48,093 nt of DNA from a virus, in the IMG/VR virus record IMGVR_UViG_3300031603_000009, positions 1-48,093 of that record, one strand, 5' to 3'. Each line of letters opens with the position of its first letter. Within the stretch, counting starts at the first letter, position 1. Of this stretch, positions 1 through 48,093 are shown piece by piece. The position numbers were made by a program, and so were the translations under genes. A model generated the notes under the pieces. It was given only the letters and a program-made list of their open reading frames with translations. It did not search any database and had not been told where the DNA came from.

Positions 1-50
1 TCTCTGAGATCGCTAGATTACAAGCTGAGATTGATGCTTTAAATGCTTAA
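1..50 (+). CDS. 3' end of the 94-aa post-fibre virion gene (continues from the right end)
   Basis: The last 16 codons of the gene that starts at 47732, ending with TAA at 48-50. The visible tail (SEIARLQAEIDALNA) is a short heptad-like helix. It appears here only because the circular genome was opened inside the gene. Confidence 0.85.
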   Translation, partial: SEIARLQAEIDALNA

Positions 51-59
51 GGAGAGAAG

Positions 60-107
60 ATGACAACAAGTAAAGCAATGGCACATATGCCCATGTATAA
101 GGAGTAA
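60..107 (+). CDS. Possible 15-residue micro-ORF
   Basis: ATG at 60 lies 7 bases after a good ribosome site (AAGGAG at 50-55) and opens 15 codons (MTTSKAMAHMPMYKE), stopping at 105-107. The GGAG of the following gene's ribosome site lies inside its last codons. It could be a leader peptide coupling translation between the post-fibre gene and the 385-residue virion gene, or chance. No family is recognisable. Confidence 0.3.
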   Translation: MTTSKAMAHMPMYKE

Positions 108-110
108 GGG

Positions 111-1268
111 ATGGCTACAGAAGCAGAAGTACGAGCGGCGTATACTAAGGAGCTAGGTAGAGCACCAGCCCAGGAGGCCTTGGATTACTGGATGGGCGAT
201 AGCAGCGGCTTTGGTCAGGGTGCCTTTAATGATGCTGCATCTCTGGAGATAGCTGCAAGACCAGCACCGCTATACTCACCAGAACAGACCAAGATTAATC
301 AAGACTGGGCTGACTTCCAAGCCCTCACACCACAGCAGCAGCAACAGCAGAATATAGATTATGCAGCAGCAAACAACTTACAGCTGCCGACACCTGTACA
401 GGCTGAAGAGGCGGGATTAGACATAGATGAAGGCCTTACACCGCCTCAGTTGACAACACCTCAGTTGACATCGCCTCAACCTAGTTTAGTTAACTATGGA
501 CTAGATCAAATAAGGCCAGGAAGCGACTACAATACTCCAGCAACCCAATCAAGAGATATTCTTAGTGAAATGATTGACAAGAATGACCCTTATATGCAGT
601 CTGCTGTTAATTATGCGCAAGAGGCGGCATCTGGGGTAGGTAGGGTAAATTCCAGTTATGCAGCAGGAGCAGCGACTAGGGCGGCCATAGATGCTGCTGC
701 ACCACTCGCACAGCAAGACGCTTTAACTGCCGCTAATTTCAATATCAACGAGCAAACTGCATCTAGCGGATTAGTTCGCGATAGCGTCCAGAATGAATAC
801 AACATAAACACAGCATCTAATCTTGCAGAGGTTAATGCAGCAAGTGCAGCTATTGCTGATACATCGGCACTCGTTAGGGAACAATTAGTACAAGATGCTA
901 CGATGGATAGGCTAAATGCCGACAACCAGAATGCTATTGACGCAGCATTGCTCAATGCTGATGCAAGCGCCACGGCTAACTTCAGCACAACGTACGGAAG
1001 CATGAGCCAGCAACTAACGCAAGGCCTTTCTAGTATTGATGCTGCCAATATGGATGCACCAGATGCTTTGGCTGCGAAGAACGACCTTATTGCAACATTC
1101 AACCACAACGTCCAGGGTTTGCTAAACATCACAAATGCAGGACTAAGCCAATATCAACTTACTTGGGAACCAAACGTAAGCCTTGAGGCTGGCGGTTTTG
1201 AAGTTCCGCTTCCCGAAACAGTCGATGATGTTAACACTTGGAACCCAACCAATGAAAATAACAGATGA
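111..1268 (+). CDS. Virion/ejection-module protein with DUF4214-like N-terminus
   Basis: 385 residues. The start ATG follows GGAG with a 6-base gap. Residues 9-27 (AYTKELGRAPAQEALDYW) match the Y..LGR.P...G..YW pattern of DUF4214-type repeats seen in surface and virion proteins. Residues 60-140 are rich in Gln, Pro and Thr. Residues 150-330 are long Ala-rich helices, as in podovirus ejection proteins. It lies just after the tail-fibre genes and its TGA overlaps the next ATG, so it belongs to the late virion operon. An internal (ejected) virion protein is an inference from position and composition; the exact role is not recognised. Confidence 0.6.
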   Translation: MATEAEVRAAYTKELGRAPAQEALDYWMGDSSGFGQGAFNDAASLEIAARPAPLYSPEQTKINQDWADFQALTPQQQQQQNIDYAAANNLQLPTPVQAEEAGLDIDEGLTPPQLTTPQLTSPQPSLVNYGLDQIRPGSDYNTPATQSRDILSEMIDKNDPYMQSAVNYAQEAASGVGRVNSSYAAGAATRAAIDAAAPLAQQDALTAANFNINEQTASSGLVRDSVQNEYNINTASNLAEVNAASAAIADTSALVREQLVQDATMDRLNADNQNAIDAALLNADASATANFSTTYGSMSQQLTQGLSSIDAANMDAPDALAAKNDLIATFNHNVQGLLNITNAGLSQYQLTWEPNVSLEAGGFEVPLPETVDDVNTWNPTNENNR

Positions 1269-1735
1269 GAAAAACAATAAAAGATATCTCGTTTGTCACA
1301 GACATCATTGCTGACGAATCAGTTTTCTGGACTGCTAAGGATGATGGCGTGACAGATCCTTATTCTTTTGTCAGAGGTTCTTTACATAACGATAGCCATA
1401 TTTGGTTAAGTCCTCGCCCTGACACACTATTGTTATTCAAAGGGATTAACCTCATCATGGCTGAGATGCACATTGCTATCAAGGCAGGTCCGGCCAGAAG
1501 AAACAGCAGAACGAGCTGTATAGATGCTTGTAGATGGATGTTTTCAAACACGCCTTGTGAAAAAGTTATAACATACATTGCCGAGTCAAATCCTTTGGCC
1601 GTGTCCCTAGCTTGTGAATGTGGTATGATAAGGGAAGGGTATTTAACCGAGGCAATGAAGATAAACGGCATCAACGAGGGTCTATTGATTCTTGGCGCAA
1701 CTAAATCAAGATTTAACGAATTGCACGGAGGATAA
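1265..1735 (+). CDS. GNAT-like acetyltransferase-fold virion-module protein
   Basis: 156 residues, overlapping the upstream gene by ATGA. The C-terminal half has the GNAT pattern: a helix with conserved Arg/Cys, then ESNPLAVSLACECGMIREGYL, equivalent to the motif-B segment (Np.A..l....Gf..EG). Such GNAT-fold proteins are common among the ejection genes of podoviruses, next to giant polyvalent proteins. Whether it acetylates anything is unknown; a structural or toxin-neutralising role is equally possible. The stop at 1733-1735 abuts the next gene. Confidence 0.6.
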   Translation: MRKTIKDISFVTDIIADESVFWTAKDDGVTDPYSFVRGSLHNDSHIWLSPRPDTLLLFKGINLIMAEMHIAIKAGPARRNSRTSCIDACRWMFSNTPCEKVITYIAESNPLAVSLACECGMIREGYLTEAMKINGINEGLLILGATKSRFNELHGG

Positions 1736-1736
1736 T

Positions 1737-2456
1737 ATGGCAGTAGTTGCAGTAGCATTTGGAGCAGTATTTGGAACAGTAGCAGCAACGACAACACAGA
1801 TTGTTATAGTTGGGGCAGTTACTGGTGCAGTGATAGGCGGAGTTACATCTGCAATCAAAGGCGAGAATATATTAACTGGTGCCTTGAAGGGTGGCGTTAT
1901 AGGCGGATTGACGGCCTACGCTGGTGCCGCAATAACCGGTGCTGGAACAGTTGCCCCTGTTACCACCACAACAGCAACACCAGTTACAGCATCAACAACC
2001 ATGGCGAACACTTCAGCCAGTGGATTAACGCCATCAACATCAAGCCTGGCTAGCGCTGCTAAAACTGCAGGTCAGGACGCAGCATGGAGTGGTGCAGCAA
2101 GTGAAGCATCATCAACTGGCGGCCAAATAGCAGGGTCAGTAGGACCAGGAGCAGGACAAAATCAAGCACAATCAATAGCCAGCAGCGTTGCAAAAACCAC
2201 AGCAGTAAACCAGGCGCCAACATCACCTCAAGGCTTAGCTACATGGATCAAGGCCAACCCTGAACTTTCTGGTGAGATAGCAAAGGGTGTTTTGCAAACA
2301 GGTAGCGCATTGTTAGAGCCGTCTGCTGCGGAACAAGCGCAGATGTTAGCTGATGTAAATAGGCAAAAGTACGTGTCACCAACAGCAAATATTGGTACAA
2401 TAGGTGCAAGTCCATCAATGGTTGATTATTCACAAGTAGTCAGAGCGGGGCAATAA
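1737..2456 (+). CDS. Glycine-zipper membrane-inserting virion protein
   Basis: 239 residues. I chose ATG 1737 rather than an upstream in-frame ATG at 1692, because GGAGG at 1727-1731 sits at ideal distance and the upstream codons overlap the GNAT-like gene. Residues 1-75 are strongly hydrophobic with GxxxG-type spacing (GAVTGAVIGGV, GALKGGVIGGL), a glycine zipper typical of ejected proteins that cross the host envelope. The rest is low-complexity Ala/Ser/Thr/Gln. It sits among ejection proteins, so DNA-ejection channel component is my inference. Confidence 0.55.
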   Translation: MAVVAVAFGAVFGTVAATTTQIVIVGAVTGAVIGGVTSAIKGENILTGALKGGVIGGLTAYAGAAITGAGTVAPVTTTTATPVTASTTMANTSASGLTPSTSSLASAAKTAGQDAAWSGAASEASSTGGQIAGSVGPGAGQNQAQSIASSVAKTTAVNQAPTSPQGLATWIKANPELSGEIAKGVLQTGSALLEPSAAEQAQMLADVNRQKYVSPTANIGTIGASPSMVDYSQVVRAGQ

Positions 2457-2986
2457 TGAAGAAGAAACGCGGGATGGCATCCAAGACAAAATCACCTAAA
2501 GATGATGCTGTCGAAAAAGATGTGGGTCAATTCGTAAACAATGCCATTGGTATAATGTACGACGACCAGCAATATGAGAAGTCAGTTGCAATTCTTAAAG
2601 ACGAAAGCATGAAACCGATTGAGCGCGTGGCAGCAGTTGGCGTACCAATTGTTTCATATATCAGCGACACTGCGTTAAAGAGCGGTGTTAAACTAGGGTT
2701 TGAAACTTTAAGCAACTCCGCTCCAATAGTTGTGTCTGAGATCCTGCAAATAGCAGAGAAGGAAGGTGCGTTCACTCTTGACGAGAACGAGCAGCAGGCC
2801 GCCCTTACATTGTCGGTTCAGGACTACATGACCGCTGAGTTTGCGAAAGGAACCTACGACAAAGACGCAATTGCAAGAGAAATGTCCGAAGCCGTTAATC
2901 GTCTGCCACCGGAACAACAAGAAGAACTTGAGAAACAAGGACAGAACGCGCAAGCCGGAATAGATAAGCAAATGGGGGCTGTATAA
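2456..2986 (+). CDS. Virion-module protein (probable ejection or assembly protein)
   Basis: 176 residues. TAATG overlaps join it to both neighbours. The N-terminus is very basic (MKKKRGMASKTKSPK). The middle is helical with a moderately hydrophobic stretch at residues 55-95, and the C-terminus is acidic and Gln-rich. This resembles the small proteins encoded just before the giant ejection protein in many podoviruses, but no named family is evident. Confidence 0.5.
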   Translation: MKKKRGMASKTKSPKDDAVEKDVGQFVNNAIGIMYDDQQYEKSVAILKDESMKPIERVAAVGVPIVSYISDTALKSGVKLGFETLSNSAPIVVSEILQIAEKEGAFTLDENEQQAALTLSVQDYMTAEFAKGTYDKDAIAREMSEAVNRLPPEQQEELEKQGQNAQAGIDKQMGAV

Positions 2987-4353
2987 TGGCAAACTATGCT
3001 AAAGCCATGAGCATTATGGGAGACACAGCAGGGAACATTGGTCATTACATTTCTCAGGAAAACAAAGATAAACGTGACGCTAAACTGAAGATATCTGAAC
3101 GCGACGAAGGGAGATCATATAAAAATAGCTTGGTAGCTGAAGGAAGAGCTTACGTTGAAAGTCAATCAGAAGCAAAAAACATCAGGGAAGACAAGGAATC
3201 TGCCGCCGACAGAGCAAGCCGTGAAAAGATTGCTGGGATAAGATCTTCCGGTGCCGCAAAAGTAAAACCTCTAGATAGATTGACAGACAAATACCTCAAG
3301 GAAAGTGTAGAAGAGGCAAACAAGCTAAACAAGGCAGGTAAGACCGAAGAGGCAAAAGAGATAATAATAGGTGTTGACAGGATAAGAGAGGGACTTGGAC
3401 TACCTGCAATGAGCACAAGAACACAGGAGGGAGTAAAACGTTGGTATTGGGCTAATGAAGAAGACTATGAAGTTTACACAAGAGATACTGCCTCAATTGA
3501 TAAAGACCCAGCCGACGACTCAGGGGATATAATTGAGTCGCAGCCACTGGACATGAATATGTTCGATAGTGGCGCAAAAAAAGAGATTGACGATGACAGG
3601 GCCGCGCTAAATGCCTTCAAAGCAAAGGAAGCTGCTGGAAAAACAAAACAGCCAGTTGTTAATCCAAAGTTAAGCATAGTTGAAAATGCAAAAGCAGAGA
3701 ACACACCAGTTGCCACGGCTGAGACAAAAAAGGAAGCTGGTCTAAGAGAGGACGGTACCAAAAAAGACGCTGGATTTCTTGGAGAACTTCCAAATGCGAA
3801 AGGTGATATATCAACAGAACTATCGATTAGTGTCAACATAAACGGAAAGGAAACGTTAATACCGACTATCGTCCCAGGTCTCAGCGTGAGCCAACTGGAA
3901 ACGCTGCTTAATCTGGAAGAGGGCGAACAACCACCAAGGGAGATTGTTGATATTGCAGTTAAGCATGCTAAAAAAAGGATATCCCAAAGGAGATCTCCAT
4001 TTTTTAAGACTGGCGAGAAAACACCGCGTGACCCGTATGACAACTCTAGGACAAACGAAGAACGTGATAAAGCTAACACTGGTAGAGATGCTATATTAAA
4101 TACGGTAGCGGACGTATTTAAATACTTCAAGCCAATGGAAGGTGCCCTGATATACGATTATATCGGTAACCCTGACAGGTCAGAGAATACAGACAGATCT
4201 CAAGCACCATACAAAAACCAATACAAACAACAAGTTAATAAAGCCGACACGCCAGAAAAGAAGAAGGCTCTCGGAGAACTGCGGAGACGTTACCGAAACG
4301 GTGAATTTACAGACAGCGGATACATGAAGAAGGTGCGCGAAGCAGTAAAATAA
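2986..4353 (+). CDS. Internal virion protein with conserved phage motif
   Basis: 455 residues. The first 200 residues are highly charged and probably helical. Residues about 283-345 carry a segment that recurs in many environmental phage virion proteins: TELSI....INGKETLIPT.VPG followed by IVD.A..HAKKRISQ..SPFF. The C-terminus is basic. It is translationally coupled to the upstream gene by a TAATG overlap and lies directly before the giant polyvalent protein. It is probably ejected with it; the function is otherwise unknown. Confidence 0.55.
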   Translation: MANYAKAMSIMGDTAGNIGHYISQENKDKRDAKLKISERDEGRSYKNSLVAEGRAYVESQSEAKNIREDKESAADRASREKIAGIRSSGAAKVKPLDRLTDKYLKESVEEANKLNKAGKTEEAKEIIIGVDRIREGLGLPAMSTRTQEGVKRWYWANEEDYEVYTRDTASIDKDPADDSGDIIESQPLDMNMFDSGAKKEIDDDRAALNAFKAKEAAGKTKQPVVNPKLSIVENAKAENTPVATAETKKEAGLREDGTKKDAGFLGELPNAKGDISTELSISVNINGKETLIPTIVPGLSVSQLETLLNLEEGEQPPREIVDIAVKHAKKRISQRRSPFFKTGEKTPRDPYDNSRTNEERDKANTGRDAILNTVADVFKYFKPMEGALIYDYIGNPDRSENTDRSQAPYKNQYKQQVNKADTPEKKKALGELRRRYRNGEFTDSGYMKKVREAVK

Positions 4354-4371
4354 TTTAGGTGGAAAGAAATA

Positions 4372-7300
4372 ATGTTAAATATCCAAGATGCTCGTACAGA
4401 CACCAGCGATAACGAAATTGCACGTTATCTTTCTCAAGCGGCAGGATTAGACTACAACCAATCAATAGCCGAAGGAAGCAACGACCAGCAGCTTATTGAT
4501 TTTTTTGTCTCTATCGGACACGCCACACACGAAGCAGTCCCTACCCAACAGCCAGAAATACCCACTTACGAAAACGCCCAACCAGAGCAAGAAGAATCAT
4601 ACCTTGGCGCAACAAAAAGAGGATTCGAGGAATCATTCAAGCAAATCCCTATGTTGGCACAAGGCCTTGCTGCCGGAGTCGGAGCAGTCGGAGAATCAGT
4701 ATTTGGCGAAGATGGGGTTTTTACCGAAACAAAGGAATATTGGGCCGAGAAATACCAGAAGTCTGCCGCTGAAATGCAAAAGGACGCACAGCCTGAAGAT
4801 TCTATTTATTATTCCTGGGAGAAAGCCAAGGAAACAGGTGACAAGGAAGCCCTAATAAAATACGGGTTACACGGTTTCGGTTACGTTGGCGGCCAAGCAG
4901 TTCAGGCATTAATGACTGCCGGTATTGGCAAAATGACCGCACAAGCAGTTCTCACACAATCGGTTGAAAAGTTCCTGCTAAAGTCCGTAGAAAAAGAAGC
5001 TATTAAACTGGCAGGGAAAGAAGCAGTTACCGAGGGAATCACAAAGCAAGCCGTAAAGAACATAGCTGGAAAAATAGGAACGCATTCGGCACTTGGAACC
5101 CAGGCGCTAGGCATTGAGGGTGGTGAGATCCTTGGTGGCCTTGCTGAACAATCTGTTGAAAGAGATACCCCGCTTACCAAGAAAGAAGTAGTCAAAGGTA
5201 TAGCGACCACAGTTGTCGCAGGAGCAGTCGAATATGCAGGGACCGTTCTTGCCTTAACTGGACTAAAAGGTAAGTTGCCAACAGGGAAAGCTCTTGGCGA
5301 AATGACAGGGATAGGTGGACGAGTTGCGCGAGGTGGTTCAGCAGTAGCTTTAACTTCAGCAGGAGAAGCGGCGCAGGAGTTCACACAGACAGGACTTGAA
5401 CAATACGGTCAAGGCCAAGACCCAAGAACACCAGAAGCATTCATAGAGCAGGTTGAAGGTGCAGCACTCGGAGCAATTGGCGGTAGCGTCAGTTTACCAG
5501 GTGCCCTTTTAACCCCTCCAAAGCCAACCATTGAGGACATAGGCACCGCCGAAACAGCAGAGGAAGCAATCGCCGCAGCAGAACGAGTGATGAATGATAT
5601 CGCGGAAGAAGAAGCAGAAATCACCGCACCACAGACAACAGACGATTCAGGATTACCGTTAATCCCAATATCAGCAGCAAACATTGAAGATATAGAATCT
5701 GAAGCAGTCGAAGATATCCTTGACGCACAGGAAGAGATTGACCCAGAAACAAGATTCAATATTCTTTTCGACAAGGCGAACGGAATACCCGACAGGACTA
5801 TTAATGTTGATGGAGTAGAAAGAAAAGTTGCTGGAGCCAAGGCCCAGTATCTAACTTCTGCCGAGCAGGAGGAATACGCTGGCCTAAAAGAACAACTTTT
5901 AATACAAGGAGCGGTAAGTGAACCTACTAAACCTGTTCAGGAAGAGAAGCCCACCGATGACATTAAGGCAACAGAGGAATCAGCACAAAAAGGAGATAAA
6001 GAAAACGATATTCTTTCATTGCCAGGAAAAGACACGGATGAAGTTTCTGTTCCCCTTGGAGATAAAACCGAACCAACGATAAAGGAAGGTGATCTTACAT
6101 CTAAAGAACCAACCGACAGCGTAGTTACACGAAATAAACCCGACAAGGAAGCTACGCCGCAGGCCACCCCGTCTAAGGATGGGGTTGGTTTGGGGGTTGC
6201 TGATCTTTCCCAGAAATACAGAACAAAACAATTAGCAACCATCAGGGCTAAATATCTTGAGGGGAAAGACCCCAAGAACAGATATACAGTTGAGCCAAGA
6301 GCTGACAAGTTTGTTATAAGGGCAGCTCCAGCAGGTAGCAAAGTAATCACTCCTGAGACATCCGAACTATCCGCACAGGTAGAATTGACACCAGCACAAA
6401 AACGAGCAGAAAAAACTAGTGAGCTTGCCGATACTTTTGCAAAGCAGGACGACCCGCTTGCTACAATATACACAACAAAGAAGGGTGCAGAGTTAGGATT
6501 ACGAAACGAGATATACAAACAGAGGATAGACAAGAACCACGAAGTTACAAAAGTTGATGGAGAATACCGGATAACAAAGATTAAGCCAACTGTTTCTGAA
6601 AAGCACAATGTTAAGCCTTTGAAAACTTGGTTGGACGAGCGCAAGCCCAAGGCGAAAGAAGACCTTCAGATAACAATTCCAGAGGAAGCTGAAAAGGATA
6701 TCCGCAAGCAGGCGATCGCAGAGCTAGAAGATTCTGACCCTGTTTTTAGCATGATGAAAGAGGCCAAGAGGGTTGGTATCAGCTTGGCATCATTAAAGGC
6801 AGATTGGGACGTTCAAGGATTAAATAAAAGATACCCTGCTGTTTTCCACAAGCAAGGCGGAATTGATATAGACGAGTTCGCAGATGGGTATAACATGACA
6901 TCTGATGAATTTGTGGAATTAATTAAATCAGCCCGTAGCAAGAAACAAGCGGTTGACGAACTTGTTGCGATAAAAAGGAATGAATGGGCTGACGCTGAGA
7001 TGGCGGCAACTAGCGACGAGAGCGGTTTTGATTGGGAAAGTGGATCTAATGTTAAATTTGCTAAATCAGATATCATAGCACAATCCAAATCAACCGACCT
7101 AAAACAAGCAATAGACGCACTACTAACCACCAACGGTCGCAAAAACCTAAACATTTCAGTAGTACAAACTCTCGACCAATTACCAAACGGAGAGGAAATT
7201 TATTCCGGCGAAATTATCCAAGGAATGTTCAATCCGGCAACAGGCAAAATTACCATAGTCGCAGATAACGTGTCGATTGAAGACGCATGGGGAGTAGTTC

Positions 7301-8682
7301 TGCACGAATCGACACACGGTTTGATTGCTAAATATGGTTTCGTAGGACTGTTTGGGATTAAGGCCAAGGACATACTTGCTGATATCCAAGCCCGAACTAA
7401 GGGCGGAAATAAAAAGTGGGTGGCGGCACTACAGAAGGCTAAGGATGCAGGTACGGCTAAAGAGGATCTAGCGGAAGAGCAGCTCATGTACTTCCTTTCA
7501 GACCGCTCAAATTCAACACAAAATCTATACCGCAGGATAGTCAACGCAATCAAGACATGGGCTATCAAGTATGGGATTAAGCGCAAGATTAACGATAGTG
7601 ATATAATCGCCATGGCTGAATATCACACTCAGCGCATTGCACGTAAAGGTGAGCAGTCACAACCAGGCCAACTCGCACCAACAGCAGTCATGGCATCCCT
7701 AACCGGCAAAGCAAACAAGTGGTATTCCCGCCTACAAGACGCAATCAGCCTCAAAGGAAGCACACAAACCGCAGCGCAGTGGCTTAAAACAATTGACACA
7801 TGGAAGCGCAAGGGCACAATTCCCAAGCCTGTTCAGGAGGAACTTGAGTGGTCTGGCCTTACTGAATGGCTGACCGAGCAGGATGGTAAGGTTAGCAAGG
7901 CACAGGTTGTGGACTTCTTGGCTAATAACGGGGTTTCAGTTGAGGAGGTAGAAAAAAGCAACGACGCCGAAGGCACAGCAGAGAGGATCGAAGAGTCTGC
8001 AAGGGAAACTATGGATGATGAGTTTGACAGTAAGTCTGACGGTTTTGCTGAATATATGTACGATGGCATTACAGACGAAATCGAAACAGCATGGGACAAC
8101 TCATCTCACAAGATATGGGGAAAGTTACAAAACTCTAAAAATGAGTATGTTGAAGATGAGGATGGTGACACAGAAGACGCAAAGAATATCTTTGAAGAGG
8201 ATGTCCGTGACCTAGACTGGTCTGAGGTGTATACAACCACAGAACTAAATAATTTCAAGGACGAACTATGGTCAACACATAGGCACGACTATATAGAGGC
8301 AGAGGAAAGAAGGCGGGGAGAAGATTATTTTTACGACAGTCAAGAACCAGGAAATACCAAATTCGCAGACTACCAACTGCCAGGCGGCGAGAACTATAAA
8401 GAGCTGCTGCTTACCTTGCCTTCACTTTCGAGGAAAGACGCTATAGACAACGAGCAGTACCACTCACCACACTACGACGAACCAAACATCATTAGTCATG
8501 TTCGATTCAACGAGCGAACCGATGCTGACGGGAATAAGGTTTTGTTTATTGAGGAGATACAGAGCGACCAAGGGCAGGATTACAGGAAACAGTTGAAAAA
8601 CATCGAAAAATCGGTTACTAATAACTTCAAGGCGATAGTCCAGAAAATGGAAAGTTTAGGCATCTTGGAGGAAATATGCTGA
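4372..8682 (+). CDS. Giant polyvalent internal virion protein, N-terminal half (zincin-like)
   Basis: 1436 residues; ATG 4372 follows AGGTGG. A hydrophobic Gly/Ala-rich stretch lies near residues 85-110 and more such segments at 160-370, so it may insert in membranes. Residues 978-982 are HESTH, an HExxH zinc-metallopeptidase (zincin) site within VVLHESTHGLIAKYGF. Near the C-terminus, FIEEIQSDQGQDYRKQ is the first half of the large polyvalent protein-associated domain, whose second half (PEAPF..., KVAWTSGQQQFDRYP) is in the gene starting at 9236. The protein stops 8 codons after the ribosome site of an inserted homing endonuclease gene, so it is the 5' part of a once longer protein of about 2,500 residues. 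It is probably ejected into the host. Confidence 0.75.
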   Translation: MLNIQDARTDTSDNEIARYLSQAAGLDYNQSIAEGSNDQQLIDFFVSIGHATHEAVPTQQPEIPTYENAQPEQEESYLGATKRGFEESFKQIPMLAQGLAAGVGAVGESVFGEDGVFTETKEYWAEKYQKSAAEMQKDAQPEDSIYYSWEKAKETGDKEALIKYGLHGFGYVGGQAVQALMTAGIGKMTAQAVLTQSVEKFLLKSVEKEAIKLAGKEAVTEGITKQAVKNIAGKIGTHSALGTQALGIEGGEILGGLAEQSVERDTPLTKKEVVKGIATTVVAGAVEYAGTVLALTGLKGKLPTGKALGEMTGIGGRVARGGSAVALTSAGEAAQEFTQTGLEQYGQGQDPRTPEAFIEQVEGAALGAIGGSVSLPGALLTPPKPTIEDIGTAETAEEAIAAAERVMNDIAEEEAEITAPQTTDDSGLPLIPISAANIEDIESEAVEDILDAQEEIDPETRFNILFDKANGIPDRTINVDGVERKVAGAKAQYLTSAEQEEYAGLKEQLLIQGAVSEPTKPVQEEKPTDDIKATEESAQKGDKENDILSLPGKDTDEVSVPLGDKTEPTIKEGDLTSKEPTDSVVTRNKPDKEATPQATPSKDGVGLGVADLSQKYRTKQLATIRAKYLEGKDPKNRYTVEPRADKFVIRAAPAGSKVITPETSELSAQVELTPAQKRAEKTSELADTFAKQDDPLATIYTTKKGAELGLRNEIYKQRIDKNHEVTKVDGEYRITKIKPTVSEKHNVKPLKTWLDERKPKAKEDLQITIPEEAEKDIRKQAIAELEDSDPVFSMMKEAKRVGISLASLKADWDVQGLNKRYPAVFHKQGGIDIDEFADGYNMTSDEFVELIKSARSKKQAVDELVAIKRNEWADAEMAATSDESGFDWESGSNVKFAKSDIIAQSKSTDLKQAIDALLTTNGRKNLNISVVQTLDQLPNGEEIYSGEIIQGMFNPATGKITIVADNVSIEDAWGVVLHESTHGLIAKYGFVGLFGIKAKDILADIQARTKGGNKKWVAALQKAKDAGTAKEDLAEEQLMYFLSDRSNSTQNLYRRIVNAIKTWAIKYGIKRKINDSDIIAMAEYHTQRIARKGEQSQPGQLAPTAVMASLTGKANKWYSRLQDAISLKGSTQTAAQWLKTIDTWKRKGTIPKPVQEELEWSGLTEWLTEQDGKVSKAQVVDFLANNGVSVEEVEKSNDAEGTAERIEESARETMDDEFDSKSDGFAEYMYDGITDEIETAWDNSSHKIWGKLQNSKNEYVEDEDGDTEDAKNIFEEDVRDLDWSEVYTTTELNNFKDELWSTHRHDYIEAEERRRGEDYFYDSQEPGNTKFADYQLPGGENYKELLLTLPSLSRKDAIDNEQYHSPHYDEPNIISHVRFNERTDADGNKVLFIEEIQSDQGQDYRKQLKNIEKSVTNNFKAIVQKMESLGILEEIC

Positions 8683-9236
8683 TATTAAAACACTGTGTTT
8701 ACATCCACAAGAGAAAGGACAATGGTGTTGTCTTCTATGTTGGTCGGTGTTGCCGGAATGAAAACACCAGAAGCGTTGGAATAAAAAAATACCGCAGAGC
8801 CTTTGATTTCTGTCAACGAAGACCGAGGTGGTTTGAGATAGCAGAAGAATCTGGTGGAGTTGATGTTGATATCATCCTTACATCAGACAGCAAGCCAAAG
8901 ACGCTTGACAAAGAGCGTTCTTTAATAGACGAACTCGGTAGAGAACTTTACGACAACGGTCAACTTGCAAATGAGTGTAGAGGTGGGGCAGGTGCACCGT
9001 CACAGTTTAACACGTTGGAAACAAGATTAAAAAAATCACTAAGTAAACGTGGAGCTAAAAACTCCATGTACGGGAAGAGGGGAACGGGTTTGGCCAGAAC
9101 GGTTGTTGATTTAAACACAAACATGATTTTTAAGTCTGTTTCTGAGGCGGCAGAAAAGTGTGGGTATAAAATGAAGACACTTTATAACTGGTTGTCTGGA
9201 CATCGCAAAAACCCAACAAGTTTGAGGTTCTCATAA
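8676..9236 (+). CDS. GIY-YIG homing endonuclease inserted in the polyvalent protein gene
   Basis: 186 residues. The N-terminal GIY-YIG nuclease motif is at residues 8-24 (VYIHKRKDNGVVFYVGR), with the catalytic Arg/Glu region following. The C-terminal half has NUMOD-type DNA-binding repeats: KNSMYGKRG (NUMOD3-like), then VVDLNTNMIFKSVSEAAEKC (NUMOD1-like), ending in a helix-turn-helix-like tail. GGAGG at 8667-8671 lies inside the end of the 5' gene. Start and stop overlap the flanking halves by 7 bp and 1 bp. Almost the whole insertion is coding, so a free-standing homing gene with translational coupling is more likely than a group I intron. An intein is excluded, as the gene is not in one continuous frame with both flanks. 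Confidence 0.88.
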   Translation: MLILKHCVYIHKRKDNGVVFYVGRCCRNENTRSVGIKKYRRAFDFCQRRPRWFEIAEESGGVDVDIILTSDSKPKTLDKERSLIDELGRELYDNGQLANECRGGAGAPSQFNTLETRLKKSLSKRGAKNSMYGKRGTGLARTVVDLNTNMIFKSVSEAAEKCGYKMKTLYNWLSGHRKNPTSLRFS

Positions 9237-12200
9237 TGGCATGTGTTTATAAGTTTAAAGGCAAAACCTACGATAAGGATGATTTCACAAGAGTTTTGCT
9301 TAATATGTCACCGTCAGAAGCATCTAAGTTTATGCCAGACGTTAGCTCTATTCCGGAGGCTCCATTCACCAAGTCCACCCCAGCATGGTCAATGTTAGCC
9401 ATGAAGCGAATTATACGCTACGCCTCAGAAAACGGGTTTGACAAGGTGGCTTGGACTTCTGGTCAGCAACAATTCGACCGATACCCAGACGGAACAGCGG
9501 CAGACACAGAGAAGCGCCTCGAAGGCATGCAATCATTCTATGATAAAATGCTCCCGTCAAACGTCAACAAGTTCATCAAGAAGTTTGGTGGTAGGGTTGA
9601 GCCTATAGAAATTGACTCAAACAAACAATTATCATTTGAAATAACCCCCGACCTACGCAGGTCAGCGATGGGAAAGGGGATGCCTTTGTTTGCAAAAGCA
9701 CCAAAAAAACCAAAGCCCAAAACATCAGAAGCATACGACAAACTAATCAAAACCCTACGCAACGCAGCATCATCAATAGTAGAGAAGCAGAAAGCCCTTG
9801 AGTTTTACGCCAAAACCCTACCTGAACCAGTCAGAATTAAGGCAATGATGCACTTTAAACGCATTGCCGATTCAAAACGTATACCAACACAAGAAAAGAA
9901 ACTTGATGCAGCCATGGACCGCTTGGCAATCGAGATGAACAAGTATAACGGAAAGCTACACGTTACGGCTATTGAGAAAATGGTCAAGCCCCTTAAAAAA
10001 CAAAACAGTGTAGCCAAGGGTAGCAGAGGCGCAGATGTTGAGGCATTTCTAGCTAAAGGGAAAGAAATCTTAGACATGAAGGGCGATAAGAAAAAAGGAA
10101 TAACCGCAGACGAACAATTATTGGAGTATGTTGATAAGATAACATCACAAGACAATCCAGACGCAGTTGATGAGGCGGCTATTTTAATGTTCGCTGGTTT
10201 AAGAAACAAATCTACATCCGAGAAGAAACAGATAAGGGTGCAACTGTTGGCTATGATTAGTGAGGGAAGGACAAGCTGGAAAAAAATAAAAGAAGATTGG
10301 AAGCTGTATATTGATCCAATTCGGGTCACATTACTTGCTGAAATATCTGGGGAAGCTGACTTCCAAATTGACACAGGTGTAAGCAAAAGAGCAAGGGACG
10401 AAAAAGCGAAGAAGTACCTAAACTCTCAGAGGAACAGGATGGATAAATATAGCAACTCCATTCAGTCTTTTGTCTCCTTGCTCGACAAGATAACCAAGAA
10501 ATCTGGTTCTAAGTCATTCGCCGGAGCAACTACAGAGCACTTGTATGATTTGGTTTATGATGCACAAAGAGCACAAGACAAGATGCAGGACGATTTGCTG
10601 ACCCAAGCAGAAGACCAGATGAAGAAGATTTTCAAGACTAAAAAGATATACAAAGTATCAGCGCGTAATGCCAAAGTAATCAAAGCTAATAAAACAGGTG
10701 TTAAGTTAAGTGATGGTACCCCACTGGCATTGTCACAAAGTGAGGCAGGAGACCTGTGGTTGTCTTGGCAAGACACTACCTTGACCGAGCGATTGATGGA
10801 AATAGGGAAGATCGACTCAACGACCATGGATCAAGTAGAAGCCTTTATGACTCCGCGAGTTAAGCAGTGGGCGAAATGGCAACTTGACAATTTTTATTCC
10901 GAAAACTGGGAAAGAGTTAATCCTATATTCTCTAAGCATAATGGTGTGAATCTAGGCCACAACCCCAAGTATCACCCAATTGAATCAAGGCATCCTGGCG
11001 GCTCTGAATCGAAAGAGGTAGAGTTGAGCAAACCACCAAAGTCGCACGTTTCAATGATCAAGGGGTCGATGAAGTCAAGAATCCCTAACAAAAGAGAAAT
11101 AATGATCAGGAACATGGACGAGGTATTGCTTAACCACATTTCTGAAACTGCGCACTTTGTAGCATGGGCAGAACCAGTAAAAGAACTCAGGAGTTTATTT
11201 GGCAACGAAAAGGTTATCGAGGCAATAAAAATACACGTTCCTGGCGATAATGCACTAAAGGTTGTTAACGGCTTTATTGATGACTTTGCAAGTCTGCACA
11301 GTGAACAGCGTGGAGATATGCCCATCCTGAACATGATACGCAGGAACTTCACATTATCTGCTATTGCTATGAATCCGCTAGTATACATCAAACAGTTGAC
11401 TTCCATCCCTGCATTTATCCCAAGCATACCAGCAGGCGAATATGCAAAAGGCCAAGCTAAGTTCTGGCTCAATCCTTGGACTGCCGCAAGAACTATAATG
11501 AACACCGATTATATGAAGTTCAGGTACTTAAACGGTCATTCAAGGGACATGAGGCAGGCACTTAACAAGTCGCAGCTAGAACTTGGAAACAAAATAAAAT
11601 GGCAAGACAGGTCGATGTTTCTGACAAAACTTGGTGATGGAATGGCGATTGTTATAGGGGGTTATCCAGTTTATAATTACCATTACAAAAAAGCAATAAA
11701 GGATGGAAAGTCAATAGAGGATGCCAAGGTATACGCTGATAGAAAGTTTGGTCAGGTTAGCGATTTAATGCAGCAAGCTAGTGCCAAATCAGCGCAGTCA
11801 GAATATGAGCGCGGCAATACTTTCCAGAAATTGACTACGCAATTTATGCAATCTCCGATGATGTATCTCAGAGTTGTTCAGGCGGCAAAAAGAAACTGGA
11901 AGCATGGCAAGGCTGACTCTATCAATAGACTGTTTGTTGCTGGTGTGTTATTACCCGCACTTTTTTCAGCAATTGGCAATGCTCTGTTGCTAGGAAGTGG
12001 TGATGATGATAAAATAGAGGAAGGTCTTAAATCTGTTCTTCTTGACACTGCCACTGGATTATTTAATGGGTATCCCTTAATCAGGGACTTTGTTGAGATG
12101 ATTAAGAATAATATCACACAGAAGCCATACGGTAGAGAAATGGAGATAACTCCGTTTGTTTCTAACTTTAGTACACTCGGTAAGGCTTTTAAGGAAGGTT

Positions 12201-12385
12201 TCAAGGACGAAGCAGATATGGTTAAGGCACTTGATTATTTTATTGATGGCATCATGCAGCTACTTGGTATGCCTGTGAGACAGTTTAAGAAAATAAGTTC
12301 AATTTACGAAGACATGCAGGATGGCGAGGACATCAACAAAGCTAGATTCCTTGGCTACACTAAATACCAGACCGGAGAGAAATAA
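9236..12385 (+). CDS. Giant polyvalent internal virion protein, C-terminal half
   Basis: 1049 residues. Residues about 40-90 (PEAPFTKSTPAWSMLAMKRIIRYA, then FDKVAWTSGQQQFDRYP, quoted in parts) are the second half of the polyvalent-protein domain whose first half ends the gene at 4372-8682. The rest is long charged helices, a hydrophobic segment near residues 905-925 (FVAGVLLPALFSAIG) and an alpha-helical C-terminus, as in podovirus proteins ejected with the genome. Its ATG overlaps the endonuclease stop (TAATG) and a GAGG lies just upstream, so it is probably translated by reinitiation as a separate polypeptide. Both halves keep normal codon structure, arguing that they are still functional. 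Confidence 0.75.
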   Translation: MACVYKFKGKTYDKDDFTRVLLNMSPSEASKFMPDVSSIPEAPFTKSTPAWSMLAMKRIIRYASENGFDKVAWTSGQQQFDRYPDGTAADTEKRLEGMQSFYDKMLPSNVNKFIKKFGGRVEPIEIDSNKQLSFEITPDLRRSAMGKGMPLFAKAPKKPKPKTSEAYDKLIKTLRNAASSIVEKQKALEFYAKTLPEPVRIKAMMHFKRIADSKRIPTQEKKLDAAMDRLAIEMNKYNGKLHVTAIEKMVKPLKKQNSVAKGSRGADVEAFLAKGKEILDMKGDKKKGITADEQLLEYVDKITSQDNPDAVDEAAILMFAGLRNKSTSEKKQIRVQLLAMISEGRTSWKKIKEDWKLYIDPIRVTLLAEISGEADFQIDTGVSKRARDEKAKKYLNSQRNRMDKYSNSIQSFVSLLDKITKKSGSKSFAGATTEHLYDLVYDAQRAQDKMQDDLLTQAEDQMKKIFKTKKIYKVSARNAKVIKANKTGVKLSDGTPLALSQSEAGDLWLSWQDTTLTERLMEIGKIDSTTMDQVEAFMTPRVKQWAKWQLDNFYSENWERVNPIFSKHNGVNLGHNPKYHPIESRHPGGSESKEVELSKPPKSHVSMIKGSMKSRIPNKREIMIRNMDEVLLNHISETAHFVAWAEPVKELRSLFGNEKVIEAIKIHVPGDNALKVVNGFIDDFASLHSEQRGDMPILNMIRRNFTLSAIAMNPLVYIKQLTSIPAFIPSIPAGEYAKGQAKFWLNPWTAARTIMNTDYMKFRYLNGHSRDMRQALNKSQLELGNKIKWQDRSMFLTKLGDGMAIVIGGYPVYNYHYKKAIKDGKSIEDAKVYADRKFGQVSDLMQQASAKSAQSEYERGNTFQKLTTQFMQSPMMYLRVVQAAKRNWKHGKADSINRLFVAGVLLPALFSAIGNALLLGSGDDDKIEEGLKSVLLDTATGLFNGYPLIRDFVEMIKNNITQKPYGREMEITPFVSNFSTLGKAFKEGFKDEADMVKALDYFIDGIMQLLGMPVRQFKKISSIYEDMQDGEDINKARFLGYTKYQTGEK

Positions 12386-12996
12386 TGCGTCCGTCCCTAT
12401 TACCTAAGAAATATTTACAATTAGCTGACGGAAGCAAGCGTGATGTCAGTGATCTGGAGTTTGGAGATCCACCCAATTATTCCAAGTTCTTCACAGACGG
12501 AACATTAAGATCATACGGCACTGCTACTGCATGGGATGATCTAAGAGTTCCGGCTGAACGGACAAAAAAAATAGTTAGCAAGGAAGCAAAAGACCAGGCA
12601 TACAAGGGTGGTGTTGTAATAAAGTTTGAGAACAACACAGACCAGGGGATTGCTTTTGCTGTGCAATTACCTCATCCATGGCTCGAAGGTTCAGATATCG
12701 ATTTCCATGTACATTATGTGCTACCAGTTAGCGGGTCTGGTGCAGGTGCTGAAAATATTAAATTCGATTTTACCCACTCATGGGCCAATATTAACAGTGA
12801 ATTTCCTACGGAGACATCCGTACCCGTTATATTGGATGTTCAAGACGGGACGGCACATTTCAGCAGAAAATTGGAAATGGGAAACCTTGATGCAACAGAT
12901 AAAACATTATCATCTCAAATAATATGTTCACCATTCAAGGAATGGTGCCAACGCGCTAGATACGTACACTGGCGATATTTACGTTACCGAAGTTGA
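12385..12996 (+). CDS. Virion protein, frameshifted before its C-terminus
   Basis: 203 residues as read, starting at a TAATG overlap with the polyvalent protein. Residues 88-160 read like the beta-rich virion protein found after giant ejection proteins in many phages (HPWLEGSDIDFHVHYV). From about residue 183 the sequence turns into out-of-character residues (EWCQRARYVHWRYLRYRS) and stops. The expected continuation is present in the other frame (codon phase one base later) from about 12935 to 13057. Removing one base of the TTCAAGG at about 12935-12941 would restore a protein of about 224 residues. Confidence 0.65.
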   Translation: MRPSLLPKKYLQLADGSKRDVSDLEFGDPPNYSKFFTDGTLRSYGTATAWDDLRVPAERTKKIVSKEAKDQAYKGGVVIKFENNTDQGIAFAVQLPHPWLEGSDIDFHVHYVLPVSGSGAGAENIKFDFTHSWANINSEFPTETSVPVILDVQDGTAHFSRKLEMGNLDATDKTLSSQIICSPFKEWCQRARYVHWRYLRYRS

Positions 12997-13057
12997 TTTC
13001 CATTATCAGATTGATGGCCTTGGCAGTGACCAAGAGTACGTTAAAGACCCTGTATAA
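12923..13057 (+). pseudogene. Frameshifted C-terminal part of the gene at 12385
   Basis: This frame reads RNGANALDTYTGDIYVTEV and then DFHYQIDGLGSDQEYVKDPV before TAA at 13055-13057. That is a well-formed C-terminus for the upstream protein (pattern RNGA...DTY.....L.E.DFH...D..GS..EY.K known from the family). It has no start codon or ribosome site, so it can only be made by a +1 (or -2) frame change. No classic slippery site is visible, so a natural indel or an assembly error is more likely than programmed frameshifting. Confidence 0.6.
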
Positions 13058-13075
13058 TTTTAATGAGGAAATAAA

Positions 13076-13381
13076 ATGGCAAGAACTGCTTTGTTTGATG
13101 GCGTTACAGGAGATGTAACCCCAAGCTCAGGTGTAAACACACTAACAGTTGTAGATTGGGACACACCAATTGCAATCGGTGCAGAATTTGGTGATTCAGG
13201 AGATTCACTTGAAGTCGTACAACTCATGGAGGACACCACCAGCTTTGAGGGGTTCACATGTGATAACGAGCTGGTTATTCTTAATAATACCAACCGTCAA
13301 GTGGTGCTGATAACCCCAGGAGTATACGGCCTGAGAGGTGTTACCAGGGCAGCGACAACAGGTTACAAAATTGAGTTATAA
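13076..13381 (+). CDS. Small beta-rich virion protein
   Basis: 101 residues; ATG 13076 follows GAGGAA. The composition (many Thr, Val, Gly, alternating hydrophobic residues) suggests a beta-sandwich, as in small decoration or fibre-associated proteins. It lies after the frameshifted virion gene and before the lysis cassette. No family is recognised. Confidence 0.45.
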   Translation: MARTALFDGVTGDVTPSSGVNTLTVVDWDTPIAIGAEFGDSGDSLEVVQLMEDTTSFEGFTCDNELVILNNTNRQVVLITPGVYGLRGVTRAATTGYKIEL

Positions 13382-13422
13382 TTTTCACATAAAATGCACA
13401 ATAATTCAAAAGGGTAAACAGA

Positions 13423-13734
13423 ATGCCGATCACACCGGACGAAAGTAACAAAGTGTTCTATCTTGTTGGTTTGAAAATTGCTGGAGTTTTTCTATCTTTC
13501 GTCGGTGGCATTGTGACAGCAACATGGGTTGTCGCTGGCAAGGTAAAAGGTATGGAAGACAGGCTCGGGAAGGTCGAAGCCACCCAGAACAGATGTCAAA
13601 TTGAAACGCTCGGAGAAATCAAGGACGGAATCAAAGAACTCAACTTAAAAATAGACTCAATCCCCGATCAACTAGACAAAAAACTAGGACGAACACATGA
13701 TCGCATTGATGATTTATTTAAAAACAAAACTTGA
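13423..13734 (+). CDS. Holin-like membrane protein with coiled-coil tail
   Basis: 103 residues, after a ribosome site AAAGGG. One hydrophobic segment at about residues 13-36 (VGLKIAGVFLSFVGGIVTATW) is followed by a long amphipathic coiled coil (KGMEDRLGKVEATQ, EIKDGIKELNLKIDSIPDQL) and a basic end. This layout and its place first in the lysis cassette suit a one-segment holin, a haemolysin XhlA-like protein or an inner-membrane spanin. Holin is my preferred inference. Confidence 0.55.
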   Translation: MPITPDESNKVFYLVGLKIAGVFLSFVGGIVTATWVVAGKVKGMEDRLGKVEATQNRCQIETLGEIKDGIKELNLKIDSIPDQLDKKLGRTHDRIDDLFKNKT

Positions 13735-13749
13735 CGTACAAGGTGCAGC

Positions 13750-13950
13750 ATGTTCGAGCTATCTGTTGATTTTGATAAGTGCCAGGGCTGTATGAAATGC
13801 GAAGTTTTGTTGCCGAGTTTTAGAAACATCCATGGTGGCAGGTTGCGGATCAGCGTCCGGAGGCTTGAGGAGGAAGAAATCAGAGTAGCTGCCTACAGTG
13901 TTCTGGCTGGTTGTCCCAATGGTGCGATTAAACTCAAGGAGTTGTTGTGA
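13750..13950 (+). CDS. Single-cluster [4Fe-4S] ferredoxin
   Basis: 66 residues; AAGGTG precedes ATG 13750. The cysteines are C11, C14, C17 and C55, the last followed by Pro, in the arrangement C-x2-C-x2-C...C-P: KCQGCMKC near the start, GCPNGAI near the end. This is the complete ligand set of small one-cluster bacterial and archaeal ferredoxins. It would carry single electrons at low potential in the host cytoplasm. It sits between the holin-like gene and the coiled-coil/endolysin pair and its TGA overlaps the next ATG, so it is expressed with the lysis genes. Phages do carry ferredoxins (cyanophage petF is 2Fe-2S), but this type and place are unusual. The redox partner is unknown. Confidence 0.85.
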   Translation: MFELSVDFDKCQGCMKCEVLLPSFRNIHGGRLRISVRRLEEEEIRVAAYSVLAGCPNGAIKLKELL

Positions 13951-14123
13951 TGAAAAAAATTGAACGAATCAAGCGGCTGATGGAGACACAGCAACAAACT
14001 ATTGACCGGCTGTCTAAAGAGGTAACAAACGATCCATGTCTCGAAAAGGCTCGGAATAGTAGAGATGCATTTAAACAGTGTTTGACTATTTTGGAGAGTG
14101 ACGGTGAACAACTCCATATTTGA
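13950..14123 (+). CDS. 57-residue coiled-coil protein of the lysis cassette
   Basis: ATG at 13950 overlaps the ferredoxin stop (TGATG). The frame runs to TGA 14121-14123 and overlaps the endolysin start. It begins with a basic amphipathic heptad pattern (MKKIERIKRLMETQQQ...IDRLSKEV). It has two cysteines and no signal or membrane segment, so a classical spanin is unlikely. It may be a regulator or partner of its neighbours; no family is recognised. Confidence 0.6.
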   Translation: MKKIERIKRLMETQQQTIDRLSKEVTNDPCLEKARNSRDAFKQCLTILESDGEQLHI

Positions 14124-14649
14124 TATGGCTTTCAATAAAACCATGGCCCACGAGGGAAAAGGAAAGCTCACTAATGATAAGTTTGACCCTGGTGGCATGA
14201 CCTTTTCAGGGATTTCCCGCGTTTACTGGCCGGAATGGGAAGGGTGGAAAGCTCTTGACTGTGGAGATATGGAAAGTGCAGCTAAATTGGTGAATTATTT
14301 TTACCGAGTAAATTTCTGGAACCGTATACAGGGTGACAAACTGGCTGATATTTCCCCAGCGATTGCCTACGAGGTTTTTGACACGGCTGTAAATGTTGGA
14401 GTATCTACAGCCGTAAGATTTTTACAGACCGGTCACAATATAGCTGGTGGCTTAAGATTGAAACTAATTACTGATGGTCAACTCGGACCTAAGACTATCG
14501 AGACACTAAAAAAGTATATGGCTTCACAACCAGGTACCCGTGCACTCAATGAAGAGATCCTTTTGAATTGCTGCAATGGTGAGCAGTATATATTTTATAA
14601 ATCTAATCCGAATCACAAGCGGTACCGTGGATGGTTTCGGAGGGTTTGA
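14104..14649 (+). CDS. Endolysin, GH108 muramidase with PG-binding domain
   Basis: About 181 residues. I favour GTG 14104 because GGAG at 14093-14096 is 7 bases upstream; GTG 14098 is too close and ATG 14125 too far. The N-terminal domain has the GH108 signature: the catalytic Glu in AHEGKG (residue 17), then DPGGMTFSGISR. The C-terminal domain resembles PG_binding_3 (DGQLGPKTIETLKKY), ending with KRYRGW. It would cleave peptidoglycan glycan strands at lysis. There is no signal peptide or SAR segment, so it needs the holin-like protein at 13423 for export. Confidence 0.88.
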   Translation: MNNSIFDMAFNKTMAHEGKGKLTNDKFDPGGMTFSGISRVYWPEWEGWKALDCGDMESAAKLVNYFYRVNFWNRIQGDKLADISPAIAYEVFDTAVNVGVSTAVRFLQTGHNIAGGLRLKLITDGQLGPKTIETLKKYMASQPGTRALNEEILLNCCNGEQYIFYKSNPNHKRYRGWFRRV

Positions 14650-14833
14650 TCAAGTCCAACAAACCACTATTTAGCAACCTGCCAATAGTTACCATTCCCT
14701 CTATTTAACCAAAAGCGTGTTTCCCTGATGCTGACTGCCGCCACTGCAAGCATCCCCATTATCGGCTTATATCTCTTCTTTTTAACCTGGAAGACTTCCT
14801 GTATTGATTGTCAAATTTTACCACATTGCACTA

Positions 14834-14862
14834 AATGTAAGAATTTTGCGTTCTTATGTCAA
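14834..14862 (-). promoter_or_regulatory. Candidate leftward sigma70-type promoter with internal palindrome
   Basis: On the minus strand, TTGACA (14862-14857) and TACATT (14839-14834) are separated by exactly 17 bases. The spacer contains TAAGAA-N7-TTCTTA (14838-14856), a candidate operator placed to block it. The only downstream sequence is antisense to the lysis genes, apart from a possible 30-codon minus-strand frame. Confidence 0.4.
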
Positions 14863-14912
14863 ATATTTAAAGACATGTCACGTATAAATTTTACAAGGGG
14901 AACAAAAAAGGC

Positions 14913-14941
14913 TTGACTGCCTTTGGTGTACCCTGTATTGT
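14913..14941 (+). promoter_or_regulatory. Promoter for miniature HTH gene, leaderless transcript predicted
   Basis: TTGACT (14913-14918), 17-base spacer, TATTGT (14936-14941). Only 6 bases separate the -10 box from ATG 14948 and there is no Shine-Dalgarno sequence, so transcription should start at or next to the A of the ATG. The same arrangement occurs at 24899-24927. Confidence 0.75.
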
Positions 14942-14947
14942 CAGGGC

Positions 14948-15151
14948 ATGATTAAGACAATACTTAAAAAAGCAGACGTTTCTAGGCGGCATTTCAATTA
15001 CCTGCTCAACGGTGACAGAAATGCCACGGCATCCACAGCCAAGAGGATAGCACGGGCGACTGATAGCCCTAAAGAAATATGGGTTTTCGGAACAAGCAGA
15101 CAGCGCAAGTTGGCTCTGAAAAAGTTTTTAGCGCAAGAGGGGCAGAAATGA
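14948..15151 (+). CDS. Miniature Cro-like helix-turn-helix protein A
   Basis: 67 residues. The N-terminal half reads as a Cro/YdaS-type HTH (VSRRHFNYLLNGDRNATAS), then TAKRIARATDSPKEIWV, and a basic helical tail (RQRKLALKKFLAQ). Two other genes here, at 15896 and 24935, share the core (G.RN.....A...A.......W......R..A..KF), so the three are paralogues. The mRNA is predicted to be leaderless, as for lambda cI from PRM. It is probably a phage repressor or Cro equivalent and is coupled by ATGA to the Bro-N gene. Confidence 0.7.
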   Translation: MIKTILKKADVSRRHFNYLLNGDRNATASTAKRIARATDSPKEIWVFGTSRQRKLALKKFLAQEGQK

Positions 15152-15912
15152 AACAGTTATTACCGATGAGTTACGAAGGAAAAGAAGTCCGAACCATCAC
15201 AGAAAACGGCATGACGCTTTGGGTTGCTAAAGATGTCGCCACTATCCTCGGCTACAAAAACACATCTGACGCAATTTCAAAGCACTGTAATGGGGTCGCG
15301 AAACGCTACCCCATCTCTGACAACCTCGGAAGGATACAAGAAGTGAGGGTAATCCACGAACCTGACCTTTATCGTCTAATTGCGAGTTCAAAACTTCCAA
15401 CGGCTCAAGAATTCGAAAAGTGGATATTTGAAGAAGTTCTTCCTACTATCCGCAAAACCGGAACATATCAGGTTCCACATGGCAGGCCCGTAACCCTAAT
15501 CCCTGTAGATAGAGAATTCAGGGCAGCAGTCCGCATGGCAAAAGCAGCGGGGCTGAAAGGTAATCAGGCTGTCTTGTCGGCAAATGCTCTCACCAAAACG
15601 ATGACGGGTTCAGATTGTCTTGAGCTTCTTGGCGCAACCAACCTCCTCACTGAAAACCAAGAACGAATCTTAACGCCTACCGAAATCGCGCAAATAGCCG
15701 GTTTCAAATCTGCAATTGCTCTCAATAGTTTACTCGAAGAAAAAGGGCTGCAAGTAAAGCAGGGCAAAGTGTGGGCCCCGACAGATTCAGGTAGAAAGTT
15801 TGCTGTCCTGCTCGACACTGGCAAAAAGCACAAATCCACCGGAGCAATGGTACAGCAACTCAAGTGGAAGGAGTCAATTGTCCATGTGCTGATGGATGCG
15901 GCCACAGCATAA
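15148..15912 (+). CDS. Bro-N family antirepressor
   Basis: 254 residues. I chose ATG 15148, which overlaps the upstream TGA and follows GAGGGG; an earlier in-frame ATG lies inside the HTH gene. Residues 1-110 are a Bro-N domain: LWVAKDVATILGYKNTSDAI, then H.....R......DLYRLIASSKLPTAQEFEKW and EVLPTIRKTG. The C-terminal half contains a second helical DNA-binding-like domain (LTPTEIAQIAGFKSAIALNS) of the type found in phage antirepressors. The operon with a miniature HTH gene on either side suggests it antagonises a repressor or switches early transcription. Confidence 0.8.
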   Translation: MKQLLPMSYEGKEVRTITENGMTLWVAKDVATILGYKNTSDAISKHCNGVAKRYPISDNLGRIQEVRVIHEPDLYRLIASSKLPTAQEFEKWIFEEVLPTIRKTGTYQVPHGRPVTLIPVDREFRAAVRMAKAAGLKGNQAVLSANALTKTMTGSDCLELLGATNLLTENQERILTPTEIAQIAGFKSAIALNSLLEEKGLQVKQGKVWAPTDSGRKFAVLLDTGKKHKSTGAMVQQLKWKESIVHVLMDAATA

Positions 15913-16096
15913 ACCATTTAGAAGAGATCCTTCTCAGTGGTATTTTGTCTTGAAAGGCGAGAGGAACCTGGGATACAAGAAGGCGAAGATTGCAGCGCAG
16001 GTTTTAAATACAGAGACGGATCTCTGGATAAACCCAGAGGCAAGCGCAAACGACAGGCGTGAAGCGTGGGGTAAATTTACGGGGAGGGCAAAGTGA
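15896..16096 (+). CDS. Miniature Cro-like helix-turn-helix protein B
   Basis: 66 residues, overlapping the end of the Bro-N gene; its TGA overlaps the GTG of the pentapeptide gene. The core (WYFVLKGERNLGYKKAKIAA, then QVLNTETDLWINPEASANDRREAWGKF) aligns with the HTH proteins at 14948 and 24935, including the G-x-RN turn, the Trp and the R..A..KF tail. Unlike those two it has no promoter of its own and is translated within the operon. It is probably DNA-binding. Confidence 0.6.
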   Translation: MRPQHKPFRRDPSQWYFVLKGERNLGYKKAKIAAQVLNTETDLWINPEASANDRREAWGKFTGRAK

Positions 16097-16992
16097 AAAT
16101 CAAAAACGTATTCGGAAAAGTAATCTACTCAAGCGAGGCGACAAGCCTGGCGGGGTGTGTTGAAAACGCTGTTAAAGATGCTGTCAATCTCAGAAGAGCC
16201 GATCTCAGTGATGCCAATCTCATTGATGTCTATCTCAGAGGTGCCAGTCTCAGTGATGCCAATCTCAGTGGTGCCAGTCTCAGTGGTGCCAGTCTCAGTG
16301 ATGCCAATCTCATTGATGTCGATCTCAGAAGAGCCAATCTCAGTGATGTCGATCTCAGTGGTGCCAATCTCATTGATGTCGATCTCAGAGGTGCCAATCT
16401 CAGAGGTGCCAGTCTCAGTGGTGCCAGTCTCAGAAGAGCCAATCTCAGTGATGTCGATCTCAGTGGTGCCAATCTCATTGATGTCGATCTCAGAGGTGCC
16501 AATCTCAGAGGTGCCAGTCTCAGTGGTGCCAGTCTCAGAGGTGCCAATCTCATTGATGTCGATCTCAGTGATGCCAATCTCATTGATGTCGATCTCAGAA
16601 GAGCCAATCTCAGTGATGTCGATCTCAGTGGTGCCAATCTCATTGATGTCGATCTCAGTGGTGCCAATCTCAGTGGTGCCAGTCTCAGTGGTGCCAGTCT
16701 CAGAGGTGCCAATCTCATTGATGTCGATCTCAGAGGTGCCAATCTCAGAGGTGCCAGTCTCAGTGATGAAATAAAAATAGAAAAACAGCCTATACAGGTA
16801 GACGCAATCAAATATTACATCCTGATTTTTGACAATCACATGAAAATCGGCTGCGAGTTTCACTCGATATCTGAGTGGTTCGGTTTTGATGACCGTAAAA
16901 TATTAGAAATGGACGGCAAGGATGGGCTTAATTGGTGGGTGAGATGGAAGGATTCTTTGATGATGATTTGTGCGGCTGAAGGTAGGGCATGA
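16093..16992 (+). CDS. Pentapeptide-repeat protein with unique C-terminal domain
   Basis: 299 residues, GTG start in a GTGA overlap. Residues 32-224 are about 38 tandem pentapeptides of the A(N/D)LSx type (GANLIDVDLRGANLRGASLS), predicted to form a right-handed quadrilateral beta-helix. That fold mimics DNA in gyrase-protecting proteins such as Qnr and MfpA. The N-terminal 31 residues (NVFGKVIYSSEATSLAGCVE) are typical of phage pentapeptide proteins. The C-terminal 75 residues are unique, with WFGFDDRKI and WWVRWKD. Codons in the repeats are nearly invariant, so the array is a recent expansion. Function is unknown; gyrase interaction is only a hypothesis. Confidence 0.8.
   Translation: MKIKNVFGKVIYSSEATSLAGCVENAVKDAVNLRRADLSDANLIDVYLRGASLSDANLSGASLSGASLSDANLIDVDLRRANLSDVDLSGANLIDVDLRGANLRGASLSGASLRRANLSDVDLSGANLIDVDLRGANLRGASLSGASLRGANLIDVDLSDANLIDVDLRRANLSDVDLSGANLIDVDLSGANLSGASLSGASLRGANLIDVDLRGANLRGASLSDEIKIEKQPIQVDAIKYYILIFDNHMKIGCEFHSISEWFGFDDRKILEMDGKDGLNWWVRWKDSLMMICAAEGRA
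16186..16764 (+). repeat. 15-bp coding repeat array with a 105-bp tandem duplication
   Basis: About 38 units of 15 bp built from a few words (GGTGCCAATCTCA, GATGTCGATCTCA and close relatives). Bases 16327-16431 and 16432-16536 are identical, a perfect 105-bp tandem copy, and much of it recurs from 16597. Several other frames on both strands stay open across the array because the unit lacks stop codons. Confidence 0.9.
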
Positions 16993-17057
16993 AACATGCA
17001 ATTCACGCGTGAGTGATAACCAAGGAAGTTCGCAAACAAATAAAATGGAGGTAGACA

Positions 17058-17201
17058 ATGTAAAAACAAGACCTCACTAGATGGGGTGATTCAGTTGAAC
17101 TAGAGTTCAAATTTCAGTTAGGTACAATTATAAACTCAAGTTCTTGGCTTGGGTTTATAATCAATAATGAAGGGGGGATAAAGTGGAAAAATCACAAATA
17201 A
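17058..17201 (+). pseudogene. Possible small gene blocked by TAA at codon 2
   Basis: GGAGG at 17047-17051 is ideally placed before ATG 17058, but the second codon is TAA. The same frame then stays open for 45 codons (KQDLTRWGDSVELEFKFQ...) to TAA at 17199-17201, overlapping the next gene's GTG. It could be a gene killed by a nonsense change, a start-stop regulatory element, or chance. Confidence 0.3.
17127..17161. promoter_or_regulatory. 14-bp stem-loop upstream of small membrane genes
   Basis: ATTATAAACTCAAG (17127-17140), a 7-base loop, then CTTGGGTTTATAAT (17148-17161). This gives 13 Watson-Crick pairs and one G-U pair in RNA. No T-run follows, so it is more likely an mRNA stabiliser, processing site or operator than a terminator. 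Confidence 0.55.
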
Positions 17202-17323
17202 AACGAAAGCAAGCTGCAGTAGACAATTTCTGTTCATTTTGTATGGGCCTTGGAATACTTGTCGTTGTCATCATCCTAGTATCAGTTCCTCTCTATATTT
17301 TACACGCTGTGGGGTGGATGTAA
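17183..17323 (+). CDS. Tiny membrane protein (46 aa)
   Basis: GTG start after a very strong ribosome site (GGGGGGA at 17173-17179). A basic, polar N-terminus with two Cys (FCSFC) is followed by a hydrophobic segment (MGLGILVVVIILVSVPLYIL), predicted to span the inner membrane once. The stop overlaps the next ATG (TAATG). Function is unknown; superinfection exclusion or lysis timing are possible. Confidence 0.55.
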   Translation: MEKSQIKRKQAAVDNFCSFCMGLGILVVVIILVSVPLYILHAVGWM

Positions 17324-17412
17324 TGGCAAACATCATTGTAACGATAATCATGTTCCCTATGTTCGTATGTGGGGCTTATTTGACATTCCTGGCTATGGCC
17401 GCTCAATATTAA
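17323..17412 (+). CDS. Tiny membrane protein (29 aa)
   Basis: Starts in a TAATG overlap with the preceding gene. Nearly all 29 residues form one hydrophobic helix (IIVTIIMFPMFVCGAYLTFL). It is translationally coupled to the 46-residue membrane protein, so the two may act as a pair. Confidence 0.5.
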   Translation: MANIIVTIIMFPMFVCGAYLTFLAMAAQY

Positions 17413-17444
17413 ACTGACATGAACACTGAGGAACAAATGTCAGT
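17413..17444. promoter_or_regulatory. 8-bp inverted repeat over a small-gene start
   Basis: ACTGACAT (17413-17420) and ATGTCAGT (17437-17444) are perfect inverted copies separated by 16 bases. The left arm contains the start region of the 28-codon frame at 17419, so the hairpin could limit its translation. Confidence 0.35.
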
Positions 17445-17505
17445 GGACCTGCTGGATAATGAAGATGATCAAACTGTAAATATTGAGCCAGCTGCAGGTA
17501 TATGA
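17419..17505 (+). CDS. 28-residue acidic peptide, coupled to the radical-SAM-like gene
   Basis: ATG 17419 to TGA 17503-17505, which overlaps the ATG of the next gene (ATGA). The product is short and acidic (SVDLLDNEDDQTVNIEP) and matches no family. The overlap suggests at least a coupling role. Confidence 0.35.
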   Translation: MNTEEQMSVDLLDNEDDQTVNIEPAAGI

Positions 17506-18299
17506 AAGAATACTTGCCATATTTATCTGCATCAATAAACAGAAAGGGCGTTCTTGACATTGATACGGTAAAGGGGTGTAAATTGGGTATGGCAAACTAT
17601 CCTAAAGGTGGATGTTAAGGCCTTTGTTACGCAGCAAAAACAGCAAAGTTTTACGGTTATGATTTTAGTACCAGCATCAGCAGAAAGTTACACAAACCAA
17701 GCAAACAATTAAATCTATTTAACAAGCCAGTGATTTACGGAAAAAGAAACATAAAAACCATTGTTGAAAATCATACCCTTAAGTGGTTCAGAATAGGGAC
17801 AATGGGCGACCCTTGCCATGATTGGGAATTAACAGCAACGGTCTGTGAGTGGTTGTACAAATTCAAAACACCGGTAATTATAACAAAACATTGGATAAAA
17901 TTATCCGATATATTGCTAAATAGACTTTTGTCTTGTGGTGTTGTTATTAACACCTCTATTTCTCCACTAGACACAAATGAAGAAATAACACACAGGTTAA
18001 ACCAATTTAATAGAATAAAAGATTTTGGAATAATATCAGTTTTAAGAATAGTTTCTTGTAAATTTGGACAAACAGAAAACGGGAAAAAATTAAACAAAAT
18101 ACAGAATAAACTTTTAAAAAACAATCCGATTATTGATAATCCATTAAGAATCACAAAGTCTGATTACAGAGTAAAAAATGGTGATATAATAATAGAAAGA
18201 ATAAAAGATATGAACAGTTTGAATTCAATAAGCATGAATAGTAAAAATGCTTACTTAGGTAAATGTATGGATTGTCCGGACCAATGTGGTGTACTTTAA
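17502..18299 (+). pseudogene. Radical-SAM-like protein interrupted by an in-frame TAA
   Basis: One continuous frame of 266 codons apart from TAA at 17616-17618 (codon 39). The stop lies inside the cysteine motif: KGCKLG...YPKGGC-stop-GLCYAAK, like the CxnCxxCYA motif of phage DUF5131/radical-SAM-like proteins. After the stop come FRIGTMGDPCHDWE, VIITKHW, SISPLDTNEEITHRLN and a C-terminal cysteine cluster (GKCMDCPDQCGVL), fitting a second Fe-S site. A GTG at 17730 could give a shorter product without the first motif. It is followed after 15 bases by a methyltransferase fusion, so DNA-base modification is the likely context. Nonsense mutation, readthrough or sequencing error cannot be told apart here. 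Confidence 0.6.
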
Positions 18300-18314
18300 A
18301 ACTAGGAGAGCCAA

Positions 18315-19727
18315 ATGCAACAAAAATTAGTTAACAAACCAGTGCAAAAACAAATGTTTAAACAAGAGGTTGAATATATCCAATTAGACAGTGTTATTGG
18401 TTCAGGGTATGAAGAACCAGTTGCAGACCTGGCTATAAGGGATAAGGTTGCATACAGGGCAGCAAGAAAAAATATGCAGATACATTCAGCTATCATATTG
18501 AATATAAACAACGTATTTAGTGGGTTTATGACATATCAAGTAAACCATGAGGCCGGTGAGTTTTGTTTACTACAGTCGGCAATGGAGCTTGACCGTAAAG
18601 ATAAAGAAATTTATAGCGGAATGGTTAATGAAATAATAAAACAAAACACTTTTGGTTATCCAATGGTTATGACCGTAAGTCTTAAGCACGACCTTGAAAA
18701 CCCCAAAGTTTTCGAGAAAATAGGTTTTCAAACTTACCTTTTACTAAGTGGCTTTGCATACATGGTTTACGGGACACTTGACCAGGTAAGAATGAAAAGG
18801 CTTGCACATGCAACAATGACCAATGCGTGGACAACGACGCGCTCTGACTGGCTTAAGATGAAAAAAGAGTGGAATGGAAAAATTGAAGAGGCTGGCGAAA
18901 AGCACAATATACCTAACCCTAAATTTGCTTCTAGAGATGGTTGTTGGCAAGGGTCGAATGGTTACTCGAATGTGGTTCTTTCTTCTAACGTAATAGAAGA
19001 AGGTAAGGTGGTTCACAAGAAAGGTAAGTCATTTAATGGTAACGCCTCGGTGCTTGATCCGTTAGCCTGTGAAGTAATCCTACGGTTCTTTATGCCAACA
19101 ACAGGGAAGAGAGTTTACAACCCCTTTGGCGGTGGTGTCCAGTTTGGGTTTGTTACTGGAAGTTATGGGTTTGAGTATATAGCCAGTGAAATACGACAAA
19201 ACCAATGTGATGCGAACAACGCAATATGTCAGGACTTATCAAGCGCAAAGTGGATAAAGAGCGATAGTTCAACATATAAACCTGGTGGAAAGTTTGATCT
19301 GGTTTTCTCTTGTCCACCTTATTACAAAGTTGAAAAGTATATTGATTACGAAGGTATTATTCCAGAAGGTGAACTAAACAACATACCGACATATGACGAG
19401 TTTAGAGATACACTTTTCGCTGGATATAAAAAAGCAATTGAGGCGCTGAATGATAATTGTTTCTTTGTCGTAATGACAGGTGACTCGAGAGACAAGAACG
19501 GTGCTTATTACGGTTGTGAGTCTGAACATGAGCTTTTCTTTAAAGAGCAAGGGCTACACCTTTATAATAAGATTGTTTACCTTGAGTGTGAATTTACACG
19601 GCTTGCACATGCGAAAAGGACACTTGATTTCCGTAAGTTTCCCAAACGTGAGCAGAAAATAATAGTTGCTTACAAGGGTGACATGAAATTGATAAAAGAC
19701 CTTTACCCTAAAATTGGGAGGCTTTGA
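18315..19727 (+). CDS. GNAT-like domain fused to an amino-methyltransferase domain
   Basis: 470 residues, ATG after AGGAGAG. Residues 50-150 have a GNAT pattern: strand SAIILNINNVFSGFMTY, FCLLQSAMELDR, then ENPKVFEKIGFQTYL, where N..VFEKIGF is the motif-B helix. Residues 245-470 are a Rossmann methyltransferase: motif I VYNPFGGGVQFGF and motif IV LVFSCPPYYKVEKY, the (S/D)PPY type of N4-cytosine/N6-adenine enzymes, with a conserved tail (RTLDFRKFPKREQKIIVAYKGD). Mom of phage Mu also has a GNAT-like fold and modifies adenine, so a two-step hypermodification enzyme is conceivable. This is inference; plain methylation is the simpler reading. Confidence 0.7.
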   Translation: MQQKLVNKPVQKQMFKQEVEYIQLDSVIGSGYEEPVADLAIRDKVAYRAARKNMQIHSAIILNINNVFSGFMTYQVNHEAGEFCLLQSAMELDRKDKEIYSGMVNEIIKQNTFGYPMVMTVSLKHDLENPKVFEKIGFQTYLLLSGFAYMVYGTLDQVRMKRLAHATMTNAWTTTRSDWLKMKKEWNGKIEEAGEKHNIPNPKFASRDGCWQGSNGYSNVVLSSNVIEEGKVVHKKGKSFNGNASVLDPLACEVILRFFMPTTGKRVYNPFGGGVQFGFVTGSYGFEYIASEIRQNQCDANNAICQDLSSAKWIKSDSSTYKPGGKFDLVFSCPPYYKVEKYIDYEGIIPEGELNNIPTYDEFRDTLFAGYKKAIEALNDNCFFVVMTGDSRDKNGAYYGCESEHELFFKEQGLHLYNKIVYLECEFTRLAHAKRTLDFRKFPKREQKIIVAYKGDMKLIKDLYPKIGRL

Positions 19728-19829
19728 TTTAACGTGCTGACCACGTGACTATGAAATTGACGAATAAGGTGTTGATGTGGGGATTGTGCTGATTATTTGC
19801 TTGATGAAGGTTAATTAAACATTTGCTGG

Positions 19830-19870
19830 TTTTGCCTTGACACGTTCGGGCAAAACCTGTACAGTATATT
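19830..19870 (+). promoter_or_regulatory. Promoter and operator before small HTH gene
   Basis: TTGACA (19837-19842), 17 bases, TACAGT (19860-19865), with TATATT overlapping at 19865-19870. TTTTGCC (19830-19836) and GGCAAAA (19849-19855) are inverted copies flanking the -35 box, a likely repressor site. Downstream is the HTH gene at 19899. Confidence 0.6.
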
Positions 19871-19898
19871 ATAACGTAAACTTAACAAAGAGGCTGGC

Positions 19899-20096
19899 AT
19901 GATAAATGTTGCAGATGGAAGGGGAAAAAGTAGGGCTAAAATTGGTAAAATAAACCGCGACAAGGTTGAGAATTACTACAAGGAAAATCCTGGGAGTAAT
20001 ATTATTAACTGTTGCAGGGCTTTGGGCTTGAGCTATCCAGCAGTAAAGCGACACATAAAAGCACTTACGGTTATAGGCAGACGCAGCGTTGATTGA
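19899..20096 (+). CDS. Small helix-turn-helix protein
   Basis: 65 residues, ribosome site GAGG. RDKVENYYKENPGSNIINCC followed by RALGLSYPAVKRHIKAL reads as a winged-helix/HTH motif in which the recognition helix is SYPAVKRHIKAL. It is a probable early transcription regulator, heading the replication genes and driven by the promoter at 19837. Confidence 0.6.
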   Translation: MINVADGRGKSRAKIGKINRDKVENYYKENPGSNIINCCRALGLSYPAVKRHIKALTVIGRRSVD

Positions 20097-20122
20097 CGTG
20101 TTTAGTTTAGGGAGGTTGTGAC

Positions 20123-20605
20123 ATGGAGTGTTTTGTTAGAACAATAAAAAACGGTGACACGCACCAAAACTTTTATACCTACATCTGTGCAAGATGTGCA
20201 GAAGACCTCCCAGAAAGTGCTCCAATGTATATGGACGCAAAAGAGGCATATTGTCCAGAGTGTGCTTTCTTGGAGGATATTATAGACCATGATGAATTGA
20301 TGAAGTTGTCTTATTGGCTGCCTCCTGGATGTTGTGCTACGGTTGCTAACGGCAAGGTTGAGTTCATGCTAAAACAAACGGCAAAACCCAAAACAGACAG
20401 GCGAAATTGCGCAGAGTATAAGGGTTGGCGGACAAGTGTTTTTGAAAGAGACAAATATACTTGTCAAACATGCGGGGTTGTTGGGGGGGAGTTAAACGCT
20501 CACCACATAAAACCATATTCTACATACAAAAGGCTAAGGTTCTCCATTAACAATGGCATAACTTTATGCAAACATTGCCACAGGACAGAACATGCCAAGA
20601 ATTAA
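20123..20605 (+). CDS. HNH endonuclease with N-terminal zinc ribbon
   Basis: 160 residues, strong ribosome site GGGAGG. The N-terminal part has CARC...CPEC, a zinc ribbon. The C-terminal 65 residues are a typical HNH nuclease: [39 protein letters not shown], with the beta-beta-alpha metal site (HH...N...H) and paired Cys. The stop overlaps the initiator gene. It could cut DNA in packaging, recombination or homing; the location beside replication genes does not decide. Confidence 0.75.
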
Positions 20606-21326
20606 AGGTGGGTTCTATTTAAAGGCAAAGTGTGTGCAAGAGAGCTGGATAGCAAAAGCGCCACCACACGTTAGGGAAATATGGGATCTTTTCCTTAGAA
20701 AAGCATTTTATGCCGATGGGAAAAAAATAAAAATAGGTCAGTTATTGGTAACATACAAAGATATAATAGAGGAGCTTTCGTGGTTTGTCGGGTATAGAAA
20801 AGTAACATATAAAAAACATCATTGCGAAATTGCTATGAAAGCTCTTGTGAAAGCCGCTATGATAACTACAACGAAAACTACAAGGGGTGTGATCGTAACT
20901 GTGCTTAATTATAGCAAATATCAGAACATTAAAAACTACGAGTGCTACAGCGAAAGCTACACGAAAGCTACAACAACACTACAACCTACCGCCACCATAG
21001 AGAAAGAAGAGAAAGAAGAGAAACCTATTGTCGAGAAACCACATCGACAACGTATTCCCTATGAAAAAATTGTTTCTTTCTTCAATGAGACAACAGGCAA
21101 AAACTACAAACATACAACCAACGGCACAAAGTCGCACATCAAAGCAAGGATTAACGAGGGTTTTACTTTTGACGACTTCAAAGCGGTTATATTAGCAAAA
21201 AGCAATGAGTGGCAGTCTGACCCCAAAATGGAACAGTACTTGAGGCCAGCAACATTGTTTGGAGCGAAATTTGAATCTTACTTGCAATCGTCAGGGAAGC
21301 AACAACCGGAGGCATGGGACGGATGA
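20592..21326 (+). CDS. Replication initiator, DnaD-like with conserved phage C-terminal domain
   Basis: 244 residues. The N-terminal domain ([29 protein letters not shown]) is the winged helix of phage replisome organisers. The C-terminal domain carries the widespread signature [56 protein letters not shown]. The linker is encoded by iteron-like repeats (20951-20972), placing the candidate origin inside the gene as in lambda O. It overlaps the helicase gene by ATGA and would load that helicase at the origin. Confidence 0.8.
20872..20972 (+). repeat. Iteron-like repeats, candidate replication origin
   Basis: CGAAAGCTACA occurs twice in perfect tandem (20951-20961, 20962-20972), with a one-mismatch copy CGAAAACTACA at 20872-20882 and partial copies between. 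A purine-rich tract follows at 21000-21023. Repeats within an initiator gene followed by a biased tract are the layout of lambda-type origins. Confidence 0.45.
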
Positions 21327-22522
21327 TAACAGAAAAAGCACTAATTGGTTCACTGGTAATGTACCCAGCAAAGTTTATCTCTGTTTGTGGAATAGTTAAA
21401 ACAGAGGACTTTGCCGACGACCAGGCTAAGCGGGTTTTTGAAATAGCCAAGAAGTTATGGCAGCAGAAAAAGAAAGTCGATGCTGTCACGGTGTTCGCTG
21501 AAGATAACGAACTATCCTCTTTCCTCTCAGAAGTGGTTGATATGGCTACTGGGGTAGGGATTGAAGATTATGCAAGGAAGGTGGCAAGTTGTGCTAAGTC
21601 CAGGCGGATAGATACTGGACTTGAGGAGATATACAAGCAACCGGCGCCTAGCTCTGAAAAGTTAGAAAACATGATGGCGTTGTATAACAAGGAAAACGAT
21701 ATTGTGAAGAAGGACGCCAGTATCAAGGCGGTTATGAAGCGGTTTGATAAGGTGCTTGTTAATGGGATCTCTACAGGATTTCCATTCCTAGACGATATCT
21801 ACATTAAATATGTTCCAGGGCATATCTGGACGATGGGAGCATATACGAGTGTAGGCAAAACAGCGGTGATGATTCAAAAGATGTGCAACTTGATACGCAA
21901 CAACGATAATCCATCTGTGATAGTTATATCGGCAGAGATGACAGAAGAACAGCTGATAGCTCGGTTACTTGCAAACTTCACAGGGGTACACTCTCAGCGC
22001 ATACTGACAAAGAACTATTGGCAGGGCGAAGAGGAGGTTGTGGAAGTGTACAAGGGTCTTATCGCATCTAAGAATTTCACGATACATGATGACATTTATG
22101 ATTTGTCGGAAATTGAAAATGTATTTAGAAGGAAAGAAATGCAGGGTGGTGTTGATGTTGGCTTTATTGATTATGTGCAAAACTGTAGTGTCAAATCTGC
22201 GGTAAGCGGCTACCAAGAGGGATCACAGCTTGCTAAAGGTATCCAGAAATTAGCCAAAGATGTAAGGGCAACAATCGTCTGTCTCAGCCAAGTGTCTAAC
22301 GATGTAGGCAGGGGCAACACCGAACAGTTTGAGCTAAAAGGTGCTGGCGAGTGGGCAGCTGTATCTGACGTCGGTATAATGTTACAGCGAGGCGCAAACA
22401 ACAAATATGCCATGAAGTATGAAGTAAAAAAGAATCGGCACGGTAAATTGCACACGCACAAAATGGAGTTCAAGGACGACTACACGAAACTTGAGGCCAT
22501 TGGTGAGTGTGTAACTCAATGA
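21323..22522 (+). CDS. Replicative DNA helicase, DnaB-like
   Basis: 399 residues from ATG 21323 (ATGA overlap, GGAGG 10 bases upstream; an ATG at 21314 is too close to it). Residues 1-90 form the N-terminal DnaB domain ([17 protein letters not shown]). The RecA-like core has Walker A GAYTSVGKTA, SAEMTEEQLIARL, the Walker B region GFIDYVQNC and ATIVCLSQVSNDVGRG. It is a hexameric 5'-3' fork helicase, somewhat shorter than bacterial DnaB, paired with the DnaD-like initiator just upstream. No phage polymerase or primase is present. Confidence 0.88.
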   Translation: MITEKALIGSLVMYPAKFISVCGIVKTEDFADDQAKRVFEIAKKLWQQKKKVDAVTVFAEDNELSSFLSEVVDMATGVGIEDYARKVASCAKSRRIDTGLEEIYKQPAPSSEKLENMMALYNKENDIVKKDASIKAVMKRFDKVLVNGISTGFPFLDDIYIKYVPGHIWTMGAYTSVGKTAVMIQKMCNLIRNNDNPSVIVISAEMTEEQLIARLLANFTGVHSQRILTKNYWQGEEEVVEVYKGLIASKNFTIHDDIYDLSEIENVFRRKEMQGGVDVGFIDYVQNCSVKSAVSGYQEGSQLAKGIQKLAKDVRATIVCLSQVSNDVGRGNTEQFELKGAGEWAAVSDVGIMLQRGANNKYAMKYEVKKNRHGKLHTHKMEFKDDYTKLEAIGECVTQ

Positions 22523-22770
22523 CTAAAACAAAGGGTAGCCACACATGTAAAAAAGGCGACAGGATAATCCATAAGGGTGCGGAAATGTCTGTTTTGGAAA
22601 TTTACGAGCAAGGGCGGTCTGGATGGGTGCAAAATGGCAAACTATCAGGTAGAAAGAAAGCTAGAGTTGTTGCCTGCCGTGTTCTACCCGATCGAGTAAA
22701 CACGGCAGGCCAGGTTTTAACTAGGAGTCCTTTTTTGATAGAAGACGAATGGGAACACAAGGAGACGTAA
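22519..22770 (+). CDS. Small basic hypothetical protein
   Basis: 83 residues from ATG 22519, overlapping the helicase stop (ATGA). HTCKKGDRIIHKGAEMSVLEIYEQGRSGWV (in parts) suggests a small beta-barrel of SH3/KOW type. Its function is unknown; it is expressed with the replication genes. Confidence 0.5.
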   Translation: MTKTKGSHTCKKGDRIIHKGAEMSVLEIYEQGRSGWVQNGKLSGRKKARVVACRVLPDRVNTAGQVLTRSPFLIEDEWEHKET

Positions 22771-22774
22771 ACTA

Positions 22775-23341
22775 ATGCAACAAACAGAAACGATCATAGT
22801 GCTGGTATCTGAAGTCGTATCAGTAAAAGGCACAGGCACGCACGAATACACGTTAAGCGATGGTCCTGAAATGTATCGACCAAACCAGCTTGCGAGACAT
22901 GTCGGTATTCTGTGGGAAACAATAAAAAAGCGGATATCTGCCTACGGTCCTTTCTCGGAACTGATTTTTTATCATGGTAGAATACCGAAGTCGCTGAGCG
23001 TGGCGGCCAAAGGGAAGCATGGTGCTAAGAAAAAAGAACACATCCACGGCGGGAAAATTGGAGCAAGATTTAGCGTTAACGGCGGACTAATTACGCGGTC
23101 AGGAAAGATACTAGCCCCAAACACCGCGCTTGAGGATAAGCTGTATCCACCGTTACCTGCCGAGTATGAGGGCACAGAGTGCCGCCTAAGCGCGAAACAC
23201 GACCGAAGGGGTAGCCAAGGTAACGCCAAAACAATAAGCGGGCTAGGGGCCAGTGTACTCCTTTCAAAGTACAATGCTAAACACTACAAGGGAACTCGAT
23301 CGTTTATTCGCACTGAAGAATTCGGGAGTGTGCCGGTATGA
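22775..23341 (+). CDS. Hypothetical protein of the replication operon
   Basis: 188 residues. The first third (YRPNQLARHVGILWETIKKR) could be a helix-turn-helix. The rest is basic and Gly-rich (KHGAKKKEHIHGGKIGARFS), resembling nucleic-acid-binding proteins. Its stop overlaps the resolvase ATG. No family recognised. Confidence 0.5.
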   Translation: MQQTETIIVLVSEVVSVKGTGTHEYTLSDGPEMYRPNQLARHVGILWETIKKRISAYGPFSELIFYHGRIPKSLSVAAKGKHGAKKKEHIHGGKIGARFSVNGGLITRSGKILAPNTALEDKLYPPLPAEYEGTECRLSAKHDRRGSQGNAKTISGLGASVLLSKYNAKHYKGTRSFIRTEEFGSVPV

Positions 23342-23781
23342 AATTAATCAGAATAGGTGTCGATCCAGGAACACACACAGGCATAGCTGCATGGATTCCA
23401 TCAAAGCGAATACTCGTAATGTGCGAAAGTGATGGAATAATTGGAGCACAGCAAACAATCCTTGAGTTTAAGGCGCAGAAAAACGTGGAGATTGAAATAT
23501 GGATCGAGGACGCGAGAAAGGCAGGGAGGGGCGGGAAGTATGCATCAGCTAAAGCCCAAAAGAACGCGAACAGCAAAGCGCAGGGGGCAGGGTCAGTCAA
23601 GCGTGATTCCGCAATATGGGAAGAGTTTTGCAAATACCATCAGATTAGGTACTCGAAACTGGCACCGAATCGGCGGATCACGAAGCTAAATAAAGATCAG
23701 TTTGCATTAAGGACGAGGTGGCAGGGACGGACCAATGAGCACGGCCGTGACGCTGGAATGTTGGTTTATGGGACTCAATGA
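23338..23781 (+). CDS. RuvC-like Holliday-junction resolvase
   Basis: 147 residues in an ATGA overlap. The RNase H-fold acidic residues are in place: D in IRIGVDPGTHTGIA, E/D in IWIEDARKAG, and D in HGRDAGMLVY. RuvC-type phage resolvases cut branched DNA from recombination or before packaging. It lies with the replication genes, close to the length of short phage members. Confidence 0.75.
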   Translation: MKLIRIGVDPGTHTGIAAWIPSKRILVMCESDGIIGAQQTILEFKAQKNVEIEIWIEDARKAGRGGKYASAKAQKNANSKAQGAGSVKRDSAIWEEFCKYHQIRYSKLAPNRRITKLNKDQFALRTRWQGRTNEHGRDAGMLVYGTQ

Positions 23782-23837
23782 GTTGGTTGATTGGAAAGTA
23801 ATATCAGTCGCGAGGTTTTTTAAAAAAGGAGTAGCTC

Positions 23838-24494
23838 TTGACAAAAGATAAACCGAAAATACTAGACCTGTATTGTTGCGGAGGTGGTGCCGCAATGGGG
23901 TATCACAATGCGGGCTTTGAGGTGGTTGGAATTGACATTAAAACACAACCCAAATACCCGTTTGAGTTCCACCAAGGGGATGCGGTTGGATATGCAAAAC
24001 AACATTGGCAAGAATTTGACGCAATACACGCCAGCCCACCATGCCAAGCGCATACGTCAGCCTCAAAACAGTGGAGAGAGGAAGGGAAGGTATACGATTG
24101 TTACATTGAAGAGACAAGGGCTTTCTTGCAAAAAACCGGATTGCCCTATGTGATTGAGAATGTGCCAAACTCACCGCTTGTCGATCCAATAATTCTGTGC
24201 GGTTCAATGTTTGGGTTAAAGACCTACAGGCACAGATTGTTTGAAAGCAATTGTACTTTGTATGCACCGAATCACCCAGAGCACGTTCACCCTCAAGCGA
24301 AGATGGGAAGAGTACCAAAAGAGGGAGAGTTTATACAGGTTGTCGGGCACTTCTCCGGCGTTCCTTTCGCCCAGAAGGCAATGGGTATCCCCTGGCTCGG
24401 ACAGAAGGAACTGGCACAAGCTATTCCGCCGGCGTACACCGAGTTTATTGGCTGGCAAATACGTGCTGCGATGATGATAAAAATGGCAGCATAA
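23838..24494 (+). CDS. C5-cytosine DNA methyltransferase
   Basis: 218 residues from TTG 23838 after AAAGGAG. Motif I LDLYCCGGGAAMGYHNAGF, catalytic motif IV ASPPCQAHTS, motif VI YVIENVPNS and motif VIII TYRHRLFES are all present. The target-recognition region is short, as in compact phage enzymes. It would methylate phage cytosines against host restriction. Nothing visible indicates its target sequence. Confidence 0.88.
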   Translation: MTKDKPKILDLYCCGGGAAMGYHNAGFEVVGIDIKTQPKYPFEFHQGDAVGYAKQHWQEFDAIHASPPCQAHTSASKQWREEGKVYDCYIEETRAFLQKTGLPYVIENVPNSPLVDPIILCGSMFGLKTYRHRLFESNCTLYAPNHPEHVHPQAKMGRVPKEGEFIQVVGHFSGVPFAQKAMGIPWLGQKELAQAIPPAYTEFIGWQIRAAMMIKMAA

Positions 24495-24574
24495 CTGTTA
24501 GGCGTAAAAGTTGATATTAACTGAAAACCATGAAGAGAAGAAACCGAATCAATAATCTAATTGAGAGGTGGCAT

Positions 24575-24847
24575 ATGTGGGATTTTTCAAAAGTTAGCAA
24601 ACCTGTGGCTAAGAAAGACTACTGCTGCGATGCATGGCCGTGGATTGAAAACGAAGGTTTAGGCATGGTTGACTTCTCACAAGAAGAGTTGGGAGTTATA
24701 GAAAAAGCCAGAAATGAGAAATTCAAAATATTATCAGGCACAAAGTATTTAAAAGTTGTCGGGAAATGGGAGGGTGAATTTACTACATACAGAGCAAGGT
24801 TGGACCTTCAAAAGATATGTGACGACTTGGAATTGCAATTAGAATAA
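24575..24847 (+). CDS. Small hypothetical protein, degenerate zinc-ribbon family
   Basis: 90 residues from ATG 24575 (AGGTGG 6 bases upstream); an in-frame ATG at 24530 would add 15 residues but lacks a ribosome site. The pattern (KKDYCCDAW...IEKARNEKFKILSGTKYLK, then WEGEFTTYRARLDLQKIC) recalls the phage family with C..C and a late H..C metal site, here largely without the metal ligands. Confidence 0.5.
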   Translation: MWDFSKVSKPVAKKDYCCDAWPWIENEGLGMVDFSQEELGVIEKARNEKFKILSGTKYLKVVGKWEGEFTTYRARLDLQKICDDLELQLE

Positions 24848-24898
24848 ACATAAATGGACGTCAATTGCATTTAAATGCTACAACCAGTATTTTTTATG

Positions 24899-24927
24899 TT
24901 GACAACCGAACTAAATAAATATATTGT
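24899..24927 (+). promoter_or_regulatory. Promoter for HTH protein C, leaderless transcript predicted
   Basis: TTGACA (24899-24904), 17 bases, TATTGT (24922-24927), then 7 bases to ATG 24935, without a Shine-Dalgarno sequence. The -10 sequence and geometry match the promoter at 14913-14941. Confidence 0.75.
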
Positions 24928-24934
24928 TTTAAGC

Positions 24935-25141
24935 ATGAATAACGAAGAAATAGCTAAAACACTAGGCAAAAGTAGACAGATGCTTGAGGCCACTATCGGT
25001 GGCAAGAGAAACTTCAGTTACAAGGCTGCAAAAAAAGCATCTGAGGTTATCGGCGGCACCGTAGACATCTGGCAAGACAAGGATTACTCGCAAATGAGAC
25101 TGTCTTTATTTGAGGCGTTCAAAAAGAAAACAGGGGGTTGA
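24935..25141 (+). CDS. Miniature Cro-like helix-turn-helix protein C
   Basis: 68 residues. I start at ATG 24935 because the promoter -10 box is only 7 bases upstream; earlier in-frame ATGs would lie upstream of the transcript. EEIAKTLGKSRQMLEATIGG is an HTH, and the core (GGKRNFSYKAAKKASEVIGG, VDIWQDKDYSQ, EAFKKK) parallels the proteins at 14948 and 15896. It is probably a phage regulator recognising related operators. Confidence 0.65.
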   Translation: MNNEEIAKTLGKSRQMLEATIGGKRNFSYKAAKKASEVIGGTVDIWQDKDYSQMRLSLFEAFKKKTGG

Positions 25142-25142
25142 T

Positions 25143-25427
25143 ATGCTGGAACATATGACAGTAGACAACATTATTGACGGAATTAAAACAGAGCACCAAC
25201 TTTGTCCAACTGAGCCGGTTAGGTTTGAAATAAGCCCAATTAACGCCCAGCAATTAATTGAGGATCACGAAGCGGAAGGATCATGCCGAGATTTAATGGA
25301 ACAAGAGTCGAACGAATCGTTTGAGCACTTAAAAAAGAGCATAGACGCCGCGCAATCAGTTGTAGATCTCCTTCAGCAGCAACACAAAAAGCTAACTGGA
25401 GTACGCCGTAGGTGTCCAAGATGGTAG
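25143..25427 (+). CDS. Small coiled-coil hypothetical protein
   Basis: 94 residues from ATG 25143, just after the HTH stop, with AGGGGG upstream. It is acidic, with a predicted coiled coil in the second half (EHLKKSIDAAQSVVDLLQQQ) and a basic CRRCP-like end. Function unknown. Confidence 0.5.
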   Translation: MLEHMTVDNIIDGIKTEHQLCPTEPVRFEISPINAQQLIEDHEAEGSCRDLMEQESNESFEHLKKSIDAAQSVVDLLQQQHKKLTGVRRRCPRW

Positions 25428-25507
25428 AATATATTTGCCCGTCATGTGAAAATGTTTGTCAGGTAATCCCGATAGATGATTCGTTCGATTACGGTGGGAG
25501 GCGATAA
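25421..25507 (+). CDS. Truncated zinc-ribbon protein (28 aa)
   Basis: ATG 25421 overlaps the upstream TAG. MVEYICPSCENVCQVIPIDD then SFDYGGRR and TAA. The first part matches a common small phage zinc-ribbon family that normally continues with AGTHCT.G..GTH and further Cys pairs. The break comes 168 bases before a homing endonuclease gene, so it may be a casualty of that insertion. Confidence 0.45.
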   Translation: MVEYICPSCENVCQVIPIDDSFDYGGRR

Positions 25508-25586
25508 ATAGAGTTGTAAAAATAGTACATAAATGGTAAAATTACCTTAGTGCATTACCAACTAAACAGGCCGTGAGAAGCCTATA

Positions 25587-25665
25587 TTGACAATTACTAA
25601 AAGCGTTTATTATTTTTCGGTCCTTCAAAGGAATTCTCACCCGAAAAATTTTAGGCGTTTTTTTT
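25587..25665 (+). promoter_or_regulatory. Promoter plus nested hairpin upstream of the HNH gene
   Basis: TTGACA (25587-25592) precedes TTATTT (25610-25615) by 17 bases. Then ATTTTTCGG (25612-25620) pairs with CCGAAAAAT (25641-25649). The loop holds TCCTT/AAGGA, and a run of eight T follows at 25658-25665. It may act as terminator, leader or intron-like structure for the following gene. Confidence 0.4.
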
Positions 25666-25674
25666 GGTGAAAAA

Positions 25675-26301
25675 ATGAGAGGAAGTAATCTTAAAGACGA
25701 AACAGGTAAAACTTATAACAGGTTAACTGTAATTTCTATAAATCCAAACAGATCTTTACTTGGTGCAGCACGGTGGAACTGTTTTTGTTCTTGTGGTAAA
25801 CATGTGACTGTCCTTGGTGCTTCTTTAAGAAATGGATCATCTAAGTCTTGTGGGTGTTTAAGAACAGAAACAGTGACAAGCCACGGCAAGTACAAAAACA
25901 AATTATACGAAGTTTGGCGGAACATGCTGGAAAGGTGCAACAACAAGAAAATCCTTAAATACAAGGACTACGGGGAAGTCGGAATCAAGGTTTGCAAAGA
26001 ATGGGAAAACTCTCTGCAAGATTTCATCACATGGGGTAAAAAAAACGGTTACAAAAGTGGACTTCAAATTGACAGAAGAGATAACACTAAAGGGTATACC
26101 CCTGATAACTGCAGATTTGTTACACACAAAGTAAATAACCAAAACAAAAGAAATTGTAAGCGGTGGTACCTTTTTGGGAAAAGATATAATTCATGTACAG
26201 AAGCAGCGTTTGACCTCGGTGTTAGCCATACAACAATACAGCGGTGGTGCAAAGAGGATAGTGGTAAAGACGGATGCTACGCTGTTAAAAAATACAAATA
26301 A
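25675..26301 (+). CDS. HNH-type homing endonuclease
   Basis: 208 residues. The N-terminal zinc region (WNCFCSCGKHVTV, SLRNGSSKSCGCLR) is followed by a nuclease-like core: YEVWRNMLERCNN, GIKVCKEWEN, LQIDRRDNTKGYTPDNCRFVT. The D.R.DN...Y.P.NCR.V signature is common in free-standing phage HNH proteins. The C-terminus (SCTEAAFDLGVSHTTIQRWC) is a NUMOD-like HTH. The ribosome site is weak. It is probably selfish DNA inserted in the early operon. Confidence 0.75.
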   Translation: MRGSNLKDETGKTYNRLTVISINPNRSLLGAARWNCFCSCGKHVTVLGASLRNGSSKSCGCLRTETVTSHGKYKNKLYEVWRNMLERCNNKKILKYKDYGEVGIKVCKEWENSLQDFITWGKKNGYKSGLQIDRRDNTKGYTPDNCRFVTHKVNNQNKRNCKRWYLFGKRYNSCTEAAFDLGVSHTTIQRWCKEDSGKDGCYAVKKYK

Positions 26302-26316
26302 TATGGAGGCAACTAA

Positions 26317-26481
26317 ATGAAAAACAGAAAAACACTCGGCAAAGCACAGAAACATTACGACGCAATGACTGACCCAAAATACGAATTGCCAGAGAAGGAA
26401 GCAGAGCATGATGACATGGAATATGAGAGACAGCTGAACGAGCAATTTCCTGATTATGACGACAGGGACTTTGACGAATGA
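26317..26481 (+). CDS. 54-residue acidic protein
   Basis: ATG 26317 follows GGAGG at 26305-26309. The product ends in an acidic tail (NEQFPDYDDRDFDE) and its TGA overlaps the next ATG. No family recognised. Confidence 0.55.
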   Translation: MKNRKTLGKAQKHYDAMTDPKYELPEKEAEHDDMEYERQLNEQFPDYDDRDFDE

Positions 26482-26969
26482 AATCGATATCCTTTATTGT
26501 GCAGACAGAGGCAGATTTAAAACTAGCGACATCTGCACTGGAATTAACCTTCAATGCATCATCTATCCTTGGCGGGAAATTTAACATGGTGCTCAGAAAC
26601 GTCAAGGATGTACGCAAGGACGCACAAAGCAACCTATCGCACTGTTGGTATAGAGACATCGCAGAGCAGAAGGGTGACGAGACTAAGGAAGAAATACGGG
26701 CATTCTGTAAACTTACCATCGGTATACCCATCAGAAATGAAGACCCTGAGTACAAGGAAGTTTATTATCGAGTAATCAGACCATTGCCGTACGAAACAAA
26801 ACTTGAGATCATGGTCGGCGGAATAGACTTTCCTGTAACCAGGGGAATGTCAGTTAAGCAAATGACACAGTACCTAAACGAAGTTGATATGTGTTACGCA
26901 AAGCAGGGCATAATCGTTCCTAAATTTGACGATAATTATTACTTAGCTATGGGGGTTAAGAAGAAATGA
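26478..26969 (+). CDS. NinB-like recombination-associated protein
   Basis: 163 residues, ATGA overlaps at both ends. The central pattern (RKDAQSNLSHCWYRDIAEQK, EEIRAFCKLTIGIPI, TRGMSVKQMTQYLNEVDMCY) follows the NinB/Orf-type layout: S..QN..y..w...ia, then an F.k segment, then a late sM..yl.ev helix. In lambda that family assists recombination. Assignment is from pattern only. Confidence 0.45.
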   Translation: MKSISFIVQTEADLKLATSALELTFNASSILGGKFNMVLRNVKDVRKDAQSNLSHCWYRDIAEQKGDETKEEIRAFCKLTIGIPIRNEDPEYKEVYYRVIRPLPYETKLEIMVGGIDFPVTRGMSVKQMTQYLNEVDMCYAKQGIIVPKFDDNYYLAMGVKKK

Positions 26970-27220
26970 AATGCAAGGCATGCGGTAAGGCAATTATTCA
27001 TGAAGAAGTTGTTTGCGGGAGTTGTGTTAGTGATATCAACAGAGAAGTATTCGAGGGAGGTTGGACACAGGTGGAAGAAGGCGCCGGATCTGCCAACAGA
27101 ACAGACCGACTCAGATTATGCGGTAACGGTGTTGTTCCAGCAACGGCCGCAAAAGCATTTAGGACACTTTTGGGACGATTTGAAAACCATGAGCAACCAA
27201 CAGCACTTACCAAAAGGTAA
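26966..27220 (+). CDS. Zinc ribbon joined to a C5-methyltransferase C-terminal motif
   Basis: 84 residues, overlapping the NinB-like gene. Residues 1-20 carry CKACGK...CGSC, a zinc ribbon. Residues 44-70 (NRTDRLRLCGNGVVPATAAK, AFRTLL) are the final motif of DNA cytosine methyltransferases (R..RL..LGN.VVP..a). The catalytic motifs are absent, so this is a remnant or a small DNA-binding derivative of a methyltransferase, separate from the complete enzyme at 23838. Confidence 0.6.
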   Translation: MKCKACGKAIIHEEVVCGSCVSDINREVFEGGWTQVEEGAGSANRTDRLRLCGNGVVPATAAKAFRTLLGRFENHEQPTALTKR

Positions 27221-27224
27221 GATA

Positions 27225-27413
27225 ATGAAAAGGTGTAATTCGTCGTCGTTAACATGTCGTCACTTATTTATACCCCGAAACGGAAAGCCTGACTGGTGCA
27301 GAAAATACCAGGTAATAATAGATCGTGACGACCGCCAAAGAACGGTAATGTTTGAAAAGTGCTCCGGTATTGAAGAGTATAAACCCATTGCCAAAAGTAA
27401 CAAATTGCGTTAA
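27225..27413 (+). CDS. Small cysteine-rich protein
   Basis: 62 residues from ATG 27225, preceded by AAGGTA. An in-frame ATG far upstream overlaps two-thirds of the zinc-ribbon gene and is unlikely. C4, C11, C24 and C47 with PDWCRK resemble small phage proteins that bind one zinc. Confidence 0.45.
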   Translation: MKRCNSSSLTCRHLFIPRNGKPDWCRKYQVIIDRDDRQRTVMFEKCSGIEEYKPIAKSNKLR

Positions 27414-27745
27414 TGTTGGTGGCAGAATCAAACTATCTTCCGTTGCGGGAATGATCACAGATTACAAAAGCTCAGGTTTAATATTCTCCTCTTTCCCCGC
27501 AACGGATTTGAGAGTATTGGATTCTGGGCTTTTTTTGTCTGGGTTGGCTAGCCTGGTGCAAACCGAAACAAGATCGAATCCGAAGAATAACAATAAACGC
27601 AGAGGCGCTTAGACGGCGCTTGATCACCCAGATACAAAACAGGGATTAGCATATAAGAACTCCGAGAGGAAACCAGTGTTCACCGACTGGATTAGCTTTT
27701 CACTTTTTGGCTAATAAAACGGTACCTGATAACATCTGCGTTTCT

Positions 27746-27769
27746 CCACTTGGTTGTTCAGGTGGTTTT
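27746..27769 (+). terminator. Weak rho-independent terminator
   Basis: CCACTTG (27746-27752), a 6-base loop, CAGGTGG (27759-27765), then four T. The stem is 7 bp with one G-U pair. Confidence 0.4.
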
Positions 27770-27858
27770 CTATAAGCAATAAGGGGTTAATCTTTATGTT
27801 CTTTTTGCTTGGTCTATATGATAACTATGCCAAAACAAGAGGGGCTTCAACACCCCCT

Positions 27859-27893
27859 AAGTTTAATGGCGATTTAGAATAGCCATTAAACTT
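27859..27893. promoter_or_regulatory. Perfect 12-bp palindrome (candidate operator)
   Basis: AAGTTTAATGGC (27859-27870) and GCCATTAAACTT (27882-27893) with 11 bases between. The right arm overlaps the -35 box of the promoter at 27892, so a protein bound here would control it. A hairpin in read-through RNA is an alternative. Confidence 0.6.
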
Positions 27894-27920
27894 GCCTTTG
27901 CTATAGGTAATCCTTATAGT
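27892..27920 (+). promoter_or_regulatory. Promoter of the Rha-like gene
   Basis: TTGCCT (27892-27897), 17 bases, TATAGT (27915-27920). The Rha-like ATG is 36 bases downstream after AAAGGAG. Confidence 0.6.
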
Positions 27921-27955
27921 TTGGTTATTAGAAGTTAAACCGCAAAGGAGATTAG

Positions 27956-28687
27956 ATGGTAAAGAAATCACTTGTTACAATTCACGGAACAGAGGGAAGG
28001 GCTGGAACTAAAATAATTGCAGACGGATTTAACCGCAAGCATGACCAGATCAAAAGGATGGTCACAAAGTATCAGGTTGAGTTTGAAGAGATAGCACCTT
28101 TGAAAGGTGCTATTACAAAAGGCAAAACCAAGTCGTTTGAAGAGTTTTTATTAACACAAGACCAGTTTTTGTTTCTCGGCTCATTGCTTAGGAACAATGA
28201 CCAAATCGTAAGATTCAAGTTAAACCTTGTAAAAGAGTTCTCGAAATGCAGAAAACTCCTTGAGTCGGCACTTGGACAAAGAGGCGATCTTGTTTACGAC
28301 CAAGCAAGACTTACCGCAAAAACACTCAGGAAACTAGAAACCGGAGAAATACAACAATTCATAGCTTACGCAAAGGAACAAGGTGGATCAGTTGCCGGTT
28401 GCGATATGTACTATGCCAACATCACTAAAATGATGAATGGCCTTTTGTTTATTTGTGAGGGTAGGTTTAAAAACCTTCGAGACATCTTGACACCAGAGCA
28501 ACTTATGACTGTTGGTTCAGCAGAACAGGTTATCAGTAAATCTTTGCGTGACGATATGGCAAACAATGTTTTCTACAAAGAGATTTATAAAAACCTAAAA
28601 ACAAAGGTCGAGTTGTTTGCAGAATTACACGGTCAAAGTGAAGTGATAAGCAGACAGTTATTACTTGAGCATGGAGCAATCAAATGA
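27956..28687 (+). CDS. Rha-family phage regulatory protein
   Basis: 243 residues, AAAGGAG ribosome site. The N-terminal 100 residues follow the Rha domain: ADGFNRKHDQIKRMV, a variable strand region, then FLLTQDQFLFLGSLLRNNDQIVRFKLNLVKEF (in parts), i.e. the y.lt.dqf..L.....n...v.fK..lv..F pattern. The helical C-terminal half is unique. Rha proteins alter phage development in lambdoid phages. Its own promoter and palindrome suggest tight control. Confidence 0.75.
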   Translation: MVKKSLVTIHGTEGRAGTKIIADGFNRKHDQIKRMVTKYQVEFEEIAPLKGAITKGKTKSFEEFLLTQDQFLFLGSLLRNNDQIVRFKLNLVKEFSKCRKLLESALGQRGDLVYDQARLTAKTLRKLETGEIQQFIAYAKEQGGSVAGCDMYYANITKMMNGLLFICEGRFKNLRDILTPEQLMTVGSAEQVISKSLRDDMANNVFYKEIYKNLKTKVELFAELHGQSEVISRQLLLEHGAIK

Positions 28688-28962
28688 TGTTCCCCAAATC
28701 ACCAAGAATCAAACTATCCCGCCCAAAATACATCAAGGTCTGCAAATACGTCATAGACCGTGACGAAACTTGCCGAAGCTGTGAATCAGCATCAATAGAC
28801 GAAATCCACCACGTAGTCAAGCGCAGCCAACAAGGAAATGATTCACCGAACAACCTTGTCGGGCTTTGCGCGGAATGTCACATGTTGATTGAGCATTACG
28901 AATTAGACTTGCCTCAGAAGGTTTACGATATGCTAGAAGGTGAGCCGCTTTATTTAGAATAA
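28684..28962 (+). CDS. Small HNH endonuclease
   Basis: 92 residues, ATGA overlap with the Rha-like gene. Complete HNH core: CKYVIDRDETCRSCESASID, EIHHVVKRSQQGNDSPNNLV, GLCAECHMLIEHY. Two CxxC pairs, the HH, the N and the final H are all present. The compact size suits a phage nuclease acting in packaging or recombination, or a host-DNA cutter. Confidence 0.75.
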   Translation: MMFPKSPRIKLSRPKYIKVCKYVIDRDETCRSCESASIDEIHHVVKRSQQGNDSPNNLVGLCAECHMLIEHYELDLPQKVYDMLEGEPLYLE

Positions 28963-28976
28963 AACAGTTTATTTGC

Positions 28977-29005
28977 TTGCAATATAACTACGGAAAGAAT
29001 ATACT
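28977..29005 (+). promoter_or_regulatory. Promoter of the small-protein operon
   Basis: TTGCAA (28977-28982), 17 bases, TATACT (29000-29005), upstream of the zinc protein at 29053 with an AAGGTGG ribosome site. Confidence 0.6.
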
Positions 29006-29052
29006 TTAATTAAGGGTGAGGTTAGCCTGAACTTAACAAAAAGGTGGACCTA

Positions 29053-29244
29053 ATGAAAATTATCAAAAAAGAATCTGAAAGAGTAAAAATGAGTTGTGTT
29101 TGTGGGTGTATCGAGAAGATAGAAAAGTACAAACTACAGGAACGTTTTATTGACGGTGACGACGGGTCGAGAGTTAAAGTTGTTGGCTACCTTTGCGCTA
29201 ATTGTTTTGACAATGTGGCTGTGTATGCCGAGGGGATAAGCTAA
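29053..29244 (+). CDS. Small zinc-binding protein
   Basis: 63 residues from ATG 29053 (an ATG at 29044 lies inside the ribosome site). SCVCGC near the start and CANC near the end suggest one zinc site around a beta-hairpin. Function unknown. Confidence 0.5.
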   Translation: MKIIKKESERVKMSCVCGCIEKIEKYKLQERFIDGDDGSRVKVVGYLCANCFDNVAVYAEGIS

Positions 29245-29272
29245 ACTAACTTCAACAAGGGGGGATTGATGG

Positions 29273-29446
29273 GTGAAAGTAGGAAGAAAGAAAGGTTACC
29301 GTAAACCAGATCCACGAAAGAAAGATACAATAACATTACCACCTTTATGGTGGGGCTGGCTGGATGCTCAGAAGTGGTCAAGAAGTCAAATGATACAGCG
29401 TGGTTTAGAGGATTTAAAAACCAAAATTGAGGGGGAAGACAAATGA
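29273..29446 (+). CDS. 57-residue ribbon-helix-helix protein
   Basis: GTG 29273, GGGGGG upstream, TGA overlapping the next ATG. RKKDTITLPPLWWGWLDAQK then WSRSQMIQRGLEDL follows the Arc/CopG ribbon-helix-helix pattern (strand TITLP, then helices with S.S..I...L). It is probably a dimeric DNA-binding repressor. Confidence 0.6.
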   Translation: MKVGRKKGYRKPDPRKKDTITLPPLWWGWLDAQKWSRSQMIQRGLEDLKTKIEGEDK

Positions 29447-29673
29447 AGATGTTTGAAGCGAGGGCTAAACTTGAAGAGTTGGCTGGTGGGAAGTACAGGA
29501 ACTTGACGTATTCAGTAACAGATAACCATGTTGGTGAGGTTAGTTTTGAGTGTACTGTATATATTGACGGGGAAGGTCATCACCACGGCGAAACATGGGA
29601 AGAGTCACTTCAAAAAATGGAATTTTCAATTTACCCAGAACGGAAGCCGGTTACTGATGTTGAGGATGTTTGA
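29443..29673 (+). CDS. Hypothetical protein, 76 aa
   Basis: ATGA overlap with the RHH gene. Predicted alpha-beta fold with a GEGHHHGETWEESL segment. Small proteins of this look are common in phage early operons, but I do not recognise the family. Confidence 0.5.
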   Translation: MKMFEARAKLEELAGGKYRNLTYSVTDNHVGEVSFECTVYIDGEGHHHGETWEESLQKMEFSIYPERKPVTDVEDV

Positions 29674-29688
29674 TAATTTACGGGGGAT

Positions 29689-30453
29689 ATGATGGAACTT
29701 GAAAGTAAAACGTTAACAGATGGGCAACTTGCAGGGTTGAAGAAACTGCGCGAACCATTCAACAAAAAGCACATCTCAAAGTTACCAAAGCCAACCAAGA
29801 AACAAACTGAATCGCTTGCACAAAATTTTTCCAACGGTATCAGGTGCAAGGTCTGCGGAGGGTGGCACCACAAGGATGTTGTCCACCTTGATTACGTTGG
29901 TCATGCAGCACTGACAAGTCGATTACTTGAGGCTGACCCTCAGTGGAACTGGGAACCTTTTGCTGTTGATGATATTGGTAGCCCTAAGCTTGACTCTGAC
30001 GGCGGAATGTGGGGTTATTTGACCGTGTGCGGAATGACAAGGCGCGGGTACGGTGACGCGGGCAAGAAACGTGGCCCAGATGCAACAAAGGAGAGAATAG
30101 GTGATTTTTTAAGGAATGCAGCCATGAGGTTTGGTGCAGCTATTGACCTTTGGAGTAAGGCGGATCTTACTAATATTGACGGTTCGACCGAAGAAGAAGA
30201 GAGAGAAGAAATACCACCAACGAAGCAAGAGACAAAAAGCGGCGTGTCTCCTAAAGAAATAGCAGCCCTAGAACAATGGATTGATGTTATTGATTCATTC
30301 ACCAAAAAGACTCTTGACGAGTGGTTGGCGTACGACGAGCAATATATACTGCCAGCGACACTTGGTTTTAGCAAAACGTCACAAGACCGGCTCACAATAG
30401 CCAGGAGAGAAACGCAAACTTATTTACAGGAACAAGGGGATAAGGGATTATGA
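29689..30453 (+). CDS. RAD52-like single-strand annealing protein
   Basis: 254 residues; ATG 29692 is also possible and better spaced from GGGGG. The core (HLDYVGHAALTSRLLEADPQ, WNWEP, YLTVCGMTRRGYGDAG, KERIGDFLRNAAMRFGAAID) is a widespread phage signature of RAD52-superfamily annealing proteins. It is preceded by a Cys/His knuckle (CKVCGGWHH). The C-terminal 80 residues are helical. It would pair complementary single strands during phage recombination or genome circularisation. It overlaps the next gene by ATGA; no partner exonuclease is visible. Confidence 0.65.
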   Translation: MMELESKTLTDGQLAGLKKLREPFNKKHISKLPKPTKKQTESLAQNFSNGIRCKVCGGWHHKDVVHLDYVGHAALTSRLLEADPQWNWEPFAVDDIGSPKLDSDGGMWGYLTVCGMTRRGYGDAGKKRGPDATKERIGDFLRNAAMRFGAAIDLWSKADLTNIDGSTEEEEREEIPPTKQETKSGVSPKEIAALEQWIDVIDSFTKKTLDEWLAYDEQYILPATLGFSKTSQDRLTIARRETQTYLQEQGDKGL

Positions 30454-31493
30454 GCGAAATGACACCGGAAATATTATCACCTATTGAGCTACTCGGGGAT
30501 AGTGCAGTTGCAATACGTGCCGAGGGAAATGTTGTCGTAACTGGTTTGACAGATGAGTTTAAAATCAATATTGCTGCATCTCTTGTATGGATGGACAACG
30601 ATCTGTTAACAGATGATGACTTTGACAGAGCTAAAAAGGATATCAAGGATAGTAAAACGCTTGAGAATCGTCTGAAGACAGCCGTTGACGATATGATTAA
30701 CGGTCAGAAAGAGGTGGCCGAGACAAAAGAGCTAGTTGACGGTTATGTTGCTGAACTTTCAACGAAGCGGCTAAACCTTAACACATCTGTCAAGACAAGG
30801 GATATTGCTAAGAAGAAAGAGATTACCGGCAACGGCAAGTCACATGTTGAGAGGGTTCTGTCACTAACATCAGTGGAAAGAGTGTGGAGCTTCGACACTT
30901 CAGTTATCGATAACGCCATAAAGAACAAAAAGAAATATCACATCATGGAAGAATCTGTGAATCTTGCTGTTATCGACTTGATAGAGCGACTTGCATGGTT
31001 TGAGTACATGTACGACAACAATGCCAATCTAATTGCTGAATCTCTTGTGCGTGTACCTACATTAAAATACCACGATAAAAACGTCCTGCTCATTGAAGAC
31101 ACCAAAACGCTCAAGCTGACCATCATAGCTAGAGAGCTTGAGCAAGAGCTGATCCTCAAGGAAGAGGCTGAACGGAGAGCAGCAAAGAAAATTGAAGATG
31201 ATCGTATCGCCAAAGAAAAAGCAGACAAGGAAGAATCAGACCGGCTTACCAAAGTTGAGAATGACCCAAAACCAAAAACTAAAGCGGCAGTCGTGGTTAT
31301 GTCGTCGTGGGAAAGACAACCTACAACAGGCCAATTACCACCAGAAACACCATCTTTTCAAGAACCACCACCAATTTCAGAAGACAAAACATACACCATT
31401 TTTTTTCGGTTAACGGGATCAGAGCAACGCAAAATCGAACTTTGTGAAAGATTAAGGTTGGCACAAGGTGTGTCTGACATAAGCGAGGTATAA
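30450..31493 (+). CDS. DUF1351-like recombination-operon protein
   Basis: 347 residues, ATGA overlap. Residues 60-230 are alpha-helical with a charged core (FDRAKKDIKDSKTLENRLKT, RLNLNTSVKTRDIAKKKE) like the DUF1351 proteins that sit beside annealing proteins. Residues 230-275 form a coiled coil, then a Pro-rich linker and a short C-terminal alpha-beta segment (YTIFFRLTGSEQRKIELCER). It probably works with the annealing protein. Confidence 0.55.
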   Translation: MSEMTPEILSPIELLGDSAVAIRAEGNVVVTGLTDEFKINIAASLVWMDNDLLTDDDFDRAKKDIKDSKTLENRLKTAVDDMINGQKEVAETKELVDGYVAELSTKRLNLNTSVKTRDIAKKKEITGNGKSHVERVLSLTSVERVWSFDTSVIDNAIKNKKKYHIMEESVNLAVIDLIERLAWFEYMYDNNANLIAESLVRVPTLKYHDKNVLLIEDTKTLKLTIIARELEQELILKEEAERRAAKKIEDDRIAKEKADKEESDRLTKVENDPKPKTKAAVVVMSSWERQPTTGQLPPETPSFQEPPPISEDKTYTIFFRLTGSEQRKIELCERLRLAQGVSDISEV

Positions 31494-31495
31494 AA

Positions 31496-31669
31496 TTGAA
31501 AAGAGCGTCACCTGTGGAAATGAGGAAAGCACTGGAAGTCGTCGATCAGCTGAAACAGATAGGTGTCTTGTTCGTGCCGATTCCTGTGCTTAGTAAAAAA
31601 GACCACCAACAATTGACTAAAGACCTTGACCGGCGGCTGGGTGCTATTATCAAAGGAGTGGAGGTGTGA
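31496..31669 (+). CDS. 57-residue hypothetical protein (TTG start)
   Basis: TTG 31496 after GAGG, ending in a GTGTGA overlap with the next gene. Helical N-terminus, then GVLFVPIPVLSKKDHQQL. Common as a small protein in early operons, function unknown. Confidence 0.5.
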   Translation: MKRASPVEMRKALEVVDQLKQIGVLFVPIPVLSKKDHQQLTKDLDRRLGAIIKGVEV

Positions 31670-31866
31670 AAGAAACAAACGTAGACAAATGCACAAAAAG
31701 AACGGTCGTCATTAATAACGAAAATTATTACCTGGTCGTTGGTGACAAATTCGTCCAGGTGACAGTGCCACGCGAGAACGATCCTGTCATGTCTGAAACC
31801 AGGCAAATTGCTGAAACTTTGTGCGACGAGATAACCGATGTCATGGAAACAAGAGCGGGGGGTTAG
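31666..31866 (+). CDS. Hypothetical protein, 66 aa
   Basis: GTG 31666, GGAGGTG overlapping. It has short beta strands (TVVINNENYYLVVGDKFVQV) and an acidic C-terminal helix. No family recognised. Confidence 0.5.
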   Translation: MKETNVDKCTKRTVVINNENYYLVVGDKFVQVTVPRENDPVMSETRQIAETLCDEITDVMETRAGG

Positions 31867-31867
31867 T

Positions 31868-32011
31868 ATGCCATTAAAAGATTACGAAGTTGTTCGAGAT
31901 AAATTTGAAGAAGAGATATTGGATGATTTATGTTTCCCATGCTGTAATTGTAAACATCGGCACGGGCCAGCAAACAGAGGAACTTGTTGCGTCTGTGACC
32001 AAACAAATTAA
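31868..32011 (+). CDS. 47-residue cysteine-rich zinc protein
   Basis: ATG 31868 follows GGGGGG after 5 bases. The C-terminal half has FPCCNCKH and CCVCDQ, enough Cys/His for a zinc knuckle. Probably a small early regulator. Confidence 0.5.
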   Translation: MPLKDYEVVRDKFEEEILDDLCFPCCNCKHRHGPANRGTCCVCDQTN

Positions 32012-32073
32012 AGGGAGGAAAAGTTGAAGACAAAAAACTCATAAGAAATCGAATAAAGGGAATGCTATGATGG

Positions 32074-32102
32074 TTGACATATCGTTGATAAAGCGGTATT
32101 TT
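32074..32102 (+). promoter_or_regulatory. Promoter before the acidic 83-aa gene
   Basis: TTGACA (32074-32079), 17 bases, TATTTT (32097-32102), with an AAGGAG ribosome site before ATG 32136. Confidence 0.6.
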
Positions 32103-32135
32103 TACAGTTAAAGAATTCTTATTTAAGGAGAACTG

Positions 32136-32387
32136 ATGGCGATTATTGAATATGACACGGATGCAGGAACAATTTCAACGGACGGTATAGACCCGATCGA
32201 GGTGAAAGATGTTATGGAGGCAATTCAGGTAATCGAGGCTATTGCTAGTGAGATGGATTCCAGCGAGACTGAGCTACCCGAAGATATCGACACAGGAATG
32301 GACGAACAAGAGCAAGAATCAGAGGCCATGGCAGCAGAGTACGACGGAAAGAAGATCAAAAAACGTGGTATGGCTGAAAAATATTAA
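32136..32387 (+). CDS. Small acidic protein
   Basis: 83 residues. Strongly acidic centre (MDSSETELPEDIDTGMDEQE) with a basic end. It has its own promoter and is followed by a terminator-like element, so it is transcribed as a short separate unit. Acidic phage proteins of this kind often mimic DNA or bind host enzymes, but that is conjecture here. Confidence 0.5.
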   Translation: MAIIEYDTDAGTISTDGIDPIEVKDVMEAIQVIEAIASEMDSSETELPEDIDTGMDEQEQESEAMAAEYDGKKIKKRGMAEKY

Positions 32388-32395
32388 ATCCCCCA

Positions 32396-32471
32396 GACAC
32401 GACTAGGCTCCGGCGCTCGACAAGGCTCCGGTGCCGAAAACAGACCACTCATCTGCGTCGTGTCGTTTTTT
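32396..32471 (+). terminator. Branched terminator-like structure
   Basis: GACACGAC (32396-32403) pairs perfectly with GTCGTGTC (32457-32464), followed by six T (32466-32471). The 53-base interior contains GGCTCCGG twice in direct repeat and can form a smaller hairpin. The long interior makes it an atypical terminator. Confidence 0.5.
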
Positions 32472-32496
32472 ATGAGTCATGATGATGGAGATTGTT

Positions 32497-32841
32497 ATGA
32501 AGAATAAAAGATTGTTGGAGTGGTTTGAACAAGAACTGGCTAAGAAAGACGCAAGGATTGAATTGCAGATTAAATACCTTGCCACTGCCTTAGCTGATAA
32601 CGTAAAGCTAAAGGAAGACATAGACCACAGAATAACTATGTCAAAAGACGAGTTAGAGTTAAAATGTGAAAAAAAACTTGTTACACTAGACAGACAGAAC
32701 AGCGTTGTGTTTGACGCGTTACGCGAGAGATACCGCATAGACTTGCGTGAACTGTACGAGAAACACCATACGAGAATTGACGCAATGCACAGTGAGATAC
32801 TTGGCCGGTTGCCTAATTATAACGTGAGTAAAACTGAGTAA
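32497..32841 (+). CDS. Coiled-coil hypothetical protein A
   Basis: 114 residues from ATG 32497 (GGAG 9 bases upstream; the ATG run at 32479 overlaps it). Long charged helices (LLEWFEQELAKKDARIELQI) suggest a coiled coil. The leader GGAGATTGTT is nearly the same as that of the next gene. Confidence 0.5.
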   Translation: MKNKRLLEWFEQELAKKDARIELQIKYLATALADNVKLKEDIDHRITMSKDELELKCEKKLVTLDRQNSVVFDALRERYRIDLRELYEKHHTRIDAMHSEILGRLPNYNVSKTE

Positions 32842-32858
32842 TAACGACGGAGGTTGTT

Positions 32859-33251
32859 ATGGATAAGAAAACACTAAAAGCAGCTCTACGTCATGAGCGT
32901 AAAATAAACAAAGAGCTGACCGCAACAAACCTTGAACGGCGACTTTCTTGCAATAAGCTCAAGGCAAAACTGAAAAACAAATTTGACGAGAGCGTTTATG
33001 TAGCCAGAGAAGCATCCGCAAGTAGCTTGATTATTGAAATGAGGAATGAAATAGATAGCCTTGACCAGGCCATAGCAAGCAAAAACGAAGAAGTCGAAGC
33101 AATGAAAGAGAAGTTGAGGAAGCCTTATGTGAAAAGTTATCCAAAAACCATAAAAGTAGTTAGCCTGGAAACGGGCGCAGAGAATGCAGAACTAAAGGCA
33201 GAAAACACAGAGCTACTCGAATGGCTAAATGCACTACACGTTATGGTGTGA
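32859..33251 (+). CDS. Coiled-coil hypothetical protein B
   Basis: 130 residues after GGAGGTTGTT. Lys/Glu-rich heptads throughout (ALRHERKINKELTATNLERR, NAELKAENTELLEWLNAL). Similar leader and style to the preceding gene; possibly an old duplication. Function unknown. Confidence 0.5.
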   Translation: MDKKTLKAALRHERKINKELTATNLERRLSCNKLKAKLKNKFDESVYVAREASASSLIIEMRNEIDSLDQAIASKNEEVEAMKEKLRKPYVKSYPKTIKVVSLETGAENAELKAENTELLEWLNALHVMV

Positions 33252-33409
33252 TTGTGGACGACAAAGTATCCAAAGGAATTGGCAAAGCAGAGAGAAGCCT
33301 TGACCCAATTGTGACTGCCGACAAACCTTTAACGGTGCGATCACTAGCACAAATTCTATACAGAGCGGCAAGGTTGTTTTGTACTTTGTTGGAAAAAGAG
33401 TTAAAGTAA
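33248..33409 (+). CDS. Small protein at the end of the early operon
   Basis: 53 residues if it starts at GTG 33248 (GTGA overlap); an in-frame ATG at 33221 would lie inside the upstream gene and has no ribosome site. It has a helical C-terminus (VRSLAQILYRAARLFCTLLE). No family recognised. Confidence 0.35.
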   Translation: MIVDDKVSKGIGKAERSLDPIVTADKPLTVRSLAQILYRAARLFCTLLEKELK

Positions 33410-33481
33410 ATGATATTAGTAGGACAAACTGTTTGAGAAGAATCAACGTCTCGGTCGTGAGTTAGACAAAGACTAAAATAG

Positions 33482-33512
33482 ATCTCCCCCACTCAACAGA
33501 CGCAAGGGAGAT
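33482..33512. promoter_or_regulatory. 7-bp stem-loop before the early terminator
   Basis: ATCTCCC (33482-33488) pairs with GGGAGAT (33506-33512) across 17 bases. No T-run follows; possible processing or pausing element. Confidence 0.3.
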
Positions 33513-33535
33513 ATAAACCATACGCTTAACATTTA

Positions 33536-33577
33536 GGCTGCACGGTGATAGAGATATCACTGGTGCGGCCTTTTTTT
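33536..33577 (+). terminator. Strong rho-independent terminator between early and late genes
   Basis: GGCTGCACGGTGATA (33536-33550), GAGA loop, TATCACTGGTGCGGCC (33555-33570, one G-U pair and a bulge), then seven T. It separates the early operon from the terminase-led late operon and is a natural place for antitermination control. Confidence 0.88.
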
Positions 33578-33592
33578 GTTTTGAGGGATTGA

Positions 33593-34195
33593 ATGGTAGC
33601 TAGGGTAAAAGTTGATTGGGATGCAATAGAGCCTCACTACAGGGCAGGGATTAGAACGCTCAAGGATATGGGCGCTGAGTTCGGTGTCTCTGATGCTGGT
33701 ATCTTCAAACATGCAAAGAAGTTTAAGTGGACAAGAAATCTAGCGGGGAAAATCAAGGCACTGGCTGAAGCGAAGGTTAGTGCGCTAGAGGTTAATAACG
33801 AGGTTAATAAAAAAAAGGCATTAACCGAAGCGGAACGGATTGAGGTTGATTCAACAAAAATTGCGACAGTATGTTTCAATGAACGAAAAGACTTAACTGA
33901 TGTTCGAGATCTGTACAGAGGACTGTTTGAAGAGTTTAGGTCTTTATGCGAAGGAAGAGAAGATATCATTAAGCTTAAGGAACTAGTCAACGATCCAGAC
34001 ATAACACCATCCATGGCTATTGACACATTTAATAAGGTTGTTTCTTTCACAGGGAGAATCGACAACGGAAAGAAGCTTGTTGAAACAATGAAGGTGCTGT
34101 TTGAATTAGAGAGAAAGATTTTCAAGCTGGACACCGCTGAAGAAGAAGCAGACAATAAATTCACCGACATAGTAAGAAGGGTCGTCAATGGCTAA
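33593..34195 (+). CDS. Terminase small subunit
   Basis: 200 residues. The N-terminal HTH (VDWDAIEPHYRAGIRTLKDM, GAEFGVSDAGIFKHAKKFKW) is typical of small terminases that recognise the packaging site. The C-terminal helices would form the oligomeric ring. It overlaps the large subunit gene by 8 bp. The ribosome site GAGGG precedes ATG 33593. Confidence 0.75.
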   Translation: MVARVKVDWDAIEPHYRAGIRTLKDMGAEFGVSDAGIFKHAKKFKWTRNLAGKIKALAEAKVSALEVNNEVNKKKALTEAERIEVDSTKIATVCFNERKDLTDVRDLYRGLFEEFRSLCEGREDIIKLKELVNDPDITPSMAIDTFNKVVSFTGRIDNGKKLVETMKVLFELERKIFKLDTAEEEADNKFTDIVRRVVNG

Positions 34196-35423
34196 TGAGC
34201 TAACCATAGACACTGCTAAAGTGTTTTTACCACTGCTTGACCCAGCAAGGTACAAGGGCGTTCACGGTGGCAGGGGCGGCGCAAAGAGTCACTTTTTGGC
34301 TGGCTTAATGATCGAGGAAAATATCAGCAAAAAGTTAGATAATGTTTGTCTGAGAGAAACACTAAAATCTCTTGAGTTTTCCGTAAAGAAATTGTTGGAA
34401 CAAAAAATAGAATCAATGAACGCCGGTTCTTACTTCGAGGTGCAAGATAGAAGGATACTAACTAAGCGTGGTGGAATAATAATCTTTGAGGGTATGCAGA
34501 ATCACACAGCCAGCTCAATAAAATCATTAGAAGGTTTTGACCGATCTTGGTTTGAAGAGTCGCAAGACGCGTCTCAATTAAGTCTTGATCTTCTCAGGCC
34601 AACGATACGTAAGCCAGGCAGCGAGCTATGGTTCTCATGGAATCCTAACTTTGAAACCGACCCAATTGACGCGTTGTTAAGAAGCGATGCTCCGCCACCA
34701 GACTCAACAGTGATAGAGGCAAACTTTATGGACAATCCTTGGTTTCCTGATGTCCTCAAAGTTGAGATGGAATATGACCGGTCGAGGGATATTGAAAAGT
34801 ACAATCATATTTGGCTAGGTGAGTATCAAACCAACTCCGAATCGAGGGTATTCAAGAACTGGACAGTTGAAGAGTTTGATTCACCTCAAAGCGGAATATA
34901 TAGGCTTGGTGCGGATTGGGGCTTTGCTGTTGATCCATCTGTTTTAATAAGGTCAAGAATAGAGGGCAAAATACTTTACATAGACTATGAGGCTTACATG
35001 GTTGGTTGTGAAATAGACCAACTACCCGACCTGTTTGACCAAGTGCCTAATGCCAGAAAGTGGTTCATAACAGCAGACAATGCAAGGCCGGAAACCATAA
35101 GTTACATGAAAAAACATGGATTTCCTAAGATTACCCCCGCCCAAAAAGGGAAGGGTAGCGTGGAGGATGGTATAGAGTGGCTGAAGTCTTTTGATATAGT
35201 CGTTCATCCAAGGTGTGAAAATACAATAAGCGAGTTGACAAATTACAGATACAAGACCGACAAACTCACTGGAGTTGTATTGCCAATCTTGATGGACAAA
35301 GACAACCACGTAATTGATGCTCTTCGTTACGCCTGTGAGGGTGCGAGGAAGGCAGGTAAATCTCAACATAAGATGCCGCAGTTCAACCAATTTCAAGCGA
35401 CGGCAAATGGAATGGGGATGTAA
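34188..35423 (+). CDS. Terminase large subunit (PBSX-like)
   Basis: 411 residues. ATPase: Walker A GGRGGAKS at residues 27-34, Walker B-like DRSWFEESQDA, coupling motif LWFSWNPN. Nuclease: RLGADWGFAVDPSV, FITADNARPETI and HVIDALRYACEGA supply the acidic metal ligands of the RNase H-fold. It pumps DNA into the prohead and cuts concatemers. Length is normal for the PBSX/Terminase_3-6 group. Confidence 0.92.
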   Translation: MANELTIDTAKVFLPLLDPARYKGVHGGRGGAKSHFLAGLMIEENISKKLDNVCLRETLKSLEFSVKKLLEQKIESMNAGSYFEVQDRRILTKRGGIIIFEGMQNHTASSIKSLEGFDRSWFEESQDASQLSLDLLRPTIRKPGSELWFSWNPNFETDPIDALLRSDAPPPDSTVIEANFMDNPWFPDVLKVEMEYDRSRDIEKYNHIWLGEYQTNSESRVFKNWTVEEFDSPQSGIYRLGADWGFAVDPSVLIRSRIEGKILYIDYEAYMVGCEIDQLPDLFDQVPNARKWFITADNARPETISYMKKHGFPKITPAQKGKGSVEDGIEWLKSFDIVVHPRCENTISELTNYRYKTDKLTGVVLPILMDKDNHVIDALRYACEGARKAGKSQHKMPQFNQFQATANGMGM

Positions 35424-35632
35424 TGGCAAGACTAACAGACGAACAAATGAAAAAAGAGATACAGGAATATGTAGAGAAGTTTGTGTTTCACAGATTCCCA
35501 GACGAATTAACACCTAAACTAGAAATGCAGATGAAGGAAATTATATTCGACGCATTCTCTGACGGTATGCATTTTGCTGAGTTGCAGCATGTTGGTGAGA
35601 AGAAGTCTAAGATTATTTTGCCAGGTGGATGA
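35423..35632 (+). CDS. Small hypothetical protein between terminase and head genes
   Basis: 69 residues, TAATG overlap with the large terminase gene. Helical (EQMKKEIQEYVEKFVFHRFP) with an amphipathic C-terminal half. Function unknown. Confidence 0.5.
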   Translation: MARLTDEQMKKEIQEYVEKFVFHRFPDELTPKLEMQMKEIIFDAFSDGMHFAELQHVGEKKSKIILPGG

Positions 35633-35718
35633 TATGCGTGACCAAATAGAACCATAGTGTGAGTTGTTCGGGGAAAAGTTCACAGCTGTTAAATATATTG
35701 ACAAGTAAAGGATAAATA

Positions 35719-36102
35719 ATGGCAACACCAAAAGCATCAAGATCAGATATATCAATAGATGACTCAGTTACTTTGTTTACGTGGCTACTGACAACCGCAG
35801 ACCACACAGGTGAGGCGGTCAAGACGGTAGAGTTGTCTGCATCGTCCATACAAGTGTTAGGGACAGCAGTTGCAGCAACATTTGGTGGTTCAACTGTTGT
35901 TATCGAAGGGAGCCTTGATGGGACAAACTTTGTTGGCCTTGACGACGTGACAGGTACAGTTATTGAAATGACAACAGAGACGCTACAGACATTCCTTGAA
36001 GGGTTCGTTTGGGTAAGACCAAGGCTATCTGTTGTTGGAACAGCAGCAACTATCACAGCAATCGTCATGGCACGAAAGCCAATTGTCTCACGGTCTAACT
36101 AA
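35719..36102 (+). CDS. Probable head decoration or fibre-like protein
   Basis: 127 residues after AAAGGA. Beta-rich with VVIEGSLDGTNFVGLDDVTG and WVRPRLSVVGTAATITAIVM, the discoidin/Ig-like 'S.DG..w..L' pattern of small phage virion proteins. The stop overlaps the portal ATG. Virion role is from pattern and position. Confidence 0.55.
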   Translation: MATPKASRSDISIDDSVTLFTWLLTTADHTGEAVKTVELSASSIQVLGTAVAATFGGSTVVIEGSLDGTNFVGLDDVTGTVIEMTTETLQTFLEGFVWVRPRLSVVGTAATITAIVMARKPIVSRSN

Positions 36103-38333
36103 TGAAACAGTATCTTGACGCATCGGAAGAAGCAGAAAACCTCGACGCATTGCTAGAAGACGCCCTGGAGAAACTTCGATATAAGAAGTTGATACAGGTT
36201 GAGGAAATCGGCAAGGCGGCGGCTAAGTTACGTGATGCTGCTGTTAAAGGTCGTGCATCGTCAGGTTGCGAAACGATATGGAAAGAAGATCGCGAATACT
36301 ATGAGGGGATTGACGAGAGATCCCGCGACATAGAGTCAAGTTACACTAAGCCAGCGTCAGGGACTGGTGGATTGCAAGGCAATACAAGTTCAGAGTACAC
36401 AAACAAATGTACAGCATTTTTTAACATAACACGGCAATTCTGTGATTCTGGTTCCGCCCGCATGGGTGACATTCTACTGCCTGCTGGAGACTGGAATTTT
36501 ACAGTTAAGGCCACACCGATCAGATCTATCCCGGAAGACTTACAGACACTTGTTGACGACGTACAAAACAACCAACCTGGTCAAGACAATCAGGCACCCC
36601 CTTTGCCCGTTCCTGAACAGTCTGTTGAAGTTGCAGAAGACCAGCTTAAGGACTGGTTAATTGACTGCACATATCACACAGAAGTTAGAAAGGCTGTTGA
36701 AGATGCAGCAATAATAGGAACTGGAATAATAAAAGGTCCGGTTCCTTATCTTCAGCAGAGCAGGAAGGTGGAAAGCGGGACCATGGTAATAACTGACGTT
36801 TCTCTGCCAGGAACGTTCCATGTGAAGCCTGAAAACTTTTATCCGGATCCGTCATGTGGTGATAACATCCACAACGGCGCATTCACATGGGAAAAGGACA
36901 ACATAACAGCAAAGAAGCTAATCGCCTTAAAAAAAGATCCATCTTATCTTGCATCACAAATCGACAAGGTGTTAGACGAAGGGCCAAGTAAAAAGAATAA
37001 GACCGACGGATTACCAAACGGAGAGAAGACCAAGTACAGCGAATCGTTCGAGATATGGTACGGCTACTGTATGCTATCAAGGGAAGATATGTTGGCAATG
37101 ACCGACGAAGAGGACGAGAGCGACGAAGAGATTGACCGTCATGAGCTAGTTCCTGCGGTTGTTGTGCTGGTAAACGATACTGCAATAAAAGCCTTCTTGA
37201 ATCCTCTCGATTCAGGTGCTTTTCCGTACGACATAATGCCGTGGCAGCGACGTGTTGACTCTTGGACAGGTATTGGTATTGCTCGACAGGGACGGACAGC
37301 CCAGGACATGTTTAACGCATCTGCGCGCAAAATGATGGAGAACGCTGGATTGTCATCTGCTCCCATAATTGTTGTTAGACAAAACGCAATCGCCCCGACC
37401 GATGGAAACTGGAGCCTGTACGGAGGCAAGGTGTTTGTGGCTACGGAAGAAGGAGACATTAGATCAGTTGCTGATGCAATAACAGCCATCAATATACCAA
37501 TGATGCAAGTCGAGCTCCAAAACATCATAACACTAGCTCGCGAAATGATGGAAGAGGCAACAGGTATATTCTTCATCATGCAGGGCCAGCAAGGGTCTGC
37601 GCCTGACACGGTTGGCGGAATGGAGATCTTGCAGCGTAATTCGTCTGCGATACTCAGACGACTGGCAAGGACATTCGACGAGAACGTTACAGAGCCACAT
37701 ATCAAAAGATACTACGAGTACATGCTCCTTGACCCAGAAGTTGACGAGGCTGCAAAAATAGAGCTACAAATACAAGCCATTGGATCAACCGCATTAGTTG
37801 AGCGAGAAATACACGCTATGCAAGCGCAGCAGTTATTACAAGCATCAGCTAATCCAATATTTGGGATTGACCCAGAAAAAGCAATGGAAGAGGTCTTGAA
37901 GTCGCAGAGATTCCAACCGGACAAGTGGTTGCTCGGCGAAGACAAGAAAGCCGAGATGGCACAAGCACCACCGCCTCCAATGCCACAGATTGAAGTTGCG
38001 AAGATTCGTGCAGAAACAGCGGTTATGCAGGAAGAGGGTAAGCGTGCCAAGAATGCAGCTGATATGGACAGAGACAAAATCTATGCAGAGGGTGTAGCCA
38101 GGCGTGACCAGTCAAATGATTTCTACAATCAGCAGGAATTAACAATGCGCAGAGAACTCGCGATACTTGATTATGCGAATAAACACCAGATCAGCCTGGA
38201 TAAAGTAAAAGCAGGATTGGCAGATACAGTAATGAAGCTAAAGGTTCAAAAAGAGCTATCTGGTAGCCAAGTGATAGAACCAGCCGTTGAACCGGCTGGT
38301 CGCGCTCCTGACGGCCAATCATTTCAAAAATAA
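36102..38333 (+). CDS. Portal protein
   Basis: 743 residues, TAATG overlap. The length and landmarks suit podovirus head-to-tail connector portals: FFNITRQFCDSGSARMGDIL, LLPAGDWNFTVKATP, KPENFYPDPS, MPWQRRVDSWTGIGIARQGR, a helical core at 420-560 and a long charged C-terminal barrel region (AEMAQAPPPPMPQIEVAKIR). It forms the dodecameric DNA entry ring. It directly follows terminase and precedes scaffold and capsid, as expected. Confidence 0.85.
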   Translation: MKQYLDASEEAENLDALLEDALEKLRYKKLIQVEEIGKAAAKLRDAAVKGRASSGCETIWKEDREYYEGIDERSRDIESSYTKPASGTGGLQGNTSSEYTNKCTAFFNITRQFCDSGSARMGDILLPAGDWNFTVKATPIRSIPEDLQTLVDDVQNNQPGQDNQAPPLPVPEQSVEVAEDQLKDWLIDCTYHTEVRKAVEDAAIIGTGIIKGPVPYLQQSRKVESGTMVITDVSLPGTFHVKPENFYPDPSCGDNIHNGAFTWEKDNITAKKLIALKKDPSYLASQIDKVLDEGPSKKNKTDGLPNGEKTKYSESFEIWYGYCMLSREDMLAMTDEEDESDEEIDRHELVPAVVVLVNDTAIKAFLNPLDSGAFPYDIMPWQRRVDSWTGIGIARQGRTAQDMFNASARKMMENAGLSSAPIIVVRQNAIAPTDGNWSLYGGKVFVATEEGDIRSVADAITAINIPMMQVELQNIITLAREMMEEATGIFFIMQGQQGSAPDTVGGMEILQRNSSAILRRLARTFDENVTEPHIKRYYEYMLLDPEVDEAAKIELQIQAIGSTALVEREIHAMQAQQLLQASANPIFGIDPEKAMEEVLKSQRFQPDKWLLGEDKKAEMAQAPPPPMPQIEVAKIRAETAVMQEEGKRAKNAADMDRDKIYAEGVARRDQSNDFYNQQELTMRRELAILDYANKHQISLDKVKAGLADTVMKLKVQKELSGSQVIEPAVEPAGRAPDGQSFQK

Positions 38334-38335
38334 CC

Positions 38336-38539
38336 ATGGATAAACTAGAACCAATAGAATCAAGCAGCGAGTTGTGGTTGAAACTATCAGAACATTTTGC
38401 CGAAAGACGAGATATTCTGAGAGCAAAAAACGATAATCTCAGTCTTGATTTAAACGAAACTCTTTATACGAGAGGTCAAATCTCTGTATATAAAGAACTG
38501 TTAAGGTTGGCACAACCAACACAACCTATCATAACGTGA
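38336..38539 (+). CDS. Small hypothetical protein after portal
   Basis: 67 residues, two bases after the portal stop. Helical, polar (ELWLKLSEHFAERRDILRAK). No strong ribosome site, so coupled translation is likely. Function unknown. Confidence 0.5.
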   Translation: MDKLEPIESSSELWLKLSEHFAERRDILRAKNDNLSLDLNETLYTRGQISVYKELLRLAQPTQPIIT

Positions 38540-38568
38540 CGGATTTTAATGCCACGAAAGGGTAACAC

Positions 38569-39438
38569 ATGAAAACAGAAGAAGACAAAGCATTGGAAGC
38601 TGCGTTCAACGACGAAACAATAGAAGCTCCGACGGAAGAAACTGCCGAGGAAGAAATTGAAGAAATCGTTGACGGTATTATCGAAGAAGATGCAGACGTT
38701 GGTGCTGAAGTTACTGACAACGTAGAAACAATCGTCGAAGGAGAAGAAGTCCTTGAGCCTGAAATGATTGGTGGGATGACGATTGATGCATTTCAAAGTG
38801 TTATCGCCAGGGCCAAAGAGGTTGATGATCTAAAGGCCACTGTAGCCAAATTGCGGGACACAATGCACGGCAGGTTAGGGGGCATTGAGCAGCAAATCAA
38901 GTCTACTCCAAAGGCTAAGATTGACATATTTTCTCCAAAGCTCAAAGAAAGGCTTGGTGAAGAGTTCCCAGAGCTTGGGGAGATATTTTTTGATGGTGCA
39001 GAAGACGAGCAATTGCCTCAAGCACCGGAAGAGATAAAACAGCCAAATACAGAGAGAATAGTAGTTGCCCCGTCTCCGTCAGGAAGTGAAGGACTAACCC
39101 AAGATCAAGAAAAAGAACTTGTGTTAATCGAAAAATCTCATCCTGACTGGAAACAGGTTATAAGAAGCACAGACTTCAACCAGTTCTTGGCAAAAAAAAC
39201 GATAGAGGATCAGAACAGATTCAACTCTTCATGGAACGCAGATACAGTTTCTGGACCTATCGCAGAGTTCAAGGCATGGAAAACAGAATCAGACGCAGAA
39301 TCAGCAAAAGCAGCAAAGGCTAAAGCTGACAGAACGAAAAGAATTACAACGGCAATCACACCAAGGGGAGACGGAATACCCTCGGAACACAATATAGATG
39401 ACGAGGAAGAGGCCATGAACAGGGCCTACTCGGCATAA
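38569..39438 (+). CDS. Scaffolding protein
   Basis: 289 residues, AAAGGG site. Very acidic N-terminus (EEIEEIVDGIIEEDADVGAE), a coiled-coil centre and a Lys/Ala-rich C-terminal helix (ESAKAAKAKADRTKRITTAI), typical of capsid scaffolds whose basic end contacts the shell. It sits directly before the major capsid gene. Confidence 0.75.
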   Translation: MKTEEDKALEAAFNDETIEAPTEETAEEEIEEIVDGIIEEDADVGAEVTDNVETIVEGEEVLEPEMIGGMTIDAFQSVIARAKEVDDLKATVAKLRDTMHGRLGGIEQQIKSTPKAKIDIFSPKLKERLGEEFPELGEIFFDGAEDEQLPQAPEEIKQPNTERIVVAPSPSGSEGLTQDQEKELVLIEKSHPDWKQVIRSTDFNQFLAKKTIEDQNRFNSSWNADTVSGPIAEFKAWKTESDAESAKAAKAKADRTKRITTAITPRGDGIPSEHNIDDEEEAMNRAYSA

Positions 39439-39455
39439 CATATTAGGAGCACGAA

Positions 39456-40532
39456 ATGGCATTATCTTCAATGTTATCACCCGCACAACGAATCGGTCGT
39501 TTGAAAGGAGAGATCCTTAAACACGCAATCCCTAGAGAAGTTCTTGGCTTAATCGGAGAATCAAAACCAGTACCAAAAAATGTTGGTGCAACGGTTATTT
39601 ACCGGAGATGGTTGCCTATCAACGCAACCGCAACCAGCCCAAACACATTTTTTACCGATGTTACTACTGTTGACCGTACGGCACAGTTAGCAAATCAGCA
39701 TCTGTCGAGCGAGGGTATTACCCCTGACGCCGAGACCTTGGTACCACAGGATATCACGGTAACTCTTGACGAGTATAGCGTTCTTTTTGGCTACACCAAA
39801 CGCACAGCAGACATGTACGAGGACGATGTGCCAAGCGCAATGAAAATGCAGACAGGAGAGCGTCTTTCATTAGTCAGAGAGCTTGTCCGTTTCGGCGTTA
39901 TTAAAGCCTGCACCAATAAGTTTTATGGCGGAACTGGCACAACTCGCGCAACAGTAAACGGTGTCCTTAGCCTTAAACTGCTTAGGAAAATCACCAAGTC
40001 TCTTGATCTTCAGCACACCGACAAGGTTACTGAAATCCTCAAGGCATCACCAAACTATTCGACCAAAGGTATCGAGGCATCTTACTTTGTTTTCATTCAC
40101 ACCGATCTCAAGCCTGATGCTCGCGATATTCCTGGATTCGTACCAGTAGCACTTTATGGCACAATGAAACCCGTTTCTCCGTACGAGTTCGGTTCTATTG
40201 AAGAGTTCCGGATCATTGCCAGCCCAGAGTTGGTAAGTATTCAGGACGCAGCTACGAGCGTAACAGCTTCGGTTGCAGGTCTTGAATCTACAGTAGGCAC
40301 AAACCCTGACGTTTATCAGGTCGTAGTCGCTGGTCGTGATGCATGGGGTGATATTGCTCTTAGAGGCACAAAGGCAATCACTCCGCATATCGTTAAGCCT
40401 GAACAACTCGACAAAAACGATCCCACAGGGCAACGTGGATATTGTGGAGCATCCTGTTATTTTTCAGCGGTCTTACTTAATCAGTTGCACATGGCCGTTG
40501 CAGAAGTCGGTGCATCTGTATTGACTGACTAA
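39456..40532 (+). CDS. Major capsid protein, N4-gp56-like
   Basis: 358 residues, strong site TAGGAG. Matches the N4-gp56 family: an N-terminal IYRRWLPINATATSPN, LSSEGITPDAETLVPQDITV, LDEYSVLFGYTKRTADMYED, then FYGGTGTTRATVNG, an HTDLKPDARDIPGF strand region, a FRIIASPEL turn and a C-terminal MAVAEVGASVLTD. An HK97-fold shell subunit. A hairpin follows the gene. Confidence 0.88.
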   Translation: MALSSMLSPAQRIGRLKGEILKHAIPREVLGLIGESKPVPKNVGATVIYRRWLPINATATSPNTFFTDVTTVDRTAQLANQHLSSEGITPDAETLVPQDITVTLDEYSVLFGYTKRTADMYEDDVPSAMKMQTGERLSLVRELVRFGVIKACTNKFYGGTGTTRATVNGVLSLKLLRKITKSLDLQHTDKVTEILKASPNYSTKGIEASYFVFIHTDLKPDARDIPGFVPVALYGTMKPVSPYEFGSIEEFRIIASPELVSIQDAATSVTASVAGLESTVGTNPDVYQVVVAGRDAWGDIALRGTKAITPHIVKPEQLDKNDPTGQRGYCGASCYFSAVLLNQLHMAVAEVGASVLTD

Positions 40533-40543
40533 ACCAAACGACT

Positions 40544-40563
40544 AGACGGCCTTCGGGCCGTCT
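40544..40563 (+). terminator. UUCG-loop hairpin after the major capsid gene
   Basis: AGACGGCC, TTCG, GGCCGTCT: a perfect 8-bp stem with an ultra-stable tetraloop, followed only by TACTC. The poor T-run suggests partial termination or 3'-end protection that keeps capsid mRNA abundant. Confidence 0.7.
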
Positions 40564-40582
40564 TACTCAAGGAGAATTTAAA

Positions 40583-41095
40583 TTGGGAAATCTTAAAAAC
40601 GTAAACCAGCACACAGGATCAATTGCAGACAACAGGGATGGGACCCTTATTAACCTTCTTTTATCGCCTGTAGACAATGCTCTTGCTAATCGTGCCATTA
40701 ATACCCCTGGCATTGTTATTGGTAGCGCATCTGCGGCAAAGGTTAAAATAGGCAACGCAACTGCATGCATGATTAACGGGAAACTGGTTCTGATCGCCGG
40801 ACAGGAAGTTGCATTCACCGCGACAACTGATGATATCGCAGACGGTTATATCAATGTCTTTCTTGTGACTGTCAATGCAGCAGGCACAGTTGCCCTAGAG
40901 GGTGGACAAGCTGCATTAATTGCGTCAGGAGCAGCAGCAGTTGTATTGCCAGAGGTTGCCGCAAACAAGGCAGTAATTGGCTTTATGACAGTATCAACAT
41001 TAGCCGCAGCCTTTGACGCTTCAACAACCTTGTTAAGTGCTGGCACTGTGACAGATCTTTATTATGACAATGTTGGCCCTTGGGCTATTCGATAA
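40583..41095 (+). CDS. Beta-rich virion protein (TTG start)
   Basis: 170 residues; TTG 40583 lies 8 bases after AAGGAG and no ATG fits. Ala/Val/Thr-rich strands (IVIGSASAAKVKIGNATACM, INVFLVTVNAAGTVALEGGQ) resemble head fibre or decoration proteins. Encoded just after the capsid gene. Confidence 0.6.
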   Translation: MGNLKNVNQHTGSIADNRDGTLINLLLSPVDNALANRAINTPGIVIGSASAAKVKIGNATACMINGKLVLIAGQEVAFTATTDDIADGYINVFLVTVNAAGTVALEGGQAALIASGAAAVVLPEVAANKAVIGFMTVSTLAAAFDASTTLLSAGTVTDLYYDNVGPWAIR

Positions 41096-41114
41096 CAATT
41101 AAGAGGAATAAATT

Positions 41115-41597
41115 ATGACCGCTATAAATTTAGCAGGAACAAACATGGCCTTTACTAACAGTCTCTTGACTGCCGCTGGAGGCGAAACAGTCCATGACAC
41201 CACGGTGTTGCTTACCTTTTGTCTCAATGGCAAGCTATATGCCAAGTCAGGGACCAACGCAGACCAGACAACTCCGGTATTGGACCATTCAACAGGGTTG
41301 GCATTCCCGTCGATGACAGCAAACGAGGGATGTATTGTCGTATGGGGTTACACTTCGGCGGGTGTTGTTAAGTGTATTCAGGGTAATATCACTGAAATGA
41401 GCGGTGGCGTGTTTGTTCAAGCTCCTGAGTTCCCCGCGAACATTCCAGATGATATTTGTCTTTTCGCCTATCAAGTTTTGAAGTGTGGCGCAACGGCAGG
41501 CACTGTTATTTTTGGAACCAGCAATTGGACTGCAACAGCATTTACCAACGCTGTTGTTAATATTGCGACTTTGCCGAATCGTCCACAGATATCATAA
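41115..41597 (+). CDS. Beta-rich virion protein
   Basis: 160 residues, AAGAGGAA site. Similar in style to the preceding protein (LTFCLNGKLYAKSGTNADQT, FPSMTANEGCIVVWGYTSAG), so probably another capsid-associated or fibre-like component. Followed by a terminator hairpin. Confidence 0.55.
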   Translation: MTAINLAGTNMAFTNSLLTAAGGETVHDTTVLLTFCLNGKLYAKSGTNADQTTPVLDHSTGLAFPSMTANEGCIVVWGYTSAGVVKCIQGNITEMSGGVFVQAPEFPANIPDDICLFAYQVLKCGATAGTVIFGTSNWTATAFTNAVVNIATLPNRPQIS

Positions 41598-41602
41598 CAA
41601 CA

Positions 41603-41634
41603 ACGCCCGATGATCACAGTATTGTCGGGCGTTT
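41603..41634 (+). terminator. Rho-independent terminator/attenuator
   Basis: ACGCCCGATGAT pairs with ATTGTCGGGCGT around a short loop (two G-U or mismatched positions), followed by TTTAAAAA. It separates the capsid genes from the adaptor genes. Confidence 0.65.
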
Positions 41635-41657
41635 AAAAACTAAACAGGAGTAGTTAA

Positions 41658-42122
41658 ATGGCCCCAAGAAAAGAAGTAAATACAGACATTGAAAAAGCAG
41701 GTAATCCCAGCAATATAAAGTTACGGGAAGGAGAGGTTTCAACCGATCACAACGTTATTGAGACGGTCGAAGGTACATTACACGACAAATACATGGAATC
41801 AATTGCATTCTTTGAGGAAATGGTCACAGTTCTTGTTGCCGAGACCACTGATAAAAATGCAGAGAAAGTTGTTCCTGTCGGGAATGGCGGAAGATTTGTA
41901 TTCTTTCAGCGTGGTGTTCCGATTACGTGTGCTAGAAAGTTTGTTGATTCGTTGATCGTAAAAATAACAAACGTCAGCACTCCGAACAAAACTCTCATCG
42001 GCAACGAGCAAACATTCGGGATAGCGTTTCAATCAGCACTTAAATATCCTTTTACTATCATCGAAGACAAAAATCCTCTTGGTTCTGAATGGCTCCGTAA
42101 ACGAATCTGTGCTCCAATTTAA
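41658..42122 (+). CDS. Virion protein between capsid and adaptor genes
   Basis: 154 residues, AGGAG site. Mixed alpha-beta; KYMESIAFFEEMVTVLVAET and FGIAFQSALKYPFTIIEDKN. Proteins at this place in N4-gp56-type phages are virion components of unknown function; I do not recognise more. Confidence 0.5.
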   Translation: MAPRKEVNTDIEKAGNPSNIKLREGEVSTDHNVIETVEGTLHDKYMESIAFFEEMVTVLVAETTDKNAEKVVPVGNGGRFVFFQRGVPITCARKFVDSLIVKITNVSTPNKTLIGNEQTFGIAFQSALKYPFTIIEDKNPLGSEWLRKRICAPI

Positions 42123-42124
42123 TC

Positions 42125-42805
42125 ATGGACTTTCTTGCTGGAGTTAAACGACTGCGACAAGAGTGTGGCGTGCCAGGCGTGGGGCCAATAACCGTTGTTG
42201 ATCAGACAGGAGAGATGAGAAGACTTGTTGACTGGTATGCACAGGCACTAATTGAGATCCAGCTTGAAGAAATCTACTGGAACTTTCTTAGAAAATCCCT
42301 CAGCTTTGACACGGTAGCCGAGCAGAATACATACGAAGTTGACACCGACGTTGGATTAAGTGACTTTGCTACATACAGAGATGGTTCGTTTAGAATATAT
42401 CTAAAGTCAGGGACCCGTGGTGATGAGATATTTTTAACGCAATACAACTACGACAACTTTCGTGACATTTACCTTTACGGAACACAACTAACATCTTATT
42501 CAAGGCCGACAACTATTGCGCATACACCTGACGATAGCCTTGTCCTTGGTTTGCCTCCAGATGATGTTTACACAGTAATTGGTGAATATTACCGGACACC
42601 AGTTGAGGTTACCCTTGATGATGATGTCCCCGTTTTGCCTGCCAGATTTCATATGCTTATAGTTTACTCTGCAATGATGAGTTACGGAATGTTTGAGGCC
42701 GCAGGGGAGGTTTACCAACGCGGGGAAATTAATTACAAAAGGTTGATGAACAGGATGCGAATGGCCGAAGGACCAAATATATCAACAGGGGCAAGCCTAA
42801 TATGA
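42125..42805 (+). CDS. Head-tail adaptor / tail tube-like protein
   Basis: 226 residues. RRLVDWYAQALIEIQLEEIY, WNFLRKSLSFDTVAEQNTYE and a late Y.MM..G...AGE...R...NYKRLMNRM follow the gp4/tail-tubular-A-like adaptor pattern that attaches to the portal ring in podoviruses. It overlaps the nozzle gene by ATGA. Confidence 0.65.
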   Translation: MDFLAGVKRLRQECGVPGVGPITVVDQTGEMRRLVDWYAQALIEIQLEEIYWNFLRKSLSFDTVAEQNTYEVDTDVGLSDFATYRDGSFRIYLKSGTRGDEIFLTQYNYDNFRDIYLYGTQLTSYSRPTTIAHTPDDSLVLGLPPDDVYTVIGEYYRTPVEVTLDDDVPVLPARFHMLIVYSAMMSYGMFEAAGEVYQRGEINYKRLMNRMRMAEGPNISTGASLI

Positions 42806-44847
42806 TAAAGATGCCACCTGTTGATTTTGACACAATCCTGATGGCTGGCGGAACGGATGAGGTCACACCAACTATCTCACTGAAAAACGGGTTTACTCGC
42901 AACTCAACGAACTTCGAGGTAGGGGTAAACGGAGGTTATACCAGAGTTGCAGGAGATGAACGTTTTGATGGACAGACGCAACCGTCGTCGTCTGACAATG
43001 TTAGCCAGATTGTTTCTATAGCATCATATGTTAATGTTCCGACTGTGGGCCAAACAATCACAGGCTCTATAAGCGGGACTACAGCCGTGATATCCCTTAT
43101 CAACGGCCTCAAGTTAAATGTTACAAAGATAGCAGTTGATGACTTCGTAGCTGGAGATATAATATCAGTTGGTGCTACAACAATTGGTACTATTGACGAC
43201 ATATCTGCTGGTCCGGATAGCGCTGAAGAGTTCGCTAAGATGCGGAATGCCACCGCCGATATTTATCGGGCAGACATTAATGCTGTCCCTGGTTCTGGTT
43301 CTGTCCTTGGGCTTGTTGGGCTTAGTGGTGTTCTGTATGCGTGGAAAAATAATGTAGCTGATACAGTTTGTGATATTTACAAATCATCGGCGGCAGGCTG
43401 GGTGCAGGTACCACTTTACAAATCTGTAACATTCACGGTTGGAGATGTTACTACTCCCTCAGACGGTGATACTTTGACCCAAGGTGGAGTTACCGCCACA
43501 ATCAAGAGAGTTATGTTGCAGAGCGGGGAGTTCTCTGGAAGCAATGCCACAGGGATATTAATAATTGATGCTGTTGCTGGCGGCAATTTCTCCGCGGGTG
43601 CTGCTACAATCGATACAACGACATTAACCCTATCTGGTGCAGAGACCCAATTAACAATTGCTAAGGGCGGGCGGTATGAATTTACTGTTGGTAATTTCTT
43701 TGGCAGGTTAACCACAATTCGGTCATACGGCTGCGACGGGGTAAACAATGCTTTTGAATTTGACGGTGACATCTATGCACCAATAAATACCACTGCAATA
43801 CCTACCCATATTATCAAGCACCGAGACTATCTATTTGTATCTGAAGGTGCAACGTTTATCAAGTCAGTAGCCGGAGAACCTTACAACTTTACTATTGCCG
43901 AGGGTGCAAGCGAAGATGCAACGAGCGACGTGATAACCGGTTTTTTAGTTGCCCCAGGTGACACCACCAACTCAACACTAATCGTTTACAACCGCTCAGA
44001 TTACGGCATTTTATACGGCAAGACATCAGCAGATTTTAACTTTGTGCAATATAATATTGGGACAGGAGCGGTACCGTACACAGTGCAGAACATGGTTGAC
44101 GCTATGGCCTTTGATGATCGCGGCGTTGGTACCATGAAAGCGACACTGGCATACGGCAACTTCGTTCAAGACACAATCACAAGTCACATTCTGCCATACA
44201 TTAACAACCATGTTGGGCAGGCAACGGCATCTATAATTAATAGAAGGAAAAGTCAGTATAGACTGTTCTTTAACAATGGTGACGCTCTGTTTTGCACAAT
44301 CGTAAACGGCAAGTCAGAAGGCAATATGGCGATAAACATGCCACACGTAGCAGCTTGTTCATGGGAAGGGAAATTGCCATCAGGCGAAGACGTAAGCTAC
44401 ATAGGTTGTACTGACGGATGTGTTTATCAACTAGACAAAGGGACAAGTTGGGACGGCGAACAGATAGAATACCAGCTCACTATGAATTATTCTTCAGCCG
44501 GAAGCCACAGAGTTTTAAAGAGATATCGCAAAGCAGCAGTAGAGACAACAACAGCAACCCAATCGTTTATAGAATTGTCGGTTGGTTATGCTTTAGGTTA
44601 TAGCTCTGCTGAATACGAGCAACCTGTTTATTCTTCTTACACTGCGGCACTCGGCGGCACTTTCTGGGATACATTTACGTGGGACGAGTTTTTCTTCGAT
44701 TCTCAAGGGACCTCTCCAATTGAGGTCAGAATGTCAGGAACCGCTGAGAACGCAGCATTGGCGTTTTACGGGTCATCTGATTACGTAGAACCATTCACAG
44801 TCAACTCCGCAACAATACATTTTACCCCTAGACGGGTAATGAGGTAA
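42802..44847 (+). CDS. Tail nozzle / tubular protein B-like
   Basis: 681 residues. Beta-rich, with FTRNSTNFEVGVNGGYTRVA at the start, an inserted Ig-like or carbohydrate-binding repeat (VGQTITGSISGTTAVISLIN and VGDVTTPSDGDTLTQGGVTA), then a propeller-like body (YGCDGVNNAFEFDGDIYAPI, GCTDGCVYQLDKGTSWDGEQ). Size, fold type and place between adaptor and fibre genes fit the podovirus nozzle (T7 gp12 / P22 gp10 role). Confidence 0.6.
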   Translation: MIKMPPVDFDTILMAGGTDEVTPTISLKNGFTRNSTNFEVGVNGGYTRVAGDERFDGQTQPSSSDNVSQIVSIASYVNVPTVGQTITGSISGTTAVISLINGLKLNVTKIAVDDFVAGDIISVGATTIGTIDDISAGPDSAEEFAKMRNATADIYRADINAVPGSGSVLGLVGLSGVLYAWKNNVADTVCDIYKSSAAGWVQVPLYKSVTFTVGDVTTPSDGDTLTQGGVTATIKRVMLQSGEFSGSNATGILIIDAVAGGNFSAGAATIDTTTLTLSGAETQLTIAKGGRYEFTVGNFFGRLTTIRSYGCDGVNNAFEFDGDIYAPINTTAIPTHIIKHRDYLFVSEGATFIKSVAGEPYNFTIAEGASEDATSDVITGFLVAPGDTTNSTLIVYNRSDYGILYGKTSADFNFVQYNIGTGAVPYTVQNMVDAMAFDDRGVGTMKATLAYGNFVQDTITSHILPYINNHVGQATASIINRRKSQYRLFFNNGDALFCTIVNGKSEGNMAINMPHVAACSWEGKLPSGEDVSYIGCTDGCVYQLDKGTSWDGEQIEYQLTMNYSSAGSHRVLKRYRKAAVETTTATQSFIELSVGYALGYSSAEYEQPVYSSYTAALGGTFWDTFTWDEFFFDSQGTSPIEVRMSGTAENAALAFYGSSDYVEPFTVNSATIHFTPRRVMR

Positions 44848-44849
44848 TC

Positions 44850-47729
44850 ATGGCAGGAAAAACAACGTACTTCGATCCGGTTGCACTTACCGTTCCATAC
44901 AAGGGACTTGCCAAATCGAGCGATATAAACGCGATTAATACGGCTATAGATGACGCTTTTAATCTACTTAATACAGCAGCTGTAATAACTGGCGGCTCTA
45001 TTAACAGCACTACTATTGGTGCGGTTTCTCCTAGTACAATAGCTGCAACAACGCTGGCAGTTTCAGGGGCGGCAACGGTACCCACCGCATCAACCGACAC
45101 CAATACAACAATCATTGCTTCAACTCAATTTGTGCTTAACCAAGCTAGTGATGTCTCGCCAGTAATGGATGGAAGCGTTGCGCCAGGAGCATCAGAACGA
45201 TATTCCAGGAACGATCACATACATCCAAGCAATACATCCAAGTTAGATGTTTCAACAGCTTCATCAACATACGCACCGCTTGCAAGCCCAACGTTAACCG
45301 GAGATCCTAAGGCTCCGACTGTAGTGAAAACAGACGATGACACCAGCATTGCAACAACAGCTCATGTAAAGCTGGTTGCAGCCGACTACGCACCGCTTGC
45401 AAGCCCAACGTTAACTGGAGTGCCCGCGTCAACCACGGCAGTTGCCGGAACTAACACAACGCAGATAGCAACAACCGCTTTTGTACATACAGAGGTAGCT
45501 AATGTAATCGACGCTGCACCAGCCGCCCTTAATACCCTGAGCGAGTTAGCAGCTTCTTTGGGTGATGATGCAAATTATGCGGCTACAGTAACCACGGCGC
45601 TGTCCCTCAAGTCACCGCTGGCAAGTCCAACATTTACAGGTATTCCGGCGGCACCTACCGCCATTAAGACGACTGACACAACTCAATTAGCAACAACAGC
45701 TCACGTAAAGCTAGTTGCAGCCGACTACGCGCCTCTTGCAAGCCCGTCTATCACTGGAGTACCTACTGCACCTACCGCAACGACAGACACGGACACAACT
45801 CAATTAGCAACGACCGCTTTTGTTTTGGCCCAAGCAAGCGACACTACGCCGGTAATGGACGATACGGCGGCAGTTGTGGGAACGTCTGAAAGGTATACCA
45901 GAGGCGATCATGTCCACCCGATTAACCCAGTAATCCAGACAAACACAGACGCGGCTGTAGCAAGCGCGGCGGCGGCACTGATAAGCGAGAACAACGCGGC
46001 AACAAGTGAAACAAACGCGGCGACATCTTACGATGAGTTTGATGATAGGTACCTAGGAGATAAGGCTTCTAATCCGTCCCTGGATAACGATGGTAACGCC
46101 CTGCTGACCGGAGCGTTGTACTGGAATACTACAGATGACGAGATGAGGGTCTATACGGGATCTGTATGGTACACTGCGTATCTTCCAGCGGAGAGTGCCG
46201 TAGTCGGACCTGCCTCAGCGGTAGACGAGAGGGTCGCGGTATTTGATGGTACCTCAGGTAAGTTGATTAAAGACGGCGGGAAAACTATTGCTGAGATTGA
46301 GGCTGCTGGTGGCCTTAGTGTAGACTTCGTAGCCAGCGGTACGTTACCTAACGGTATGCCTGTTATCCTTAATAGTGATGGGACTGTTGAGGTTGTTGGC
46401 GAGGTTGTAGTTCCGGGTGGTTCTACGATAACTGCCGGAACTCCTACAGTCTTTGAATCTGCAACATCCTACTACACCTCGGTAGCCATGCTAACATCAA
46501 CTAAGGCTATTGTGACTTATAGAGATGTAGGTAACTCTGGCTATGGAACTTCTTGTATACTAGACGTATCCGGCTCTACGATAACTGCTGGCACACCTAC
46601 AGTATTTGAGTCAGCAACATCCGGCTTCACCTCGGTAGCTATGCTTACATCAACTAAAGCTATAGTAACTTATTCGGATGAAGGTAACTCCGGCTATGGA
46701 ACTTCGTGTATTTTAGATGTATCAGGTTCTACGATCACTGCCGGAACACCTACAGTCTTTGAATCTGCAACATCCTACTACACCTCGGTAGCCATGCTAA
46801 CATCAACTAAGGCTATTGTGACTTATACGGATGCCGGTAACTCTGGCTATGGAACTTCTTGCATTCTGGATGTATCAGGTTCTACGATTACTGCTGGAAC
46901 ACCTACAGTCTTTGAATCTGCAACATCCTACTACACCTTGGTAGCCATGCTAACATCAACTAAGGCTATTGTGACTTATAGAGATGTAGGTAATTTCAGT
47001 TATGGAACTTCTTGCATTCTGGATGTATCAGGTTCTACGATAACTACTGGAACACCTACAGTCTTTGAATCTGCAACATCAACCTACATCTCAGTAGCTA
47101 TGTTGACATCAACTAAAGCTATTGTTACTTATAGAGATGCCGGTAACTCCGATTATGGAACTTCTTGCATTCTGGATGTATCAGGTTCTACGATCACTGC
47201 TGGAACACCTACAGTCTTTGAGTCTGCAAACTCCGACTACACCTCGGTAGCCATGCTAACATCAACTAAGGCTATTGTGACTTATAGAGATGTAGGCAAT
47301 TTCAGTTATGGAACTTCTTGCATTCTGGATGTATCAGGTTCTACGATAACTACTGGAACACCTGTAGTTATTGATTCTGCAGATTCAACCTACATCTCAG
47401 TAGCTATGTTGACATCAACTAAAGCTATTGTTACTTATAGAGATGCCGGTAACTCCGATTATGGAACTTCCTGTATTTTAGATAACGAATCAATAGAAAC
47501 CAACCTAACAACCTCAAATTTCATCGGCATTACAGACGCTGCAATAACGGACACTGAATCAGGTAGCGTGACAGTTAGAGGCGGGATACCCACTAATCTG
47601 ACAGGGCTAACTATAGCCTCTGATTATTACATCCAAGGTGATGGCACACTAGCCACAAGCGCAGGTGATCCGTCCGTCGTAGCGGGCAAAGCAATTTCTA
47701 CAACCTCATTAATTTTAAAAGGGATCTAA
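44850..47729 (+). CDS. Tail fibre with seven-blade repeat domain
   Basis: 959 residues, GAGG site. N-terminal about 120 residues attach to the tail. Residues about 135-310 contain four fibre-shaft repeats (YAPLASPTLTGVP....TTQIATTAFV). Residues 330-520 are a mixed stalk with NAATSETNAATSYDEF and TDDEMRVYTGSVWYTAYLPA. Residues 524-880 are seven contiguous 51-residue repeats that fit a seven-bladed beta-propeller, probably the receptor-binding part. Residues 881-959 (FIGITDAAITDTESGSVTVR, YYIQGDGTLATSAGDPSVVA) are a tip domain shared by many fibres. It determines host range. Confidence 0.85.
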   Translation: MAGKTTYFDPVALTVPYKGLAKSSDINAINTAIDDAFNLLNTAAVITGGSINSTTIGAVSPSTIAATTLAVSGAATVPTASTDTNTTIIASTQFVLNQASDVSPVMDGSVAPGASERYSRNDHIHPSNTSKLDVSTASSTYAPLASPTLTGDPKAPTVVKTDDDTSIATTAHVKLVAADYAPLASPTLTGVPASTTAVAGTNTTQIATTAFVHTEVANVIDAAPAALNTLSELAASLGDDANYAATVTTALSLKSPLASPTFTGIPAAPTAIKTTDTTQLATTAHVKLVAADYAPLASPSITGVPTAPTATTDTDTTQLATTAFVLAQASDTTPVMDDTAAVVGTSERYTRGDHVHPINPVIQTNTDAAVASAAAALISENNAATSETNAATSYDEFDDRYLGDKASNPSLDNDGNALLTGALYWNTTDDEMRVYTGSVWYTAYLPAESAVVGPASAVDERVAVFDGTSGKLIKDGGKTIAEIEAAGGLSVDFVASGTLPNGMPVILNSDGTVEVVGEVVVPGGSTITAGTPTVFESATSYYTSVAMLTSTKAIVTYRDVGNSGYGTSCILDVSGSTITAGTPTVFESATSGFTSVAMLTSTKAIVTYSDEGNSGYGTSCILDVSGSTITAGTPTVFESATSYYTSVAMLTSTKAIVTYTDAGNSGYGTSCILDVSGSTITAGTPTVFESATSYYTLVAMLTSTKAIVTYRDVGNFSYGTSCILDVSGSTITTGTPTVFESATSTYISVAMLTSTKAIVTYRDAGNSDYGTSCILDVSGSTITAGTPTVFESANSDYTSVAMLTSTKAIVTYRDVGNFSYGTSCILDVSGSTITTGTPVVIDSADSTYISVAMLTSTKAIVTYRDAGNSDYGTSCILDNESIETNLTTSNFIGITDAAITDTESGSVTVRGGIPTNLTGLTIASDYYIQGDGTLATSAGDPSVVAGKAISTTSLILKGI
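46419..47489 (+). repeat. Seven tandem 153-bp repeats in the tail fibre
   Basis: Units start at 46419, 46572, 46725, 46878, 47031, 47184 and 47337, each 51 codons without indels. Each begins GSTIT(A/T)GTP and ends YGTSCILD. Amino-acid differences cluster at unit residues 15-21 and 35-42; the rest is nearly fixed. Long DNA stretches are identical between non-adjacent units (5 and 7, 4 and 6), which points to recombination or gene conversion between units. Confidence 0.92.
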
Positions 47730-47731
47730 AC

Positions 47732-48016
47732 ATGCAAACAATTACATTTAACTCAAACAACATATCCGCATATCAATTTAACGACGATACCTCATTGGTC
47801 GCTACTGCTGACAATATAGTTTGTCCTGAGTTCATCATCGGCGACATGAACTCAACTAATGCCACCATCCACACGGGCGTTACGCCTCCTGTTGACTGGC
47901 AGGGTGGACGCTACACCTTTGATGGTACTACATGGGCGGAAGTCGCAGGCTGGGTTGATCCTAGGATCTCTGAGATCGCTAGATTACAAGCTGAGATTGA
48001 TGCTTTAAATGCTTAA
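47732..48016 (+). CDS. Post-fibre virion or fibre-assembly protein
   Basis: 94 residues, GGGATCT before ATG. A beta-rich body (YTFDGTTWAEVAGWVDPR) ends in a short heptad helix (ISEIARLQAEIDAL), as in small fibre-tip or fibre chaperone proteins. It follows the fibre by two bases. The gene is complete here and its last 50 bases are repeated at the window start. Confidence 0.6.
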   Translation: MQTITFNSNNISAYQFNDDTSLVATADNIVCPEFIIGDMNSTNATIHTGVTPPVDWQGGRYTFDGTTWAEVAGWVDPRISEIARLQAEIDALNA

Positions 48017-48093
48017 GGAGAGAAGATGACAACAAGTAAAGCAATGGCACATATGCCCATGTATAAGGAGTAAGGGATGGCTACAGAAGCAGA
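47967..48093. repeat. Terminal direct repeat, right copy
   Basis: Identical to bases 1-127. It includes the second copy of the 15-codon micro-ORF (48026-48073) and the first 17 bases (48077-48093) of the 385-residue virion gene. Confidence 0.93.

Follow-up and report, generated by a model that had tools for sequence, protein, structure and literature searches.

A small one-cluster ferredoxin is encoded in the lysis cassettes of several uncultured, otherwise unrelated phages that carry four different types of endolysin. It has the ferredoxin fold and the four cluster ligands, it is under purifying selection, and the lysis-linked members of its family are not acidic. The tie of the family to lysis is well supported by the gene orders compared below. 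Our tentative reading, to which we give somewhat less than an even chance, is that this phage-specific family is an accessory of the lysis module and that the state of the cluster may time lysis.

The ferredoxin gene and its neighbours in the window

The window, by which we mean the whole stretch of DNA that was analysed, comprises 48,093 bases and is a virus record from IMG/VR. An ORF on its plus strand (13750-13950), starting with ATG behind a Shine-Dalgarno-like AAGGTG (13740-13745, plus strand), encodes a protein of 66 amino acids. This protein matched the Pfam domain PF13370 (Fer4_13) over residues 6-61, with the domain fully aligned (E 2.6e-5), and its score of 25.3 bits was above the curated cut-off of 24.5 bits. 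The cysteines C11, C14, C17 and C55, the last followed by P56, make up a C-x2-C-x2-C ... C-P ligand set. A PDB sequence search returned the ferredoxin of P. furiosus (E 9e-6). The AlphaFold2 model, with the family alignment as input, reached a pLDDT of 94.4 and a pTM of 0.77, and its top Foldseek matches were the one-cluster ferredoxins of P. furiosus (2z8q, 1siz), R. palustris and M. tuberculosis (E 1.2e-4 and TM 0.67 for 2z8q). The first-pass annotation had read the ORF as a 66-residue ferredoxin with four cysteines. This proved correct: both sequence and model confirm a one-cluster ferredoxin, for which binding of a [4Fe-4S] cluster is predicted. The only PHROG match, to the 208-position profile of the 'ferredoxin' phrog_16249, covered residues 4-21 and was rejected as not significant (E 0.35).

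Upstream, with a gap of 15 bp to the ferredoxin gene, lies a gene for a 103-amino-acid protein (13423-13734, plus strand) with an N-terminal transmembrane segment (residues 19-37) followed by a coiled coil, which gave weak PHROG matches only. The positive-inside rule favours a cytoplasmic position of the coiled coil. This gene had been called holin-like; its product is best described as a putative holin, antiholin or spanin. The start of the next gene (13947-14123, plus strand) overlaps the stop codon of the ferredoxin gene. It encodes a coiled-coil protein of 57 amino acids from the ATG at 13950, in a TGATG overlap, or of 58 amino acids from the GTG at 13947. The endolysin gene (14098-14649, plus strand) follows. 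Its product, with a C-terminal PG_binding_3-like part, matched PF05838 (E 4.4e-18) and the endolysin profile phrog_315 (E 2.6e-27), in agreement with the GH108 endolysin that had been annotated near the ferredoxin. Further downstream (16093-16992) a pentapeptide-like repeat protein was noted; its long repeats are of low complexity, and spurious ORFs overlap it on both strands.

A ferredoxin family in the lysis cassettes of different phages

Single-sequence protein scans of viral contigs and annotated phages with the window ferredoxin gave no close relative. The window endolysin has relatives with 50-62% identity in three contigs (L002, L003 and L004), where small genes resembling the coiled-coil gene of the window likewise precede the endolysin. 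Through these relatives a second ferredoxin was reached (L002/G001), 32% identical to that of the window. In both ferredoxins the spacing is an unusual LP-x-F, with one residue fewer than in the CP-x-x-F normally seen. A search with the alignment of the two yielded G001 as the only match. The family was then defined by a search of viral contigs with a DNA pattern for the LP-x-F signature, which is blind to gene context; a variant pattern added L199. It consists of 18 viral loci, G001 counted, after four stray pattern matches (L189, L192, L196 and L198) had been left out. Because the pattern enforced C11, C14, C17, P22, F24 and G30 as well as a codon compatible with L21, the invariance of C11, C14, C17, P22, F24 and G30 is imposed and carries no weight as evidence. 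C55, the fourth cysteine, was free in the search and was kept in 17/17 aligned members, with K or L in place of the following proline in a few. Loss of cysteines in homologues, which the first-pass annotation had named as a refuting result, was thus absent. Some relatives score just below the Fer4_13 cut-off, and the type represented by L178 gave no match to this domain.

Pairwise dN/dS values of the ferredoxin, within three groups, were about 0.014-0.12. These low values show that the protein is functional and under purifying selection, and together with the conservation of the homologous frame in 18 other viral loci they place the window ferredoxin beyond chance. Among 84,980 bacterial and archaeal genomes no stand-alone ferredoxin ORF with the family signature was found (29 pattern matches inspected). 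The signature, C-x2-C-x2-C-x3-LP-x-F-x3-[YH]-x-G, can be used to find ferredoxin lysis cassettes in other data.

The ferredoxin gene lies next to endolysin or holin genes in eight of the nine genomic backgrounds, namely the window, the G097, G094, G090, G095 and G099 groups, L179 and L195. In the window the order is transmembrane/coiled-coil gene, ferredoxin, 57-residue coiled-coil gene and GH108 endolysin, and in L199/G099 a gene for 62 amino acids stands between ferredoxin and GH108. Elsewhere the transmembrane/coiled-coil gene and the ferredoxin are followed directly by an endolysin of another type: Hydrolase_2/SleB in L180/G100, a GH24 lysozyme in L179, or the transglycosylase-like phrog_3108 in L184/G097 and L197/G098. 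The ferredoxin comes last in L195 (transmembrane/coiled-coil gene, phrog_3108, ferredoxin) and in L178 and its close relatives, where a gene for 244 amino acids is found between the transmembrane/coiled-coil gene and phrog_3108. Two further arrangements open with a receiver-domain (REC) gene followed by the transmembrane/coiled-coil gene. These continue with an HNH nuclease, GH108 and ferredoxin in L191, L194 and L181 (the same order in G094) and with ferredoxin, DUF1353 and GH108 in L186/G095. The endolysins thus belong to four types, GH108, GH24, Hydrolase_2/SleB and transglycosylase-like. The profile of the last type, phrog_3108, has no function in PHROGs, and modelling gave no fold for this endolysin (pLDDT 43.6); a role as endolysin is suggested by its relatives in annotated phages, which are named endolysin or lytic murein transglycosylase, and by the residues ES...GPA.G.Y..E.

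The recurring transmembrane/coiled-coil proteins are homologous in several cassettes, and by the positive-inside rule their coiled coil is, weakly, cytoplasmic in most cassettes. The receiver-domain-like proteins are encoded two to three genes 5' of the ferredoxin (L186, 1551-2006, minus strand; L191, 1525-1944, plus strand; G094, 46763-47227, minus strand). The domain scored over the Pfam threshold in L186 and less well in L191; in G094 it was recognised by sequence similarity. The presence of REC domains in two ferredoxin cassettes may hint at a signal input. HNH/GmrSD_C-type nucleases with a signal-peptide-like N-terminus were seen just 5' of the endolysin in L191 (2419-2997), L002 (1052-1570) and G094 (45727-46305), that of L191 with a Pfam match.

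The exception is one related pair, L002/G001 and L193/G096, where the ferredoxin is acidic and its gene follows small HTH genes in the early region. Acidic early-region members are located at 5269-5478 in L002 and at 884-1171 in L193. The absence of a conserved link to lysis genes, which had been put forward as a second refuting result, did not appear, and the association recurred in 8/9 backgrounds.

The backgrounds differ in how far they are related. In shared-ORF counts the window and each of the records G097, G098p, G100 and L179 had one ORF in common; by tblastn the ORF shared with G097 and G100 was the ferredoxin (57-58%), and G097 also gave a weak match with HNH. In these counts no ORF other than the ferredoxin links the window to G097, G098 and G100, and with its closest ferredoxin-bearing phages it has this gene alone in common. 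The G097, G094, G090 and G095 groups have 10-29 ORFs in common pairwise and are partly related. Because several backgrounds share some genes, residence in lysis cassettes is not wholly independent among them. The chance that five full-size records agree on the lysis slot was near 1e-6 by a rough hand estimate that ignores shared ancestry (81-123 ORFs per record, four slots at most two genes from the endolysin, the window left out and one non-agreeing background allowed).

G100 and G098 have ferredoxins with a single difference in 66 residues and nearly identical transmembrane/coiled-coil proteins, whereas their endolysins belong to unrelated families, Hydrolase_2 in G100 and phrog_3108 in G098. 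Therefore, the ferredoxin does not ride with one particular endolysin. The swapped endolysin ORFs run from 2504 to 2884 in L180 (Hydrolase_2) and from 9566 to 10024 in G098 (phrog_3108). The ferredoxin itself is optional. In L003 and L004 the transmembrane protein, the small coiled-coil gene and GH108 are present and the ferredoxin is missing. The same holds for the cassette of G005, a record with a capsid protein 84% identical to that of the window. Apart from G001, the ferredoxin was absent from 50 related records in a search with PF13370 and from 38 terminase relatives in a search with the family profile; many of these records are fragments. Since the sampled relatives of the window do without the gene, it is dispensable.

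Comparison with known ferredoxins and rival explanations

The window ferredoxin resembles the Fer4_13 single-cluster ferredoxins (P. furiosus, T. maritima Fd, Desulfovibrio Fd I) in length, four cysteine ligands, CP motif and fold. The phage family differs from them in having LP-x-F for CP-x-x-F, in being neutral to basic instead of acidic, and in being phage-borne and located in lysis cassettes. The net charge of the window protein is +1 (pI 7.7), and all ten lysis-linked ferredoxins compared lie between 0 and +6 (pI 6.7-9.5; 10/10). For the two early-region phage ferredoxins the values are -6 and -9, and for the sampled cellular single-cluster ferredoxins -6 to -16 (L278, read in the wrong frame, excluded). 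The acidic docking surface of soluble electron-carrier ferredoxins is absent in the window ferredoxin and in all 10 lysis-linked members. Because the small proteins of the window have a median net charge near 0, and many small phage proteins are neutral to basic, the contrast is one with ferredoxins and not with phage proteins. The charge, as calculated from the sequences, argues against an ordinary electron carrier. When 20 cellular rows were included in a tree, the phage ferredoxins fell on one side of a branch with support 100/99; this tree is built on few sites, with a small, mostly Bacillota cellular sample and two long phage branches. A search for the window endolysin in 398 Pseudomonadota genomes gave no match, which is uninformative on the host.

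The first-pass annotation had taken known phage ferredoxins to be plant-type 2Fe-2S proteins. This holds for cyanophage petF, also a phage ferredoxin, which is of the plant-type [2Fe-2S] class with an unrelated fold. The statement was incomplete, as a 4Fe-4S ferredoxin is known from Nitrospirota viruses: that of the Lake Baikal viruses (VP_99) has a reported identity of 86% to the host gene and was read as metabolic (PMC7678222). Like the family described here it is virus-borne and of the bacterial 4Fe-4S type; it is host-like, whereas the present family is divergent from the sampled cellular ferredoxins and linked to lysis. That a phage ferredoxin is of the bacterial type is therefore nothing new in itself; what is new, as far as our searches tell, is the lysis-linked family. 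In agreement with the earlier view that no such system has been described, a search of mainly open-access literature gave no relevant paper that connects a ferredoxin with a holin or a lysis cassette.

Several other explanations were weighed. The gene could encode an ordinary electron carrier, an auxiliary metabolic gene in a late-expressed slot that feeds host or phage reductases and has no role in lysis. Single-cluster ferredoxins as a rule carry electrons, the Baikal Nitrospirota viruses have their host-like 4Fe-4S ferredoxin (PMC7678222), and radical-SAM genes occur in some, though not all, ferredoxin phages. We nevertheless consider this explanation rather unlikely, given that the lysis-linked proteins and the sampled carriers are opposite in charge, that in the tree the phage proteins group apart from the 20 cellular rows and are probably not recent host copies, and that the signature found no genuine cellular copy in the 84,980 genomes. 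It also leaves the repeated choice of the lysis slot unexplained. Moreover, Radical_SAM and NRDD searches revealed no ferredoxin-dependent partner common to all ferredoxin phages: PF04055 (Radical_SAM) had no match in the window or in the large ferredoxin phages G095, G098 and G099, and the NRDD search of the ferredoxin phages gave only a sub-threshold match, in G095. The proposal that the ferredoxin supports a radical-SAM-like protein at 17502 was not upheld, as this frame of the window is broken by a TAA at 17616-17618 and has no Radical_SAM match. The frame (17502-18299) starts with ATG at 17502, and the in-frame TAA falls inside the cysteine motif GGC*GLCYA. The 189-amino-acid ORF 3' of the TAA is the remainder of the frame; assembly error, decay and recoding are candidate causes.

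Regions beside lysis genes are known spots for extra genes. The ferredoxin might accordingly be a passenger of module exchange, held in a permissive slot of recombining lysis cassettes for a benefit unrelated to lysis, and the homologous transmembrane/coiled-coil proteins of several cassettes suggest that the cassette may have moved with it. This is unlikely, and less probable than a carrier: the ferredoxin may precede the endolysin, follow it or stand two genes away, it is retained when the endolysin is exchanged, and it is under strong purifying selection.

Two further explanations seem far less probable. IspG and IspH need reduced ferredoxin or flavodoxin, and a charge-altered ferredoxin could act as a decoy that binds or blocks them, cuts the supply of lipid carrier, weakens the wall and speeds lysis. 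There is a precedent in YdfD, a 63-amino-acid lysis protein of the Qin prophage that specifically inhibits the IspG step of the MEP pathway (PMC8835842). YdfD is likewise a tiny lysis protein touching Fe-S biochemistry, but it is not a ferredoxin, and the partner sites of IspG and IspH normally suit acidic carriers, so that we regard a decoy as very improbable. We give even less weight to a WhiB-like action, in which the basic Fe-S protein would bind nucleic acid or RNA polymerase and tune late transcription by its cluster state. WhiB-like Fe-S regulators do exist, also in mycobacteriophages, and the basic surface would suit such a role; the protein is a compact ferredoxin fold only, with no DNA-binding motif.

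A possible role in the timing of lysis

The mechanism that we favour for the lysis accessory is a redox switch at the inner membrane. A redox-responsive accessory is preferred because the transmembrane/coiled-coil partner recurs, its coiled coil is (weakly) predicted to be cytoplasmic, the acidic surface has been lost and two cassettes contain REC domains. The ferredoxin would remain cytoplasmic or be located at the inner membrane face, where its basic surface may dock to anionic lipid or to an acidic partner next to the transmembrane/coiled-coil (holin-layer) protein. The state of the cluster, i.e. reduced, oxidised or lost, could set the moment at which the lysis machinery fires, and the timing of the burst would thereby follow the redox or energy state of the host. 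Late redox control, or a tie between energy state and lysis, as raised in the first-pass annotation, is plausible. Against a lysis accessory stand the one early-region lineage, the genes shared among backgrounds, the dispensability of the ferredoxin and the fact that its charge is common in small phage proteins.

Holin accumulation alone is the usual explanation for the timing of lysis. It is possible, though doubtful, that phages of (probably anaerobic) environmental bacteria possess a redox-gated lysis clock, in which a charge-altered ferredoxin, in some phages with a receiver-domain protein, lets the redox or energy state of the host set lysis. Redox-gated lysis, if true, would be categorically new. 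The Fe-S protein in the cassettes of unrelated phages would then be a direct molecular link from host redox or energy state to burst timing, and the family would show ferredoxins being reshaped by phages away from plain electron transport.
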